From Nitrospirota bacterium (lineage in GTDB: Bacteria > Nitrospinota_A > UBA7883), in assembly GCA_024275315.1 (NCBI GenBank), contig JAJRZK010000058.1, positions 62,001 to 126,000 of the forward strand: DNA of 64,000 nucleotides, in the 5' to 3' direction. The notes beneath the pieces were generated by a model. It was not told the DNA's origin, ran no database searches, and saw only the letters and a program-made list of their open reading frames with translations. Positions 1-64,000 of this stretch are shown piece after piece. Position 1 is the first letter of the stretch, and each line of letters begins with the position of its first letter. The position numbers and the translations under genes are program-made.

Positions 1-1
1 A

Positions 2-940
2 CATGGAATCGATGCGAGGATCGGCCCGACGTCAGGACGAATGAACGCTTGCATATATTACACGTCCCAGTTCGTGCTTAACGATCCGGAGATATATCTG
101 TCCGGGCGTGGCAACCGTTACTCCGTGGCGTATTTTCATGGTGGGCCTGGTGACACAGGTTTTGAAGAGTTGTTTTCATCTCTTGTAAATCGAAAAAGCG
201 ATCTGGCGAAAGTCGTAGTGTCCAACACGCGGATCGAGGCCTGCTGTATCGAAGCCGGTTTTGAGCCGGGACAAATTGCGAGGATACCCATCGGCTTGAA
301 CATGAACTGGTTTTCCCCGGCGACAGATAGCTCGAGAACGGCTGTGCGCAGTCGGCTGGGAATACCACGGGACGCTTTTGTGGTCGGCTCGTTTCAAAAA
401 GACGGGGTGGGATGGGGTGAAGGCTCCGAGCCGAAGCTGATTAAGGGTCCGGATATTTTTGTTAAAACGCTTAAACGTGTGAAAAGTTCCATCGCCGGTC
501 TGCATGTCCTCTTGTCCGGACCGTCGAGAGGTTATGTCAAAAATGAGTTGTCATCAGCCAGTATACCGTACACCCATACTTTGACCGCAAAGGCCAGGGA
601 TGTCGCTCCTCTTTACCATGCGCTGGACGTCTACCTTGTCGCAAGCCGTGTTGAGGGTGGCCCCAAGGCGATATTGGAAAGCATGGCTTCCGGAGTTGCA
701 CTGGTGACCACCAGGGTGGGCCAGGCGGTGGACCTGGTGCGACATGGGGAAAACGGGTGGATGGTGGATGTCGAAGATGTCGGTGGGTTGGCTGATGGGA
801 TTATGAAAGCTTACAACGATAAGGCCTATTTTTACGATATGAAACAGGTGGCGGAAGCGACGGCCGCCAACGAGGATAACATGGCCCAGGCGGATCGATG
901 GAACAAGCTTTTTTTCAAAGGGTATATAGATGGAGCGTGA
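2..940 (+). CDS. Glycosyltransferase family 4 (5'-truncated by window edge)
   Basis: This is the C-terminal portion of a GT-B fold sugar transferase, predicted to add a sugar from a nucleotide donor to a growing surface glycan at the cytoplasmic face. The reading frame stays open through the left edge (codons from base 2), and the first in-frame ATG at 41 would remove part of the N-terminal Rossmann domain. The gene therefore almost certainly begins outside the window. The family-4 donor-binding signature is visible near the C terminus as EGGPKAILESMASG (Glu-x7-Glu). It overlaps the next gene by 11 bp, so the two are probably translationally coupled. Acceptor and donor cannot be read from sequence. 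Confidence 0.85.
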   Translation, partial: HGIDARIGPTSGRMNACIYYTSQFVLNDPEIYLSGRGNRYSVAYFHGGPGDTGFEELFSSLVNRKSDLAKVVVSNTRIEACCIEAGFEPGQIARIPIGLNMNWFSPATDSSRTAVRSRLGIPRDAFVVGSFQKDGVGWGEGSEPKLIKGPDIFVKTLKRVKSSIAGLHVLLSGPSRGYVKNELSSASIPYTHTLTAKARDVAPLYHALDVYLVASRVEGGPKAILESMASGVALVTTRVGQAVDLVRHGENGWMVDVEDVGGLADGIMKAYNDKAYFYDMKQVAEATAANEDNMAQADRWNKLFFKGYIDGA

Positions 941-2075
941 CACGGAGACGGCGGTTATCGCCGGTGTGGATAAGACCGCCAAAACCGCGGTAACCGTTTT
1001 GATGCCGGTCTATAACGCCGAGCGCTACCTGAGGGAGAGCATATCAAGCGTTCTTGACCAGACCCATAAGGAATTCGAGTTTTTGATAATAAACGACGGT
1101 TCCACCGACAACACACGGGAAATCGTGTCGTCTTTTGCAGATTCACGCATCCATTATCATGAAAACGATCAAAACATGGGCATGGTGGCCACGTTGAACA
1201 GGGGGCTGGAGTTGGCTTCGAACGAACTTATCGCCCGTCAGGATGGTGACGATTTGTGCGCCCCGGAGCGTCTTGAGCGTCAGGTTGATTTTATGAACGC
1301 ACATCTGCAAACGCCATTGACAGGCGCTTTGAGTTCCGTGATTGATCAGGATGGGGACGAGGTCTACGCAGGAGTGCTCGAAAAACCGCTGGAGCCTCTT
1401 GGCGTACGATGGTTCCAAATGTTCGACAACCCGTTTGTCCATACATCGGTAATGTTCCGGAAAAAAGTTGTCGTGGGCGAGTTTGGAGGGTACCGCTGGT
1501 CCGATTGCTGTTCCGATTTTGATCTTTGGACCAGGGTTGCGACGGTATACCCGACAATGAATCTGCCCCAACGTCTGGTGAAGCACCGGGTTCACAGCGA
1601 CTCCATTATCGGATCTATGTTCGGAGACGATAAAGAGAAACTGAAACTGTCCGACAAAGAGCGAACAGCCATCATAAGAAGAAACGTGGTCAACACGGTA
1701 GGTGACATTCTGACCGACGAGCAGATAAACCTGCTGGCCAGGTTCGTGCACGGACTAAAAGCGGATGAGGCGGGCCCGTTCCTGTCTGCGTCTGAAAAAC
1801 TGATGGAGAAATATATAAACAAGTATCCCGAAGCCAGCGGATCTTCTGAGTTTCGGTACACAGTGGCGTCCCAATACGCCATGGTGGCGTACTGGCTTCT
1901 TCCTCAAGACAGGGTAAAGGCTTTGATGGTTTATAAAAAGGGGATCGCATACTCTGCGAAATTGATTTGGAACCTCCCCTGGGGCAGGATGGTAGCCTTG
2001 GCCCTGTTCGGAGAGCCGGTTCGTTCGGCTTTTGCAAAAGCAAGGCGCATGATCCGGCCAAAAGCAAAAGGCTGA
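930..2075 (+). CDS. Glycosyltransferase family 2 (GT-A)
   Basis: Inverting GT-A glycosyltransferase of 381 residues, cytoplasmic or membrane-associated, in the polysaccharide locus. The N-terminal PVYNAERYL segment (about residue 27) and the DGSTDNT nucleotide-binding loop (about 58) are classical family-2 features. The acidic QDGDD cluster near residue 105 is the likely metal-binding DxD equivalent. The C-terminal 130 residues are helical and unassigned. The ATG at 930 lies inside the end of the previous gene, a tight overlap typical of operons. The sugar transferred is unknown. Confidence 0.88.
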   Translation: MERDTETAVIAGVDKTAKTAVTVLMPVYNAERYLRESISSVLDQTHKEFEFLIINDGSTDNTREIVSSFADSRIHYHENDQNMGMVATLNRGLELASNELIARQDGDDLCAPERLERQVDFMNAHLQTPLTGALSSVIDQDGDEVYAGVLEKPLEPLGVRWFQMFDNPFVHTSVMFRKKVVVGEFGGYRWSDCCSDFDLWTRVATVYPTMNLPQRLVKHRVHSDSIIGSMFGDDKEKLKLSDKERTAIIRRNVVNTVGDILTDEQINLLARFVHGLKADEAGPFLSASEKLMEKYINKYPEASGSSEFRYTVASQYAMVAYWLLPQDRVKALMVYKKGIAYSAKLIWNLPWGRMVALALFGEPVRSAFAKARRMIRPKAKG

Positions 2076-2085
2076 GCGAACAACC

Positions 2086-3183
2086 ATGCGTCTGACGCTT
2101 GTTATATCCTCGTTAGAGGCCGGGGGGGCCGAGCGGGTCATGTCCGCCCTGGCCAATCACTGGGCCGGGGCGGGATGGGTCGTTACGCTGATAACTTTTG
2201 ATGATGGTTCCGTTTCCCCATTTTACAAGTTGGATCAGAGGGTGAATCATGTGCCAATGGCAGTTGCCCGGCCCTCGAAAAATATGTGGGTAGCGGCGAT
2301 TAACAACTTGCGAAGAGTACTGAAATTGCGCAAAAAGATTGTTAAAAGCGCGCCCGATGCGGTTATAAGCTTTATGGACGCGACGAATATATTGACAATT
2401 CTTGCCACGCGGGGGACTGGTGTTACAACAGTTGTATCGGAGAGGACAGACACCAGACTTCACGACATAGGGGTTGTATGGAGAATGCTACGAACGATCG
2501 TCTACAAATTTGCGGATATGATCGTGTTTCCCAGCGTGGCGAGTATGTCCAGGTTCGGCAGTGGTGTTGAGAGCAAATCGGTGGTCATTCCCAATCCCGT
2601 CTTTGGGCCAAATGGGCAGGCCACACCGACCGTGCGCATAAACGGCCCCACAGTTATGGCCATGGGCAGGCTGGTCGATGTCAAAGGATTCGATCTTCTG
2701 CTTGAGGCGTTTGCAAAAATAAAAGACGATTATGACAACTGGAGCCTTACAATACTTGGAGACGGTCCGCGGCGGGGTCACCTGGAGTCGATGGTTTCGC
2801 GCCTTGGCCTCGCCGGAAGAGTGTCGATGCCCGGTATGGTGAAAAACACCGCCGACTATCTGGCGCGCGCCGATCTTTTCGTTTTATCCTCACGGTACGA
2901 GGGATTCCCCAACGCCCTTTGCGAAGCCATGGCGTGTGGTGTGGCTGTTATCAGTTTTGATTGCATGAGCGGCCCCCGCGAAATAATCAGCGATGGTGTG
3001 GACGGGGTTTTGGCGCCCGCTGGCGACGTTGAAAAGCTGTCGAGCGCCATGGCGAAACTCATGGGCGACAAGAATGAGCGAGAACGGCTGGCGCTAAACG
3101 CCCGGAGAATAGTCGAGCGGTATGGAATGGACAAGGTGTCGGCGATGTGGGAGTCCCTGTTAACAGGCGGCCCAGGCGTCTGA
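2086..3183 (+). CDS. Glycosyltransferase family 4
   Basis: GT-B glycosyltransferase of 365 residues. The N terminus carries the glycine-rich acceptor-side motif LEAGGAERV (residues 9-17). The C-terminal half has the donor-binding signature SRYEGFPNALCEAMACG. A long hydrophobic stretch is absent, so it should be a peripheral enzyme on the inner face of the inner membrane. It starts 10 bp after the preceding gene and ends 4 bp before the next, so it is part of one transcript. Family-4 members of this type transfer GalNAc, glucose or mannose, but the choice cannot be made here. Confidence 0.88.
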   Translation: MRLTLVISSLEAGGAERVMSALANHWAGAGWVVTLITFDDGSVSPFYKLDQRVNHVPMAVARPSKNMWVAAINNLRRVLKLRKKIVKSAPDAVISFMDATNILTILATRGTGVTTVVSERTDTRLHDIGVVWRMLRTIVYKFADMIVFPSVASMSRFGSGVESKSVVIPNPVFGPNGQATPTVRINGPTVMAMGRLVDVKGFDLLLEAFAKIKDDYDNWSLTILGDGPRRGHLESMVSRLGLAGRVSMPGMVKNTADYLARADLFVLSSRYEGFPNALCEAMACGVAVISFDCMSGPREIISDGVDGVLAPAGDVEKLSSAMAKLMGDKNERERLALNARRIVERYGMDKVSAMWESLLTGGPGV

Positions 3184-3187
3184 GATA

Positions 3188-4330
3188 ATGGCGGGGAAAA
3201 TACGAATCGCCCACCTGATCACCGGTCTCGCCACAGGCGGAGCGGAAATGTCATTGGCCAAGCTTGTGAGCGGAATGGACAAGTCGAGATTTGATAATGT
3301 TGTGCTGAACATGGGAGGCGGTGATTCATATCTGGCGAGGACCATCGAAGCCGGAGGTGTTGAAGTGGTGACTGTGGCCATGCGCCCGAAGCGGCGCGCC
3401 CCGTTCGGGTTGGCGCGTCTTCTGGCCCATCTGGCGTTAAAAAAACCGGATATCCTGCAGACCTGGCTACATCACGCAGACCTGGTTGGGTTATACGCTT
3501 CAAGGATTATCGGTGTTCCTCTAATATGGAATTTGAGATGCGCCGAACTCGATCCAGCGGATCATCCCGGATCTCTGTTCACGATATTGCGGCATTTGGC
3601 CCGCAACTCCTCGATACCCAAGGCTGTTATAGTTAATTCAACAGCCGGCAAGATGGCCCATGAGGCCATAGGGTATCACCCCGCCGAATGGATAGTGGTT
3701 CCCAACGGGTTCGACACAGACATGTTCAAGCCGGATCAGGTGGCGTATGAGGCTCTTCGCGATGAAATCGGCGTTAAACGGGATTGTCCCGTGATCGGAC
3801 TGGTGGCCAGGTACCACCTGATGAAAGATCATTCCACGTTTATAAAAGCCGCGGGGTTGCTCTGCGCCAGGAGGCCCGATGTTCATTTTGTAATGGTGGG
3901 AACCGGTGTGGATGAAAACAACACCGAGCTGACGCAGGCGATCGCCGATGCGGGGATAAAAAACAAAGTTCACCTGCTCGGGGAAAAAGAAAATATTCCC
4001 GCCATTACCGCCGGTTTTGATGTAGCCACATGCTCTTCGTACAGCGAGGGGTTTGCTAACGTGGTCGGGGAGGCGATGTCGTGCGCGGTTCCATGTGTGG
4101 TGACAGACGCGGGCGACTGCGCGGATGTGGTGGGGGATACGGGTATAGTCGTGAACACCCGCGATCCGGAAGCGATGGCGCGGGGTTGGGAGACCATATT
4201 GTCGATGGATCCGGATCGTAGAAAAACCATGGGCCGAAGCGCCCGAGACAGGGTGGCTGCGCTCTATTCCCTGGACAAGGTCGCCCGGAAGTATGAAACC
4301 ATTTACGAGCGCATGGTCGACTCGCGGTAG
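3188..4330 (+). CDS. Glycosyltransferase family 4
   Basis: GT-B glycosyltransferase of 380 residues, similar in build to its upstream neighbour: GLATGGAEM near residue 14 and SYSEGFANVVGEAMSC in the C-terminal donor-binding domain. These two adjacent family-4 enzymes are probably an old duplication or at least perform successive additions on the same glycan. Spacing is 4 bp from the upstream stop and 6 bp to the downstream start. Donor and linkage are unknown. Confidence 0.88.
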   Translation: MAGKIRIAHLITGLATGGAEMSLAKLVSGMDKSRFDNVVLNMGGGDSYLARTIEAGGVEVVTVAMRPKRRAPFGLARLLAHLALKKPDILQTWLHHADLVGLYASRIIGVPLIWNLRCAELDPADHPGSLFTILRHLARNSSIPKAVIVNSTAGKMAHEAIGYHPAEWIVVPNGFDTDMFKPDQVAYEALRDEIGVKRDCPVIGLVARYHLMKDHSTFIKAAGLLCARRPDVHFVMVGTGVDENNTELTQAIADAGIKNKVHLLGEKENIPAITAGFDVATCSSYSEGFANVVGEAMSCAVPCVVTDAGDCADVVGDTGIVVNTRDPEAMARGWETILSMDPDRRKTMGRSARDRVAALYSLDKVARKYETIYERMVDSR

Positions 4331-4336
4331 AAACCC

Positions 4337-5893
4337 ATGAATATTTCCCGGCGGAAGCGGATCATGTTTTTTACGGCGCTGATGTCGTTTCATTTTATTT
4401 TTTCCGGCGCGATGTACCTTGTAGCCACGTCTCAATACATGGCCGATTATCATAATGGCGAGGGGCTGTGGAACTTCGGGCTCGATTCTTTTGATTACCA
4501 TTTGATAGCCCAGCGGGACGCCGTAAAGATTGGCGAAGGAAATCATTTTGGTAACGAATATATATCGGGCTGGCTAAATTCCAACAATCCGTGGCACACA
4601 AGATGGATATCGCTGTCATACTACCTGTTTGGCCCGCGTCCGTTTTCCTTTGAACCTGTCAACGGGCTCTTGTGGTCGCTGTCGGTATGTCTGGTTTTCC
4701 TGATCGCGCGGACGATCACCGGCGGCGATTCGACCTTGTCTTTAGCCTCCGGGTTGATGTATGGTCTGTTTCCTTCAAATCTGGCGTTATCTACACAACT
4801 GCTCAAAGACCCCTTTTACAATTTCGGAACGCTGATGATCATATTCGGATGGGTGTCTTTGCTCGCCGGGCAGGGTGGATGGAAACACGCGGCCCTGCTT
4901 TTTTTTGGGGTTATTCTGCTCAGGATGGTTCGGCCGGAGTATCTTCCATTGATCATGTTTCTGTTTTTCGTGGGGCTGGCGCTGGTTTATATATGGGCGA
5001 GGCGATCGATGGTATACGCTGTGGCGGCGCTGGTTCTTTCTTCGATTTTCCTGGCTTTGCCGGCGCAAAACGCGGTATGGGCCGAAAAAGCTCCGCCGCC
5101 TTCGGATATCAAGAGATATTTCGACTGGAAGGTTGAAAAACTTAAACAGGGAGAGCGGATAATCGAGCGTGCAAAAAAACGAATCAAAGCCGAGCTGGGA
5201 AAAGATTACGACATGAAGCTCGACAGACAGATTGAACAATGGTTCAAGGTCAAATATGTTTCGCCCAGGGCCTTACACGAGGACTTCGAAGAGAAAGAAC
5301 GTAGCCTTATGATATTGACCAGGGCGCATGGAGCCGGGTTGAGCCGTTTTCTGTCACGATGGATCCCCCGCTGGCAAAAAACAGGCTGGGCTCCCGACTG
5401 GCTGGAGGAGAGGCTGGTTAAGGCCAACAGTTATCGCGACAATTTCCTGACTTATTACGCAGAGAAAGGCTCGAGCTCCATCGATTCCGACACGGTGTTC
5501 CGGAGCATGTCGGATATGGTGTCTTATCTTCCCCGTGCGATCCAGATCGGTTTTCTGGCGCCGTTTCCGAACATGTGGTTCAGCCCCGGTCATATGGGTG
5601 GCAGAGCGGCTCGCTATGTTTCCGGATTTGAAATGCTGGTCTGGTATTTTTTAATCGCCGGTTTCGCCGGATTTCTCGTTGTCTCAGACACGCCTATCCA
5701 AACAAAAATATGGGTTACGGTATTTCTTGTGGTGACGATCATACCTCTTGGATTATTGGTTCCAAACCTGGGGACCCTTCACAGGATGCGGCATGTATAC
5801 ATGGCTCCGGTTTTGGTTGGTGGGCTGATTGGCCTTAAAGTGTTTTGGGACCGCTACGTATCGAAAACCAGATTAAAACTTTTCGGTCAATAG
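4337..5893 (+). CDS. Polytopic membrane protein, GT-C-like (function unassigned)
   Basis: A 518-residue inner-membrane protein with a hydrophobic N-terminal segment, a run of membrane segments from about residue 110 to 250, and a soluble charged region from about 255 to 390. Further membrane segments follow toward the C terminus. The layout and the acidic residues in the first extracytoplasmic loop (around LDSFDYH) resemble GT-C glycosyltransferases that use lipid-phosphate sugars in the periplasm. I do not recognise a specific family. A flippase or polymerase is an alternative, though the large internal soluble domain argues against a Wzx-like flippase. It lies inside the glycosyltransferase operon, 4 bp before asnB1. 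Confidence 0.6.
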   Translation: MNISRRKRIMFFTALMSFHFIFSGAMYLVATSQYMADYHNGEGLWNFGLDSFDYHLIAQRDAVKIGEGNHFGNEYISGWLNSNNPWHTRWISLSYYLFGPRPFSFEPVNGLLWSLSVCLVFLIARTITGGDSTLSLASGLMYGLFPSNLALSTQLLKDPFYNFGTLMIIFGWVSLLAGQGGWKHAALLFFGVILLRMVRPEYLPLIMFLFFVGLALVYIWARRSMVYAVAALVLSSIFLALPAQNAVWAEKAPPPSDIKRYFDWKVEKLKQGERIIERAKKRIKAELGKDYDMKLDRQIEQWFKVKYVSPRALHEDFEEKERSLMILTRAHGAGLSRFLSRWIPRWQKTGWAPDWLEERLVKANSYRDNFLTYYAEKGSSSIDSDTVFRSMSDMVSYLPRAIQIGFLAPFPNMWFSPGHMGGRAARYVSGFEMLVWYFLIAGFAGFLVVSDTPIQTKIWVTVFLVVTIIPLGLLVPNLGTLHRMRHVYMAPVLVGGLIGLKVFWDRYVSKTRLKLFGQ

Positions 5894-5897
5894 CCTT

Positions 5898-7862
5898 ATG
5901 TGCGGTATTGCAGGATTTTTGGATACGACCGGTTCGGCGTCCGGGGAGGAGATGAAGCGCATGGCTTTGCAGATGGCCGAAGCGATCAAAAGCCGCGGTC
6001 CGGACGATCATGGAGCTTGGGTCGACCAGGACGAAGGTATCGCTCTTGGTCACAGGCGGTTGTCGATTCTGGATCTTTCATCAAAGGGGCGCCAGCCCAT
6101 GGTTTCGCACAGCGGCCGGTACGTGATCGTATACAACGGAGAGATTTACAACTTCCAGGATATCCGATGCGAACTCGAAAAGACAGGGGTTGCCGGATGG
6201 CGTGGGCATTGCGACACGGAAGTGATTTTGGAGGCTGTGGAAAAATGGGGACTGGCCGGCGCGGCGGGGCGCTTTAACGGAATGTTCGCCCTGGTCGTGT
6301 GGGACAGGAAAAAAAGGACGCTCGGTTTCGCCAGGGATCGTCTTGGCAAGAAGCCGCTTTATTACGGGTTCATAAACGGAATATTCTTTTTCGCATCGGA
6401 ACTGAAGGCGTTGAACGAACACCCGGGATTCAATCCCGAGGTAGACATAAATTCTCTCGCCCTGTATCTTCGCCACAACTATATACCAGCCCCATACTCG
6501 ATCTACAAACATATTTCCAAGCTGCCGCCGGGACATATTATGGAAATTCCCGTAAACAAGTTAACCAGAGGCGATGCGCCGGCGAGCCTGCAATACTGGA
6601 GCGCCAGGGAATCGTACGAGAGAGGGGAGTCATCGCCCGCCACGGATATTGAAAGCGCTGTGACGGAGCTTGAACGCCTTTTAAAGGATTGTGTTGGCAT
6701 AAGGATGATAAGCGACGTTCCGCTGGGGGCTTTTCTGTCCGGAGGTATAGACTCGTCGCTGGTTGTGGCTCTTATGCAGGCGCAAAGCTCACAACCTGTG
6801 AGGACATTTACAATAGGTTTTCACGAGAAGGGGTATAACGAAGCCGAATACGCCAAACAGGTGGCGGCTTATCTGGGGTGCGACCATACAGAGCTATATG
6901 TGACCGCGCAGGAAGCCATGTCGGTCATACCGGATATTCCATCGATATATGACGAACCCTTTTCCGACTCGTCCCAGATACCCACATACCTCGTGTCCCG
7001 GATGGCCAGAGGATACGTTACGGTAAGCCTGTCCGGTGATGGTGGCGATGAAAGTTTCGGAGGGTATAACAGGTACCTTTGGGCGATGTCGATCTGGAGA
7101 AAAATCGGATGGGCCCCGGCCGGTGTTCGTGATCTTATGGCGACGATTCTGACCATGCCCCCCCCCTCTGCGTGGAACATGGTTTACGGCCTGGCCGAAC
7201 CGATAATTCCCAAACGTGCAAGAATCGCCAATCCCGGCGACAAGGTCCATAAGTTGGCCGAGATACTGGCGTTGTCGGGTCCTGTGGAAATGTACAGGTG
7301 GCTGGTGTCTCATTTCAAGGAGCCGGAGAAAATTGTGATCGGCGCCAGGGAGCCTGTGACCGTGTTAAGCAACCAGGGCGCATGGGCGGATGTGGATGAC
7401 TTTGTCCGTCAGATGATGTTTTTGGATACGATCACTTATCTTCCGGACGACATCCTCACCAAGGTCGACAGGGCCAGTATGGCGGTCAGCCTGGAAGCGA
7501 GGGCTCCACTGCTCGATTACCGGATTGTCGATTTCGCCGCTACGATCCCCGTCGGTTGGAACATCAGCGACGGGCAGGGCAAGGGACTGCTCAGAAAAGT
7601 GCTGTACAAGCATGTTCCCAGGGAGCTGATCGAACGGCCCAAGATGGGGTTTGGAATACCGATAGACAGCTGGTTGCGTGGCCCGTTGAAAGATTGGGCG
7701 GAGAGCCTGATTAATGAAAAACGCCTCGCTGAGGAATCGTTTTTCAATCCGGCTCCTGTCAGGGAAAAATGGGAGGAGCATCTTTCAGGTAAACGGAACT
7801 GGCAATATTATCTTTGGGACATTCTGATGTTTCAGGCGTGGCTTGAAACCTATCACGGCTAG
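5898..7862 (+). CDS. asnB: Asparagine synthase-type glutamine amidotransferase, paralogue 1
   Basis: Class-II glutamine amidotransferase of 654 residues. Cys2 (start MCGIAGF) is the N-terminal nucleophile that hydrolyses glutamine. HRRLSI and NGEIYN form the glutamine pocket with its conserved Glu. SGGIDSS in the second half is the ATP pyrophosphatase PP-loop and SGDGGDE follows it. In glycan loci such enzymes usually amidate a uronic-acid carboxyl rather than make free asparagine, so an amide on the polysaccharide is likely but inferred. A run of nine C at 7158-7166 sits inside the synthetase half. Its stop is followed closely by a family-4 glycosyltransferase. Confidence 0.9.
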   Translation: MCGIAGFLDTTGSASGEEMKRMALQMAEAIKSRGPDDHGAWVDQDEGIALGHRRLSILDLSSKGRQPMVSHSGRYVIVYNGEIYNFQDIRCELEKTGVAGWRGHCDTEVILEAVEKWGLAGAAGRFNGMFALVVWDRKKRTLGFARDRLGKKPLYYGFINGIFFFASELKALNEHPGFNPEVDINSLALYLRHNYIPAPYSIYKHISKLPPGHIMEIPVNKLTRGDAPASLQYWSARESYERGESSPATDIESAVTELERLLKDCVGIRMISDVPLGAFLSGGIDSSLVVALMQAQSSQPVRTFTIGFHEKGYNEAEYAKQVAAYLGCDHTELYVTAQEAMSVIPDIPSIYDEPFSDSSQIPTYLVSRMARGYVTVSLSGDGGDESFGGYNRYLWAMSIWRKIGWAPAGVRDLMATILTMPPPSAWNMVYGLAEPIIPKRARIANPGDKVHKLAEILALSGPVEMYRWLVSHFKEPEKIVIGAREPVTVLSNQGAWADVDDFVRQMMFLDTITYLPDDILTKVDRASMAVSLEARAPLLDYRIVDFAATIPVGWNISDGQGKGLLRKVLYKHVPRELIERPKMGFGIPIDSWLRGPLKDWAESLINEKRLAEESFFNPAPVREKWEEHLSGKRNWQYYLWDILMFQAWLETYHG

Positions 7863-7871
7863 GTGTGGCCA

Positions 7872-8993
7872 ATGAAAGTGCTGTATCTAGTGACGGAGGA
7901 CTGGTATTTCTGGTCGCACAGGCTGGCCCTTGCCCGGGCGGCGAAGCGAAGGGGGCATGAGGTTGTTGTTGTAACCTCTGTAAACAAACATGGTGAAATG
8001 ATAAAAAAGGAAGGGTTCAAACTGGTTCCATGGACCTTGGACAGAAGCGGAAACAACCCTCTGCGGGAGCTTGGCTCGGTGTGGGAGCTTGTGTGCGTCT
8101 ACAGACGGCATCGCCCCGATGTGGCTCATCACGTGGCGTTAAAGCCGGTGCTGTACGGAGCCGTGGCTAGCGCTGTGGCAAAAACACCCGTGACCGTCAA
8201 CGCGCTTGCGGGGCTGGGGCATATATTTGTAGCCAAAGGCGTCAGGGCTTTTGTGGTGAGAAAGATTTTGACGGCTGTTCTTCGTTTGGCCATGCGAAGA
8301 AAAAAATCCGGCGCGATATTCCAGAACCCGGACGATATAAACAGGTTCGTGGACGCGGGCGTCGTCCATCCCAGCAAGGTGTCGTTGATAAAAGGGTCCG
8401 GTGTCGACACTGGTGTTTTCGCTCCTCCCACTACAGAGCCTTCCGGTGTGCCGATTGTTCTGCTTCATTCGAGGATGCTAAAGACAAAGGGCGTTTACGA
8501 TTTTCTGGAGGCGGCGAAACTGTTGAAAAGCAGAATTCAGGTCCGTATGGTGTTGGCTGGCGCGCCGGACCCGCATAACCCCGCCTCGGTAAACCTGGCG
8601 ACGCTAGAAAAATGGAACAGGGAAGGTTATGTGGAGTATTGGGGACAAAAAGAAAACATGCCGGAGATAATAAGACGTTCGTCTGTCGTTGTATTGCCCT
8701 CGCTTTACGGGGAGGGCGTTCCCAGATCGCTTATCGAAGCCGCGTCGGCGGCGAGGCCGTTGGTGGCGTATGACATAGCCGGGTGCAGGGAGATTGTACG
8801 TGACCGGGTCAATGGATTTCTCGCTCCGGCGGGTGACGTGAAGGCGTTGGCCGGGCATATAAAAAAACTGCTTGTCGATGATGATCTCCGGGCGCGGATG
8901 GGGGCGGCGGGAAGAAAGATAGTCGAGGACGAGTTCTGTGTTGAGCGGGTGGTTGGAGAAACTCTGGATTTGTACGGGAAGCTGATGTCCTGA
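7872..8993 (+). CDS. Glycosyltransferase family 4 (WbpX/CapM-like)
   Basis: GT-B transferase of 373 residues. I chose ATG 7872 because an AGGTG sequence lies just upstream and the protein then begins MKVLYLVTEDWYFWSHR, a usual start in this subgroup. A GTG at 7863 is possible. The C-terminal half shows LPSLYGEGVPRSLIEAASAARP, where Glu-x7-Glu is the donor-binding signature. Proteins beginning in this way often transfer N-acetylated amino sugars early in O-antigen assembly, which is family knowledge and not proven here. Its TGA abuts the stop of the convergent SGNH gene with no spacer. Confidence 0.87.
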   Translation: MKVLYLVTEDWYFWSHRLALARAAKRRGHEVVVVTSVNKHGEMIKKEGFKLVPWTLDRSGNNPLRELGSVWELVCVYRRHRPDVAHHVALKPVLYGAVASAVAKTPVTVNALAGLGHIFVAKGVRAFVVRKILTAVLRLAMRRKKSGAIFQNPDDINRFVDAGVVHPSKVSLIKGSGVDTGVFAPPTTEPSGVPIVLLHSRMLKTKGVYDFLEAAKLLKSRIQVRMVLAGAPDPHNPASVNLATLEKWNREGYVEYWGQKENMPEIIRRSSVVVLPSLYGEGVPRSLIEAASAARPLVAYDIAGCREIVRDRVNGFLAPAGDVKALAGHIKKLLVDDDLRARMGAAGRKIVEDEFCVERVVGETLDLYGKLMS

Positions 8994-10244
8994 TCAATCG
9001 TATCGCCATCCCGCCGGCTTGTTGTTATTGATGACGAACTCGTCTTTCAGCCATCTGGCCACCGCAAATGACGCCACCGCGTGGCCGCCGTTGTTCCAGT
9101 GGACACCTCCTTCGTACAGGGCCGCGTATTTGTTGTGAATATATTTGAATGAATCGTACAGCTTGATATATGGAATATTTTCCTTTTCAAAAAATGGGAT
9201 TAATCTGTTTTCCACGACGAACGGGTCCCTGTTTTCATGTTCGAGCCAGTGTTTTTCCAGTTGCTGCTTTTTGGGGATGATGACAACACCAAAACGGCCC
9301 CCGTCTTTTTCAACCTGCTTCTTGATGGATTTGATTAAAAAGCTGGAGATTTTGATGGCGTCAATCCACCTGTCCGAAGGGTTGTTGATCCACAAAGGTC
9401 CGAAATATTTATCGTAAACATTCCCTGTTTTCGTCGCTTTACCGGTGTCGGCGATGTATGGAGAGATTTTGCTTTGCCATACCTGGTTCAGTTTCGTTTC
9501 AATAAGGCGGAGGGATTTTAGGCCGAACAGATGAAACGGGGCGAAGCCCGCTATTGTGATCGGGGAGTTGAACGGGTCGACAAACGAGCTTGCAAGCTTT
9601 CCTTCGTATGGGTAATTATGCGCGACCACACCGTCTGATGTCTTGTTCAGGGTGTAATATGGCTTGCCGGGGTCTGTTCCTGTCTGCTCCGATATTATCC
9701 CAGCCGCGTTGTCCTGTATGTCGTTTCCCACGTAAAAGTTGAGGACGCATATGTCGGGCTTGAGACGTCTGCCTCTTGTTTTGTAGTACAACAGCTCCTG
9801 GTCAGTGCCATAACCGTTTACACCAGCGTTGATGATTTCCGCTTGATACCCCTGTTGTTCCAGGCGGAGCTCCGTCTGGTGCGCATAGGTATCCTCTCTG
9901 GGAAAAGCGTTATCATATAAGAAAGAATCACCCAAAAACAATATACGGGTCCGGTCGGGGTCCTTGTTTATGGAGACGGGAGGGTTTCTGAGGCCGAGTT
10001 TGTTAATGGAAGTGTATATAAGCCCGTTCCATGTACGCACGTATCCGCGCGCGCCAGGTTCAAGCGCCCATCCGGTGTATCTGTCCACCGTATGAAATGA
10101 CCGCCAGCTATAGAGGTGGTCGGACATTTTGCGTTCGTTGAACACGATATATGTCTCGCAAACCAGGATATAGCCAGCCAGAGAAACAAGAAACGGTATC
10201 GTTAAAAAAGCAATTGCTTTTAATCTGTATTTGCTCATAAACAT
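8994..10244 (-). CDS. SGNH/GDSL-family hydrolase or O-acyltransferase-like protein, membrane-anchored
   Basis: A 416-residue protein with an N-terminal membrane anchor (about residues 10-35) and an extracytoplasmic SGNH domain. FLGDSF (near residue 100) carries the nucleophilic Ser. Gly in GVNGYGT, Asn in GNDIQDN and a His in GVHWNNGGHA supply the remaining SGNH blocks. Members act on ester groups, removing or transferring acetyl groups on glycans, so a role in acetylation of the exported polysaccharide is likely. The start is ATG 10244, with AGGA four bases upstream; ATG 10238 is an alternative. It is transcribed against its neighbours and shares no spacer with the gene at its 3' end. Confidence 0.75.
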   Translation of the reverse strand: MFMSKYRLKAIAFLTIPFLVSLAGYILVCETYIVFNERKMSDHLYSWRSFHTVDRYTGWALEPGARGYVRTWNGLIYTSINKLGLRNPPVSINKDPDRTRILFLGDSFLYDNAFPREDTYAHQTELRLEQQGYQAEIINAGVNGYGTDQELLYYKTRGRRLKPDICVLNFYVGNDIQDNAAGIISEQTGTDPGKPYYTLNKTSDGVVAHNYPYEGKLASSFVDPFNSPITIAGFAPFHLFGLKSLRLIETKLNQVWQSKISPYIADTGKATKTGNVYDKYFGPLWINNPSDRWIDAIKISSFLIKSIKKQVEKDGGRFGVVIIPKKQQLEKHWLEHENRDPFVVENRLIPFFEKENIPYIKLYDSFKYIHNKYAALYEGGVHWNNGGHAVASFAVARWLKDEFVINNNKPAGWRYD

Positions 10245-10415
10245 CACATCCTGACAATTTTATAGAGTATATTTTATCGGTGAGGGTAAAAGAAGGCTTT
10301 TGATCGAACATCGTGCGTTATCAACCATCGCGCTTGTGCGAAACGATTTGGGTCGCACTGTCATAAATATGCGGTTGCGTATTGTGCTGGACTTGATTAA
10401 AGCCGGTGGCGTAGT

Positions 10416-11261
10416 ATGGCTCTGGCGTCAATTCAGTATTGGGGGCTTGACAGAAAACCGTTTCTCCAAAGGTTTGCGATGGGAATAAACTCCGCTGACA
10501 GGGAAATCGCCCTAAAAACAGGGGAGCTTTACGCATCCATCTGGGACCAGTTCGACGACGCGCAATGGGCGCAATTTTCAGATGACCATTTTAACAAATG
10601 GTCGCCGCTCCCCAAGGAAAACCAGGAATTTATCAAGGGCAAGATTTGTCTGGACGCAGGTTGCGGCAGCGGAAGGGCGGTTAGAAGCATGCTTCTGACC
10701 GGGGCGAAAAAGGTTTGCGCGATAGATATGGGTGTAGGTTGCGTTCGCAACACCGAAGATCGAAACAAAGATCAGTCCGACCGGTTGGAAGTAAAACACG
10801 CGTCCGTGCTGAAGATACCCTACCCGGATGAAATTTTCGATTTTGTTCATTGTGATGGAGTGTTGCATCACACGACCGATCCGGCCGGGGGGTTCGCCGA
10901 GCTGGTTCGCGTGCTACGGCCCGGTGGCCGGATAGTGATAGCGGTGTACGGGAGGGGGGGGCTTATGAATTTCGCCATCTATTCCGCCCGTATGTTTCGC
11001 AATATCATCCCCCAAGGTTTCATGTTCGGCCTGATGAAAACCCTAAACCCGGATCCAGTGATGTTGTATGCTTTAATGGATTGTATGTACGTTCCCATCC
11101 GGAAAAATTATTATATTAACGAGATACGCGAATGGTTCGATGATTCGACGTTTACCGATGTCGTGCGAATGGATTCGATTTGGGGCCCATACGCATATGG
11201 GCGATGGATGAAAGGCGAGGGCTATATAAAATTCAGGGCGACCAAGCTGGACACCGCGTGA
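10416..11261 (+). CDS. Class I SAM-dependent methyltransferase
   Basis: A 281-residue methyltransferase. LDAGCGSGR at about residues 79-87 is the SAM-binding motif I, and the acidic end of strand 2 is seen in the AIDMGVG segment. DFVHCDGVLHHTTDP and VLRPGGRIVIAV are motifs II-III of the Methyltransf_11 group. An in-frame TAA lies shortly upstream, making ATG 10416 the first possible start. The acceptor is unknown: a sugar hydroxyl or a lipid intermediate are both possible from its place between an SGNH gene and asnB2. An eight-G run at 10954-10961 lies in the coding sequence. Confidence 0.85.
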   Translation: MALASIQYWGLDRKPFLQRFAMGINSADREIALKTGELYASIWDQFDDAQWAQFSDDHFNKWSPLPKENQEFIKGKICLDAGCGSGRAVRSMLLTGAKKVCAIDMGVGCVRNTEDRNKDQSDRLEVKHASVLKIPYPDEIFDFVHCDGVLHHTTDPAGGFAELVRVLRPGGRIVIAVYGRGGLMNFAIYSARMFRNIIPQGFMFGLMKTLNPDPVMLYALMDCMYVPIRKNYYINEIREWFDDSTFTDVVRMDSIWGPYAYGRWMKGEGYIKFRATKLDTA

Positions 11262-11289
11262 TCGACCTCGCTCAAACCAGGTTAGCGTT

Positions 11290-11368
11290 TTGATAAACCA
11301 CTTTTTTGCAAAACCGTATTGTATAATCAAAAACTGTATTTAGATGGGCGCACTCACTAATAGTGCGC
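11290..11368 (+). promoter_or_regulatory. Leader of asnB2: consensus -10 box and hairpin
   Basis: The spacer before asnB2 contains TATAAT at 11322-11327. The -35 match is poor (best TTGATA at 11290-11295 is too far, 26 bp). About 20 bp downstream lies a perfect inverted repeat GCGCACT/AGTGCGC at 11348-11354 and 11362-11368 with a 7-base loop, inside what would be the 5' untranslated region. It could be an operator, an RNA stem or a weak terminator (only three T follow). Confidence 0.45.
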
Positions 11369-11407
11369 TTTAACATACCAACCACAAAAGAAAAAACAGA
11401 TCGGTAA

Positions 11408-13321
11408 ATGTGCGGACTCGCAGGAATAGTTGGCGGTGATCTGACAATGGAAACCCGTCTTTCCCGGGTGGATTCGATGAAGTCCGTCATGATCCACAGA
11501 GGCCCGGACGACGATGGAATATATTCCGACCCGGATGGGCGCCTCGTCGCCCTGGGCCACAGACGGCTGGCCATTATCGATCCGGAACGGGGCAGGCAAC
11601 CGATGACAACGGACGACGGAGCCGTAACCGTCATATTCAACGGCGCGATCTACAATTATCTTGAGCTTCGCCGCGAGTTGATCGAACGTGGCCACAAGAT
11701 GCGCACCTATTCCGACACAGAGGTGATCTTGCATGGGTACATCGAGTGGGGGGATGAGTGCCTTGACAGGTTCAACGGTATGTTCGCCCTGGCCGTCTGG
11801 GACCGCGGGAGGAACAGGCTGTTTTGCGCGCGCGACAGGATCGGTATAAAACCGTTCTACTATTACCATGACGGCAAAACGTTTGTCTTCGCGTCGGAAA
11901 TAAAATCATTGCTGGCCTCCGGTATTGTCCAGGCTGAAATGAACACAGGCGCGTTGCAGGACTATATAGCTTTTCAGCTCTACCTCAAGGGTAAAACCCT
12001 GTTTAAAAATATTCAGGAGCTGGAGCCAGGGTGCGCCCTGGTGTGCTCGCTGGATGGCTCGGCTACGACGGTTCGGGTCCGCAGATATTGGGACCTGGAC
12101 TATACGATTGACGAGACCAGCGACGAGGATCACTTTGTAGATCAGCTTTTGTTTCTCATTGAAGACGCGGTGCGGCTCCAGCTCCGATCCGACGTGCCGC
12201 TTGGCGCCCATTTGTCCGGAGGTCTTGATTCATCCACGGTTGTAAGCATGGCCGCCTCCATGCTTGCTGGTGTCACGTTCAGGACCTTCACGGGAGCGTT
12301 CAGCGAGGGTCCGGCTTTTGATGAGACCCGTTTTGCAAAAGAGGTGGCGCAATACGCTGGTGTTGAGTATAATGAGGTGTACGTGCCCGGTGAGGAGTTT
12401 GCCGATACGCTTCCTAAACTTGTTTATTACATGGACCAGCCGCAAGCCGGGCCGGGCCTTTATCCGCAATATCACGTATGCCGACTGGCCGCGGATCATG
12501 TGAAGGTGACTCTTGGCGGGCAGGGAGGGGACGAGCTTTTTATAGGATACGCCAGGTATCTTGTGGCCTATCTCGAAAAGTGTCTCTCGGGCGCCATCAA
12601 CCAGACCGCGGACAAATATAAATACGCCGTGTCGCTCGAATCCATGGCGCCGAACCTTCCCATCCTCAAAGAGTATGTTCCCATGCTGAAGATGTTTTTC
12701 AAGGATGGCCTTTTCGACAGCCCCGACCGGAGGTATTTCAAGCTGATAGACAGGAGCGATGGATCCCGGCGCTTGTATGATCCTGAATTGTTCTGCGGGT
12801 CGTACTCCAGTTTCGACGCGTTTTCCAGTATCTTCAACCGGGAAGGGCTCCATTCAATGATTAACCGGATGACCTATTTTGACATCAAAGCCTCGCTTCC
12901 CGCCCTGTTGCACGTGGAAGACCGGACAAGCATGAGCGTGTCCCTGGAATCGAGGGTTCCTCTGCTCGATCACAGGATAGCCGAGCTGATGGCGCGGATA
13001 CCTCCCAACATAAAATTTGCGGGAGGCAGGATGAAGCATCTTTTCAAGGAGGCGATAAAAAACAAGCTGCCCTCCAGCGTCTTGAACAGGGAAGATAAAA
13101 TGGGGTTTCCCGTACCTCTCAATCACTGGTACAAAAGCTCTGCCAGCGACTTTGTTCACGATACGCTCTTATCCGCCAGAGCCAGGGGGCGAGGCATGTT
13201 TGACTGCGCCGAGGTTGAACGTATGATAGATGAGGAAGGCGCGTTTTCCCGCGTGATTTGGGGGTTGTTGTGCATAGAATTGTGGAACACAATTTTCATC
13301 GACGGCGACAGGCCGGTGTAG
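11408..13321 (+). CDS. asnB: Asparagine synthase-type glutamine amidotransferase, paralogue 2 (altered glutamine pocket)
   Basis: Second AsnB-type enzyme of the locus, 637 residues. Cys2 (MCGLAG) and SDTEVIL of the glutaminase half and SGGLDSS and GGQGGDE of the ATP-dependent synthetase half are intact. The usual NGEIYN reads NGAIYN: the codon is GCG, so the Glu that binds the glutamine amino group (Glu76 in E. coli AsnB numbering) is Ala. This may lower glutamine affinity or favour free ammonia. It stands behind its own leader and is followed after 7 bp by a family-2 glycosyltransferase. Amidation of a glycan carboxyl is the likely role. Confidence 0.88.
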   Translation: MCGLAGIVGGDLTMETRLSRVDSMKSVMIHRGPDDDGIYSDPDGRLVALGHRRLAIIDPERGRQPMTTDDGAVTVIFNGAIYNYLELRRELIERGHKMRTYSDTEVILHGYIEWGDECLDRFNGMFALAVWDRGRNRLFCARDRIGIKPFYYYHDGKTFVFASEIKSLLASGIVQAEMNTGALQDYIAFQLYLKGKTLFKNIQELEPGCALVCSLDGSATTVRVRRYWDLDYTIDETSDEDHFVDQLLFLIEDAVRLQLRSDVPLGAHLSGGLDSSTVVSMAASMLAGVTFRTFTGAFSEGPAFDETRFAKEVAQYAGVEYNEVYVPGEEFADTLPKLVYYMDQPQAGPGLYPQYHVCRLAADHVKVTLGGQGGDELFIGYARYLVAYLEKCLSGAINQTADKYKYAVSLESMAPNLPILKEYVPMLKMFFKDGLFDSPDRRYFKLIDRSDGSRRLYDPELFCGSYSSFDAFSSIFNREGLHSMINRMTYFDIKASLPALLHVEDRTSMSVSLESRVPLLDHRIAELMARIPPNIKFAGGRMKHLFKEAIKNKLPSSVLNREDKMGFPVPLNHWYKSSASDFVHDTLLSARARGRGMFDCAEVERMIDEEGAFSRVIWGLLCIELWNTIFIDGDRPV

Positions 13322-13328
13322 CGTACAA

Positions 13329-14393
13329 ATGATATCCATTGTTATCGCCGCGTATAACGAAGGCGGGATCATAAACAGTTCCGTCACGAAGGTATTGTCA
13401 TACATGCGTGAAAATTTCACGGAAGACTGGGAGCTGATAGTTGTCGACGACGGAAGCTCGGACAATACCGGCGCGACGCTCGACAGGCTCGCCGGCGAAT
13501 ATAAGGAACTGCGGATATCGCATCATGTCCATAACTGCGGCCAGGGCAAGGCGTTGCGCACGGGGTTTGGCTTGTGCCGTGGTGACAAGGTAGTGACGCT
13601 GGACGCGGACCTGAGCTATGGGCCGGAGTACATCACCATTCTCCTTGGCGCGTTAAAAGAGAATAAATCCGATATCGCCCTGGCTTCGCCGTATACCAGA
13701 GGGGGGACGGTGCGCAATGTTCCCCTGTACAGGCTGTTGCTGAGCAAATGGGGCAATTTCTATTTGGCCAGGATGAGCCATTACCCGATCTCCACAAGCA
13801 CGTCCGTGGTGCGCGCATACAGAAAAGAGACGCTCGATTCACTGTTCCTCACGGCGGACGGAATGGAGCTACAACTCGAGATACTCATGAAATCGGCGAT
13901 GATGAAGTATAAAGTGTGCGAGGTGCCCGCGAACCTGGCGTGGGATATGGATAAGCTGATAGAGGCCGATATCAGCCGCGTTTCAAAAATGCGCATACTC
14001 AAGACGGTAGGGCTGTATCTGAAAATGGGATGGTTGTTCCGCCCCGCCTACCTGTTTATCGTGGCTTCCGTCTTTATGCTGGCGCCGGGGTTGTACATGG
14101 CCGCTTTTCTGTTTTACCGTGTCGTCACCGGCGTTATAAGCAATCTTTCACAGGGAATCTTTACGGCGGTGTCGCTGGGCCTGTCGCAAAGCTTTGCGAC
14201 CCACACCTACAGTTTCGTGATAAGCGCCGGGTTGCTGATACTGGGGCTCCAGCTTTTTGTGTTTGGCATGCTGGTGATGCAGAGCCAGTATTATTTTGAA
14301 GAGCTGTACAAGATGGGCCAGCAGATACTCTTTACACAGCGTCGGTCGGCGCGCGGGGCTGATGATAAACAGGCCTCAAGCTATCAGGCTTGA
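13329..14393 (+). CDS. Family 2 glycosyltransferase with C-terminal membrane segments (polyprenyl-phosphate sugar synthase-like)
   Basis: A 354-residue protein. The N-terminal GT-A domain shows IAAYNEGG, DDGSSDNTG (about residues 42-50) and LDADLSYGPEY (about 94), typical of dolichyl/undecaprenyl-phosphate sugar transferases. The last 120 residues contain three to four membrane helices. Such enzymes load glucose or mannose onto undecaprenyl phosphate to feed GT-C enzymes in the periplasm, so this may be the donor-maker for the GT-C-like protein encoded at 4337-5893. That pairing is inference. Its 3' end overlaps the convergent radical SAM gene by 10 bp. Confidence 0.82.
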   Translation: MISIVIAAYNEGGIINSSVTKVLSYMRENFTEDWELIVVDDGSSDNTGATLDRLAGEYKELRISHHVHNCGQGKALRTGFGLCRGDKVVTLDADLSYGPEYITILLGALKENKSDIALASPYTRGGTVRNVPLYRLLLSKWGNFYLARMSHYPISTSTSVVRAYRKETLDSLFLTADGMELQLEILMKSAMMKYKVCEVPANLAWDMDKLIEADISRVSKMRILKTVGLYLKMGWLFRPAYLFIVASVFMLAPGLYMAAFLFYRVVTGVISNLSQGIFTAVSLGLSQSFATHTYSFVISAGLLILGLQLFVFGMLVMQSQYYFEELYKMGQQILFTQRRSARGADDKQASSYQA

Positions 14394-15859
14394 TCTGTTT
14401 TCGTCTCGGAGCGGGACTGTCTCAAGTTGAAAATGGAGCTTATGTAACCTCCCAACATGTCAACCCCGGCCCTGGAATATCTTACGAATTGTTCAAACGA
14501 TCCGATTGATCTGATCGCCCTGTAAATCTGTGTCGGACGGAAGTAGAACCCGATCATGGCGTTGTGGGTCATTTTGCGTATCTGATCGTCGCTTAATTCG
14601 GTCCACGGGCGGCCCATGAACGTTTCAATAGGTTTGGGGGACTTGATATAATCGGCCCAGAAATCCCGCTCCACAAAGTCTATATAGTAGTCTTTGTAAA
14701 GCTGGGTTTTCGGAAATGGCGTAAGCGCGTTGAATATGGCGAAATCCAGCGGCAACCCTTTCGCCAGCGCCACGGTTTGCCTGTATGACTCCATCGTCTC
14801 ACCGGGACTGCCTACAAGGAAATAACCGAATGGAGATATGCCGGCTTTGCTGGTATTTTTCACAACGTCTCTCATTTGCTGGATATCCGCTTTTTTCCGG
14901 AGTTTTTTCAGCACCTCCGGGTCGCCGGACTCAAGGCCGTAAAAGACGCGGTAGCACCCGGCTTCTTTCATGGCTTCGAGCATTTCCATGTCCATGACAT
15001 CCACCCGCGACCGGGCGTCCCATATGATTTTCCTGTGGAGTCCGCGCCGGATCAACTCCTGGCAGATATCGAGCACTCTTTGTTTCTTGATGGTAAACGA
15101 TGAGTCGAACATGTCGATTTCCCTGATGCCGAACCTTTCATGGCACTGTTCAAATTCATCGGCGATATTTTCGGCGCTACGGGCTCGCCACTTTGTTTGG
15201 GCGGCCTCACAGAATATGCAGGGGAAGGGGCAACCCCTGCTGGTGTTGAATACCGTGTAGTTCTTGCGGGTGCTGATGAAGTTATAATATTTCTCGTTGG
15301 GCACGAGGTGGCGGGCGGGAAAGGGGCAACTGTCCAGATCGAGGTTTTTCTTGGCGGGGCCGCTGAATTTTACCTCCTCTCCGTCGCGCCACACAAGCCC
15401 GGCCATGCCATCGAATCCGTCTTTGTTTTCAAACCGGCGCACAAACTCCGGAAGGACCATCTCCGCCTCTCCGACACACCCGAAATCCACCATCTTGTTA
15501 TATTTTAGGGTCTCGACGGGAAAGATGGACATATGAACCCCCCCCAGCAATATCCTTGTGTCGGGCAGGAACGTTTTGATATAAGCGATGAAGCTGGTGG
15601 TGTTGTGAAAATGGGAGGTGAACACCGACAGGCCTATAATATCGGGCAGGAACGATTTGAGTTTTCGCTCCATCTCGTTGTTGGCCAGCCCCATCCCCAC
15701 AATGTCGAGGTACAGCAGATCGACTCCAAGGCTCTCAAATACGCTGGCTACATATAACAGCTGTATGTTCGGCATGTGGCCAAAATGTTTCATCACGATC
15801 TTGTTGCCAGGTTCGTTGACGATCCTGTCTACGTCATAATGTATCAGCGCTACTTTCAT
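14384..15859 (-). CDS. B12-binding radical SAM enzyme
   Basis: A 491-residue enzyme with an N-terminal cobalamin-binding Rossmann domain (about residues 1-140, with LLGGVHMSI) followed by a radical SAM barrel. The [4Fe-4S] ligand motif is C-x3-C-x2-C in SRGCPFPCIFCEA, about residues 205-214, with YGLESGD further on. Relatives include BchE, HpnP and P-methylases, which make C-C or C-P methyl bonds or close rings on unactivated carbons. The substrate here could be a sugar, lipid A or a hopanoid. ATG 15859 was chosen; a TTG at 15880 is possible but has no ribosome site. Confidence 0.82.
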   Translation of the reverse strand: MKVALIHYDVDRIVNEPGNKIVMKHFGHMPNIQLLYVASVFESLGVDLLYLDIVGMGLANNEMERKLKSFLPDIIGLSVFTSHFHNTTSFIAYIKTFLPDTRILLGGVHMSIFPVETLKYNKMVDFGCVGEAEMVLPEFVRRFENKDGFDGMAGLVWRDGEEVKFSGPAKKNLDLDSCPFPARHLVPNEKYYNFISTRKNYTVFNTSRGCPFPCIFCEAAQTKWRARSAENIADEFEQCHERFGIREIDMFDSSFTIKKQRVLDICQELIRRGLHRKIIWDARSRVDVMDMEMLEAMKEAGCYRVFYGLESGDPEVLKKLRKKADIQQMRDVVKNTSKAGISPFGYFLVGSPGETMESYRQTVALAKGLPLDFAIFNALTPFPKTQLYKDYYIDFVERDFWADYIKSPKPIETFMGRPWTELSDDQIRKMTHNAMIGFYFRPTQIYRAIRSIGSFEQFVRYSRAGVDMLGGYISSIFNLRQSRSETKTDQA

Positions 15860-16255
15860 TTTTATCTTGAGAGATTGCAAAGGTAACAGGGTTGGTTATA
15901 CGCTTGCGCCGGCATGATGGTAAAACGCAAAAATGCACGCGCTTGTTTTTTAAACCTGTTTATCACTATATTTCCAACATCGAAGTTTGGCAAGGGTTCA
16001 TTGGAGTGGGCCGCCGGATTTGTTGACACTGCCCGGTATAGTGTATACAATGCTCACCATATGAGTAACAAAGCTGTAACTAACAGAAAATTAAATCAGT
16101 AAAGGGTGTGCGCAGGAGCGAAACTTCCATGTGCGACCAACTTGGCGGCTGATCGAAAAATCGCCCGCAGAGCCGATAAAATTTTATATGCCACCTAGGG
16201 TGTGTGGTTGAATGTATTTGATGATGGGATATATAACGCCGAAGGAGCAGACACG
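15860..16255. other. Intergenic region between divergent radical SAM gene and CDP-sugar operon
   Basis: About 400 bp without a gene. It holds the promoter described at 16023-16051 and a leader of roughly 200 bases before rfbF. I see no riboswitch I can name and no JUMPstart/ops element. A 13-codon reading frame at 16061-16102 has no ribosome-binding site and is not called. Confidence 0.6.
16023..16051 (+). promoter_or_regulatory. Sigma-70 promoter of the CDP-sugar/export operon
   Basis: TTGACA at 16023-16028, a 17-bp spacer and TACAAT at 16046-16051: a perfect -35 and a five-of-six -10 at optimal spacing. Initiation near 16058 would give a leader of about 200 nt ahead of rfbF and could drive all genes to 24528, which follow with almost no gaps. 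Confidence 0.8.
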
Positions 16256-17023
16256 TTGAAAGCGGTAATCTTAGCCGGAGGGCTGGGTACGAGGATATCC
16301 GAAGAGACGCATCTAAAGCCCAAACCGATGGTTGAGATAGGGGGCAAACCCATCCTTTGGCATATAATGAAAATATACACGGCCCATGGTGTGACCGAGT
16401 TCGTCATTTGCCTTGGCTACAAGGGGTACCTGGTCAAGGAATATTTCGCCAATTACTTTTTGCACATGTCCGACATAACACTGGATATGACCAACAACTC
16501 CGTGGAATACCATCAAAACTACGCTGAACCGTGGAAAGTCACCCTGGTCGATACGGGCGATGACACAATGACTGGCGGCAGGCTCAAGCGGGTGCGTCAA
16601 TATCTCGGGGATGACGATTTCTGCTTTACCTACGGTGACGGGCTTAGCGACGTGGACATAAGCGAACTGGCTTTGCGTCACAAGCAAAGCCGGGCGCTGG
16701 CCACCGTCACCGCCGTGCAACCGCCTGGCAGGTATGGGGTGCTTAAAATCGATGGCGCCACCGTTTCCGAGTTCAGGGAAAAGCTTGACGAAGACGGCGG
16801 ATGGATCAACGGAGGTTTTTTCGTGCTGTCCCCGAAGGTCATCGATTATATCGATGGCGACCAGACCCATTGGGAGAAAGAGCCGATGGAGCGGCTGGCC
16901 GCCGAAGGGCGTCTTCAGGCTTTCAGGCACAGCGGGTTCTGGCAGGCCATGGATACATTGAGGGAAAAAAACCAACTCGAACAGCTATGGCGCTCCGGCG
17001 ATGCGCCGTGGAAAAAGTGGTGA
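16256..17023 (+). CDS. rfbF: Glucose-1-phosphate cytidylyltransferase
   Basis: Makes CDP-glucose from CTP and glucose 1-phosphate, the entry to CDP-6-deoxysugars. The start is TTG 16256: GAAGGAG lies 8 bases upstream and the protein then begins directly with (M)KAVILAGGLGTR, giving 255 residues against a usual 257. The nucleotidyltransferase motif LAGGLGTR, the KPMVEIGGKPILWHIM block and FTYGDGLSD (metal-binding Asp) are all present. GGWINGGFFVLSP is characteristic of RfbF rather than RmlA. First gene of the operon; the product goes to RfbG next door. Confidence 0.95.
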   Translation: MKAVILAGGLGTRISEETHLKPKPMVEIGGKPILWHIMKIYTAHGVTEFVICLGYKGYLVKEYFANYFLHMSDITLDMTNNSVEYHQNYAEPWKVTLVDTGDDTMTGGRLKRVRQYLGDDDFCFTYGDGLSDVDISELALRHKQSRALATVTAVQPPGRYGVLKIDGATVSEFREKLDEDGGWINGGFFVLSPKVIDYIDGDQTHWEKEPMERLAAEGRLQAFRHSGFWQAMDTLREKNQLEQLWRSGDAPWKKW

Positions 17024-17039
17024 TCAAAGGTCTGGCGGG

Positions 17040-18122
17040 ATGAGCGTAAATCCCGGTTTTTGGCGCGGCAGGAGCGTCTTTTTGACAGGACACACCGGAT
17101 TTAAGGGAAGCTGGTTGTCTTCGTGGTTGTCATCCATGGGAGCCAGGGTCACGGGCTATTCTCTCGAGCCGGAGACAGAACCGAGCTTGTACAAGGTGGC
17201 TTCTGTCGGCGAGATGGTCGAATCCGTAATCGCCGACATACGTGATACGGGCAAGCTTTGCTCTGCGCTTTCATCTGTCCAGCCGGAAATCGTAATCCAT
17301 ATGGCCGCGCAGTCTCTTGTCCGCAGATCATACAGGGAACCGTATGTAACGTATTCCACAAACGTCCTTGGCACGGTGAACATGTTTGAAGCTGTGCGAA
17401 AAACTGCAAGTGTCAAGGTGGCGCTGGTTGTGACAAGCGACAAATGTTATGAAAATACCGAGCGGGAAAGAGGCTATACAGAGACCGACCCCATGGGCGG
17501 GAAGGATCCGTATTCGGCCAGTAAAGGATGCCAGGAACTGGTTACGGCGTCGTACAGGAGTTCTTTTTTTCCACCGGAAAAATATGAAGATCATGGAGTG
17601 TCCGTTGCCAGCGCTCGCGCGGGAAACGTGATAGGTGGAGGGGATTGGTCCGAAGACAGGTTGATACCGGACATGATAAGAGCCTTTGCCGCCGGTGATG
17701 CAGCGTTCATCAGAAACCCCGCCGCGGTCAGACCCTGGCAACATGCGCTAGAGCCTCTGGGCGGATACATGACGCTTATACAACGAATGCTCGATGATCC
17801 CCTGGCCTTCAATGAAGGATGGAACTTTGGCCCCGTGGACGACGAAGACGCAAAGCCTGTCTCGCAGGTGGCGGACATGGTTTCCAGGTTTTGGGGGGAG
17901 GGCGCGCACTGGCGATCCTCCGGCGGCGACAGCACCGGTGAAGCCAAATTGCTCAAGCTCGATTGCTCCAAGACCAGGGACAGGCTTGGCTGGACATCCA
18001 GGCTTTCCCTGGACACGGCTCTTAAGTGGACCGTCCAATGGCACAAGGCTTATATAAAAGGTGAAAATCCTTTGCGCGTAATGAATGAGCAGATAGAAAA
18101 ATACCAGGAGCTTGACCGATGA
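17040..18122 (+). CDS. rfbG: CDP-glucose 4,6-dehydratase
   Basis: Short-chain dehydrogenase/reductase enzyme converting CDP-glucose to CDP-4-dehydro-6-deoxyglucose with bound NAD. TGHTGFKGSW (about residues 17-26) is the NAD-binding loop in its RfbG form. VTSDKCYEN carries the catalytic TSDK segment, and PYSASKG holds the Tyr-x3-Lys pair. ATG 17040 was taken because homologues begin shortly before the NAD loop, giving 360 residues; an upstream start at 17001 would add 13 residues overlapping rfbF. Its end overlaps the next gene by 4 bp. Confidence 0.95.
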   Translation: MSVNPGFWRGRSVFLTGHTGFKGSWLSSWLSSMGARVTGYSLEPETEPSLYKVASVGEMVESVIADIRDTGKLCSALSSVQPEIVIHMAAQSLVRRSYREPYVTYSTNVLGTVNMFEAVRKTASVKVALVVTSDKCYENTERERGYTETDPMGGKDPYSASKGCQELVTASYRSSFFPPEKYEDHGVSVASARAGNVIGGGDWSEDRLIPDMIRAFAAGDAAFIRNPAAVRPWQHALEPLGGYMTLIQRMLDDPLAFNEGWNFGPVDDEDAKPVSQVADMVSRFWGEGAHWRSSGGDSTGEAKLLKLDCSKTRDRLGWTSRLSLDTALKWTVQWHKAYIKGENPLRVMNEQIEKYQELDR

Positions 18123-19351
18123 CGGGGCGTGGCCGGTGCAGGTTATGCCATGCGAAGCTGTGCCGTACCTTCGCGGATCTGGGCCTTACGCCGCTGGCCA
18201 ATTCCTATGTCACCATGGACAACCTCAACAAGCCGGAACAGTTTTACCCGCTTTGCGCCTATGTCTGCGAAAAATGCTTTCTTGTGCAATTGGAACAGTT
18301 CGAAAGTCCGGAAGATATTTTTTCCGACTACGCCTATTTTTCGTCCTATTCCGACGCCTGGCGGAAGCATTGCGCCGAATACACCGAAATGATCGTCAAA
18401 CGGTTTGGCTATGGGCATGACAGCTTCGTGATGGAAATAGCAAGCAACGATGGTTATATGCTGCAAAATTTTCACACGCGGTCGATTCCATGCCTCGGGG
18501 TGGAGCCCGCCGCGAACGTGGCCAAGGCGGCCAGGGAAAAAGGGATCGAGACGGTGGTCAGGTTTTTTGGGGAGCGGACAGCCAAAGAGCTTTCCGACAG
18601 TGGCAAAAAGGCTGATCTTCTGATCGCCAACAACGTGTTGGCCCATGTCCCGGATCTTAACGATTTTGTCGGCGGCATGAAAACAATCCTGAAACCCGAT
18701 GGGGTTGTCACAGTGGAGTTTCCCCATCTTTTTCAGCTTATCAGGAACAATCAGTTCGACACCATCTATCATGAGCATTTCTCATATTTTTCCCTGATAA
18801 CAGCCAAAAACGTGTTTGCGCGGCACGGGTTGACCGTGTTCGACGTGGAACAGCTTCCAACCCATGGCGGCTCCCTGCGGCTTTTTATATGTCACGAGCA
18901 AAACAGGACAGCCGGCGAAGCCGTGAAAACCTTGCTGGAGCGGGAAGAAGAGTTCGGGCTGGCCTCGCCGGATACGTATAGCGCGTTTTCAGAGCAGGTG
19001 AAGCAGGCCAAAAGAGGGTTGCTGAAGTTTTTGATACAAGCGAAGAGCGATGGAAAAAAAATAGCGGGATACGGGGCGCCTGCAAAAGGGAACACACTGC
19101 TTAATTATTGCGGGATAGGCTCCGATTTTATAGATTACACCGTGGACAAAAGCCCGCATAAACAGGGAGCGTATCTGCCCGGGTCCCGGATAGCGGTTTA
19201 CCATCCTGATAAAATAATGGAGACAAAACCTGACTATGTCCTCATCCTGCCGTGGAATATCAAGGACGAAATCATAGGACAGATGGATGGTGTAAGGTCG
19301 TGGGGCGGCCGGTTTGTCACCCCCATTCCGGAGGTGGAAGTTTATGAGTGA
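18119..19351 (+). CDS. Sugar C-methyltransferase (NovU/TylCIII family)
   Basis: A 410-residue SAM-dependent enzyme of the class that places a methyl group on carbon 3 (or 5) of NDP-4-keto-6-deoxy sugars. An N-terminal zinc knuckle is visible as CRLC (residues 7-10) and CEKC (about 50). The SAM-binding segment is EIASNDGYML, and EFPHLFQLI...YHEHFSYFS is the catalytic region of the family with its conserved Tyr-His-Glu-His. The C-terminal third (GYGAPAKGNTLLNYCG) is the C-methyltransferase-specific domain. Right after rfbG, the likely substrate is CDP-4-keto-6-deoxyglucose. The 4-bp ATGA overlap indicates coupling. Confidence 0.92.
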   Translation: MTGRGRCRLCHAKLCRTFADLGLTPLANSYVTMDNLNKPEQFYPLCAYVCEKCFLVQLEQFESPEDIFSDYAYFSSYSDAWRKHCAEYTEMIVKRFGYGHDSFVMEIASNDGYMLQNFHTRSIPCLGVEPAANVAKAAREKGIETVVRFFGERTAKELSDSGKKADLLIANNVLAHVPDLNDFVGGMKTILKPDGVVTVEFPHLFQLIRNNQFDTIYHEHFSYFSLITAKNVFARHGLTVFDVEQLPTHGGSLRLFICHEQNRTAGEAVKTLLEREEEFGLASPDTYSAFSEQVKQAKRGLLKFLIQAKSDGKKIAGYGAPAKGNTLLNYCGIGSDFIDYTVDKSPHKQGAYLPGSRIAVYHPDKIMETKPDYVLILPWNIKDEIIGQMDGVRSWGGRFVTPIPEVEVYE

Positions 19352-19366
19352 GAAAAGGAAAAGAAT

Positions 19367-20161
19367 ATGGCGTACGGAATAGGTCGCGTAAAGCTCGCCG
19401 CGCGGGCTGTTCGCGAAAAGACGGATGAATTGGGCCGGGCGCTGATGGAAAAGTTGATCGATCGGTATATCAAGCCCACATACAAGTTCGGCGGATTGAT
19501 TACCGACAAAAACACCGGGTTCCTTTCCGACCCGGACTACCAGAGGGCGTACCAGGCCGCGTTAAGGCACGTTCCGCAAACTCATCCATCCTGGGGACAG
19601 ATCATCCAGTGGCAGTTGCATGTGGTTCAATGGGCCGCAAGCCAGGCTGTAAAGATAGAAGGGGACTTTGTGGAATGCGGGGTGAACACGGGGATGTATT
19701 CCGGATCGTTGATGGAATATCTGGATTTCAGATCCCTGAAAGACCGCAATTTCTACCTGTTCGATACATTCGAAGGGTTCGTGCCGGAGCTGATGAGCTC
19801 ATCGGAAAAACGCCTTTTGAACAACCCGAAAAAATATCCTCCGTGTTACGATTTTGTGGTTGAAGCGTTCAGCGAATTCGAGAATGTACGAATTATCAAA
19901 GGGGCGGTGCCCGAAAGCCTGCGGGATGTCGACATCGACAAGGTGGCCTACCTGTCGCTGGATATGAACTGCGCCTATCCGGAGGAGGAGGCGTTGAAAT
20001 ATTTTTGGCCAAAACTGGCCAAGGGCGCTGTTGTTGTTCTCGACGATTACGCCTGGCCCAAACACGAAAACCAGAAAAAAGCCCATGATCAGTTCGCAAA
20101 ATCGGTGGGCGCCTCGGTTATGACTGTTCCCACCGGCCAGGGGATAATGGTAAAGCTTTGA
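19367..20161 (+). CDS. TylF-like macrocin O-methyltransferase family protein
   Basis: A 264-residue SAM-dependent O-methyltransferase. FVECGVNTGMYSG (about residues 101-113) is the SAM loop. FDTFEGF and SLDMNCAYPEEEALKYFWPKL are TylF-family landmarks, with the DDY motif near the C terminus. TylF methylates a sugar hydroxyl on macrocin; relatives in polysaccharide clusters methylate deoxysugars. This enzyme could methylate the CDP-sugar-derived residue, perhaps as a chain-terminating cap. It begins 15 bp after the C-methyltransferase. Confidence 0.87.
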   Translation: MAYGIGRVKLAARAVREKTDELGRALMEKLIDRYIKPTYKFGGLITDKNTGFLSDPDYQRAYQAALRHVPQTHPSWGQIIQWQLHVVQWAASQAVKIEGDFVECGVNTGMYSGSLMEYLDFRSLKDRNFYLFDTFEGFVPELMSSSEKRLLNNPKKYPPCYDFVVEAFSEFENVRIIKGAVPESLRDVDIDKVAYLSLDMNCAYPEEEALKYFWPKLAKGAVVVLDDYAWPKHENQKKAHDQFAKSVGASVMTVPTGQGIMVKL

Positions 20162-20165
20162 CAAA

Positions 20166-20726
20166 ATGATATTCAGTGAAACAGGTTTGGCCGGGGCGTA
20201 CCTGGTCGAGCCTGAAAAAAAGGAGGACGAACGAGGCTATTTCGTCCGCACGTTTTGTGTCGAACAGTTCAGGGAACGAGGCCTCAACACGTCTGTCGCG
20301 CAATGCAGCGTATCGTTCAACAAGCGCAAGGGAACGTTGCGCGGTATGCACTTCCAGGCCGCGCCCCATGAAGAGGCGAAGCTCGTGTCGTGTGTCTCGG
20401 GTTCCGTTTACGATGTGATAGTGGACATCAGGCGCGATTCACCCACCTTCATGAGCTGGAGGGGGTATGAGCTGTCCGCGGCGAATGGATTGGCCATATT
20501 TGTGCCGGAAGGGTTCGCCCACGGGTTCCAGGCGCTTGCGGGCAATTCGCGGGTATACTACCAGATATCGGAGTTCTATAAACCGGAGTTTTCCAGAGGT
20601 TTTAGGTGGGATGATCCTGAAATAGGTATAAAATGGCCGGAGTCTGACGCGCGCGTAATATCGGACAGGGATGAAAATCTGCCCCTTTTCGCCAATATCA
20701 ACACTCAATTTTCAAACGATTCATGA
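20166..20726 (+). CDS. rfbC: dTDP-4-dehydrorhamnose 3,5-epimerase family (RfbC/RmlC-like)
   Basis: A 186-residue cupin epimerase. The catalytic His lies in LRGMHFQ (about residue 62) and the conserved Tyr in RVYYQISEFY (about 135). FVPEGFAHGF and GFRWDDPEIGIKWP are family signatures. Normally it epimerises C3 and C5 of dTDP-4-keto-6-deoxyglucose. No dTDP-sugar genes lie nearby, so the probable substrate is the C-methylated CDP-4-keto sugar. It overlaps the next gene by 4 bp. It could instead serve an unlinked rhamnose pathway. Confidence 0.9.
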   Translation: MIFSETGLAGAYLVEPEKKEDERGYFVRTFCVEQFRERGLNTSVAQCSVSFNKRKGTLRGMHFQAAPHEEAKLVSCVSGSVYDVIVDIRRDSPTFMSWRGYELSAANGLAIFVPEGFAHGFQALAGNSRVYYQISEFYKPEFSRGFRWDDPEIGIKWPESDARVISDRDENLPLFANINTQFSNDS

Positions 20727-21502
20727 ACCTGGATGAAAAAATAGTCATAGACAAAAAGTCGGGCAAAATAACCGTCACGGGAAGTGACAGGGCGGGTGTG
20801 TATGACATCGGAACCCCGGAAGCGTTTGCGGTCATTTCCGACGCATGGATCCGGTCTGGCTGGGACACCAAGTATGTATACAGTTTCACATGGCTGGGCC
20901 GACCCATAATCCAGCTTCCGGAAGACATGATACGCATGCAGGAGGTGATCTATACGGTCAAACCGGACATGTTGATAGAGACCGGTGTCGCCCACGGCGG
21001 ATCGCTGATATTCTACGCCAGCCTGTTTCACGCGATGGGCAGGGGCAGGGTCGTGGGGCTGGATATCGAAATCAGGCCGCATAACAGAAAAGCTATAGAA
21101 TCGCACGAGCTGTTCGATTACATCACCTTGATACAAGGCGATTCGGCAAGCCCCGAGGTGGCTGGCGAGGTGGAGAAGCTGGTCAGGCCGGGGGAAGTGG
21201 TGATGGTGTCGCTGGATTCCAACCACTCAAAAGAGCATGTGCTCGCAGAGCTTTCGGCCTATGCTCCGCTGGTCAGTGTCGGGTCCTACGTCGTTGTGAT
21301 GGACGGGATAATGGAACACCTCGCCGGCGCCCCGCGCACTGAAGACGACTGGACATGGAACAATCCTCGTCAGGCGTCTGTCGAGTTTGTAAGTATGAAT
21401 CCGGACTTTGAGATTGTCGAACCGGAGTTCAGGTTCAACGAGGGTGTCGTAACAAAGCGGGTCACATACTGGCCGTCGGCGTATTTAAAAAGGATAAGGT
21501 AA
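20723..21502 (+). CDS. CmcI-like cephalosporin hydroxylase-family protein
   Basis: A 259-residue Rossmann-fold protein of the CmcI/RhmA family. ETGVAHGGSLIFYA (about residues 88-101) is the SAM-binding loop, GLDIEIRPHN the ribose-binding acidic segment and SLDSNHSKEHV the metal-site region. Although named after cephalosporin 7-hydroxylase, polysaccharide-locus members behave as sugar methyltransferases (family knowledge: RhmA in rhamnolipid-type sugars). With the C- and TylF-type enzymes, this makes a third methyl transfer in a row plausible. It is coupled by overlap to rfbC and followed after 7 bp by wzm. Confidence 0.85.
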   Translation: MNLDEKIVIDKKSGKITVTGSDRAGVYDIGTPEAFAVISDAWIRSGWDTKYVYSFTWLGRPIIQLPEDMIRMQEVIYTVKPDMLIETGVAHGGSLIFYASLFHAMGRGRVVGLDIEIRPHNRKAIESHELFDYITLIQGDSASPEVAGEVEKLVRPGEVVMVSLDSNHSKEHVLAELSAYAPLVSVGSYVVVMDGIMEHLAGAPRTEDDWTWNNPRQASVEFVSMNPDFEIVEPEFRFNEGVVTKRVTYWPSAYLKRIR

Positions 21503-21509
21503 ACCGCTG

Positions 21510-22343
21510 ATGAACGACCAGGAGTTTGACCTTGTTATCGAGCCTGGCAAGGAGCGACGCCAGTACATCCAGGACCTGCTCGCCTACCGGGAGCTTTTTT
21601 ATTTTCTCGCGTGGCGCGATATCCTCGTCAGATACAAGCAGACGCTGATAGGGATCGTATGGAGCGTGTTGCGCCCGGTGATACTGATGATAGTGTTCAC
21701 GGTGGTTTTCAAGGGCCTGGCGAGGCTTCCGTCCGACGGAGCTGCGCCCTATGCTCTGATGGTATTCGCGGCGGCGTTGCCCTGGCAGTTTTTTTCCGAC
21801 TCGCTGGTGAAATGCAGCCAGAGCATGGTAAGCAACTCTGCGATGGTAACCAAAATATATTTCCCCAGGTTTATAGTGCCGGCAAGCTCAATTATTGTCA
21901 GCATTGTCGATTTCATAATCGCCCTCGTTGTGCTTGGCGTCCTTATGGTGTGGTACCAGCACATGCCGGGTCTGCGGTTTTTTTCCATTCCGCTTTTTAT
22001 GTTGTTGGCTATGGCTGTGTCACTGGGGGCCGGGCTTTGGTTCACATCACTGAACGTATGGTACAGGGATTTTCAATACATAGTTCCTTTCACAACACAG
22101 CTTATGCTTTATGTGTCGCCTGTGGGGTTTTCCAGCGCCATCGTTCCGGAAAAATGGCGCCTGCTATATTCGCTGAACCCGATGGTGGGTGTTATCGACG
22201 GTTTTCGCTGGGCGATTCTGGGAGGCGAAACCGGATTATACGCGCCCGGCGTGATGGCGTCAACCCTGGTGGCCCTTACGCTTCTCGTCTCGGGAATGTG
22301 GTTTTTCCGGAGGACAGAAAGGGCGTTTGCGGACGTTATCTAG
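21510..22343 (+). CDS. wzm: ABC-2 type polysaccharide export permease
   Basis: A 277-residue inner-membrane protein with six predicted helices between about residues 35 and 270. The N-terminal amphipathic DLLAYRELFYFLAWRDILV segment is typical of the Wzm/TagG family, which forms the channel through which undecaprenyl-linked O-antigen is exported. FSSAIVPEKWRLLYSLNPMVG is a family signature near the C terminus. It pairs with the ATPase encoded 7 bp downstream. Confidence 0.93.
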   Translation: MNDQEFDLVIEPGKERRQYIQDLLAYRELFYFLAWRDILVRYKQTLIGIVWSVLRPVILMIVFTVVFKGLARLPSDGAAPYALMVFAAALPWQFFSDSLVKCSQSMVSNSAMVTKIYFPRFIVPASSIIVSIVDFIIALVVLGVLMVWYQHMPGLRFFSIPLFMLLAMAVSLGAGLWFTSLNVWYRDFQYIVPFTTQLMLYVSPVGFSSAIVPEKWRLLYSLNPMVGVIDGFRWAILGGETGLYAPGVMASTLVALTLLVSGMWFFRRTERAFADVI

Positions 22344-22350
22344 GCGCAAG

Positions 22351-23637
22351 ATGAAAACTGTCATAAGAGCCGAGGGTCTATCCAAAAAATACATAATAGG
22401 CCACCACTTCAGGAGCGTTCACGACACGTTGCGGGACGCGTTGTCCGCCGGTTTTCGCTCTTTTATATCCGGATCGGGCGGACAAAAGCGGAGATTGACC
22501 CGTGAGGAGTTTTGGGCCCTTAAGGATATAGATTTTGAGGTAAAAGAGGGTGACAGGGTCGGGATAATCGGGAAAAACGGCGCGGGGAAATCGACCTTGC
22601 TGAAAATATTGAGCAGGATCACGGAACCGACGAAAGGCCGGGCGCTTATCAAGGGTCGCGTAGCCAGCCTTCTGGAAGTGGGTACCGGGTTTCACCCGGA
22701 GCTTACCGGCAGGGAGAACATCTATCTCAACGGCTCGATCATGGGGATGAGCAGGGCGGAGATCACTTCAAAATATGACGAAATTGTATCCTTTTCCGGG
22801 GTGGACAAGTTTCTCGACACACCGATCAAGCGCTATTCCTCCGGGATGAAAGTCCGTCTCGCTTTTGCCGTGGCGGCGCACCTGGAGCCGGAGATATTGC
22901 TGGTGGACGAGGTGCTCGCCGTTGGTGATTACGTGTTCCAGAAAAAGTCGCTGGGAAAAATGGAAGACATAAGCAAGCAGGGCAGGACAATAATTTTCGT
23001 CAGCCATAACATGCCGGCGGTCACATCGCTGTGCACGAGAGCCATGCTTTTGGAAAAGGGCAGGATCGTAAAAGAGGGTGACGCCGTTTCGGTTGTAGGG
23101 CATTACTATTCCGGAGAGGGCAACTCCGCCGCCAGCGTCGATTTTACATCCGCAGAGACAATGCCGGGTGATGATGTGGTGCGGCTTTTACGTGTGACGG
23201 TTGAAGACCAGGATGGAAAGGTCACAAACGAGCTGGGGATCGACCGGCCGTTTTATATCACGATGGAATACGAGCTTTTCAAGGCGGGCCATCCCCTCGG
23301 CGTGTCGGTCAGCTTCCATACAGAAGACGGGACGTATGCGTTCTGGTCCAGCGACATGATTTGCGAGGCCGTCAACGATAAAAGAAAAACACCTGGTGTA
23401 TACAGCTCCAGGCTGAATGTGCCTGGGAACCTGTTGAACGGGGGGGTGTACTTTCTTTCGATCGCCATAGTCAACCCGGAGTCGCTCCGGGGCAACAAGC
23501 ATTGTGTGGAAAAAAACCTGCTGAGGATACATGTTGTCGATCCAATATACGGGGTGCGCACCAGGGGGCGATATGTTGGCCCATACCCTGGCGCTGTTCG
23601 GCCGTTGCTTGAATGGGACGTTTCAAAACTTGGCTGA
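22351..23637 (+). CDS. wzt: ABC transporter ATPase with C-terminal glycan-binding domain
   Basis: ATP-hydrolysing partner of Wzm, 428 residues from ATG 22351 (an upstream in-frame start at 22327 would overlap wzm). Walker A is GKNGAGKST (about 73-81), the ABC signature is in YSSGMKVRLAF (about 160) and Walker B ends ILLVDEVLAVGD. Residues 250-428 form a beta-sandwich extension like the Wzt C-terminal domain of E. coli O9a, which binds the modified non-reducing end of finished chains. Its presence implies that export waits for a terminal modification, for which the methyltransferases upstream are candidates. Confidence 0.93.
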   Translation: MKTVIRAEGLSKKYIIGHHFRSVHDTLRDALSAGFRSFISGSGGQKRRLTREEFWALKDIDFEVKEGDRVGIIGKNGAGKSTLLKILSRITEPTKGRALIKGRVASLLEVGTGFHPELTGRENIYLNGSIMGMSRAEITSKYDEIVSFSGVDKFLDTPIKRYSSGMKVRLAFAVAAHLEPEILLVDEVLAVGDYVFQKKSLGKMEDISKQGRTIIFVSHNMPAVTSLCTRAMLLEKGRIVKEGDAVSVVGHYYSGEGNSAASVDFTSAETMPGDDVVRLLRVTVEDQDGKVTNELGIDRPFYITMEYELFKAGHPLGVSVSFHTEDGTYAFWSSDMICEAVNDKRKTPGVYSSRLNVPGNLLNGGVYFLSIAIVNPESLRGNKHCVEKNLLRIHVVDPIYGVRTRGRYVGPYPGAVRPLLEWDVSKLG

Positions 23638-23643
23638 AAAAAA

Positions 23644-24528
23644 ATGAACGCCGCCGAAAAGATGGTGTCCGTCGGATTGCCCGTATACAACGAGGGGAGG
23701 TTTATTCGGCGGTCGATAGAGTCGCTGTTGTCACAGACTTATGGAAACATGGAGATCATCGTGTCAGACAACGGTTCCACCGACGGCACCTGGGACATTA
23801 TCTCCGAATACGCCCACGCCGACAGCCGGATACGTCCAATCCGTCAGAAGAACAATATAGGGTCCAACAGTAATTTTATGTACGTACTGAACCAGGCCAG
23901 GGGCGCCTATTTTTTCTGGGCCGGGGGTGACGATTGGTGGGACAAACGATACGTGGAGACCCTTGTAAGGAAACTCGAGGACAACCCCGATTGCGCCGTG
24001 GCCCAGTGTTCTGTAACCCGTGTGTTCGACGATGGGCAGGTAAAGAATGTAATCATGTTCGACGGCGCCCTGGACATGAACAACAAAAGCCGGGATGATG
24101 TGTTTCGCATGATGATCCATGACGTGCATATTCATCATTTCATATGCGGATTGTTTAAAACCGGGGAGCTATTAAAAATCGCCAGGCGCGGGATGCCATC
24201 GTGCGCCAGGGCTGACAGGGTGTTCATGTGCGAGGCCGCCATGGCCATGAGCTTTTGCAGTGTGCCTGACACTTTGTACAAAAAAACGCTGTTCAGGAAA
24301 AGCCGGGCAGAAAGATATTCCGGAACGGACAAGGCCCTCTCCTCGGCGTGGAAAAGCCAGAAACACCATACACGATACCTGCTCAACTTGCTTTGGCGGC
24401 TGATGACGTCCAGGGCGGCGCCGGTCGGGAAAAAATGTGTCGCGCTTGCGGAATGGGTGAAACTGGTCTGGAATACGCGGGGGCCTGTATTGGAAGAGCT
24501 GTTCCCCTCTCTTTTCAAGCCTGTTTAG
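23644..24528 (+). CDS. Glycosyltransferase family 2
   Basis: GT-A transferase of 294 residues: LPVYNEGRFIRRSIESLL at the N terminus, DNGSTDGTW loop (about 45) and the acidic GGDDWWD motif near residue 98. The C-terminal part is helical and without clear membrane segments. It starts 7 bp after wzt and is the last gene of the operon. It probably adds the residue derived from the CDP-sugar or a primer sugar; which one is unknown. Confidence 0.87.
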   Translation: MNAAEKMVSVGLPVYNEGRFIRRSIESLLSQTYGNMEIIVSDNGSTDGTWDIISEYAHADSRIRPIRQKNNIGSNSNFMYVLNQARGAYFFWAGGDDWWDKRYVETLVRKLEDNPDCAVAQCSVTRVFDDGQVKNVIMFDGALDMNNKSRDDVFRMMIHDVHIHHFICGLFKTGELLKIARRGMPSCARADRVFMCEAAMAMSFCSVPDTLYKKTLFRKSRAERYSGTDKALSSAWKSQKHHTRYLLNLLWRLMTSRAAPVGKKCVALAEWVKLVWNTRGPVLEELFPSLFKPV

Positions 24529-24707
24529 TCCACGTTGGAGCCGTCGGTTGTTAACGGCGCCCACGCAGGTCTGCTCGAAAAAATAATACAGGTCCTTTTG
24601 CGGGTAATGGTAAAATGACACATGTAAACCAGAGCTTGCGCATGGTTGCTGTTGTTCGGTGAGGACCGAATGATAGCGGGGACAAAACATTTTTAGAGAC
24701 ATCGGTT

Positions 24708-25181
24708 ATGTTCAGGTCAAAACCGTCTGCAACCTTTTTGAAAATCTGTGTTAGCCTGGTTGGAGCGCTGGTTTTTGCGTTATCGATGGGAGCGTGCGGC
24801 GCCGGCGGGGGCTCATCCTCCACTGCCAACACTCCTCCCGCGGCGCCAGGAAACATCACAGTAACAGTAAACGCCACCGGCACATGGATAATGTGGGATC
24901 TGGTCTCTTCAAGGACCATGGCTGACGGCGCGATGGGTGAGCCCCCGGCCGACACATCGCAAGTCACCTATAACGTGTACCACGCCGCCGAGCCGGGGGT
25001 TACGAAAGATAATTGGAACTCCCTTAAAGAGGGTGTAAGGATGACGAATGTCACGACCCCCCATTTTTGCACCCAGCTCAACGCCGGGACCCTCTATTAC
25101 GCCGTGGTCACCGCTGTGAACGAATATGGTGAAAGCGCGGAATCCGAAGAAGTGTCGATGACGCCGCAGATAGACTCGTAG
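24708..25181 (+). CDS. Predicted lipoprotein with a fibronectin type III-like domain
   Basis: A 157-residue exported protein. A basic N terminus and hydrophobic core end in the lipobox LSMGAC, so Cys30 or close to it should be lipidated. A Gly/Ser linker follows. The mature part (about 45-155) looks like one FN3 beta-sandwich, ending YYAVVTAVNEYGES as FN3 strands F-G do. Function unknown; surface adhesion or binding is possible. It has 180 bp of non-coding sequence before it, in which a TTCGGT/ACCGAA stem lies at about 24654-24669. Confidence 0.75.
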   Translation: MFRSKPSATFLKICVSLVGALVFALSMGACGAGGGSSSTANTPPAAPGNITVTVNATGTWIMWDLVSSRTMADGAMGEPPADTSQVTYNVYHAAEPGVTKDNWNSLKEGVRMTNVTTPHFCTQLNAGTLYYAVVTAVNEYGESAESEEVSMTPQIDS

Positions 25182-25210
25182 AAACCGTGCCGCAGGCTTG
25201 ACGATCTTTT

Positions 25211-26662
25211 TTAAAAACTGTACTTGATGTCCAGGAAAACCCGGTCGTTTTCCTCTACACCGCTGAAGAAATAATTGTCACCGGATTGGTAAGTGACGGC
25301 CCCCGTAGTGATCGAGATGTAGTCGTTCACATCGTATTTGACCGAAACCCTCTGGAACCCGCCATCTTCACCGCCAAGCCCGAGAAATGATATCAGAGCC
25401 AGTATATGGGCGGTGTCATGAAGATAATCCGCCTGATACCGAATGACCGTCTGATATTCGTTTTCACTGGCGCTGTCGGGAGCGTTCGCCATTGCCGCTG
25501 AAAAATCCTCTATATGACGGACAACGAATTCTGCGGAGACGGTTTTGTCGGTTATTCCGGTATATTCAACACCGGCCAGAAGATCATGGCGCGATTTTGC
25601 GTTATCTGCGTTAAAATATTCAAGACCCTCGAATCGCGCGGCTTCCGTCTTGAAAAGCCATGACCCGTACGCCACATTCGCCGACACGCCTATCATTTTT
25701 ACACGCGCATGACGCAACGTAAGGTCGGGCGGAGCCCCTCCCGCGGACACGATGTGGGCCTGGTCGTTGAACACGTCCGCCCAGTAGAACGAAATGTCCC
25801 ACCCGCTGAAAATGCCGTTGAGAGCCAGTGCGTATTCTGTGTTGCCAAGACTGGACGCTGGCGTTCGCTCCTCCGGCGAGGGGGAGTCTCCCGGATAGAA
25901 ATCACTGCCGTACACCGGGTTGTAGTTGAAGCGTATCTCGTGAATCGCGATAGTCGTCAGGTTCCACGGGCCATAATAAAAATCTATTCTGGACATGAAT
26001 ATAGGTTCGCGAATATCCTCTATGTCGACCATGCCAGGCTCCCGGTTGTCCATCGGGTTGAGGATGTCGGTTAACCTGATGTTGTCCGACTTGCCCCATA
26101 CCACGATTTGCCGCCCGATCTTTATGTCGACATACCGGTTCAGCCTGCCCTGTATATAAGCCTCCTTGACCCTCGCTTCGCTTTCGTAATTCTCGATGAC
26201 CTGCCCTGTATAGTTGTCCCTGTCGTTAATAGTGTATGCAAGATCGTAAAACGCCATCACCCAGAGTTTCGCTTTCCATCCCTCGTACGGGTCGACGGTA
26301 AGCTCGACACCGGTCTTGAGCCGGAGCCTGGAAAGTCCACGGTAATCGGTTTGCCCTTCATTCGGCTCACCATGGGCGTAGTTGTATGAAGAAGCGCCGG
26401 TGACATATCCTGTGATATCCCACCATGACGGTTTTTCGTAAACCGGATCCGGGCTTGGAGCTGGAAGCTCACTATCGGTGTCGTCGAATCCTTCCATAAC
26501 GCTGTCGAGATCGTTAGAGATTTCAGTATTTGCCCCTGCCGGAACCTTGTCGATCTTTGCTGTCCCGTTTTCCTGCGGGGGCGAGCCATGATTGCTCCGG
26601 GCAAGGGCCGTCACCTGCCCCGAGACAACCATGATGGCGAGAAAAACTAGGACAAAACGCAT
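25211..26662 (-). CDS. DUF1302-like outer-membrane beta-barrel protein
   Basis: A 483-residue protein with a signal peptide (about residues 1-21), a low-complexity linker to about 75, then alternating amphipathic strands ending in ...LDIKYSF with a terminal Phe, the mark of an outer-membrane barrel. The segment IGRQIVVWGKSDNIRLTDILNP is diagnostic of the DUF1302 family. It is last in the TetR-RND-LolA-like operon, a recurring association in which the barrel is thought to work with the RND pump and lipoprotein carrier in lipid transfer to the outer membrane. The cargo is unknown. Confidence 0.85.
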   Translation of the reverse strand: MRFVLVFLAIMVVSGQVTALARSNHGSPPQENGTAKIDKVPAGANTEISNDLDSVMEGFDDTDSELPAPSPDPVYEKPSWWDITGYVTGASSYNYAHGEPNEGQTDYRGLSRLRLKTGVELTVDPYEGWKAKLWVMAFYDLAYTINDRDNYTGQVIENYESEARVKEAYIQGRLNRYVDIKIGRQIVVWGKSDNIRLTDILNPMDNREPGMVDIEDIREPIFMSRIDFYYGPWNLTTIAIHEIRFNYNPVYGSDFYPGDSPSPEERTPASSLGNTEYALALNGIFSGWDISFYWADVFNDQAHIVSAGGAPPDLTLRHARVKMIGVSANVAYGSWLFKTEAARFEGLEYFNADNAKSRHDLLAGVEYTGITDKTVSAEFVVRHIEDFSAAMANAPDSASENEYQTVIRYQADYLHDTAHILALISFLGLGGEDGGFQRVSVKYDVNDYISITTGAVTYQSGDNYFFSGVEENDRVFLDIKYSF

Positions 26663-26673
26663 ATTGTTACGGT

Positions 26674-27498
26674 TTACATGCCTTTTTCGAGGCGGCGCAC
26701 GGTGAACAGGTCTTTGTCCAACGGCTTGTTGAAACTGATATTGCTCTGCTTAAGGATGGTCTTATGCAAGGTGATCTTTCCTTTTTTTGTGGTCATGTGC
26801 GTTTCCGTGGCCACCCATATGCCATCGATCAGCTCCAGTTTCCTCACATCCAGATATTTCAGTTTTGAGCCGTCTTTTACCCAGTTGACGGCTCGGATAA
26901 CCACATAGTTGTCCTGGCGCACAAAAACCACCGACTTGGTGTACCCTGATTCGTCGATCACATCTTTGGATCGGGGAACGGCCTGTATTACCCAGGTTTT
27001 GACCCCTTTTACATCCTGCTCCTTCAAAAGCTTGTAATCATATTTTCCGATGGGTCTTTTTGTCATGTCGTAATAGTTGAAATCGGACCCCATGAAACTG
27101 CCCGATTTGTCGTCGTTGGCGATACGCTTGGTCTTGTTCAGGGCCGGCAGGTAGAGCCACTGGTCGTCGCTTCTTTCGTCATTGTCATAGTCGTATGTCA
27201 AAAAGCCGGTGTTTTTCACATCCGCCGGGCTGGCGAAAAACAGCAGTTTATACGTATCCTTCCCGAAATCCTTGGAGAAGGAGCGAATCTTGCGGATTCT
27301 TTTTTTCCCGCGCTTGTCGATCAGCGTCATCTCCATGTCGGAGATCATGTTGTCCCCGTCATCCCTGTCGTCCACTTTTTGAATGATAGACCTGGCCTTC
27401 GGGTCGTCCGCCATGGCGGGGACGGCGTGCGTAATGGACGAGACAAAAACCAGACCCATAACGGCCGCCAGACGCACGGTGGGGGTTTTGAATTTCAT
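26674..27498 (-). CDS. LolA-like outer-membrane lipoprotein-sorting protein
   Basis: A 274-residue periplasmic protein with a signal peptide ending at about AMA (residue 31). The start is ATG 27498, preceded by GGAGG at six bases; an upstream ATG would add a non-secretory extension. SDMEMTLID, WLYLPALNKTKRI and GSDFNYYDM are features of the COG2834-type lipoprotein-sorting family, a half-barrel that carries lipid or lipoprotein. It lies between the RND gene and the DUF1302 gene, 11 bp from the latter. Its ligand is probably handed between the pump and the outer membrane. Confidence 0.88.
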   Translation of the reverse strand: MKFKTPTVRLAAVMGLVFVSSITHAVPAMADDPKARSIIQKVDDRDDGDNMISDMEMTLIDKRGKKRIRKIRSFSKDFGKDTYKLLFFASPADVKNTGFLTYDYDNDERSDDQWLYLPALNKTKRIANDDKSGSFMGSDFNYYDMTKRPIGKYDYKLLKEQDVKGVKTWVIQAVPRSKDVIDESGYTKSVVFVRQDNYVVIRAVNWVKDGSKLKYLDVRKLELIDGIWVATETHMTTKKGKITLHKTILKQSNISFNKPLDKDLFTVRRLEKGM

Positions 27499-27558
27499 GG
27501 TTGTCCTCCGAATGTCGTGAACGCGATTATTAGTGATATACATATTGATCATGGCCAA

Positions 27559-30012
27559 CTAGCCCCCGTTCGATGCGGCCATGGCAGGTGAACCGTCTTC
27601 GTCATCATCCGTGGTAGGGACGGCGACCAGCGACATGATCGCGGGGGCCAGAAAAAAATCGGCCAACAGAGCCATGATAATGGTTATTCCTGTAAGTAAT
27701 CCAAAATTGAACAGGTTATTCATGGTCGCGAACATAAAAATGAAAAACCCCAGCGACAATACCATGGTGGTCACCATCATAGCCCGGCCGGTGGTAAGCA
27801 GAGTGTTGCGTACCGCCTCGTTCACATCCCCTGTGTCGTGATGGTAGCGGCGGAAGTTGTGCATGAAATGAACAGTGTCGTCCACTGCAAGGCCTATCGC
27901 AATAGAGCCTATAAGCATCGTGAACATATCGAGCGGGAACCCGGCCGCTTTCATGAATCCCATTGTGATGATAATCGGACCCAGGTTCGGGATCATGCTC
28001 AACAGACCTATTTTCAGGTCCCCTATAAAGACTATCATCATCAGGGTTATGACGATAAAAGCTATCAAATAGCTTTCCCCTGCGCTGGTGATAGCGGCCG
28101 ATAATGTCCTCGCCATAAGCGGCATCATGCCTGTGACCTTGACTTTCGCGATTCCGTCGAATGTCCTGTCCAGCTTTTTCTGGAGGGCTCCGATGAATTT
28201 GCCATACATATACGCATCGAGCCATGGCACCTTCAACGTCAGCCGGACTTTTGAGAACTGGCTGTCCACAAGGTCTTCCAGATCGTCCGAACCAGAGTTT
28301 TCAAACAATAAAAGCTCCTGTGCGATCAATTTGCGGTCATGGGGAATGGTGTAGTGGTCGTCCCGATTCTCGTTCAGGGCCCTGTTGATTTCTTTTACCA
28401 TGTCAGGAAGGGAGATGGCTTTCCCCACGAAAAGGTCGCCCTGGCGCATCTTTTCCATTTCACGCTCGAGCTTATCGAGCTTGTTCAGGAAACCCGGATC
28501 GTACAGGCCGTTTTCTTTGCCGGTATCCAATATTATTTCCGCCGCCATCGTCCCTTTCAGCTTTTCGTCCAAAAGCACCGTAGCCCGTTTGATTTCCATC
28601 GATTCCGGCAGCCACTTCATAGGGTTGTGTGAAAACCGAAGCTGTGAGGCCAGACCAAAAGATATGATAATAATGATGGCGCTGGTGATGACGATCAGCC
28701 AAGGTTTGCCGGTGGAAAAATCGGCGATCGCTGTTAATATGCGGTCCATCGTAGCTTGCCTTGCTTTTTCGGAGCTTTTTATTTCCACCCTGACTGGTAT
28801 GATGGCGATCAGGGGAGGTAAAAGCATTGTTGTGTAAATCAACGCCAGGATCACACCTGCGCTGGCGAAAATCCCCAAATCCGCCATGGGGGCGACCTCG
28901 GATGTCGAGAAGGACAGGAGACCCGCCGCGGTGGTAAGGCTTGTCATGACAATGGCCAGCCCGGAATGGCCCATTGCGTATGTTATGGCCTCCTGCTTGT
29001 CCCGGGTATGGGAGAGTCTGTGGTAAAAAACAGCCAGCACGTGCACAGAATCACCCACCCCCACAGCCAGCAGGAACGAGGGCAGAATCTGGGTCGGAAG
29101 CTTTATCGGCACGCCGAAAAACGCCATTAGCCCCACCGTGGAAAGCAACGACAGCACCACAACCAGAAGTGGCAGCACAACACCGGACAACCTTCGAAAC
29201 AATATAAAAAGAACCAGGCCTATGGTTAGTATCGCCAGGACAACGAATTTTCTCATGTCCCTTTTTATGGTTTGCTTCAGGTCGTGGATGAACACGGGAG
29301 AGCCTGCCACCATCACGGGGAAATCGGCGGAGTTGTATTTGGCGACGATCCTCCTGACGGCGTTTACTGTTTCCGAGTTTTCCGCATCGGTCAGAAATGG
29401 ACGATCCTGATTGGCCGATGGTTCTATCTTCGTATCCTCAAAGCCTTCCAGGGCCTGTTCCTCCGTTCCTTCGGAGGAATAGGCGCTCGTCTTGATCACA
29501 ATGGTGGTAAAAAGGCCGTCTTCGGAGATTATCAGGTTTTTGTATAATGGGTTGGTCAATACCCTTTGTTTGAGCGCCAATAGCCCCTCTTTGGTTTTTG
29601 GAGGATTCTCCAGGAGGTCTTCGACGATCAACTCGTCCGCCTCTCCGCGGGTGTTACGGACGTTGACCAGGCTGGTTATGTCATCGAGGTTGGGGACGTT
29701 GTTTTCCAGCTCGTCATGGAGAGTTCTAAGCCTGGCTATAAACTCCAGGTTGAAAACGTTTGCGGGTTTTATGGCGAGGATGATCATCTCGTCACGCCCG
29801 AACTGGTTCCTGAAATCGTTATAACCAACCAGTATGGGGTCTTTGTCGTGGAGAAACCCTTCCGTGGAGGTGTCCATGGTGACCTTGGGCAGGTTGGACA
29901 TGATCGCCCCAATGAAGATCAGCATAAAAGCGATTGTCTTGAGCCTGTTGTTGTACGTAAAGTGAGTTGAACGCTCGAACCATCGCCCTATTTTTTTCCT
30001 TGTTGTAGACAT
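27559..30012 (-). CDS. RND superfamily exporter (MMPL/HpnN-like)
   Basis: An 817-residue inner-membrane pump with the internal duplication of RND proteins: one helix near residue 30, a periplasmic loop (about 50-255), five to six helices, then the same again in the second half. Acidic residues inside membrane segments (for example GVGDSVHV and GLAVDDTVHFMHNF) are the proton-relay positions of the MMPL subgroup. Such pumps move hydrophobic molecules such as hopanoids or fatty lipids. It begins 3 bp after the tetR stop and its product should act with the two exported proteins downstream. Confidence 0.9.
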   Translation of the reverse strand: MSTTRKKIGRWFERSTHFTYNNRLKTIAFMLIFIGAIMSNLPKVTMDTSTEGFLHDKDPILVGYNDFRNQFGRDEMIILAIKPANVFNLEFIARLRTLHDELENNVPNLDDITSLVNVRNTRGEADELIVEDLLENPPKTKEGLLALKQRVLTNPLYKNLIISEDGLFTTIVIKTSAYSSEGTEEQALEGFEDTKIEPSANQDRPFLTDAENSETVNAVRRIVAKYNSADFPVMVAGSPVFIHDLKQTIKRDMRKFVVLAILTIGLVLFILFRRLSGVVLPLLVVVLSLLSTVGLMAFFGVPIKLPTQILPSFLLAVGVGDSVHVLAVFYHRLSHTRDKQEAITYAMGHSGLAIVMTSLTTAAGLLSFSTSEVAPMADLGIFASAGVILALIYTTMLLPPLIAIIPVRVEIKSSEKARQATMDRILTAIADFSTGKPWLIVITSAIIIIISFGLASQLRFSHNPMKWLPESMEIKRATVLLDEKLKGTMAAEIILDTGKENGLYDPGFLNKLDKLEREMEKMRQGDLFVGKAISLPDMVKEINRALNENRDDHYTIPHDRKLIAQELLLFENSGSDDLEDLVDSQFSKVRLTLKVPWLDAYMYGKFIGALQKKLDRTFDGIAKVKVTGMMPLMARTLSAAITSAGESYLIAFIVITLMMIVFIGDLKIGLLSMIPNLGPIIITMGFMKAAGFPLDMFTMLIGSIAIGLAVDDTVHFMHNFRRYHHDTGDVNEAVRNTLLTTGRAMMVTTMVLSLGFFIFMFATMNNLFNFGLLTGITIIMALLADFFLAPAIMSLVAVPTTDDDEDGSPAMAASNGG

Positions 30013-30015
30013 TTG

Positions 30016-30690
30016 TTATCTCTGTTTCTTGTTCCGCTGGTTGTTATTTATCCTGATTCCGTCGAGGATGATCCTTGCGATCTCCTCGCCGGTGCGAAGA
30101 TAGGAATCGGAGCCGGCCGGCTCCGGCGGGAGCGTTCCTGATTCGGCCATTTTTTTGCGCACCGGCCCGCTGGCTACATAAAAATTGATCGCCCCTATTA
30201 TCATCATATGTGTCTGGAGCAAATCGACGGCGGAAAAAATCCCCTGTTCCCGCCCCTGATCCAGGATGGTTTTGAGCACGGCTATGATACGCGTCATCTG
30301 TTCCAACACTTCTTTTGGGAGATTTTTCCCATGAGAAGCGATCTCTCTTAAAATGATGGGAGTAAAATGCCTGGAGGCGATTATGTTGCGCGCTATGGTT
30401 GTGACATAAACCCTGAACCGCTCATCGACCGGTCCGGTTTTGCCCACGTTTTCCGCCACCTGGTCTGCTATGGGAACGAGGACTTGCCGGAGCACTTCGG
30501 TGTAAAGCGCCGATTTATCCCCGATGCGATAATATATGGTGGCCTTGTTCACACCCGCGTCTGACGCGATTTGATCCATCCTGGCGCCGCCGAACCCGTT
30601 ATTGGCGAAATTTTTTGCAGCGGCTTCCAGGATGGCGTTTGTCGAATCGGCCCCTCGTGAAGCAATGGCTTTTTCAGCAATAGACGCCAT
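30016..30690 (-). CDS. TetR-family transcriptional regulator
   Basis: A 224-residue repressor. The N-terminal helix-turn-helix (about residues 15-62) shows AAKNFANNGFGGARMDQIASDAGV and ATIYYRIGDKSALY, the canonical TetR recognition helix and following segment. The C-terminal ligand domain is variable. It heads the RND operon and probably represses it from the palindrome upstream (30721-30749), with an amphipathic lipid or drug as inducer. A fatty-acid type ligand is only a guess. Confidence 0.9.
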   Translation of the reverse strand: MASIAEKAIASRGADSTNAILEAAAKNFANNGFGGARMDQIASDAGVNKATIYYRIGDKSALYTEVLRQVLVPIADQVAENVGKTGPVDERFRVYVTTIARNIIASRHFTPIILREIASHGKNLPKEVLEQMTRIIAVLKTILDQGREQGIFSAVDLLQTHMMIIGAINFYVASGPVRKKMAESGTLPPEPAGSDSYLRTGEEIARIILDGIRINNNQRNKKQR

Positions 30691-31144
30691 GCGCGATCCT
30701 CAAAAAAGAGCGTTATATAACTAACCAGTCAGTTTAACCGTATGGTTAGCATGACGCTTCTTTTCAGGGATGTCAAATAGTTTTCCTGAATATTCCGACG
30801 TAACAAGCAAAAAACAGAGGATCAATCAGTTGTCGCACGCGCTTTTTTCAAAAAGATGGCTTCGGTGGTCCATGGCGTTTTAGATGGCTTTTCATCCTGC
30901 CGTGATTATCACAACGCCTGGCCGCAGGCCACGGCGCATTCCTCAGCGCCATACCGGACCGGCGATCAAATGTGTCAATGGCCGATCTTTCGCTGTTGAC
31001 AAGCTTCGGGTGGGGAAAAAAAATTGTTTGGTTTTACGCAGGTTTTGTACAATGATAGCAAGCGGCCGGGAAATTACCGTTTTAGGAAATAGAAATAAAC
31101 AGTCAGACATACTCGATAACGCGGGAGGGGCTTAGGAGAATTAT
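30691..31144. other. Divergent intergenic region between tetR operon and oxidoreductase genes
   Basis: 454 bp without a convincing gene. The left part contains the TetR operator and the right part a weak promoter candidate (TTGTTT at 31024-31029, 18 bp, TACAAT at 31048-31053) and a good AGGAGA ribosome site just before 31145. Nothing else is recognisable. Confidence 0.55.
30712..30749. promoter_or_regulatory. Probable TetR operator
   Basis: CTAACCA at 30721-30727 and its exact reverse complement TGGTTAG at 30743-30749, separated by 15 bp, lie 30-60 bp upstream of the tetR start. A 10-bp palindrome GTTATATAAC (30712-30721) abuts it. Size and place fit an autoregulatory TetR-family operator; binding is inferred. 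Confidence 0.65.
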
Positions 31145-32140
31145 ATGACACAACTTCCGATAACCAACGAACGTGGTTTCTTTGAGATCAGGATGGAGTC
31201 CGTAGGCGGATTTGGAGCGAACCTCGCCGGAAAGATACTCGGCGAGGCTGGCATCCTGGGAATGGGTTATAACGGGTCGAACTTTTCCAGCTATGGTTCG
31301 GAAAAGAAGGGTAGCCCGGTGAAATCCTTTGTACGGTTTTGCGCGCCGAACGTCAACGTCCGGGTCAACAGCCCCGTAACCGAGCCGCATATCCTGGTTA
31401 TTTTCGCTGAGAGCATGCTCGACACACCCGGTTTGCTTTCCGGAGCCGGCAAGGATACCACGGTGATAATAAACACTGCCATGACCCCGGACCAGGCGAG
31501 GGACAGGATAAAGCTTCAATGCGGGTCGGTGGTGACCCTGGATGCGATGAAAATAGCTATCGAAGAGAAAACCAGGGTGAACACGGCGTTATTGGGCGCC
31601 ATTTCGGCGACCTCCGGCTTTATCGACCCGGAGGCGATAAAGCTCTATATAAAGAAGAACCTGGGCAAGAAATACGCCTTCCTTATCGAGCCAAACCTGA
31701 AAACGTTCGACCGGGGCATGGTGGAATTTTCCAAAAAGTTTTTTGACGATGACGGGAAATATCCCGCCCAGCCTTTCAGGCGGGAAGGCCAGAAGATAGG
31801 CTACATGAACCAGCCAATCGGCGGGGTGATCGTCAACCCGGGCAACTCGATCCACAAGGATCTGACCGTATCCAGGTCAGGCTGGGCGCCGGTATTGATC
31901 AAAAGTAAATGTACTTCCTGCGGTGAATGCGATATCACGTGTCCCGATTACTGTTTTGAATGGGTCAGGGAAAAGAACAAAAAAGGCAAGGAGGCGCAGG
32001 TGCTTGCCAGGATAGACTACAAACACTGCAAGGGATGTCTGCGGTGTGTGGAGATTTGCAAGTTCGATGCGCTTGTCTCCAGGGTGGAGTCGGATGTCGA
32101 CAAGAAAATCATAGAAGACGGATTTACGGAATTAACTTAA
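31145..32140 (+). CDS. 2-oxoacid:ferredoxin oxidoreductase, fused gamma-delta subunit
   Basis: A 331-residue polypeptide. Residues 1-190 are the gamma (catalytic-accessory) domain, starting with IRMESVGGFGANLAGKIL. Residues 250-331 are a 2[4Fe-4S] ferredoxin (delta) with ligand sets Cys256/259/262/266 and Cys295/298/301/305. In ordinary four-subunit enzymes these are separate proteins. Electrons from oxidative decarboxylation (or for reductive carboxylation) pass through the two clusters. The partner alpha-beta protein is encoded 78 bp downstream. The specific acid (pyruvate, 2-oxoglutarate or another) is not decided by sequence reading. Confidence 0.9.
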   Translation: MTQLPITNERGFFEIRMESVGGFGANLAGKILGEAGILGMGYNGSNFSSYGSEKKGSPVKSFVRFCAPNVNVRVNSPVTEPHILVIFAESMLDTPGLLSGAGKDTTVIINTAMTPDQARDRIKLQCGSVVTLDAMKIAIEEKTRVNTALLGAISATSGFIDPEAIKLYIKKNLGKKYAFLIEPNLKTFDRGMVEFSKKFFDDDGKYPAQPFRREGQKIGYMNQPIGGVIVNPGNSIHKDLTVSRSGWAPVLIKSKCTSCGECDITCPDYCFEWVREKNKKGKEAQVLARIDYKHCKGCLRCVEICKFDALVSRVESDVDKKIIEDGFTELT

Positions 32141-32221
32141 ATCTCAGGCGAACTCGGGCGCATGACCCTGGATTGTTGTGCGCCGTGTTTATAGGTTACG
32201 CCAAATTTGGGAGAATAATTG

Positions 32222-34519
32222 ATGAGTTCCAATACTGAAACGGGCCGGAAGGCCTCTACGGGTACAGCCGCCCAGGTCACTGATTTTCGATCGGGCAACG
32301 AGATGTCCTCGCTGGCGGCCGCCCACGTCAACTTTCACATCATGGGATATTATCCCATCACCCCATCCACGGAGGTTGCGGAATATCTTGACGAGATGGG
32401 CGCCAACGGCGAGCATGAGGTCCACCTTATCCCCGGCGACGGTGAACATGGCGCCGCCGGTATATGTTATGGCGCCACTACCGCGGGGGGGCGCGTTTTC
32501 AACGCCACGTCGGCCAACGGTCTCCTGTTTTCCCTGGAACAGTTGCCGGTTCAGTCCGGCACCCGGTACCCGATGGTGCTCAACCTGGTTTGCAGGTCTG
32601 TCTCCGGTCCGCTGGATATTCGCGGCGACCATTCCGACCTCATATCCACCATGGACATGGGCTGGATCATCCTGTGCGCCAAGGACCCGCAAACAGTCTA
32701 CGACATGGTGATACTGGCCGTGAAAATAGGTGAGCTGGCCGAGGTGCGTCTTCCTGTCATAGTGGCCGACGACGGCTTCTTCACTTCGCATCAGAAACGC
32801 CGGGTGCAGTATTTTGAAGATTTGAAGGTGGTAAAGGATTTTGTTGGTGAAGTAAAACAGATAAACTCCTCTGTTGAGCCGACCAACCCCATCACCATCG
32901 GTCCCTACATGAACGATCCGGATCAGATAAACAATAAAAAGCAGCTTTCCATGGCGATGGCGGCTTCGGAAACACTGATCCCGAAAGTGTTCGAGGAATG
33001 GGAGAAGCTGACCGGACGCAGATACAATCCGCTGGAAACCTACATGATGGAAGACGCCGAGACGGCCATATTCATCATCAACTCCGCGGCGGACACCGTG
33101 ATGGACATCGTAGACGAGCTTCGATCGCAGGGCAAGAAGGTCGGGTGTCTCTACCCGACGGCGCTTCGTCCCTTTCCCAGCGAGCAGGTGCGTAAAGCGT
33201 GCAAAAACGTCAAAGCGCTGCTGGTGGCCGAACGGGCCGACTCGTATGGCGCCCACGGGGGGAGGGTGTGCAACGAAATCAAGGCCGCGCTGAAGGACGA
33301 CCCGGACAACAGGACCATGGTGATCTCGCGCATCTACGGCCTGGGCGGGAAAGATTTCTTTGACGAGGACGCCCGTACCTTGTTCGAGCTGACGTTCGAC
33401 GCGGTCAAAAGAGGCAAGGTGGTAGTGCCATACGACTATTTGGGAGCCGATCCCGGCGATCCGGATTATAAGCCGCCCAAGGGACTCCCCGTCCTTACAG
33501 AGCAACAGCAGTCCCCCGGGATACTGAAGGTTTATGAGGACGAAAAAACCGGAAAAATAGAGGTGAAAGGGGTCAAGCAACGCGACCTGACCGAAATGCC
33601 CTGCAGAATAGCGCCGGGACATGGCGCCTGCCCGGGGTGCGGTATCTTCCCGAGCGTGGGAACGTTCCTGAAAGGTATAGAAGGTTTTGTCGTTATGCTG
33701 TGGCACACCGGATGCGGGATGGTGGTCACCACCGGCTATCCGAACACGTCGTTCGCCATCACCTATATCCATAACCTTTTTCAGAATGGCGCGGCGACTA
33801 TGTCCGGTGTGGTGGAGATGTACAAGGAGCGCCAGAGACGGGGGGAAATTCCTCAGGATCAGGATATCACCTTCGTCATGGTCACCGGTGACGGGGGGCT
33901 GGATATCGGGCTGGGCCCGGCGCTTGGCACGGCGTTTCGTAACCACAACATGATTATTCTCGAATACGATAACCAGGGTTATATGAACACCGGCAACCAG
34001 ATGTCTTTTACCACGCCTCTGGGGCACTCCACATCCACTTCCAATATCGGAACCGTCGGGCGTGGCAAGACGTTCAATCACAAGGATTCCGCGCAGTTGT
34101 TCGCTTCGTGCCATATCCCATACGTGTTTACAGCGTCGGAATCCATGTACAAGGATCTGATCCGCAAAGCCGCGAAGGCCCAGTGGTACGCCAAAAACGA
34201 GGGGCTGGTTTTTGGCCAGCTGTTCTCCGATTGCCCCCTGAACTGGCGCCATCCGGACCATAACGGACAGGAGATCATCCAGGCTGGTATTGATTGCAAC
34301 TTTTTCCCTCTGTATGAAGTGGAGCGGGGTGTGACCACGCTCAACTATGACCCGGAAGCCAAGGGCAAGAAGGTCGCCGTGACCGAATGGCTCAAGTATA
34401 TGGGCAAAACCAAGCACATGCTCAAGCCGGAGTACAAGGATATCGTCGACAGGTTCCAGAAAGAGGTGGACAGAAGGTTTAACCGTATCAAGGCCATGAG
34501 CGAGCATCCGGACCTGTAG
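32222..34519 (+). CDS. 2-oxoacid:ferredoxin oxidoreductase, fused alpha-beta subunit
   Basis: A 765-residue fusion. The N-terminal alpha part begins FRSGNEMSSLAAAHVNFHIMGYYPITPSTE, split here as the PITPST motif (about 45) of PorA. Residues from about 460 are the beta part with CPGCGIFPS (Cys ligands of a proximal cluster, about 470) and the thiamine-diphosphate motif GDGGLDIGLG (about 556). Together with the upstream gene this makes a complete enzyme from two polypeptides that joins or splits acyl-CoA and CO2 using ferredoxin. ATG 32222 follows GGGAGA; a TTG at 32219 is less likely. A palindromic terminator lies 30 bp downstream. Confidence 0.9.
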   Translation: MSSNTETGRKASTGTAAQVTDFRSGNEMSSLAAAHVNFHIMGYYPITPSTEVAEYLDEMGANGEHEVHLIPGDGEHGAAGICYGATTAGGRVFNATSANGLLFSLEQLPVQSGTRYPMVLNLVCRSVSGPLDIRGDHSDLISTMDMGWIILCAKDPQTVYDMVILAVKIGELAEVRLPVIVADDGFFTSHQKRRVQYFEDLKVVKDFVGEVKQINSSVEPTNPITIGPYMNDPDQINNKKQLSMAMAASETLIPKVFEEWEKLTGRRYNPLETYMMEDAETAIFIINSAADTVMDIVDELRSQGKKVGCLYPTALRPFPSEQVRKACKNVKALLVAERADSYGAHGGRVCNEIKAALKDDPDNRTMVISRIYGLGGKDFFDEDARTLFELTFDAVKRGKVVVPYDYLGADPGDPDYKPPKGLPVLTEQQQSPGILKVYEDEKTGKIEVKGVKQRDLTEMPCRIAPGHGACPGCGIFPSVGTFLKGIEGFVVMLWHTGCGMVVTTGYPNTSFAITYIHNLFQNGAATMSGVVEMYKERQRRGEIPQDQDITFVMVTGDGGLDIGLGPALGTAFRNHNMIILEYDNQGYMNTGNQMSFTTPLGHSTSTSNIGTVGRGKTFNHKDSAQLFASCHIPYVFTASESMYKDLIRKAAKAQWYAKNEGLVFGQLFSDCPLNWRHPDHNGQEIIQAGIDCNFFPLYEVERGVTTLNYDPEAKGKKVAVTEWLKYMGKTKHMLKPEYKDIVDRFQKEVDRRFNRIKAMSEHPDL

Positions 34520-34549
34520 GATCACGGCTCGATAGGGGTTGTATAGGCG

Positions 34550-34578
34550 AAATACCGTTAACAATGTTAATGGTATTT
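34550..34578. terminator. Bidirectional intrinsic terminator
   Basis: Thirteen-base-pair stem (34550-34562 with 34566-34578, one G-U pair, loop AAT) rich in A-T at its base, followed by TTATTCTTC on the plus strand and preceded by T-rich sequence on the minus strand side. It lies exactly between the convergent oxidoreductase and mrr genes, touching the mrr stop codon. Confidence 0.75.
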
Positions 34579-35492
34579 TATTCTTCAATAAAGTAGTCGC
34601 TATCGATCTTCTTTATTTCATACGACTCTTTGAGAGCTACGCCAACATTGTGGTCGATCATAAGGTTGGCCAAACGCTGACCATCAACAAGGATAACTCG
34701 TGTATCGACCATAGACGAATACTTCTTGGCCTCGGCTGTAAAATTGGATGTTGTGATAAAGACACCCTTTTTTGCGCGTTTACCTTGAAGAGCTCCAACG
34801 AACTTTTGAATTTCAGGGCGCCCAACAGAGCCTTCCCATCTCTTAGCCTGAATGTAGATGAGGTCGAGGCCAAGCTTATCTTCACTGATGGTTCCATCAA
34901 TGCCTTCGTCACCGCTTTTGCCGATGGCAATACCCGCCCGTGATCCTCCTGCTTCTCCGTACCCCATTTGGAGAAGGAGGTCAACAACCAATTGTTCAAA
35001 GAACGAAGGGGACATTTGCATGACCGAAGATAAAAGTTCGGAAACCAAAGTAAGACGCAGGTCTTTATAACCTAGCGCCATAAGCTCTTCTGGTGTTTTG
35101 TATTCAATATTCTCTTTTTCTTTTTTTGTATCATCGTTTGTAGCGCTCTTGGCTGTATGGAATTCGAGGAACTCTTCAAATTGTTTTAAGTAACTTACAT
35201 TTAAGACAGGAGGCGGATTTTGAAGGACACTTTTGCCCTTTTCAGTAATCTGAAAAACGGCTCTTGCTGGTTGAGTAAGAAGACCTGCTTTTTTTAGATA
35301 AGTTTTCGCCCAATAGGTCCTGTTAGTAAAGATTGCCTGACGTCCACTGGGTAGCACTTCTTCGCGCTCTTCAAGAGATAAGTTGAATACATCAGCCAAT
35401 GCGTCAACTGCATCCTTGTTAGAATGCGGCTCTCCGTCTCCGGCAAGCTTGAGTAAAGGCAAAAATATCTGTTGGAAGTCAGGTATTGGCAT
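34578..35492 (-). CDS. mrr: Mrr-type restriction endonuclease (type IV)
   Basis: A 304-residue protein, the same length as E. coli Mrr. The N-terminal winged-helix Mrr_N domain occupies about residues 5-95. The C-terminal catalytic domain shows GDEGIDGTI (Asp199) and YIQAKRW (Gln215, Lys217), the modified PD-(D/E)xK core. Mrr cuts foreign or modified DNA. Its codon use and the flanking sequence are visibly more A+T-rich than neighbours, and it stands alone against the direction of both flanks, so recent acquisition is likely. No partner methylase is present. Confidence 0.9.
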   Translation of the reverse strand: MPIPDFQQIFLPLLKLAGDGEPHSNKDAVDALADVFNLSLEEREEVLPSGRQAIFTNRTYWAKTYLKKAGLLTQPARAVFQITEKGKSVLQNPPPVLNVSYLKQFEEFLEFHTAKSATNDDTKKEKENIEYKTPEELMALGYKDLRLTLVSELLSSVMQMSPSFFEQLVVDLLLQMGYGEAGGSRAGIAIGKSGDEGIDGTISEDKLGLDLIYIQAKRWEGSVGRPEIQKFVGALQGKRAKKGVFITTSNFTAEAKKYSSMVDTRVILVDGQRLANLMIDHNVGVALKESYEIKKIDSDYFIEE

Positions 35493-35856
35493 TTTGTATA
35501 TGTCTAATAATTATGATTAAAATACATACGTTACAGTTGATCTTCCCCCGTAGGACACTTTCCTAAGAAACTCTCGCCACTATAGCTTCATGCCTGGCTG
35601 GTGACAAATAATCAGGGGCGGAGAGTGAAACGCAATCATTTACTTCACAGTAATCGCCAGTCTGGTTCGGGCCAGTGTGGGCAGGTGGGATGCGGATCGT
35701 CTATTTACGTCAAAACCTGCGACGTCGTCGCGTGGCGTGTCTGTTTTCCCGCTCCTTTATTTCCTGGCCTTTCGCGCTATTGACGGCTCCGGTGTGCTAT
35801 AAAAAGCACGACGAGTTGAAATGACACAAGGTTTACCTGCGTTGGAATGGTAGGGG
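35493..35856. other. Intergenic region between mrr and kinase gene
   Basis: 364 bp with no supported gene. The part next to mrr is A+T-rich, as mrr itself, while the right half returns to the local composition. I see no transfer RNA, repeat boundary or attachment site that would mark insertion. Confidence 0.5.
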
Positions 35857-36933
35857 ATGAGCGATTACAGGCGGATTGACATGTTCGAGTCTGTCCTTTC
35901 GTCGTTTAGCGACGCGATAGTGATAATGGGACAAGGTGAGAAAGTCAAATGGATCAACTCCGCCGCGGAGGTGTTGTTCGGGAAATCCATTAATCAGGTC
36001 GTAGGCGGTGAAATGGCGGCGCTGTTTCCCGAAAACAGCGAAGTGTATAAGGAAGCCAGGTTGGCGATCAGCCAGGGAGTCACCCTGATTGACCATGACG
36101 TGACTATCCCGGTCGGAGGGGAGAAACGTCGTTCCGTTTCCATGTCGGTGCACACCGTGGAAGGAGAAGAGAAACTGGCAACCATTGTGTTGCGCGATAT
36201 GACGGGGTTAAACGCCCTGAAGCATACAATCGGTCTGCAGGAACGTATATCTGAAATCGCCGCGCTTGCCGCCGGGATCGCTCACGAGGTGAAAAATCCG
36301 CTCGGAGGGCTCCGGGCGGCCGCCCAGCTGTTGGGCGCAGAATCCCCAAAGAGCGCAAAAGAGCTCACACGCCTGATAATAGATGAAGCGGACAGGATAA
36401 ATCGCCTGGTGACAGACCTGATCAACCTTAACCAGCCGGGAGATTTCGCCTGCGCTCCTGTTAACATATACCAGATACTCGATGACGTGGCCAGGCTGAT
36501 GGCTCCTGAAATGGACAGGAAGGACATAAGCCTCAGGCGCCTGTTCGACCCGAGTCTTCCCGAAGTGCTGGGCGACCAGGACAGGTTGCGCCAGATATTC
36601 CTGAACCTGACGAAAAACGCGGTGGAAGCCGTTGGCGTTGGCGGCGAGATTTGCATGAAAACAGGTGTGGCATGGAGCGTGCCCGCGTCGACGACGCCGG
36701 ATCATGATGGTAAATTTGTGTTGGTCAAGATCATTGACAACGGCCCGGGGCTGGACGAGTCGATGATCAGGCATCTGTATACACCGTTCATATCAAAAAA
36801 ATCGGGAGGATCCGGATTGGGGCTTGCGGTCACTCTCCATCTTGTCCGCGCCCACGGTGGCCTGCTTGATGTGAGAAACCTCGAAGATGGCGCCGGAGTG
36901 GACGCGTCGGTGTATCTTCCGTACCGCCGTTAG
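35857..36933 (+). CDS. NtrB-like PAS sensor histidine kinase
   Basis: A 358-residue cytosolic kinase without membrane segments. An N-terminal PAS domain (about 10-115) is followed by the dimerisation/phosphoacceptor helix AAGIAHEVKNPLGGLRAAAQLL with His near residue 143, nearly identical to the NtrB H-box. The N-box NLTKNAVEA, G1 IDNGPGL and G2 GGSGLGLAV complete the ATPase domain. NtrB phosphorylates a sigma-54 activator. No response regulator is encoded in the window, so it is an orphan here. It lies 140 bp before the cysteate-synthase gene in the same direction. Confidence 0.88.
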   Translation: MSDYRRIDMFESVLSSFSDAIVIMGQGEKVKWINSAAEVLFGKSINQVVGGEMAALFPENSEVYKEARLAISQGVTLIDHDVTIPVGGEKRRSVSMSVHTVEGEEKLATIVLRDMTGLNALKHTIGLQERISEIAALAAGIAHEVKNPLGGLRAAAQLLGAESPKSAKELTRLIIDEADRINRLVTDLINLNQPGDFACAPVNIYQILDDVARLMAPEMDRKDISLRRLFDPSLPEVLGDQDRLRQIFLNLTKNAVEAVGVGGEICMKTGVAWSVPASTTPDHDGKFVLVKIIDNGPGLDESMIRHLYTPFISKKSGGSGLGLAVTLHLVRAHGGLLDVRNLEDGAGVDASVYLPYRR

Positions 36934-36975
36934 GTTTATCTTTCGGCGGCAAATATGTCGATGGATTACAAGCGA

Positions 36976-37003
36976 TTGAATTTATGATATAAATAGATAT
37001 AAC
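36976..37003 (+). promoter_or_regulatory. Candidate promoter before the sulfonate genes
   Basis: A+T-rich patch in the 140-bp gap: TTGAAT at 36976-36981, 16 bp, TATAAC at 36998-37003. An overlapping pair TTACAA (36966) and TATAAA (36988) is equally possible. It would allow transcription separate from the kinase gene. Confidence 0.4.
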
Positions 37004-37073
37004 ACAATTACCGATCTTGCTGGCGCCTACCTTGCGAAGTATGGGCCGGGCGCTTATTTAAAAGTTGAAGTAG

Positions 37074-38336
37074 ATGGGAAAATATTCTCTCATTTGTTCC
37101 GCGGACGGAGCCCCGTCACAAACGAAGCATCCATTCGATTTTACCGGTTCCTGCCACGACAACGCTCTTTTAAAACCACTGTACGAGACAAGGAAGATCG
37201 AACCTGACCTGTCCAGGCCCGGACTGTGGAAATATCTTGATTGGTTGCCGGTAAAAAGCCAGAACGAATATTCGTACGGACCGGTGACATACAAAAGCGA
37301 AGGGCTCGCCAGGGAACTCGGGCTTAAAGATCTCTGGATCAGTTTCAACGGTTATTATCCTGATTTTGGGGCCTATTACAAAACATGCACATTCAAGGAG
37401 CTTCACGCGGTTGTGGCGATCCAGTACGCCAGGGAAAACGGGGTGGACAAGATGGTGCTGGCGTCCGCCGGGAACACGGCGGTGGCGTTTACATACATCG
37501 CGGAGGTCCTGAAATTTCCCGTGGTGTGCGTAGTGCCGGAGAAATGCATGTGCGGGGTGAATGTGCCGAACATGCTGATCAATTACGCAAAGATAGTGAT
37601 GCTTCAAGGGGATTATTCCGACGCGCTGGATATTTCCAAACGTCTTTGCAAAGCGAAAAACTATGTCTATGAAGGCGGCGCCAGGAACTTCGCCAGACGG
37701 GCCGGCCTCGCCGTGCCCTATCTTGACGCCGTGATCACAATAGGCCGCATCCCCACGCACTATTTCCAGGCCGTAGGAAGCGGCACAGGAGCCGCCGCGG
37801 CCTGGCATGTAAACGAGCTTCTTATCCGGGACGGGTCGTACGGGTCGCATTATTCCAGGATGCACCTTTCCCAGAATACACCAATGACGCCTATGGTAAG
37901 CGCCTGGAGCGCCGGCAGAAACTATATCAATCCGAACACGGATATCCCCAAAATAGATAACATACTCAACGCGGTGGCGGCGCGTGTTTTGTCCACGAAA
38001 TATCCGGCGTATGAGATCAGGGGCGGTGTCCACGACGCGCTGAAAACCACAGGTGGGTTAATGTACGCTATCAAAAACGAGGAGGTGTACGAATCCGGGG
38101 ATATATTCAGACGAACCGAGGGGCGTGATATCCTGCCGGCGTCATGCGTGGCGGTTGCGTCGCTTCGGCGCGCTGTAAAGGAAAAAAAAGTGCGGCCGGA
38201 CGACATAATACTTCTCAATATCACAGGCGGCGGGATTGAACAGCGGCTGAGAGATTTGAGCGTGTTGCAGATCAAGCCCAACGCGTCGATCACCAGGGAT
38301 ATCACCGATGACCAGCTGGAGAAACTGGACGTTTGA
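37074..38336 (+). CDS. Cysteate synthase homologue (threonine-synthase-like PLP enzyme)
   Basis: A 420-residue fold-type II PLP enzyme. Lys108 in KTCTFKEL is the expected Schiff-base lysine, SAGNTA (131-136) the substrate loop and GSGTG (235-239) the phosphate cradle. GPVTYKSEGLA, EGGARNFARRAG, YFQAVGSGTG and NITGGG match, from memory, the cysteate synthase group of Methanosarcinales rather than housekeeping threonine synthase. That enzyme makes L-cysteate from O-phosphoserine and sulfite in coenzyme M synthesis. The call is strengthened by a sulfopyruvate decarboxylase gene overlapping its stop by 4 bp. Threonine synthase remains the main alternative. Confidence 0.82.
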   Translation: MGKYSLICSADGAPSQTKHPFDFTGSCHDNALLKPLYETRKIEPDLSRPGLWKYLDWLPVKSQNEYSYGPVTYKSEGLARELGLKDLWISFNGYYPDFGAYYKTCTFKELHAVVAIQYARENGVDKMVLASAGNTAVAFTYIAEVLKFPVVCVVPEKCMCGVNVPNMLINYAKIVMLQGDYSDALDISKRLCKAKNYVYEGGARNFARRAGLAVPYLDAVITIGRIPTHYFQAVGSGTGAAAAWHVNELLIRDGSYGSHYSRMHLSQNTPMTPMVSAWSAGRNYINPNTDIPKIDNILNAVAARVLSTKYPAYEIRGGVHDALKTTGGLMYAIKNEEVYESGDIFRRTEGRDILPASCVAVASLRRAVKEKKVRPDDIILLNITGGGIEQRLRDLSVLQIKPNASITRDITDDQLEKLDV

Positions 38337-39454
38337 CACCTGAAGACAAAACACTGGGAATTCTGAAAAGCCACAGCGTAGATTTTGTCGCCGCCTTGCC
38401 GTGTGACAGAAACAAAAACCTGTATGAAGCCGCCCTGGCGCAGTTCAAACCGGTGGAACTGAGCCGCGAAGAGGAGGGTGTGGGTATCTGCGCGGGAGCT
38501 CTTATGGCGGGAGCGCGCCCTGTCATGCTGATCCAGAACTCCGGATTCGGGAACATGGTCAACGCCATAGCTTCCCTGGGCAAGCATTACCGTTTCGCCC
38601 TGCCAATGCTGATGAGCTGGAGGGGAAGGGATTCTGAAACCATAGCGGCGCAGGAATGGATGGGGGAGTATGTCCCGAAAATCCTGGCGGCCATGGACAT
38701 CCCATATCATGAGATTTACGACCTGGCGGATATAGATCAGCTCGACGCGACTCTGGGCGGCGTGTTCTATAATGACGAGATTCGAGGATACCTGTTCGAG
38801 CCGTCGGTATGGAATGGGAGCGATTTCGCGCCGGAAAAGCGCCCGGCGCCGGTCCGTACGCGCCTCGGCCAATACGACGAACCAATACCCGAACCCGCCG
38901 TCACCCGCTATGAGTTGCTACAGCGGATATCCGGAGCGCTGGAGGGGAAAGCCGTGGCGTGCAACCTCGGGTTTCCCTGCAAGGAGCTTTTTAGCGCATG
39001 CCACCAGCCGTCCAATTTCTATATGCTAGGCTCGATGGGGATGGTCACACCTGTCGCCCTGGGCATGGCGCTTTGCTCCGGCAAACCGGTTGTCTCCATC
39101 GACGGCGACGGTAGCCTGCTGATGAACCCGTCCACCCTGGCGACCATCGCCAGGACAGGGCCAAAAAACATGGCGGTGCTGTGCGTGGACAACGGAGCGT
39201 ATGGCTCCACCGGCAACCAGACCACCGCCGCCGCGTCGCGCACCGACCTTGCCAAGGTGGCCCACGGGTTCGGGATAGAAAATATCGTTCGCTCCGCAAA
39301 TCCGGCGGTAATCGCCGAGGCGCTGGAGAGATTCAATGGCTCCGGGCCGGTTTTTATCCACGCCATATGCAGAGCCGGAAACGCAGATGTGCCTAATCTT
39401 ACGATTACTCCGGAACAGATACGACACGGCGTTGAAGGGTTCCTGCGAGGGTAG
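38333..39454 (+). CDS. comDE: Sulfopyruvate decarboxylase, fused ComD-ComE
   Basis: A 373-residue thiamine-diphosphate enzyme. Residues 1-165 are ComD-like, with LPCDRNKNL (22-30), the REEEGVGICAGA segment containing the catalytic-cofactor Glu, and MLIQNSGFGN. Residues 190-373 are ComE-like, with the cofactor motif GDGSLLMNP (258-266). It decarboxylates 3-sulfopyruvate (the transamination product of cysteate) to sulfoacetaldehyde. In many methanogens D and E are separate; fused versions occur in Methanosarcina. It starts with TTG in a TTGA overlap with the previous gene and no nearby ATG competes. Phosphonopyruvate decarboxylase is a relative, but no PEP mutase gene is near. Confidence 0.82.
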   Translation: MTPEDKTLGILKSHSVDFVAALPCDRNKNLYEAALAQFKPVELSREEEGVGICAGALMAGARPVMLIQNSGFGNMVNAIASLGKHYRFALPMLMSWRGRDSETIAAQEWMGEYVPKILAAMDIPYHEIYDLADIDQLDATLGGVFYNDEIRGYLFEPSVWNGSDFAPEKRPAPVRTRLGQYDEPIPEPAVTRYELLQRISGALEGKAVACNLGFPCKELFSACHQPSNFYMLGSMGMVTPVALGMALCSGKPVVSIDGDGSLLMNPSTLATIARTGPKNMAVLCVDNGAYGSTGNQTTAAASRTDLAKVAHGFGIENIVRSANPAVIAEALERFNGSGPVFIHAICRAGNADVPNLTITPEQIRHGVEGFLRG

Positions 39455-39515
39455 CATGGGAATAACATTCACCGGCTCGTTTTCGGGCCGGCAAAACAGC
39501 GATAGGTGTTAGTTT

Positions 39516-40274
39516 ATGGCATGGTTCGGAAAAATAGTCGGAGGCACGGTAGGGCTGTTCATGGGCGGTCCGTTGGGGGCGGTCGCCGGAGCGGCGATGG
39601 GAGCCATCTATGACTCGCAGAACCCGGACACTGTAAACCGGGGCCAGTGGCGGGAAGTGGAGATGAATAACGTTGAGCGCGCCCAGCTTCTTTTTTTCGC
39701 CGCCACATTTTCCATGCTTGGAAAGCTCGCCAAGGCCGATGGCCGGGTGACCCCGGAGGAGGTGGAGAACGTATCTCAATTCATGAGAGAAATCAGGCTT
39801 GAAGGCGAACAGCTCCGGTTCGCCAAAGAGATATTCAACCAGTCAAAAAGCATGGATGTTCCCTTCGAAGCCCTGGCCAGGCAGTATTACCAGGTCTCCA
39901 ACCGTGACCATTCGCGGGCGCGGGTGATGATCGACATTATGCTTCGCGTGGCCATGGCGGACGGGGAGTATCACCCCGAGGAGGAGCGGCTGATCCATAC
40001 CGCCGCCAGGATATTCAACATCGACAAGAGTGAATTCGAAAGGTTGAAAGGGCAGTATGTAAAGGATAATTCAAGATACTACGCCATCCTGGATTGCGCC
40101 GAAACCGATTCTGACGAAGTGATCAAACGTAAATACCGCCAGCTGGTTTCCGAATATCATCCCGACAAAATAGCCTCCAAAGGATTGCCCGAAGAGTTTA
40201 TGGAACTTGCCAACAAGAAACTCCAGGAGTTTAACGAGGCCTACTCGCAGATAAAAAAATCCAGGGGGATGTGA
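39516..40274 (+). CDS. DjlA-like protein: TerB domain plus C-terminal J domain
   Basis: A 252-residue protein. A glycine-rich hydrophobic N terminus (about residues 8-30, GGTVGLFMGGPLGAVAGAA) may insert in the membrane. A TerB-like helical, acidic metal-binding domain spans about 60-175, with the repeated KADGRVTPEE and MADGEYHPEE blocks. The last 70 residues are a J domain with the HPD tripeptide near 215, so it should stimulate a DnaK-type chaperone. It lies 61 bp after comDE and 28 bp before the binding-protein gene. Whether it helps either sulfonate enzyme is unknown. Confidence 0.85.
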   Translation: MAWFGKIVGGTVGLFMGGPLGAVAGAAMGAIYDSQNPDTVNRGQWREVEMNNVERAQLLFFAATFSMLGKLAKADGRVTPEEVENVSQFMREIRLEGEQLRFAKEIFNQSKSMDVPFEALARQYYQVSNRDHSRARVMIDIMLRVAMADGEYHPEEERLIHTAARIFNIDKSEFERLKGQYVKDNSRYYAILDCAETDSDEVIKRKYRQLVSEYHPDKIASKGLPEEFMELANKKLQEFNEAYSQIKKSRGM

Positions 40275-40302
40275 TGATCAAACAGGCCGGGAACGTCTCG
40301 TC

Positions 40303-41232
40303 ATGCCAGATATACGCATAGGCCATCTTTCCACCGCGTACCATAGCGCCCTTGTGGCCATAGGCAGGGGATCATTGGAAAAACTGGGGCTCTGCGCCGA
40401 TTGGAGGCTGTATGGCACAGGTCCGCCGATAGTCCGGGGACTGCAAACCGGCGAGCTGGATATCGGATATATCGGTCTTCCGCCCACCGTTATAGGCGTT
40501 GCAAAAGGAGCGAAACTCAAATGTGTCGCCGGTGGGCATGAGGAGGGGACGGTGTTTGTCGCCAGGTCCGGATACCGAACCGTTACACAAGCAGGGTCTT
40601 TCCGCGCCGTACTGCGACAGTTTGGCGTCATCGGGTCACCGGCCAGGGGGTCTATTCACGACGTGATCCTGCGATACTTTCTCGACAGGGAAGGGTTGAG
40701 CGGGGAAGTGGAGGTTAAAAACTATTCGTGGACCGATTTTGTCACGCTGGCCATGGAAAACGGGGAGATCGACGCGGCGGTTGGCACCCCGTCGTTGCAG
40801 GTGTCGCTTTCGCTGGTCTCCGGGCTGAACATAAAGCCCATAGCCTCTCCTGCGGAGCTTTGGCCGCACAATCCCAGCTATGGCATAGTCGCATCGGAAA
40901 AATTTATCAAAAACCACCAGGATCGGCTTATCGAGTTTTTAAAAGTCCACAAGGAATCGATAATGTTCATGAAAAAAAATCCGGATGAAGCGGCCAGAAT
41001 TTCGTCGGAAGTGGTGGGTGTGGTCGGGCCGCGGTTTTTCAGGGAGTGTTATGATGTATCCCCCCGTTATTGCGCCGCATTGACAGAAGAATATATGGCC
41101 TCTACCATGCGATTCGTGGAGACCCTCAAGGCGAGCGGTTACATAGCCAGAAGCGTGGGCAGGGAAGAAATTTTCGACACCTCGTTTATTGCGCAGGTTC
41201 ATCCTGAACCCCAGCATTACGACACATGGTAA
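40303..41232 (+). CDS. SsuA/NMT1-like substrate-binding-fold protein without signal peptide
   Basis: A 309-residue type-II periplasmic-binding fold: IGHLSTAYHSALVAIGRG at the N terminus, LDIGYIGLPPTVIGVAKGAKL in the first lobe, and EIDAAVGTP in the second. Relatives bind sulfonates, taurine, nitrate or pyrimidine precursors. No hydrophobic export signal precedes ATG 40303 and the frame upstream reads into hydrophilic codons, so the protein is probably cytosolic. No permease or ATPase gene is adjacent. Its placement after the cysteate and sulfopyruvate genes suggests a sulfonate ligand or an enzymatic role like that of Thi5 or MqnA, which share the fold. That is inference. Confidence 0.7.
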   Translation: MPDIRIGHLSTAYHSALVAIGRGSLEKLGLCADWRLYGTGPPIVRGLQTGELDIGYIGLPPTVIGVAKGAKLKCVAGGHEEGTVFVARSGYRTVTQAGSFRAVLRQFGVIGSPARGSIHDVILRYFLDREGLSGEVEVKNYSWTDFVTLAMENGEIDAAVGTPSLQVSLSLVSGLNIKPIASPAELWPHNPSYGIVASEKFIKNHQDRLIEFLKVHKESIMFMKKNPDEAARISSEVVGVVGPRFFRECYDVSPRYCAALTEEYMASTMRFVETLKASGYIARSVGREEIFDTSFIAQVHPEPQHYDTW

Positions 41233-41355
41233 CATGCAGAGCCGAAAACTATCTCCGACGCACAGACGTTGGAACCTTCCGGCCATGACATATGTTGAAC
41301 CATGGGCGGATGTTGTGAGACTATTGAAACTGCCGTAAACATTTAGAAAGTAACA

Positions 41356-43317
41356 GTGGGAAAAGACAACAAAACGAATCCGGACATTATATACGAGCTC
41401 TTATCGAAGGTGGCCAGCCCGGCTGATATCAAGATGATGAGCGTTCCGGAGCTTGTGAAGCTGGCCGACGAAATCCGGCGGAGGATAATCGATGTGGTCT
41501 CCCGTTCCGGCGGCCACCTGGCCTCCAGCCTGGGAGTGGTCGAGCTTACAATTGCGCTTCATTACGTGTACGACACCCCGAAAGACAAGATCGTTTGGGA
41601 TGTTGGCCACCAGTGTTACGCCCACAAGATATTAACCGGCCGCAATGAAAGATTCGACACGCTCCGGCAGGCGGGCGGCATATCCGGTTTTCCCAGCGTC
41701 AACGAAAGCCCGTACGATTGTTTCAACACCGGCCATGCGGGCACATCCATTTCCGCCGCGCTTGGTCTTGCCCAGGCGCGCGACCTGAAAGTGGAGGATC
41801 ACAAGGTGTTGGCCGTAATAGGCGACGGGTCCATGACCGCCGGCCTTGCTTTCGAGGGGCTCAACCACGCAGGATCGCTTCACACGAACCTGACCGTGGT
41901 GCTAAACGACAACAAGATGTCGATTTCCGGCAACGTGGGCGCTCTGTCCCAGCATCTGAACAAGATTATCACCAGGAAATGGTTCGTCAGGATAGAGGAA
42001 GAGTGGGATCAGATGATGAACACGATCGTCGGTGATCCGGCCTTGCAATTCTCGCAACGGTTCCGGGAGGCCGTCAAGGGTATGATTATCCCCGGGAAAC
42101 TGTTCGAGGATCTGGGCTACAAATATATCGGGCCGATCGAAGGGCATGAAATCTCTTACCTTATAGACACGTTCCAGGCTGTAAAGGATCTGGAAGGGCC
42201 GAAACTGGTTCACGTTGTCACCACCAAAGGCAAGGGATACCCCCCCGCGGAGGAAAAAGCCCAGTCGTTCCACGGTGTGTCTCCTTTCCATCCCGAGACC
42301 GGATCTGCCCTGAAGACCAGGACGAGGAAGACATACACTGAGGTCTTCTCCGACGCTCTTATCGACCTTGCCGTCAAGGATGAGCGTATCGTGGCGATAA
42401 CGGCCGCCATGCGGGAGGGCACCGGGCTTGCCCCGTTTTCGGAAAAATTCTCCGACAGGTTTTTCGACGTTGGCATCGCCGAACAACACGCCGTCACTTT
42501 CGCCGCTGGTCTGGCCATGGCCGGGTTGAAACCGGTGGTGGCGATATACTCCACGTTTTTGCAACGTGTCTTCGACCAGATCATTCACGATGTGTGTCTG
42601 GCCGACCTCGATGTGACCTTCGCAATTGATCGCGCCGGAATAGTGGGCGAGGATGGGGTGACCCACCAGGGCCTGTTCGACCTTGCATATCTGCGTTGCG
42701 CTCCAGGCATGGTCGTTATGGCCCCGAAAGACGGGCCGGAGCTTAAGAGAATGCTTCGCACCGCCGTTGAGCACCCGGGGCCGGCGGCGCTTCGATATCC
42801 AAGGGGCGCAGGGGCCGGGCTTGATGTCGCCGGGGAGTATGACACCATACCCATCGGCAAGGCCGAACTGCTAAAAGATGGCGAGGACCTGTGCATTATC
42901 GCCGTTGGAACCGTGACGGGACCATCGATCGACGCGGCGAAATCGCTGGAGGACGAAGGGTTCAAGGTGGCGGTTGTCAATGCCAGGTTCGTCAAGCCGC
43001 TTGACGGGAAGATGATCGCCATGATGGGAGAGCGTTGCGGACGTCTCCTGACGGTCGAGGAGAACGTGCTGGCCGGTGGTTTTGGCTCCGCTGTGCTTGA
43101 ACTTGTCGAGTCACGCAAAATTCCGCACACCTCGTGCCGCAGGATGGGTATCGGTGATGTTTTCATAGAGCATGGCGACGCCGGCGAGATGAGGGCGAAA
43201 GCGGGGCTGGACGCGAAAGGTATAGCAAACGCCGCACGCGCGTTCATCATCGAAACCCCGGATATATCCACCGGTTTTTCCCTGTCTGCCGGCCATGGCG
43301 AAAAAACGGCTGGATAA
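41356..43317 (+). CDS. dxs: 1-deoxy-D-xylulose-5-phosphate synthase
   Basis: First enzyme of the MEP isoprenoid pathway: condenses pyruvate and glyceraldehyde 3-phosphate using thiamine diphosphate. 653 residues. The conserved His is in DVGHQCYAHK (about 81-90), the cofactor motif is GDGSMTAG (about 157-164) followed by NDNKMSIS, and the pyrimidine-binding Glu is in VGIAEQHAV (about 373). DRAGIVGEDGVTHQG is a family landmark. The start is GTG 41356; the ribosome site is weak. The end overlaps tlyA by 23 bp, a common gene pairing. Confidence 0.96.
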   Translation: MGKDNKTNPDIIYELLSKVASPADIKMMSVPELVKLADEIRRRIIDVVSRSGGHLASSLGVVELTIALHYVYDTPKDKIVWDVGHQCYAHKILTGRNERFDTLRQAGGISGFPSVNESPYDCFNTGHAGTSISAALGLAQARDLKVEDHKVLAVIGDGSMTAGLAFEGLNHAGSLHTNLTVVLNDNKMSISGNVGALSQHLNKIITRKWFVRIEEEWDQMMNTIVGDPALQFSQRFREAVKGMIIPGKLFEDLGYKYIGPIEGHEISYLIDTFQAVKDLEGPKLVHVVTTKGKGYPPAEEKAQSFHGVSPFHPETGSALKTRTRKTYTEVFSDALIDLAVKDERIVAITAAMREGTGLAPFSEKFSDRFFDVGIAEQHAVTFAAGLAMAGLKPVVAIYSTFLQRVFDQIIHDVCLADLDVTFAIDRAGIVGEDGVTHQGLFDLAYLRCAPGMVVMAPKDGPELKRMLRTAVEHPGPAALRYPRGAGAGLDVAGEYDTIPIGKAELLKDGEDLCIIAVGTVTGPSIDAAKSLEDEGFKVAVVNARFVKPLDGKMIAMMGERCGRLLTVEENVLAGGFGSAVLELVESRKIPHTSCRRMGIGDVFIEHGDAGEMRAKAGLDAKGIANAARAFIIETPDISTGFSLSAGHGEKTAG

Positions 43318-44032
43318 TCTTCTGGCTGACCGCAAGCTTGTAGAAAGCAGGTCGAAAGCCCGGGCCATGATACTGGCGGGGGATGTTTTTGTGGATGGAC
43401 AGAAGGTGGAGAAGGCCGGGACGATGGTCGATCCCGCATCCGGTATTACCCTGAAACGAAAAAGTCACAACTACGTCTCCAGAGGCGGAGTAAAACTCGC
43501 CCACGCTCTGGCGGAGTTTCAAATCGACCCGGCGCGGAAGACTTGCCTGGACATAGGATCGTCGACAGGCGGGTTTACCGATTGTTTGCTTCAAAACGGC
43601 GCGGTTAAAGTATGGGCTCTGGACACAGGCGTAAATCAGCTTCATTACAAGCTCCGGACCGATCCGCGGGTGGCTTGCCTTGAAAAAACCAACGCCCGGA
43701 AGATCGATCCGGAATTGATCACCGACCCTATCGATATCCTTGTCGCCGACGTGTCGTTTATTTCGTTAAGGCTGGTTACACCCCCTTTGTTGGCGACGCT
43801 GACGGACGCCGCCGACCTGGCGCTGCTGGTCAAGCCCCAGTTCGAAGCGGGAAGAGACAAGGTTGGCAAGGGTGGGGTGGTAACAGACCCGGCGACCCAT
43901 GAAGAAGTTCTGGCGACGCTCAGGGCGTTTTTTCAAAACCTGGGATTACACTGCTCCGGGACCTGCCGATCACCGATACTCGGCCCCAAGGGTAACGCGG
44001 AATTTTTTATCCATTTAAAGCGGCGTAGATAG
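43295..44032 (+). CDS. tlyA: TlyA family rRNA 2'-O-methyltransferase
   Basis: A 245-residue protein with an N-terminal S4 RNA-binding domain (about residues 3-60: RLDNLLADRKLVESRSKAR) and a C-terminal FtsJ-like SAM domain with LDIGSSTGGFTDCLLQNGA. In other bacteria it methylates rRNA (capreomycin sensitivity) and some copies act as haemolysins. The gene starts inside dxs and is followed by a terminator-like hairpin. Confidence 0.93.
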   Translation: MAKKRLDNLLADRKLVESRSKARAMILAGDVFVDGQKVEKAGTMVDPASGITLKRKSHNYVSRGGVKLAHALAEFQIDPARKTCLDIGSSTGGFTDCLLQNGAVKVWALDTGVNQLHYKLRTDPRVACLEKTNARKIDPELITDPIDILVADVSFISLRLVTPPLLATLTDAADLALLVKPQFEAGRDKVGKGGVVTDPATHEEVLATLRAFFQNLGLHCSGTCRSPILGPKGNAEFFIHLKRRR

Positions 44033-44043
44033 TCGCGCAGGTG

Positions 44044-44066
44044 TGCGGGATATTTGCCCGCATTTT
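44044..44066 (+). terminator. Intrinsic terminator after tlyA
   Basis: TGCGGG (44044-44049) and CCCGCA (44057-44062) form a six-pair stem with a 7-base loop, followed by TTTT. An outer CAGGTG/CACCTG pair encloses it. It separates dxs-tlyA from the ribosomal operon. Confidence 0.6.
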
Positions 44067-44127
44067 CACCTGTGGACGCAGGGCCGGAACAGGTTCAGGG
44101 TGATTTTACACAAAACAGGAAAAAGAG

Positions 44128-44156
44128 TTGACACCGTATACCCGTCTATTTATACT
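44128..44156 (+). promoter_or_regulatory. Sigma-70 promoter of the ribosomal-protein operon
   Basis: TTGACA at 44128-44133, 17 bp, TATACT at 44151-44156: optimal spacing with one mismatch in total. Initiation near 44163 gives a leader of about 100 nt before rplV. A strong promoter fits ribosomal genes. Confidence 0.85.
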
Positions 44157-44204
44157 TACTCGCTTGTTCAACAAAGACGACATACTTGGACTTAGTTACT
44201 TTCC

Positions 44205-44230
44205 GGCGTCGACTTGAAAAGATCGACGCC
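44205..44230 (+). promoter_or_regulatory. Leader hairpin upstream of rplV
   Basis: GGCGTCGA (44205-44212) and TCGACGCC (44223-44230) are perfect inverted repeats with a 10-base loop, within the predicted 5' leader and followed by A/T-rich sequence. It may be a target for feedback by a ribosomal protein or a weak terminator; no long T run follows. Confidence 0.5.
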
Positions 44231-44262
44231 AATAATATTTTAGAGGTTAAACCTTTTAAGCG

Positions 44263-44892
44263 ATGGAAGCGATTGAGGCGAGGGCGACATTGAGGTTCTA
44301 CAGGATCTCTCCGCAGAAAACCAACCTTGTGGCCAATCTTATACGCGGGCGCAAGGTGGAAGACGCGGTGAAGATACTTACATTCACAAAGAAAAGAAGC
44401 GCCCGGGTTTTGCTTAAACTTCTCAAATCCGCATTGGCCAACGCGGAAATGAAGAATGTTGAAGACACGGAGCTTCTTGAGATAAACAGCGTCAACGTCA
44501 GCCACGGCCCTTTTCGACGCAAATACCAGCCCCGGGCCAGAGGCAAGGCCGATGTGCAAAGGCGGCCCACCAGCCACATTACAATTGTAGTGCGGGAGGA
44601 TCTGGAGGCGAAAAAGGAAGCGGAGGCGAAAAAAGCCGCCCGTGAAGCCAAACGGGCAAAGAAAATAGCGGCCAGAAAAGCGTCGGTCAAGAAGGAGAAA
44701 CCGGCCAAGTCCGAAAAAACCGGGGCGAAAACCAAACCTGCGAAAGAGACAGCGGAAAAAGTCAAAACGCCCTCCAAGAAGGCCAAGGGCAAAAGCGTAG
44801 CAAAATCCAAAACCAAGGAAGAACCCAAAGCCAGGGCAAAAAAGAAAACCGCCACCAGCCCCGCGAAACGGCCAGGGAAGGATAAGGAGTAA
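44263..44892 (+). CDS. rplV: 50S ribosomal protein L22 with long basic C-terminal tail
   Basis: L22 lines the exit tunnel and binds 23S rRNA. Residues 1-112 are a normal L22 (RISPQKTNLVANLIRGRKV, PRARGKADV, SHITIVV). Residues 113-209 are an added Lys/Ala-rich tail with KK, PAK and KAK repeats, resembling eukaryotic histone H1 tails in composition. The usual length is about 110-120. An in-frame TAA just upstream fixes ATG 44263 as the start; the ribosome site is poor (AGAGG is 16 bases away). It is the first gene of the operon, where rpsS would normally precede it. Confidence 0.93.
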   Translation: MEAIEARATLRFYRISPQKTNLVANLIRGRKVEDAVKILTFTKKRSARVLLKLLKSALANAEMKNVEDTELLEINSVNVSHGPFRRKYQPRARGKADVQRRPTSHITIVVREDLEAKKEAEAKKAAREAKRAKKIAARKASVKKEKPAKSEKTGAKTKPAKETAEKVKTPSKKAKGKSVAKSKTKEEPKARAKKKTATSPAKRPGKDKE

Positions 44893-44895
44893 ACA

Positions 44896-45705
44896 ATGGG
44901 TCAGAAAGTCCATCCCATAGGTTTCAGGCTGGGAGCCATCAGAACCTGGGAGTCAAACTGGTTTACCGTGGCCAACTACGCCGACAACCTTCACAGCGAC
45001 ATCAGGATTCGCGATTTCATAAAAAAGGACCTGTATCACGCCGGGATAGCCAATATCCACATGGAACGCAAGGGCAACCAGGTGAAAGTGAATATTTTCG
45101 CGGCCCGTCCGGGGATTATCATCGGCAAAAAAGGGCAGGAGGTGGATCGGCTCAAGAAGCGCCTTCAAAAACTCCTGCCGGAGCGTGAGATTTTCCTTAA
45201 CATAAAAGAAGTCAGGAAACCGGAGATCAACGCCCAGCTGGTGGCGGAAAGCATAGCTTTGCAGCTTGTGCGCCGGGTCGCGTTCCGCCGCGCCATGAAA
45301 AAGGCTGTTTCCACCTCCATGCGGTTCGGCGCCAAAGGGATAAGGATAAACTGCGCAGGTCGCCTCGCGGGGGCGGAGATCGCCCGAACGGAATGGTATC
45401 GCGAGGGCCGGGTGCCGTTGCACACGATTCGCGCCAATGTCGAGTACGGGTTTGCAGAAGCGAAAACCACGTTTGGCATCATTGGCGTGAAAGTATGGAT
45501 TTATCGCGGCGACATACATTTTGGCAGGGAAGCGCGCAGGCTCGAAGAGCAACGCAAGTTGCGAAACCAATTGAAAATAGAAGAAGCGGTGGAAGCCGCC
45601 AAAGCCGATCTTGCCCAGCAGGATCCGGCGTATAGTGACAAGGTCCCTGATGCGGCGGATGATGCGGAAAACACCGCCGACCAGGCGCATGGTGACGAGG
45701 TCTAG
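44896..45705 (+). CDS. rpsC: 30S ribosomal protein S3
   Basis: 269 residues. N-terminal KH domain with the RNA-binding [12 protein letters not shown] loop (about 75-86), then the C-terminal S3 domain with [10 protein letters not shown]. The last 40 residues beyond the family's normal end are acidic (rich in Asp and Glu, ending DQAHGDEV). S3 forms part of the mRNA entry helicase site. It starts 3 bp after rplV. Confidence 0.97.
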
Positions 45706-45711
45706 ACACTC

Positions 45712-46137
45712 ATGTTGATGCCCAAGAAAGTCAAATACCGAAAACGCCAGAAGGGTCGAACCAAGGGGACCGCCTGGCGCGGGTCGAAGATTAGTTTTGG
45801 TAGGTACGCGTTGCAGAGCCTGGAGCCAGGATGGATAACGGATCGCCAGATAGAAGCGGCCCGGGTGGCGATCACCAGGCATGTCAAACGTGGCGGGAAA
45901 GTGTGGATACGCATATTTCCGGACAAACCGGTGACCAAGAAGCCGGCCGAGGTGAGGATGGGCAAAGGCAAGGGATCTCCGGAGCAATGGGTCGCCAGGA
46001 TAAAACGCGGGCGGGTGCTGTTCGAGCTTGACGGAGTGGGGCCGGAAGAGGCCAAAGAGGCCATGCGGCTCGCTTCTCACAAGTTGCCTGTTCTCACGAG
46101 GTATCTGAACAAAGATGAAAGGAGCTTTGTGCTGTGA
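45712..46137 (+). CDS. rplP: 50S ribosomal protein L16
   Basis: 141 residues. It has the canonical start [11 protein letters not shown] and motifs [22 protein letters not shown] and [23 protein letters not shown]16 shapes the A-site region of the large subunit. It overlaps the rpmC start by 4 bp. Confidence 0.97.
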
Positions 46138-46349
46138 GTTTCAGCGAGCTTACCGAACTTACTGAAGACGAGCTGGCCCACAGGCTGAGCGAGCTCAAGG
46201 AAAAATATATGAAACTTCGTTTCCAGCACGCCACAGGCCAGCTGGACAGCCATGTGAAACTCAGATCGGCCAGGCGTGATATCGCCAGGATAAACACTGT
46301 TTTCAGCCAGCGCCGGATCGCGGCGAACAAAGCCGGACAGGAGAAATAA
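46134..46349 (+). CDS. rpmC: 50S ribosomal protein L29
   Basis: 71 residues, two-helix protein near the tunnel exit. The start is GTG 46134, overlapping the rplP stop. [19 protein letters not shown] and RDIARINTV are typical L29 segments. Confidence 0.95.
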
Positions 46350-46350
46350 A

Positions 46351-46617
46351 ATGACAGGCGAACACAGGGGCAAGCCGAAAAGCCGGACAGGGGTTGTGGT
46401 CAGCGACAAGATGGACAAGACAGCCGTTGTGAAGGTTGAGCGAAGGGTGCCTCATCCTGTATTAAAGAAGATAATCACCCGCAGCAATCGTTACTATGTC
46501 CATGACGAGTCGAACCAGCTTAAAGAAGGTGACAAGGTAAGGATTGTCGAGACCAGGCCTCTTAGCGCGAAGAAGAGATGGCGTCTTGGCGAGGTAATCG
46601 AAAAGGCCCAGGAATAA
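46351..46617 (+). CDS. rpsQ: 30S ribosomal protein S17
   Basis: 88-residue OB-fold protein binding 16S r[23 protein letters not shown] and [20 protein letters not shown] are diagnostic. It starts 1 bp after rpmC. Confidence 0.97.
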
Positions 46618-46639
46618 CGGGCGAAGGTAGGGAAAGAAA

Positions 46640-47008
46640 ATGGTCCAGCTTCAGTCGGTGCTTGGTGTGGCGGATAACTCGGGCGCGAAAAGGGTTCGTT
46701 GCATAAAAGTTATGGGAGGTAGCCATGTTCGCTACGCCTCTATAGGAGACATGATAAAAGTATCTGTCGTCGAATCGATCCCGAACAGTAACGTCAAAAA
46801 GGGATCCGTGAGAACCGCCGTGGTGGTCCGTGTAAAAAAAGAGATCCGGCGCGGCAACGGCACATATATAAAGTTCGATGAGAACGCGGCGGTGATCTTG
46901 AACGATGCGAAGGAAATGCTCGGCACCCGCATTTTTGGCCCGGTTGGGCGGGAGCTTAGGTTGAAGAAATTCATGAAGATAATATCGCTGGCGCCGGAGG
47001 TGCTGTGA
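46640..47008 (+). CDS. rplN: 50S ribosomal protein L14
   Basis: 122 residues, full length. [19 protein letters not shown] and [13 protein letters not shown] are diagnostic. L14 contributes to intersubunit bridge B8. Its stop overlaps the first base of the rplX start. Confidence 0.97.
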
Positions 47009-47349
47009 TGGGCAAGGGAGCCAGGGTGAACATGAATATCCGGAAAAATGACATAGTTGTCGTAATCGCCGGGGCGGACAAGGGGAAAAAAGGCAGAGTG
47101 ATAGAAGCGATTCCTTCCGAGGGCCGCGTTACGGTGGAAAAGGTGAACATTGTCAAACGTCATCAGCGCCCCACGCAAACTCAGCGGCAAGGCGGGATAA
47201 TCGAACGTGAAGGGAAGATAGAAGGTAGTAACGTGATGATTTTCTGTTCGAAATGCAATAAAGCTGTGAGAATCGGACGCAAAATACTCGAAGACGGCAA
47301 AAAGGTTCGCATTTGCAAAAAATGCGGCGAAATGCTTGATTTAGGATAG
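47008..47349 (+). CDS. rplX: 50S ribosomal protein L24 (C-x2-C form)
   Basis: 113 residues with the KOW motif ([14 protein letters not shown]) and a C-terminal pair FCSKC and CKKCG that may bind zinc, as in many bacterial L24. ATG 47008 is preceded by GGAGG; a GTG at 47005 is less likely. L24 starts large-subunit assembly. Confidence 0.95.
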
Positions 47350-47356
47350 TAGTAAC

Positions 47357-47896
47357 ATGCCAGCCATCAGACAGAACTATATTAAAGAAATCGTTCCGTT
47401 GCTTATAGAAGAGTTCGGGTACAAAAGCCCCATGCAGGTTCCGAAACTGGAGAAAATAGTTCTTAACATGGGTCTTGGCGGCGCGATCCAGAACTCCAAG
47501 CTGATCGATGACGGTGTGTATACCCTCACCAGGATATCCGGTCAGAAACCCCTTGTTACCAAGGCCAAGAAAGCGATAAGTAATTTCAAGCTTCGCGAAG
47601 GCATGAGTATAGGCGTCTCGGTTACGCTTCGTGGCGCCCGCATGTATGAATTTCTGGAAAGGCTGATCACCGCCGCTATACCCAGGATACGCGATTTCAA
47701 GGGTGTGTCCGGCAAGGCGTTCGACGGGCGTGGCAACTATACCATGGGGATAAAAGAACAGCTTATTTTCCCCGAGGTGGATTATGACAAGCTTGGAAGT
47801 GTGCAGGGGCTGAATCTAACCATTGTTACGACGGCGAAAACGGACGCCGAGGGCAAAAGCCTGCTTAAAAGGCTTGGAATACCTTTCAGGAACTGA
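47357..47896 (+). CDS. rplE: 50S ribosomal protein L5
   Basis: 179 residues. [13 protein letters not shown] and [21 protein letters not shown] are L5 landmarks. It binds 5S rRNA and contacts the P-site tRNA. Confidence 0.97.
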
Positions 47897-47914
47897 TTAT
47901 AGGGGACTTGTAAG

Positions 47915-48100
47915 TTGGCGAAAAAATCGATGATCGCAAAACAGGCCGGCAAGCCTAAATTCAAGACGCAAGCCTACAATCGTTGCAAAATTTGCGGCAG
48001 GCCAAGGGCGTTTTTGAGGAAGTTTGAAATGTGCAGACAGTGTTTCCGGAAATATTCCCTCGAAGGGAAAATACCGGGTGTGACCAAAAGCAGCTGGTAG
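47915..48100 (+). CDS. rpsN: 30S ribosomal protein S14, zinc-binding type
   Basis: 61 residues, the short type-Z form. Four Cys in CKICG and CRQCF bind zinc. TTG 47915 is the start because homologues begin MAKK and no ATG lies nearer the end of rplE. It belongs to the head of the small subunit. Confidence 0.95.
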
Positions 48101-48121
48101 TTTCGGGGAGAACAGGAAGAT

Positions 48122-48514
48122 ATGAATACAGACCCTATATCGGACATGCTCACTAGAGTCCGAAACGCGATAATGGCCCGGCATGACAATCTGTCCATGC
48201 CGGCTTCCAAAATAAAGTCGGAAATAGCCGCTCTGCTGGTTTCGGAAGGATACCTGAAAAGTTTTAAGATCGTTCGTGACAACAAACAGGGCGTTATAAA
48301 AATCAAGTTGAAATATCACGATGGCACACCTGCGATCAGCGGATTGAAAAGGATATCCCGACCCGGGCTTCGTGTGTTTACGACGGCAAATGAAATCCCA
48401 TCGGTTCTCAGCGGGACCGGTACGGCCATTTTGTCGACGAACAGGGGAATATTGACAGACGCGGAAGCTCGCGAAGCCAACGTTGGCGGCGAGATATTGT
48501 GTCATGTTTGGTGA
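48122..48514 (+). CDS. rpsH: 30S ribosomal protein S8
   Basis: 130 residues. DPISDMLTRVRNA at the start and STNRGILTDAEAREANVGGEI at the end are canonical. In enterobacteria S8 is the feedback repressor of the spc operon by binding mRNA near rplE; I did not see a clear copy of that site here. Confidence 0.97.
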   Translation: MNTDPISDMLTRVRNAIMARHDNLSMPASKIKSEIAALLVSEGYLKSFKIVRDNKQGVIKIKLKYHDGTPAISGLKRISRPGLRVFTTANEIPSVLSGTGTAILSTNRGILTDAEAREANVGGEILCHVW

Positions 48515-48526
48515 AAGCTAAAAAAG

Positions 48527-49066
48527 ATGTCAAGAATAGGAAACGCCCCCATAGACATACCCCAGGGTGTGGAAATTAAAATCGACGGGTCAACTGTCAC
48601 TGTCAAAGGGAAGCTCGGCCAGCTTACCAGGACGTTCAACCCCTCTATGACGATAAGTGTCGCAGACGGCAAAGCGATAGTGGCGCGACCGGATGACAGC
48701 GGGACGAATCGCGCTCTTCATGGGCTTACACGCGCTTTGTTGAACAATATGGTCGAGGGCGTGTCAAAAGGATTCTCAAAAACGCTTATAATAAACGGTG
48801 TCGGTTACAAGGTGATTCTCAAGGGGTCCGGCCTGGAGTTTTCGCTGGGATACTCCCACCCGATAAATATTGATTCGCCCAAAGGGATAACATTCAAGGC
48901 GCCCAAGCAAACCGAGCTTGTGATAGAGGGGATAGACAAGGAGTTGGTGGGCCAGGTGGCCGCAGACATACGCCGCCTCCGAAAGCCGGAGCCGTACAAG
49001 GGTAAAGGCATCCGTTACAGTGACGAGTTTGTACGCCGCAAAGCCGGCAAGACAGCGGTAAAATAG
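48527..49066 (+). CDS. rplF: 50S ribosomal protein L6
   Basis: 179 residues, two repeated domains. SRIGNAPIDIPQGV at the start and RRLRKPEPYKGKGIRY near the C terminus are diagnostic. It lies at the factor-binding side of the large subunit. Confidence 0.97.
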   Translation: MSRIGNAPIDIPQGVEIKIDGSTVTVKGKLGQLTRTFNPSMTISVADGKAIVARPDDSGTNRALHGLTRALLNNMVEGVSKGFSKTLIINGVGYKVILKGSGLEFSLGYSHPINIDSPKGITFKAPKQTELVIEGIDKELVGQVAADIRRLRKPEPYKGKGIRYSDEFVRRKAGKTAVK

Positions 49067-49078
49067 GTAAGCTTAAGA

Positions 49079-49438
49079 ATGGATAGAATACTAGATAAGA
49101 AAAAACGTCTTGCGGCGCGCAAACGCAGGATACGGATGAAGATCAAGGGCACTGCCGAAAGGCCGCGGGTAAGCGTATATATAAGCAACCAGAACATAGT
49201 GGCGCAAATGATCGATGATGAAGCCGGCAGGACCGTGGTTTCTGTGAGCACCCTGGGTAAAGACTCCCAGATCAAGGGAAAGAGCAGGAAAGCGGCGGCT
49301 CAGGTTGGAATGTCACTGGCGGAAAAAGCCAAGGCTACCGGGATGACCAACGCCGTATTGGACAGGAACGGCCGTCTTTATCATGGGAAAGTAAAAGAGT
49401 TCGCCGACGCGATGCGTGAAAAAGGGATGAAACTGTGA
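49079..49438 (+). CDS. rplR: 50S ribosomal protein L18
   Basis: 119 residues. [20 protein letters not shown], with FRSNKHI replaced here by SNQNI, and [21 protein letters not shown] are usual L18 features. It binds 5S rRNA. It overlaps the GTG start of rpsE by 4 bp. Confidence 0.97.
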
Positions 49439-49953
49439 ACGGAAAAAGAGACAACCGGAAAAGAGGTTTCGGCAACTTGGCTGATCCCGGGGATAGCGAG
49501 CTGACCGACAGGGTCATTCATATTAACAGGGTCGCAAAGGTTGTAAAAGGCGGTCGGCGGTTCTCGTTTTCCGCGCTGGTGGTTGTAGGCGACAAGGCAG
49601 GCATGGCAGGGCTTGGCACCGGCAAAGCCAACGAGGTGCCTGAAGCTATTCGAAAAGCCTTGGCCAGCGCCAAAAAAGCGATGACGAAGATGTATATCGA
49701 GGAAGGCACCATACCCTACCAGGTAATCGGCCATTTCGGAGCGGGCAGGGTGTTGTTAAAGCCCGCCTCCAGGGGTACCGGCGTGATAGCCGGAGGCGCG
49801 GTGCGTGCGATTCTTGAGGTTGCGGGAATTCGGGACATACTGACGAAATCCCTGGGCACGTCAAACCATGTGAACATGGCCAGGGCCACGTTGGAAGGGT
49901 TGGCCCAGTTGAAAAACCCGGCGGAGTTAAAAGCCAGGCGTTTTGATTCATAG
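49435..49953 (+). CDS. rpsE: 30S ribosomal protein S5
   Basis: 172 residues from GTG 49435. S5 double-stranded-RNA-binding and C-terminal domains: [34 protein letters not shown]-like [10 protein letters not shown], and [15 protein letters not shown]. It is followed after 13 bp by rplO with no rpmD between, which is unusual for this operon. Confidence 0.97.
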
Positions 49954-49966
49954 GTAGCGATAAACA

Positions 49967-50419
49967 ATGAAACTGCATACATTAAAACCTGCCAAAGGTT
50001 CCAAAAAGAACAGGAAAATAGTGGGTCGTGGAGCCGGGTCAGGCTCCGGGAAGACAAGCGGGAGAGGACACAAGGGCCAGAAATCAAGGTCTGGCGGCGG
50101 CAAACCATCTCCGTTTTTTGAAGGCGGCCAGATGCCTCTTATCCGGCGATTGCCGAAATTCGGATTTACCAACCCGTTCACGAAACAATACGCCATCATA
50201 AACCTGCGTGATCTTGTCCGTTTGGGGCTGGAAGGCGAAGTTACGCCTCAGAAGCTGGTGGAGCGGGGAGCGATCATGGCCAAGCTCCCCTTGAAAGTGC
50301 TCGGGTATGGTGAATTGGACCGGTCTCTTACGATCAGCGCGTCAAAATTTTCAAAATCCGCATTGGAGAAGATAGAAAAAGCCGGCGGCAAAGCCGTGGT
50401 GATCAAAAATGGTAACTGA
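49967..50419 (+). CDS. rplO: 50S ribosomal protein L15
   Basis: 150 residues with the glycine/lysine-rich N terminus ([22 protein letters not shown]) shortened here to its [10 protein letters not shown] signature. The globular C-terminal domain is complete. It is a late large-subunit assembly protein. Its end overlaps secY by 11 bp. Confidence 0.96.
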
Positions 50420-51728
50420 AGGACTTGGCGGGATCTTCAAGATTCCTGAGCTTAAAAACCGGATTCTATTTACGCTTGGAATGCTCGCCGTGTTCCGGAT
50501 CGGATCCCATATCCCCGTTCCCGGTGTCAACAGCGATATACTCGCCGATTTTTTCAAGAACATGGCTGGCACCATGTTCCAGTTTTTCGACATGTTCACC
50601 GGGTCCAACTTTTCCCAGGCCACGATATTCGCCCTCGGCATAATGCCGTATATCAGCTCATCGATTATCCTTCAGCTTCTTACGGTAGTGGTTCCCCACT
50701 TGGAGAAGCTTAAAAAGGAGGGCGAGCAGGGGCAAAAGAAGATAACGCAATATACCCGTTACGGCACGGTCGTCCTGGCCAGCATACAGGGGCTTGCGAT
50801 AAGCTTCTGGCTGGAGTCGTTGCAATCGCCATCCGCCCAGATGGTTGTTTCCGCGCCAGGCTGGGGATTTCGCCTGGTGACGGTCATTACCCTCGCGGCG
50901 GGCACTGCGTTTTTGATGTGGCTGGGAGAGCAGATTACCGAGCGCGGAATCGGCAACGGCATATCCCTTATCATATTCGCCGGTATAGTGGCCGACATGC
51001 CAACCGCTATTATCCAGACCCTCCAGCTGATAGGGATAGGGCAGTTAAACGCGATTATAATGATTGGTTTGCTGGGTATGATGATCGTCACCATTTTATC
51101 TATCGTATACATGGAGTCGGCCCAGCGGCGTCTTACGATTCATCACGCCAAAAGGCAAGTTGGCAGGCGACAGTTCGGGGGAGTCCAGACACATCTGCCT
51201 CTGAAAGTGAACACGGCCGGTGTCATACCTCCCATATTCGCATCATCTATCATCATGTTTCCGGCTACCCTGGCAAACTTTGTCAACCAGGAGTCTTTCC
51301 CGTGGATTTCGTATGTGACCGACATGATCCGGCCAGGCACGGTAGTGTACGAAAGCATTTATGTGACAGCGATTTTCTTTTTCTGTTTTTTCTATACGGC
51401 CATTATTTTCAATCCTTCGGACGTGGCCGACAACCTAAAGAAGAACGGTGGGTTTATTCCCGGCATTCGGCCCGGCCATCCCACAGCCGAATATATAGAC
51501 AAGGTGCTGTCGAGGCTTACGTTCACCGGGGCGTGTTATCTTTCAGTAGTCTGTATTATCCCGAATGTCCTTATCTCCCAGCTTAGCGTGCCATTTTATT
51601 TTGGAGGCACCGGGCTGTTGATTGTGGTCGGGGTTGGCATGGATACAATGTCGCAGGTGGAATCACACCTGGTAATGAGGCATTACGAAGGGTTCGTGAA
51701 GAAAGGATCGTTGAGAAGCCGTCGATAA
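50409..51728 (+). CDS. secY: Protein translocase subunit SecY
   Basis: 439-residue channel protein of the Sec machinery with ten predicted membrane helices. [13 protein letters not shown] at the N terminus, [11 protein letters not shown], and [16 protein letters not shown] near the end are diagnostic. It starts within rplO, so translation is coupled. Confidence 0.97.
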
Positions 51729-51748
51729 TTCTGTGGAGGCGTATTAGG

Positions 51749-52393
51749 ATGAAACTGATCTTGCTTGGCCCTCCTGGCGCCGGAAAAGGAACACAGGCCA
51801 AATACATCACCGAAAAATACTCCATTCCTCAGATTTCCACCGGCGACATATTGCGACAAGCCATCAAAGAGCAAAGCGAGATGGGCAAACGGGCCAAATC
51901 GTATATGGATAGCGGTAGCCTAGTCCCGGATGAGATCGTGATCGGGATCATAAACGAGCGCATGGCCCAGGGAGATTGCAAAGATGGCTATATTCTGGAC
52001 GGTTTCCCGCGTACGCTGGCGCAGGCCGAAGCGCTAAGCGATTCCCTTCAGGCCTATGGTGGTGATATAGATTTCGTGATTGACCTAAAGGTAGACCCGG
52101 ACCAGCTCGTCGCCCGGCTTACAGGCCGTCGTGTATGTCGGGATTGCGGGCAGATGTTTCATGTGGAATACAACCCCTCAAAGATGATGGGACAGTGCGA
52201 TAAATGCGGAGGGCCTCTTTATCAGCGTGATGACGACATGCCCGAGACTATTTTGAAACGGTTTGAAGTATATAACCAGCAAGCCAAGGCCCTTGAGGCA
52301 TACTATTCAAAAACCGGCAGGTACAAATCTGTCGACGCCAGCGGCTCGCTGGAAGATGTGCGTTCGGCCGTGTTGGAGATTCTCGACAGTTAA
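51749..52393 (+). CDS. adk: Adenylate kinase
   Basis: 214 residues: balances ATP, AMP and ADP. The P-loop is GPPGAGKGTQ (residues 7-16). DGFPRTLAQAE binds AMP. The LID holds four Cys, in CRDCG and CDKCGG (about 131-155), which should bind zinc, as in Gram-positive and many deep-branching types. The TAA overlaps the ATG of map by one base. Confidence 0.96.
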   Translation: MKLILLGPPGAGKGTQAKYITEKYSIPQISTGDILRQAIKEQSEMGKRAKSYMDSGSLVPDEIVIGIINERMAQGDCKDGYILDGFPRTLAQAEALSDSLQAYGGDIDFVIDLKVDPDQLVARLTGRRVCRDCGQMFHVEYNPSKMMGQCDKCGGPLYQRDDDMPETILKRFEVYNQQAKALEAYYSKTGRYKSVDASGSLEDVRSAVLEILDS

Positions 52394-53142
52394 TGGCGAT
52401 AAATTACAGGTCTGCAGAAGAAATTGAGAAAATCCGCGCAGCCAACCGGATCGTCTCCGCCGCCCATAAACGACTGGAGGAGGTTATCCGGCCCGGTGTA
52501 ACCACCTCTTATCTGGACACAGAAGCCGAAACGGTGATCTGTGACCTTGGCGGCAGGCCATCCTTTAAAGGATACAGGGGGTTCCCCAGCACACTGTGCG
52601 TCGCCATCAACGACCAGGTTGTACATGGAATTCCTGGAAAAACCGAATTGGCGGATGGCGACATCATCGGGTTGGATATTGGGGCGGAGCTGGGCGGATA
52701 TTATGGCGACGCGGCACGGACATTGCCCATCGGGGAGATTGGAGCCGAAACCAGGAGGCTGATCGATGTGACGAAACAAGCCCTTATGGTTGGCATAGAG
52801 GCGATTCGTCCCGGCGCGAGCTTATCAGACATTTCTCACGCCATCCAGACTCACGTGGAAAATAACGGGTATTGCGTGGTGACAGCGTTTGTCGGCCACG
52901 GGATAGGGACAAGTCCCCATGAAGAGCCGCAAGTCCCGAACTTCGGCAAACCCGGGAGAGGACCGATCCTGCGAAAAGGGATGGTGCTGGCGATCGAACC
53001 GATGGTCAACATGGGGGGGGCGGAGGTTCAGGTTTTGGATGACAAGTGGACAGTCTGCACCGTGGACGGGTCCCTCTCGGCCCATTTTGAGCACTCGGTG
53101 GCCGTCGTAAATGGCGGATATGATATTTTAAGTGAAATTTAG
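52393..53142 (+). CDS. map: Methionine aminopeptidase type I
   Basis: 249 residues: removes the starting Met from nascent proteins. The metal ligands are seen as the Asp residues in [18 protein letters not shown], His in [12 protein letters not shown], and the two Glu in AIEPMV and FEHSVAV. The adk-map order after secY is classic; infA, which usually follows, is absent. Confidence 0.96.
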
Positions 53143-53153
53143 TCAATTTTGTG

Positions 53154-53181
53154 TTGGTATTTTCGCTGAATCTGTTAGAAT
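53154..53181 (+). promoter_or_regulatory. Internal promoter candidate before rpmJ
   Basis: TTGGTA at 53154-53159, 16 bp, TAGAAT at 53176-53181, in the 106-bp gap after map. It would start RNA near 53188, just before the hairpin at 53193-53220. Confidence 0.5.
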
Positions 53182-53192
53182 CACTGTTTTGC

Positions 53193-53225
53193 AAGTTGGC
53201 AGGGTAGACTTTGCCGGCTTTTTTT
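53193..53225 (+). terminator. Terminator/attenuator-like hairpin before rpmJ
   Basis: AAGTTGGC (53193-53200) pairs with GCCGGCTT (53213-53220) through eight pairs, two of them G-U, then T at 53219-53225. It sits inside the operon, between map and rpmJ, so partial termination or attenuation is more likely than a full stop. Confidence 0.55.
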
Positions 53226-53248
53226 ATAGCAAGGTTGAGAGCGAGCGT

Positions 53249-53362
53249 ATGAAAGTCAGAGCGTCGGTCAAGCCGATATGTGATAAATGCAAGGTGCTCA
53301 AGCGCAAGGGCGTGATACGAGTGATCTGCGAGAACCGCAAACACAAGCAGCGCCAGGGATAA
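53249..53362 (+). CDS. rpmJ: 50S ribosomal protein L36, zinc-binding type
   Basis: 37 residues, the usual length. It carries the zinc ligands C-x2-C-x12-C-x4-H (CDKC, then CENRKH). ATG 53249 begins MKVRASVKP, the family's canonical start; an open frame runs farther upstream but is not conserved. It is 6 bp before rpsM. Confidence 0.96.
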
Positions 53363-53368
53363 CCAAAT

Positions 53369-53752
53369 ATGGCCCGGATAGCAGGAATAGACATACCCAG
53401 GGAAAAGAGAATCGAGATAGCCTTGACCTACATATACGGGATAGGGCTTTCCACATCCAAAAAGATATTGCGCGAAGCCAACGTCGACGGGGACATCCGG
53501 GTTAAGAACCTTGACGATTCCGAAGTGACGCGTCTGCGGCAGATAATAGAAAAACAATACCAGGTTGAAGGTGATTTAAGGCGCGAGGTGCAGTTCAACA
53601 TCAAGCGGCTCATGGATATAGGGTGTTACAGAGGGCTCCGTCACAGGAAAGGTCTTCCTGCCAGAGGCCAGAGGACCAGAACCAACGCGCGCACCCGTAA
53701 AGGTCCCACAAAGACCGCCGGCTCAGGGCGCCGCAAGGAACAGAAGAAATAA
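53369..53752 (+). CDS. rpsM: 30S ribosomal protein S13
   Basis: 127 residues. [20 protein letters not shown] and [20 protein letters not shown] are diagnostic. S13 makes contact with the large subunit and P-site tRNA. Confidence 0.97.
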
Positions 53753-53782
53753 TTGCGCCGATAAGGCTTTCAGGGAAAACAG

Positions 53783-54184
53783 ATGGCTGAAAAAAAGAGT
53801 GTCAAATCTTCGGTTGTAAAGCGAAAAGACAAGAAAGTCGGAGCGAACGGGATAGCCCATGTGAAATCGACTTTCAATAACACGATTATCACGATAACCG
53901 ACCTGTCCGGGAATACCGTCGCCTGGTCGTCAGCTGGCAACCAGGGATTCAAAGGATCCCGGAAAAGCACCCCGTTTGCGGCGCAGACGGCCGCCGAGAC
54001 AGCGGCTCGCAAGGCGATCGACATGGGAATGCAGAGGGTCGATGTATATGTAAAGGGCCCCGGGGCCGGTCGGGAAGCCGCTGTTCGGGCGCTTCAGGCG
54101 GCGGGTCTGGAGGTGGATATCATCAAGGACGTAACCCCGATTCCCCACAATGGATGCAGGCCGTCTAAGAGACGCCGGGTCTGA
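53783..54184 (+). CDS. rpsK: 30S ribosomal protein S11
   Basis: 133 residues. [35 protein letters not shown] and [16 protein letters not shown] at the end are canonical. It shapes the E-site platform. Confidence 0.97.
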
Positions 54185-54225
54185 TTTACCGGGAAACAGC
54201 GGGCTGGACTAAAAGGAGATTTTGA

Positions 54226-54852
54226 TTGGCTAACTATACCGGTCCTGTCTGTCGGCTTTGCCGCAGGGAAGGCTCCAAGCTTTACCTAAAGGGCGAGCGG
54301 TGCGTTTCGAAAAAATGCTCTATAGACAGGCGCAACTATCCGCCCGGCCAGAATGGTCAGCGCCGTATCAAGGTCAAGGAATATGGGTTGCAGTTGCGGG
54401 AAAAACAGAAAGTGCGGCGTATTTACGGCGTGCTGGAGAAACAGTTCCGCAGTTATTTTTATATTGCAGACCGCGCCAAGGGTGTCACAGGTGAGAACCT
54501 GCTTAATCTTCTGGAGACCAGGCTGGACAATGTTACGTACCGCTTCGGCTTCGCCCCCAGCCGCTCCATGGCCAGGCAACTCGTGCGCCACAACCATGTC
54601 AGCGTTAATGGCCGCAAAGTGAACATCCCATCTTTTCGTGTGCGTCAGGGGGACGTGATCCAGGTGCGCGAGAGGAGCAGGAAAGCCGAGAACATAATAA
54701 GCTCGCTGGAGGCGAGGGCGGACAACCAGATTCCTGAATGGCTCTCTTTGGACAGGGGTGACATGAAAGGCATTGTCAAGTCGGCTCCCACAAGGGAAAT
54801 GATTCAATATCCGATCCAGGAACAGCTCATAGTAGAGCTATATTCTAAATAA
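54226..54852 (+). CDS. rpsD: 30S ribosomal protein S4, zinc-binding type
   Basis: 208 residues. TTG 54226, with AAAGGAG upstream, gives the usual [16 protein letters not shown] start. Four Cys (C9, C12, C27, C32, approximate) bind zinc. The S4 RNA-binding domain lies at about 98-160. In enterobacteria S4 represses this operon by binding the leader before rpsM; the attenuator-like element before rpmJ may be the local counterpart, which is speculative. Confidence 0.96.
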
Positions 54853-54891
54853 CCGGCATTACGCATAATGGAACAAGCATATGGAGGCTTC

Positions 54892-55920
54892 ATGAGATCG
54901 TCTTGGAGAGGGTTGACCAAGCCCAAGAGGCTCGATATTGATCTAAAAACCCAGACGGATAACCACGCTGTATTCATAGCAGAGCCATTTGAGCGTGGTT
55001 TCGGTATAACCATCGGGAATGCGCTTCGTAGGCTTTTGCTTTCATCGATCACCGGAAACGCCATCGTCGCAGTGAAATTTGAAGGCATTCACCATGAATT
55101 TTCCACGATAGATGGCGTTGTCGAAGATGTTTCCGAGATCATACTTAATATAAAGCAGGTCATACTTCGCAAGCACAATGACGAAGAATGTGTCCTGACG
55201 CTAAGCGCCTCCGGTAAAGGCGAGATCACGGCGGCGGATATCGACGCCGGTCCCGATGTGGAGATATTGAACCCGGATCTTCATATCGCCACGATTACCG
55301 AAGATAACGCTTCTATAAAGGCCGAAATGGTCGCCAGAACCGGTCGTGGATACAGCCCCGCGGAAAACAACGAGGACCCTGACTGGGACATCGCCATGAT
55401 ACCGATAGACGCCGTGTTCTCCCCGGTGGAAAATGTGAATTACAGGGTGGAAAAGACCAGGGTTGAGCAGTCTTCCGATTACGACAAGCTTATTCTGGAC
55501 ATCACCACGAACGGAGCCCTGACGCCGCAGGATGCGCTGGCCCAGGCGGCCAAACACCTGAAGGACCATTTACATCTTTTTATCAGCTCCGAAGAGGCCG
55601 AAGAACCAGCGGCCCAGACCGTGAACGAAGAGAAACTGCGGGTCGCCATGAATCTGCGCAAAAGTGTGGAAGAACTGGAGCTTTCGGTTCGCTCCTACAA
55701 TTGCCTGAAGAACGCCAATATAAAGACAATTTACGAGCTGGTTCGCAAGACAGACTCTGAAATGCTCAAGACCAGGAATTTTGGACGAAAATCGTTGAAC
55801 GAGATCAAGGAAATCCTTGAGGATATGGGACTTTCTCTCGGAATGAACGTGGATAATTACAGGGAGGAGCTGGCCATGATCGATAATGGTGTTGTGAACA
55901 AGTCCAGCTTGCCTGCGTAA
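54892..55920 (+). CDS. rpoA: DNA-directed RNA polymerase alpha subunit
   Basis: 342 residues: scaffolds the polymerase and, by its C-terminal domain, contacts upstream promoter DNA and activators. ATG 54892 was preferred to ATG 54868 because GGAGG lies five bases before it. [22 protein letters not shown] is the dimerisation region. The C-terminal domain begins at about 265 with [20 protein letters not shown]. Confidence 0.95.
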
Positions 55921-55936
55921 ATACGGACGAAAAATC

Positions 55937-56347
55937 ATGCGGCATCTAAAACGTAAAACCACTTTTGGCAGATCGGGGAGCCACAGGATCGCCATGCTCA
56001 GAAACATGGTCACCTCGCTTCTTGAATATGAAAAGATCACAACCACGCTCAGCAAGGCCAAGGAACTGCGCCGCCACGCCGAAAAAATGGTCACCCTTGG
56101 CAAAAGAGGCGACTTGGGAAGCCGAAGACGCGCACTGGGGTATGTCCGGTCGAAAAGCGTGGTCCACAAACTTTTCACCGGTCTGGCTGAAAGATATAAG
56201 GAGCGCAACGGAGGTTATACCAGGATATACAAGCTGGGCGCCAGGGTTGGGGACAACGCCCCCATGGCGGTGATAGAGCTCGTCGATCGGGACCCGTCCG
56301 CCATGCCCAAACGCAGAAAACCGATGACGAAAGCCGTAAAAGAGTAG
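55937..56347 (+). CDS. rplQ: 50S ribosomal protein L17
   Basis: 136 residues: [20 protein letters not shown], shown by its [11 protein letters not shown] start, and a core with [16 protein letters not shown]. It is at the tunnel exit. Last gene of the operon, directly before the terminator. Confidence 0.96.
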
Positions 56348-56366
56348 TTCTGCAAAAGCGTGATCA

Positions 56367-56393
56367 ATGGCGAGGGGATCCTCGCCATTTTTT
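56367..56393 (+). terminator. Intrinsic terminator of the ribosomal operon
   Basis: ATGGCGAGG (56367-56375) and CCTCGCCAT (56380-56388) form a perfect nine-pair stem with loop GGAT and a six-T tail at 56388-56393. Confidence 0.92.
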
Positions 56394-56478
56394 ATGTTTT
56401 CAGCCAGGCCTTGGATGCAGTCTTTTTCCATATAGTGGCAGGGCAGGTTGGCATGTCAAATATTAATCGGATCGGCGG

Positions 56479-57513
56479 ATGAAAAGACTCGCTATCGCCC
56501 TGACCGCCTCTCTTTTTTTCCTGGCGCCGGGTTCTGCGCGCGGCGGGGAAATGAGCGGATTGCTCGCGCAAGCGCGTCAATCGTTTTTACCACTACCTGA
56601 CAAGCCTGTTTTTACCGAATACAACCCTGGCAACGAGGCGAAGATCACGCTTGGGAAAATGCTGTACTTCGACACCCGGCTGTCAAAATCGAACACAATA
56701 TCGTGCAACTCCTGCCACAATCTGGCGACGGCTGGTGTGGACAACAACCCCGTGTCGACCGGCCACATGTGGACGTCCGGCGCCAGAAACGCACCGACAG
56801 TTCTTAACGCTTCGCTTCACATCGCCCAGTTCTGGGATGGCAGGGCCGAAGACGTGGAGGAGCAGGCGGCGATGCCCATAACCAACCCGGTCGAAATGGC
56901 GGCCACTGAAAAGCTGGTGGTTGAAAGACTGGGGTCGATTCCTCAATACGTATCCCTTTTTCGCGACGCGTTTGCTGGCGAGGACAAGCCGGTGAGCTTT
57001 ATAAACGCCGCAAAAGCGATAGCGGCGTTCGAAAGAACGTTGATGACCCCCTCGCGGTTCGACAGGTTTCTGAAAGGAGACGAGAACGCTCTGGACAAAA
57101 ATGAAAAAGCCGGGCTTGCAACCTTCCTGTCATTAAAATGCGTCATATGCCATAGTGGTGTCGGTGTGGGGGGTGGAGCGTTTATGAAATTCGGCCTCCT
57201 GGAAAAGCCTGATTTTGTAACCGATCCCGGCCTGTTCGATGTGACCGGTAATATGCGTGATATGCATGTTTTCAAGGTTCCGTCGCTGAGGAACGTGGAG
57301 TTGACATACCCGTATTTCAACAACGGGATTGTTTGGGACCTGTCCCGGGCAGTCAGGATCATGGGAAAAGCGCAACTCGGGGTGGAGCTTACGGATGAAC
57401 AGGTCGATTCGCTCATATACTTTTTGAAATCGTTGACCGGGGCGCCGTTGCAAATCACCATTCCAAACCTGCCCCCCTCGACAGTTTCAACACCAAAACC
57501 GGATCTGAACTAG
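56479..57513 (+). CDS. Di-haem cytochrome c peroxidase (CcpA/MauG family)
   Basis: 344-residue periplasmic protein with a signal peptide (about residues 1-22, ending SARGG). Two haem c sites: CNSCH (about 76-80) and CVICH (about 221-225). YFNNGIVWDL is the conserved segment near the high-potential haem. It reduces hydrogen peroxide with electrons from a small cytochrome or azurin. It stands alone after the ribosomal terminator. MauG-type enzymes that modify proteins look similar, but no amine dehydrogenase gene is near. Confidence 0.92.
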   Translation: MKRLAIALTASLFFLAPGSARGGEMSGLLAQARQSFLPLPDKPVFTEYNPGNEAKITLGKMLYFDTRLSKSNTISCNSCHNLATAGVDNNPVSTGHMWTSGARNAPTVLNASLHIAQFWDGRAEDVEEQAAMPITNPVEMAATEKLVVERLGSIPQYVSLFRDAFAGEDKPVSFINAAKAIAAFERTLMTPSRFDRFLKGDENALDKNEKAGLATFLSLKCVICHSGVGVGGGAFMKFGLLEKPDFVTDPGLFDVTGNMRDMHVFKVPSLRNVELTYPYFNNGIVWDLSRAVRIMGKAQLGVELTDEQVDSLIYFLKSLTGAPLQITIPNLPPSTVSTPKPDLN

Positions 57514-57602
57514 GCCCGTTTCCATAACAACCTTGAAACCGGCCCGGCGTTGGAATAGCATAAAGCTACTGGGATGACTATACATTCAGTAGTGAGCGTG
57601 CC

Positions 57603-59039
57603 TTGACCGAAATCATGAGAAACTGCCCCTATTGCGGGGGCGCTGTGTCGCTTGCGGATATTTCCGCCGCCAAGAATGACAAGGCTGTACAGGTGGATTG
57701 CGGCCAGTGCGGCAACGTGTTTTCCGCTCCATTGCTGGAACCGGCGCCAGAGCCTGAAACATCGTCCGATGAAGATAAACGATCCGTATCGAAGTTGCTG
57801 GCGGAGGGTAACAGTCTACTGAAGCAAAAACGGCACAAAGAGGCCAGCCTGATGCTTCTTGCGGCCTCGGAAAAAGCGCCTGATAGAATAGATATTCTAA
57901 AATCGCTGGCCCAGGCCTGCTCGAAAAGCAACCTGGCCTATGAAGCTCTCTCGGCCTACACGAAAATCCTGCGCATCGACCCGGACAACGAGGGGGCGTT
58001 GTTTAAAGCCGGAATGTTATATGTGCAACAGCGCAGGTTCGACCACGGTATAAAATCGCTTAAGAGGCTTTTGGCTATAGACCCGGGAAACTCGCAGGCG
58101 GAGCTGATGTTGCGTATCGCGGAAAGCGGCAAAAACCAGGCCGCCGCGAAAAAGGATGATGGTCAAAAGCGTGTCGGCGGGACACTGCCCCAGCCCTGGC
58201 CCGAACGGATTTACGAGCTTGTTCAATCATCGGGCGCCTCCACCCTGGTGTTCGTGGCGTTGTGGATGATTCCACTTCTTTTGTTTGCGTATACGTACGG
58301 GAATTACTCCTCCGACAGTAAGGTCATGACAGGCCTGATGATCGCCATGATGTTATACTCGGTGATGTTAAGCGTGGCCGTTCATGAGCTTGGCCATGGA
58401 TTGGCCGCCTTTCTCCTGGGCGACGAAACACCTTTCGATACGGGATCGCTCACATTGAACCCGGCAAGATACGTGTCCATTGTCGGGACCCTGGCTGTCC
58501 CGGCTGGTGTATACACGTTAACCGGGATAATGTTCGGTTGGGCCAGGCCGACGTCGTTTAACAAAGTAAGACTGTCTATGTGGCCCCGCGACCAGGTTAT
58601 AGTGGCTGGAGCGGGTCCATTGGCCAGTTTCATTTTGTCATACGCGATGTTCACTCTGTTTCTTGTTTTAGCCTCGGCGTACAACAACGTTCACGATACC
58701 ACGCAGATTTATTTTTCCACGGATCTTAGCAGTCGATTCGACATGGAAAACGGTTTGTTCGCCCCATTATGGTTTTTGGGGCTGGAGATTTCATCGATGA
58801 CGGCGATTATCAGCCTGGTTACAGGTGTGTTCAGCCTGCTCCCCATCCACCCGCTGGATGGTTCCGAGCTCCTGGCCCTGGCCCTGCCGCCGGAATGGGC
58901 GGCGCGGATTCGAGCCGGTTTTGCGCCGGGACTGGCGATAGTCGCCGCGGCGCTCTATTTGGGATGGACCGTATACATGTTTTTCCCGGCATACCTTGTC
59001 CTGGCCGGCTATCACATTCTGGCGAACAACATCTTATGA
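57603..59039 (+). CDS. Zinc ribbon-TPR-M50 membrane metalloprotease fusion
   Basis: 478 residues in three parts. A zinc ribbon (C8, C11, C33, C36) comes first, then TPR-like helices at about 65-175. A membrane domain with the M50 site HELGHG (about 260-265) and the second-metal-ligand segment LPIHPLDGSELL (about 412-423) completes it. The site-2 protease group cuts membrane-bound regulators or peptides. The TPR part should bind a partner. TTG 57603 is the annotated start; ATG 57615 (MRNCPYCGG) is equally possible. A B-box-RDD-propeller gene follows in the same direction. Confidence 0.8.
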   Translation: MTEIMRNCPYCGGAVSLADISAAKNDKAVQVDCGQCGNVFSAPLLEPAPEPETSSDEDKRSVSKLLAEGNSLLKQKRHKEASLMLLAASEKAPDRIDILKSLAQACSKSNLAYEALSAYTKILRIDPDNEGALFKAGMLYVQQRRFDHGIKSLKRLLAIDPGNSQAELMLRIAESGKNQAAAKKDDGQKRVGGTLPQPWPERIYELVQSSGASTLVFVALWMIPLLLFAYTYGNYSSDSKVMTGLMIAMMLYSVMLSVAVHELGHGLAAFLLGDETPFDTGSLTLNPARYVSIVGTLAVPAGVYTLTGIMFGWARPTSFNKVRLSMWPRDQVIVAGAGPLASFILSYAMFTLFLVLASAYNNVHDTTQIYFSTDLSSRFDMENGLFAPLWFLGLEISSMTAIISLVTGVFSLLPIHPLDGSELLALALPPEWAARIRAGFAPGLAIVAAALYLGWTVYMFFPAYLVLAGYHILANNIL

Positions 59040-59142
59040 GCGGCCCGATGTTACCTTTTGCTCTATCATCGGCAGTGGTTGGTGCGCCATGATTCTCAGA
59101 TTGCTTGACCTGGCGCAAAGCGACAACACCGGCGGCGCGACG

Positions 59143-60939
59143 ATGGAATGCGCGTCACATCCGGGCGCAGACGCCGTCCGGAAATGTAGCCGGTGCGGCA
59201 AACTGCTTTGCCAGGTGTGCCTGGTGGAGGTCGCCGGCGAACATTATTGCTCCGGATGCCTGCCTGCGGAAGGGTTGGCCGGCGCATTGGCCCATCTTGA
59301 TTTTGCAGGTGATGTCAGGCCGGCGGGGTTTTTTGCCAGGGCGGCTGTGACTATATTGGAAACCGCGGTTCTTTTATGGCTTTTGGACGCCGTGTTTCCC
59401 GCGCAAAGCGCGACAGGTTCGAAAATAGCCTTTCAAGCGCTGGCTGTGGCCGCTTTTGTTTCATATTTCTATCTTTTTACAGCAAATTGGGGAGCGACAC
59501 CGCTCCAGAGGCTCGCAGGGTTGTCTGTCATCGATTCGGGTGGGGAACCATCCTCCCGGGCGTCGGCCCTTGTCCGCACCGGATACCTTGTATTGACGAT
59601 TATGGCCATCGTTCCCGCCCTGGGATATCTGGCCATGGTGCGGGACGAATATAACCGCGCCTGGATCGACCGTTTGTCCGGAACTGTTGTGGTCACTTCC
59701 AACTCATCGCTGACTAACACGATCGGATCGTTGGCGCTTCTTGTTTTGGTTGGCCTTGGCTGGCTGAATACAAACGCAATTACCGCCAAAATCAACACCA
59801 TTTTTGACCAGGCGCATGCGCAAAGGTCACGAAAGTTCGCCGGTCTGGAGGTGGAATGGGAAAAATCATCTGAAAAATCGTCCATGGCGGTACTGGACAA
59901 CAAGACCGTCGTGGCTATTGTGAATGGAAATGTGGCGGCCTTCAGTGTGGCCGACGGGGTGCGACTGTGGGTTTCGCAGGCTAAAAACACGAAACGAGTG
60001 TTCACGGACCCGTATTTCGGCTATTACATCGTGTACGAGGGTACGAGAGATGGCGAGGCTTCGCTGACCGCCATTTCCAAAACCGACGGTTCCACGGCAT
60101 GGCGCCGGAAGCTGGCAATGGTCCCGGAGCACTCACCACGGTTTGACAGGAAATTCATATACATAAGCGCGGGCGGACATCTACTCGCTATCGCGCGTTC
60201 CGGTTCAATCGCATGGGACAAGGATATCGGAGCTTTGAGCGGACCTTACGTGGCGAACAGCCGGATATTGGCCGAGGTCGAAACTGATCTGAGGTATGGA
60301 ACAATCGTATTGGAAACCAGGCGGGGAAACGAGGTCGGGTTTGTTGACGATGTGGCTCCTGTCTCGCCGGTCGGGAACGGCAACTTCCTTCTTGCAGGAG
60401 AGGAGGAGACAGTCATGGTCGACACGGCCAGCGTGCAATCCATATGGACAGCAGACGAAAAGCTTTCCTTTCTTTCAGGGCCGGAGCCAAACGTTGCCCA
60501 GCCCATTATTTATTCTGAAACACGGCCCGTAAGCACAGAAGATGGGGATGCGCCTTTTTCATATCCGGAGGGGTGCTTGTTCGCCGGCCGGCTTAGCTCC
60601 ATACTGGTTTTCTCATGCCCGGGGGAACGGGTGTTCCGTGTCGTAAACTCTGTAACGGGTCAGACGCTCAACAAAATTAAGGGACAGAGCTTTACAGAGG
60701 CGTCCGCCATATATATTGACGACTATTCCTATTACACGATTGTAACGAACAGCAACCGGACGGGAAAAAAAGAAGTGGCCCTGCTTTGGTTCGACCGGCT
60801 GAAAAACACCGCATCGTTCAGAAACCTGGGCCAGTTCGACTCGGGTGTGTCTGTTTCATATCTGCCTGAAAGTGGCGGGTTGTATATATCCTCCGCCGGA
60901 TTGTTCGGGGTCTACAAAACCCCATGGAAAACGGATTAA
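59143..60939 (+). CDS. B-box zinc finger-RDD-beta-propeller membrane protein
   Basis: 598 residues from ATG 59143 (ATG 59089 or a start overlapping the protease gene are possible). An N-terminal B-box-like finger has Cys 3, 15, 18, 23, 26, 36 and 39 and His 6 and 34. An RDD-type domain with three hydrophobic helices spans about 55-210. From about 230 a PQQ-like/WD-type beta-propeller has repeats such as KTDGSTAWRRKLA. No enzyme motif is visible. It may be a sensor or scaffold on the inner membrane, used by the protease upstream; that is inference. Confidence 0.7.
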   Translation: MECASHPGADAVRKCSRCGKLLCQVCLVEVAGEHYCSGCLPAEGLAGALAHLDFAGDVRPAGFFARAAVTILETAVLLWLLDAVFPAQSATGSKIAFQALAVAAFVSYFYLFTANWGATPLQRLAGLSVIDSGGEPSSRASALVRTGYLVLTIMAIVPALGYLAMVRDEYNRAWIDRLSGTVVVTSNSSLTNTIGSLALLVLVGLGWLNTNAITAKINTIFDQAHAQRSRKFAGLEVEWEKSSEKSSMAVLDNKTVVAIVNGNVAAFSVADGVRLWVSQAKNTKRVFTDPYFGYYIVYEGTRDGEASLTAISKTDGSTAWRRKLAMVPEHSPRFDRKFIYISAGGHLLAIARSGSIAWDKDIGALSGPYVANSRILAEVETDLRYGTIVLETRRGNEVGFVDDVAPVSPVGNGNFLLAGEEETVMVDTASVQSIWTADEKLSFLSGPEPNVAQPIIYSETRPVSTEDGDAPFSYPEGCLFAGRLSSILVFSCPGERVFRVVNSVTGQTLNKIKGQSFTEASAIYIDDYSYYTIVTNSNRTGKKEVALLWFDRLKNTASFRNLGQFDSGVSVSYLPESGGLYISSAGLFGVYKTPWKTD

Positions 60940-60945
60940 ACCAAA

Positions 60946-60992
60946 ACAGGGCCATGATGGCCGGACAGGGCCATGATGGCCTTACAGGGCCG
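60946..60992. repeat. Short tandem repeat with internal palindromes
   Basis: Two copies of a 19-bp unit, ACAGGGCCATGATGGCC plus GG or TT (60946-60964 and 60965-60983), then a partial third (60984-60992). Each contains the perfect inverted repeat GGCCAT-G-ATGGCC. The element fills the gap between two convergent genes and might stop transcription through inter-copy pairing. Confidence 0.7.
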
Positions 60993-61010
60993 TAACGCCG
61001 GCCAAAACAG

Positions 61011-62330
61011 CTAACCCTGCTCTGGATTTCTTTTTACCGTCAGCGTGAGTCCCTCTGCGCCAAGCACTACGATGGCTTCGTTCTTGGCTATGTCCTCCCC
61101 TTTCGCCACAGCGCTCCATAGTTCGCCTTGCACAAAAACCTTTCCCGCACGGCTTGCGGTGATATCGGTTTCGGCGACCCCCACCACCCCCACCATACCC
61201 TCCAGGCCGGTGTTTGATTTTTTGTTCATAATTCTCAGGGCTGATGCGACAAGTATGGAAAAAAAGGCCCCTGTGAGCAACGCGGTCGGGCCGATCACCA
61301 TGATGCTTATTCTAAGATAGTCTTCCGGCGAGTCGATCAGCATCATCGAGCCGATAATAAGCGAAGCCATGCCGCCTATGGTCAGAAGGCCGTAGCTTGG
61401 AACTTTTATCTCCAGCAGAAACATGATGACCGACAATATGATAAGCAGTATCCCCGCGAAGTTGATCGGCAACGCCTGGAGCGAGTAAAAAGCCAGGATA
61501 AGGCATATGCCGCCGATGATTCCCGGCAGGATGGCGCCAGGGTTGGACAACTCAAAAATAAGACCATAAAAACCTAGCATCATGAGAATATAGGCGATGT
61601 TCGGGTTGGCCAGCGCGTCGAACACTTTCTGACGCCAGTTCATCTCCATCTTCCTGATGGTGATGTCAGAAGCGTCGATGGTTTTTTCACCGGTTGATGT
61701 TTTCACGGTCATGCGGTCCAGCGTCTTGAACAGCTCTTCCCGATTATCCGCCACTATGTCGATTATATTTTTTTTCAGCGCTTCGGATTCGGGGACGGAC
61801 GACCCCTTGCGCACGAACTTCTCGGCCAGGTCGGGATTTTTCCCATGGGCGATGGCGACAGACCGAATGTAGGCCGCGGCGTCGTTTGTCACCTTCTTTT
61901 TCATGGTTTTGTCCATTCCTCCACCCATGTTTACAGGGGAGGCGGCGCCGATGTTCGTGCTTGGGGCCATTGCGGCGACATGCGCGGCGATGGTTATAAA
62001 CGCTCCCGCCGACGCGGCTCGTGATCCGCTGGGTGACACGTATACAACCACCGGTCTGGATGAGGCCTGTATGCCTTTGATGATCTGCCGCATGGAGGTG
62101 TCAAGCCCGCCGGGCGTGTCCATTTCTACCAGCAAAAACTCCACTGTGGAGTCGGCGCTGGCGGAGGCTATAGCGTCGTCGATAAATTCGGCGGTCACGG
62201 GGTTGATGGCGCCGTTTATGGTGATTACCAGGGCTGTCCTGGGGGCGGCGGCAGAGTAACCGGTTGTGGCTGAAATGGTGGCCACCAAAACCAGGGTGCA
62301 AAGTTTGAAATAATGTATTATTCGTCCCAT
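61011..62330 (-). CDS. NfeD-type membrane-bound serine protease (ClpP class)
   Basis: 439 residues. A signal peptide or anchor (about 1-28) is followed by a ClpP-like domain with Ser107 in SGSRAASAGAF and Lys residues (144-146) before NDAAAY as the Ser-Lys catalytic pair. Four to five membrane helices (about 235-370) and a C-terminal OB-fold NfeD domain (about 380-439) follow. Archaeal and bacterial relatives cut stomatin tails. No stomatin (slipin) gene is adjacent here, although one often is. Confidence 0.9.
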   Translation of the reverse strand: MGRIIHYFKLCTLVLVATISATTGYSAAAPRTALVITINGAINPVTAEFIDDAIASASADSTVEFLLVEMDTPGGLDTSMRQIIKGIQASSRPVVVYVSPSGSRAASAGAFITIAAHVAAMAPSTNIGAASPVNMGGGMDKTMKKKVTNDAAAYIRSVAIAHGKNPDLAEKFVRKGSSVPESEALKKNIIDIVADNREELFKTLDRMTVKTSTGEKTIDASDITIRKMEMNWRQKVFDALANPNIAYILMMLGFYGLIFELSNPGAILPGIIGGICLILAFYSLQALPINFAGILLIILSVIMFLLEIKVPSYGLLTIGGMASLIIGSMMLIDSPEDYLRISIMVIGPTALLTGAFFSILVASALRIMNKKSNTGLEGMVGVVGVAETDITASRAGKVFVQGELWSAVAKGEDIAKNEAIVVLGAEGLTLTVKRNPEQG

Positions 62331-62427
62331 GTATAATATTGTACATCAACATGAGCGAAACTTGGCTTTTCCCATTTTTTTCTGGGTTTAATATATAACG
62401 CGGAATCTGAAACCGGAGATAGGGGCG

Positions 62428-63372
62428 TTGGCGTACGTAATAGCCGAAATAGGGTTTAACCATGGCGGGGACGTCGTGATGGCTGAGGAAATGATTTACG
62501 CCGCTTCCGAGGCTGGCGCGGATGGGGTTAAGTTCCAGTCGTTTTTCGCATCGGACCTCTATTTCCCCGATCATGAATATTACCAGGTTTTTAAAACCGG
62601 GGAACTGTCGGAAAACAGCCTTTTACGCCTAAAACATAGGGCTGACGACGTCGGTGTCGATTTCCTGTCCACGCCGTTTAGCCCTTATTGGGTAAAAGTC
62701 CTCGACGCTCTTAATCCCGCCGGGCTCAAAATTGCCTCCATGGATCTGAACAACCCCGTTATGCTTGGAGCCGTGGCGGCGACGGGCCGGAAGATATACC
62801 TGTCTACAGGGGCGTCCGGCTTGAGTGAAATTAAAGCCGCCATAAAAACGCTTCAGGACAACGGCGCGTCGGATATAGTGGTGTTTCACTGCGTCTCCAA
62901 CTATCCGACAAAGCCGGAGGAGGCTATGCTGTGGATGATACCGGAAATGAAACGGGAACTGGGTTTACGCGTCGGTTTTTCCGACCATACGCTGGGGATT
63001 AGCGTTCCTGTAACCGCGGTGTCACTTGGGGCGGAGGTTATCGAAAAACATTTTACGACAGATAAAAGCCTGCCGGGACCGGATCACGCCTTGTCGGCCG
63101 ATCCTGCCGAGATGAAAAAACTGGTCGAAGCGCTTGAAAATGTCCAGGCCGCCACCCTTCCCCCTGGTCGCCAGGAGGGCCCAAGACCGGACGACGAGGC
63201 CAAAAGCGCCATGCGCAGGGGGGTCTACGCCGGCTGTGACATCAAGCGGGGCGAATCCATTACCATGGACAAGATAAAACTTGTCAGGCCGGAAGTCACA
63301 CCCCTCGACCGGCTTGACGCGATCCTGGGCGAATCCGCCCTGCGCAATTATAAAGCCGGAGAACCGATCTGA
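62428..63372 (+). CDS. neuB: NeuB-family sialic acid-type synthase
   Basis: 314 residues. It condenses phosphoenolpyruvate with an N-acetylmannosamine-like sugar to a nonulosonic acid. IAEIGFNHGGD at the start, GVKFQSF, FLSTPFS, ASMDL, STGAS and GFSDHTLG are NeuB landmarks. IEKHFTTDKSLPGPDHALS is the manganese region. The C terminus holds a short SAF-like domain (from about 265), smaller than the usual 330-350 residues. TTG 62428 follows GGAGAT. It is far from the polysaccharide cluster and has no NeuA or NeuC nearby. Confidence 0.88.
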   Translation: MAYVIAEIGFNHGGDVVMAEEMIYAASEAGADGVKFQSFFASDLYFPDHEYYQVFKTGELSENSLLRLKHRADDVGVDFLSTPFSPYWVKVLDALNPAGLKIASMDLNNPVMLGAVAATGRKIYLSTGASGLSEIKAAIKTLQDNGASDIVVFHCVSNYPTKPEEAMLWMIPEMKRELGLRVGFSDHTLGISVPVTAVSLGAEVIEKHFTTDKSLPGPDHALSADPAEMKKLVEALENVQAATLPPGRQEGPRPDDEAKSAMRRGVYAGCDIKRGESITMDKIKLVRPEVTPLDRLDAILGESALRNYKAGEPI

Positions 63373-63649
63373 CATGTGGCGACGGGGGGGAGAATTTACG
63401 GAATTAATGAAATTTTTGCTGGCAGGCTCTTTAAAATCCAAACTTATAGTTAATAAGTTGCGCAGGCTGTGAGGTTATGTTCTAATTACAGATTATCTGC
63501 AGGAGGTTTTTTTCCTCCTGACCATAAATACACATGTTTTCCGATCTCTCAACGATCAAGTGCGGCTTTTGACAGTCCAAACATCTGGCGGGCCGAAGCG
63601 TTGCAGGGAAAAGACGAAAACAGAGGAAAAACTTGAAAAGGAGTTATTT
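63373..63649. other. Leader region of rpsB
   Basis: 277 bp without a gene. A perfect stem CAGGAGG/CCTCCTG (63501-63507 with 63515-63521, loop of seven T) is the main structure and hides a Shine-Dalgarno-like GGAGG. The AAAAGGAG just before rpsB is the true ribosome site. No promoter stood out. Confidence 0.5.
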
Positions 63650-64000
63650 GTGAGTGAAATTACGATCAAACAAATGATGGAGGCCGGACTCCATTTCGGC
63701 CATCAGACCAAGCGATGGAACCCGAAAATGCGCAAGTACATATTCGGTTCGCGCAACGGTATCTACATAATCGACCTTCAGAAAACGCTCAAGCTTTTCA
63801 ACAAGGCCATCGATTTCGTAAAGGAAATCGCCGCAAACGGGGGGACTGTGCTGTTCATCGGGACAAAAACCCAGGCCCAGGACATAATCGACACGACCTC
63901 CAGGGAATGTGGTATGCCCTGCGTGAAGGAGAGATGGCTCGGTGGTATGCTGACCAACTTCGACACGATACAGAAAAGTGTGGGGAGGTTGAGAGAGCTT
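63650..64000 (+). CDS. rpsB: 30S ribosomal protein S2 (3'-truncated by window edge)
   Basis: The first 117 codons of rpsB. It begins at GTG 63650 (AAAAGGAG upstream) as [41 protein letters not shown] and [13 protein letters not shown] follow. S2 is a late-assembling protein bound by S1. The gene runs off the right edge; tsf would normally come next. Confidence 0.96.

Follow-up and report, generated by a model that had tools for sequence, protein, structure and literature searches.

The window analysed here, the whole stretch of 64,000 nucleotides, comes from an uncultured member of the Nitrospinota, apparently of the class UBA7883. It carries a gene cluster on the forward strand with the following features:

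37074..38336, + strand: cysteate synthase (ComS; PLP, fold type II), assigned from TIGR03844, the match to PDB 9k3c and a tree
38333..38336, + strand: 4-bp start/stop overlap of ComS and ComDE (TTGA), pointing to translational coupling, found in 6/6 intact loci
38333..39454, + strand: fused ComD-ComE sulfopyruvate decarboxylase (ThDP) with a TTG start, assigned from TIGR03845, TIGR03846 and a tree
39516..40274, + strand: DjlA-like co-chaperone (TerB + DnaJ), assigned from NF006948 (208 bits, above 162), PF05099 and PF00226
40303..41232, + strand: cytoplasmic sulfonate-binding-protein-like (SBP-like) protein of the SsuA/TauA fold, assigned from TIGR01728, an AlphaFold model and its cluster position

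Profile searches with ComS gave 427.4 bits for the TIGR03844 equivalog (cut-off of 324.9) and 85 bits or less for the threonine synthase models, each of them far below its own cut-off. ComS was the sole protein in the whole genome above the TIGR03844 cut-off, with the runner-up at 63 bits. The closest solved structure was PDB entry 9k3c, named 'Cysteate synthase' (300 bits, 41% identity), and threonine synthase structures in the PDB reached at most 59 bits. K108 and the motifs EGGARN and GSGTG are all found in ComS; six relatives all keep K108 and the EGG..N core, and the second T of GSGTG is replaced by G in one. In an 11-row tree, ComS and 9k3c were split at 100/100 from the threonine synthases, among them one of the genome's own. 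The sub-cut-off model scores together with this split rule out a threonine synthase. The predicted reaction of ComS is the conversion of O-phosphoserine and sulfite to L-cysteate and phosphate. A Streptomyces protein adjoining an NRPS gene also exceeded the TIGR03844 cut-off (415 bits), so the family is not exclusively archaeal and the label 'archaeal-type' needs care.

The second gene, ComDE, is one open reading frame with ComD first and then ComE. The ComD part scored 158 bits against TIGR03845 (cut-off of 148), and the ComE part scored 209 bits against TIGR03846, slightly below the cut-off of 221.5. The phosphonopyruvate decarboxylase (Ppd) model TIGR03297 gave 175.7 bits, compared to its cut-off of 312.5. 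In a 13-row tree, the window ComDE joined the Roseobacter ComDE, and Ppd was excluded at 100/100. ComDE is predicted to convert sulfopyruvate to sulfoacetaldehyde and CO2. At the level of sequence, the identity of both genes is established by these comparisons, and membership of these families strongly supports the cysteate-forming and decarboxylation steps.

The TTG start of ComDE sits within the ComS stop, and the 4-bp overlap is kept in all six intact loci, as TTGA in the window and ATGA in five relatives. The original prediction had read the pair as a cysteate synthase homologue with Lys108, GSGTG and EGGARN, coupled in translation to a one-piece ComD-then-ComE sulfopyruvate decarboxylase, and this reading is borne out by the 427.4-bit score, the motifs, the single reading frame, the model scores, the ComDE tree and the conserved overlap. 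Both genes fell at 100/100 outside the groups that it had named as competing identities, namely the threonine synthases and the phosphonopyruvate decarboxylases. In GC content, the ComS and ComDE genes do not stand out from the window. Upstream, at 31145-34519, are 2-oxoacid:ferredoxin oxidoreductase genes; none of the relatives' loci that were read has them next to the module.

The range to 41232 also holds the DjlA-like and SsuA/TauA-like genes, neither of which the original prediction had described. The DjlA-like gene separates ComDE from the SBP-like gene in the window as well as in loci L010 and L011; it is missing in L013 and L015, where the SBP-like gene directly follows ComDE. In L013, ComS lies 149 bp downstream of a gene for a TIGR03123 H4MPT-linked protein (262.5 bits; cut-off of 244.1) on the same strand, which is itself preceded by an MfnD-like ATP-grasp gene, again on that strand.

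The SBP-like protein matched TIGR01728 (SsuA subfamily) with 100 bits, under the cut-off of 163.5. The AlphaFold model, which has a pLDDT of 78 and was built from an alignment of five sequences only, found TauA as the best PDB match (Foldseek E 4e-17), followed by SsuA, and Thi5 was also among the best. The predicted fold is thus shared with the SsuA/TauA binding proteins and Thi5 (HMP-P synthase). Unlike SsuA/TauA proteins, however, it has no signal peptide, as is the case throughout the five homologues. Upstream of the start in the window, the frame stays open for no more than about 16 codons, and the protein begins right at the first strand of the fold, without the leader of two ordinary binding proteins. 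Furthermore, Cys74, Cys257 and several His residues are invariant among the five homologues, whereas both Cys and the extra His are missing from the two ordinary binding proteins compared. No ABC transporter genes were found beside the gene, either in the window or in the relatives' loci that were read. A secreted component of an SsuA/TauA importer was rejected, as there is neither a signal peptide nor a neighbouring ATPase or permease. From its fold and position in the cluster, we consider this protein the leading candidate to act on the C2 sulfonate.

We examined the distribution of the module in 24 Nitrospinota genomes, 7 of the window's family and 17 others. ComS exceeded the cut-off in 6/7 family genomes and in 0/17 others. 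The ComS-ComDE pair itself was present in all seven family genomes, intact in six and frame-shifted in the seventh (G019, locus L015), where the same cluster was found with ComS split over two frames; either the assembly is at fault here or the gene is damaged. The SBP-like gene was found in 6/7 family genomes and 0/17 of the other Nitrospinota (E 1e-30). A contig scan with the Nitrospinota ComS alignment returned Nitrospinota MAGs only, one of them deposited as Nitrospirae; because the scan patterns were too specific to reach archaeal ComS, this result says nothing about exclusivity. Scans of viral contigs with ComS, ComDE and the SBP-like protein gave zero relatives. The ComS relatives include UBA7883 and NC_groundwater ..63_8, both placed in the class UBA7883 (PMC10839748). 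Members of this class probably oxidise sulfur and carry reverse Dsr, Apr and Soe, according to a text that mentions neither methanopterin nor coenzyme M (CoM) (PMC10839748).

Several enzymes expected of known CoM or sulfonate pathways were absent. The COG1900/MMP16 CoM synthase (PF01837) and ComA (PF02679) were each found in 0/24 genomes, with positive controls for both (M. acetivorans and M. jannaschii for the former), and MCR alpha (PF02249) and Fae (PF08714) were likewise found in 0/24. No Xsc (TIGR03457) exceeded its cut-off in the 24 genomes, the best match being 360 bits against 676, and such sub-threshold matches also occurred in all 14 control genomes. For the sampled genomes, these results lead us to reject a ComA route, whether of the type 1 archaeal or the Xanthobacter kind, as well as MCR-based methanogenesis or alkane oxidation and Fae-type formaldehyde oxidation (classical methylotrophy). 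Xsc-type sulfoacetaldehyde degradation was rejected with the best Xsc match so far under the cut-off, and a classic degradative use of the module is therefore not indicated. With neither Fae nor MCR present, the input probably consists of methyl groups and not of formaldehyde. The absence of COG1900/MMP16 means that the thiol-forming step must fall to another enzyme or to sulfide; either the last step does not proceed via the known enzyme, or the module ends in a sulfonate, be it taurine, isethionate or some other. The route had been predicted to differ from that of Xanthobacter, in line with the ComA result. The prediction had also seen no gene for the last step, and it overlooked the conserved third gene of the cluster. 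As possible products it had named CoM, taurine, isethionate or an unknown sulfonate.

The genes that accompany the module are those of C1 metabolism. Methenyl-H4MPT cyclohydrolase (Mch) was found in 7/7 family genomes and 0/17 others, with a score of 385 bits (cut-off of 229). In the window's genome it heads an operon whose other genes are of kinds known from H4MPT pathways, namely a RimK-like ligase, a CitG-like protein, a flavoprotein, a dihydropteroate-synthase-like protein, DUF447 and a beta-RFAP-synthase-like kinase. The MtrH family was matched in all seven family genomes at 8e-14 or better, albeit with a score slightly below its subfamily cut-off, and outside the family only by trace matches (E >= 2.6e-5) in three of the 17 genomes. 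The co-occurrence of the pair with H4MPT and MtrH genes is clear at the level of gene content, but within one family it may represent a single evolutionary event, not seven independent ones. The family also carries Ftr (428.6 bits in the window's genome; cut-off of 297), MtaA-type methyltransferases, corrinoid proteins and activases. One operon of the window's genome (G000:C21) combines two MtaA/CmuA-type methyltransferases, a corrinoid protein, a RACo/AcsV-like activase and Ftr with an oxidoreductase and a peroxiredoxin. This operon and ComS are on different contigs in the window's genome; in a relative (G023) the operon is conserved and shares its contig with ComS, at a distance of about 22 kb. 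The better-scoring methyltransferase of the operon reached 247 bits against PRK06252, the methylcobalamin:CoM methyltransferase subfamily (cut-off of 244), which was passed by three of the five methyltransferases tested, with 288 and 271 bits in relatives. However, the MtaA equivalog NF040654 gave at most 259 bits against a cut-off of 400, and the MtbA equivalog cut-off was likewise unreached. The HxC...C motif was present in 10/10 family methyltransferases examined; in MtaA, this motif coordinates the zinc to which the CoM thiol binds.

We tentatively favour, at close to even chances, the reading that the module supplies sulfoacetaldehyde for CoM and that CoM serves methyl transfer in H4MPT-linked methyl oxidation. 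In such a Methanosarcina-type phosphoserine/sulfite module, the L-cysteate made by ComS would be converted to sulfopyruvate by a general aspartate aminotransferase encoded elsewhere, and the fused ComDE would decarboxylate the latter to sulfoacetaldehyde, which would most likely become CoM. The thiol-forming step could be carried out by the co-clustered cytoplasmic TauA/SsuA-fold protein, the leading candidate, with its two invariant Cys. CoM would then be the thiol, i.e. the methyl acceptor, of the MtaA-type corrinoid methyltransferases, and the methyl groups, with MtrH, would enter an H4MPT/methanofuran pathway that has Mch and Ftr at its end. In M. acetivorans, the aminotransferase step is indeed performed by a general enzyme (PMC12713407).

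The H4MPT operon, Ftr, MtrH, the MtaA-type methyltransferases with their HxC...C motif and the neighbourhood of L013 favour CoM as the product but do not prove it. Against it stand the absence of COG1900/MMP16, the unreached MtaA equivalog cut-off and the distance of the corrinoid operon from ComS, to which it is not adjacent. With MCR absent, the best-known archaeal use of CoM is also missing. In addition, CoM is not needed by all MtaA-like and MtrH-like proteins of bacteria; those of acetogens pass the methyl group to a pterin. Thiols other than CoM have also been proposed for mlp clusters (PMC10418091). As to the missing synthase, loss of MMP16 makes M. acetivorans auxotrophic for CoM in sulfide-free medium only (PMC12068725), and sulfoacetaldehyde has been reported to react with sulfide without a catalyst, so a cell that handles sulfide might manage without the enzyme or with a different one. 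For UBA7883 genomes, sulfite formation and sulfide handling via reverse Dsr have been reported (PMC10839748), which would provide substrates for the first and last steps.

The absence of the known CoM synthase family can also be read to mean that the module makes a free C2 sulfonate. Sulfoacetaldehyde would be turned into taurine or isethionate as an osmolyte or for export, for which general aminotransferases or SDR/ADH reductases would be enough, and the cluster protein, with its taurine/sulfonate-binding fold and TauA as best match, would bind or sense the product. This possibility deserves attention but is on balance unlikely, as it explains neither why H4MPT and MtrH genes occur strictly together with the module nor why the TIGR03123 gene adjoins it in L013, and a dedicated taurine aminotransferase or reductase is absent from the cluster.

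CoM might instead be made as a general low-molecular-weight thiol, serving not methyl transfer but as a redox buffer or persulfide carrier for reverse-Dsr sulfur oxidation. CoM does shield methanogens from oxidative stress and has been likened to glutathione (PMC12713407), and the hosts are reported as sulfur oxidisers (PMC10839748). However, UBA9942 is reported to have reverse Dsr as well (PMC10839748), yet the Nitrospinota outside the family lack ComS, and the H4MPT genes track ComS exactly in the 24-genome sample; we regard this role as improbable.

An alternative nucleophile for ComS or an alternative 2-oxoacid for ComDE, with another beta-substituted amino acid or aldehyde as the product, is more doubtful still. 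Passing an equivalog cut-off is no test of the chemistry, the NRPS-linked Streptomyces protein also lies above the TIGR03844 cut-off, and ComE is slightly below its own. Nevertheless, two enzymes of one pathway are coupled in translation and conserved together here, and a protein with a sulfonate-binding fold comes after them. Finally, a phosphonate-biosynthetic ComDE acting as Ppd can be dismissed: it shares the superfamily and matches the Ppd model (176 bits), but the 312.5 cut-off and the 100/100 tree split reject it, and a PEP mutase is absent from the cluster.

Extended to its full form, CoM formation for methyl transfer would imply a non-COG1900 CoM synthase, namely a TauA/SsuA-fold cytoplasmic enzyme with two catalytic Cys. 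The class would make CoM from phosphoserine and sulfite, and methyl-CoM would be used in respiratory, H4MPT-linked oxidation of methylated compounds, i.e. the methylotrophic methanogen pathway run towards CO2 without MCR. We advance this fuller scheme as a speculative one that is unlikely to hold as a whole. So far, descriptions of CoM in bacteria concern the PEP route of the Xanthobacter type, which serves alkene metabolism. In the present case, the Methanosarcinales phosphoserine route occurs together with a methanogen-like C1 set and MtaA/MtrH homologues in reportedly sulfur-oxidising Nitrospinota. The locus is therefore a concrete place to seek a second CoM synthase, a step assigned only recently even in methanogens, and to seek CoM as a methyl carrier outside archaea. 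A literature search, with most subscription journals outside its reach, found no paper on CoM or H4MPT in class UBA7883. The parts are of known kinds; what is new is their combination, the host and the missing last step.

Compared with known systems, the family methyltransferases resemble the MtaA/MtbA systems in having UroD-fold enzymes with HxC...C, a corrinoid protein and a RACo-type activase in one operon, which here also holds Ftr, but differ in their scores below both equivalog cut-offs. The ComDE of Roseobacter sulfonate degradation is a homologous decarboxylase and the sister group in the tree. However, ComD and ComE are separate genes there, beside HisD-like, SDR and hydroxyacid oxidase genes, whereas the Nitrospinota ComDE is fused, has a cysteate synthase partner and occurs with Xsc never over its cut-off. 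The Xanthobacter pathway likewise makes CoM in a bacterium, provided that the module here does yield CoM, but it starts with ComA from PEP (PMC12068725), which has no counterpart in the 24 genomes. The closest parallel is the type 2 CoM pathway of the Methanosarcinales, encoded by MA3297 (cysteate synthase), MA3298 (ComDE) and MA3299 (methanogenesis marker protein). It begins with the same two genes, arranged in the same order, and shares the single ComD-ComE protein and the proposed route from phosphoserine and sulfite to sulfoacetaldehyde (PMC12713407, PMC12068725). In contrast to that pathway, the present module resides in a bacterium without COG1900/MMP16 and MCR, and a TauA/SsuA-fold cytoplasmic protein follows the pair.

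The cysteate synthase gene (ComS) of relative G019, a groundwater MAG, was split between two reading frames (L066/L015:4310-5465), with the ComDE and SBP-like genes intact downstream; either the gene is damaged or the assembly is wrong at this point. The window also carried a minus-strand gene for an Mrr-type restriction endonuclease (34578-35492; PF04471, PF14338), immediately upstream of the cluster region. Two further genes (31145-34519) encode a 2-oxoacid:ferredoxin oxidoreductase in which PorC is fused to PorD, and PorA to PorB. This enzyme may be part of the rTCA cycle, which has been reported in the Nitrospinota phylum.

An operon encoding two MtaA/CmuA-type methyltransferases, a corrinoid protein, a RACo-like activase, a Gfo/Idh oxidoreductase and Ftr was conserved in the window's own genome (G000) and relatives G023 and G019, whose class is reported as sulfur-oxidising:

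G000:C21, L062:11881-19545, methyltransferase/Ftr operon
G023:C15, L064:3270-10402, methyltransferase/Ftr operon
G019:C107, L067, methyltransferase/Ftr operon

Furthermore, a UroD-type methyltransferase gene adjoined that of a 589-residue protein, which had no NCBIfam match, in two family genomes:

G023:C16, L085:363-2132, 589-residue protein
G019, L067:1027-2793, 589-residue protein

Cysteate synthase homologues with 35-36% identity to the window ComS were encoded on two Streptomyces plasmids:

L033:7980-9278, Streptomyces sp. NBC_01340
L101:2827-4209, Streptomyces sp. NBC_01435

The L033 protein passed TIGR03844, the cysteate synthase equivalog model, at 415 bits, and a large NRPS-like gene ended ~16 bp before its start; an aminotransferase-like gene came next after the L101 homologue. 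These plasmid homologues probably supply cysteate, or a similar residue, to natural products.
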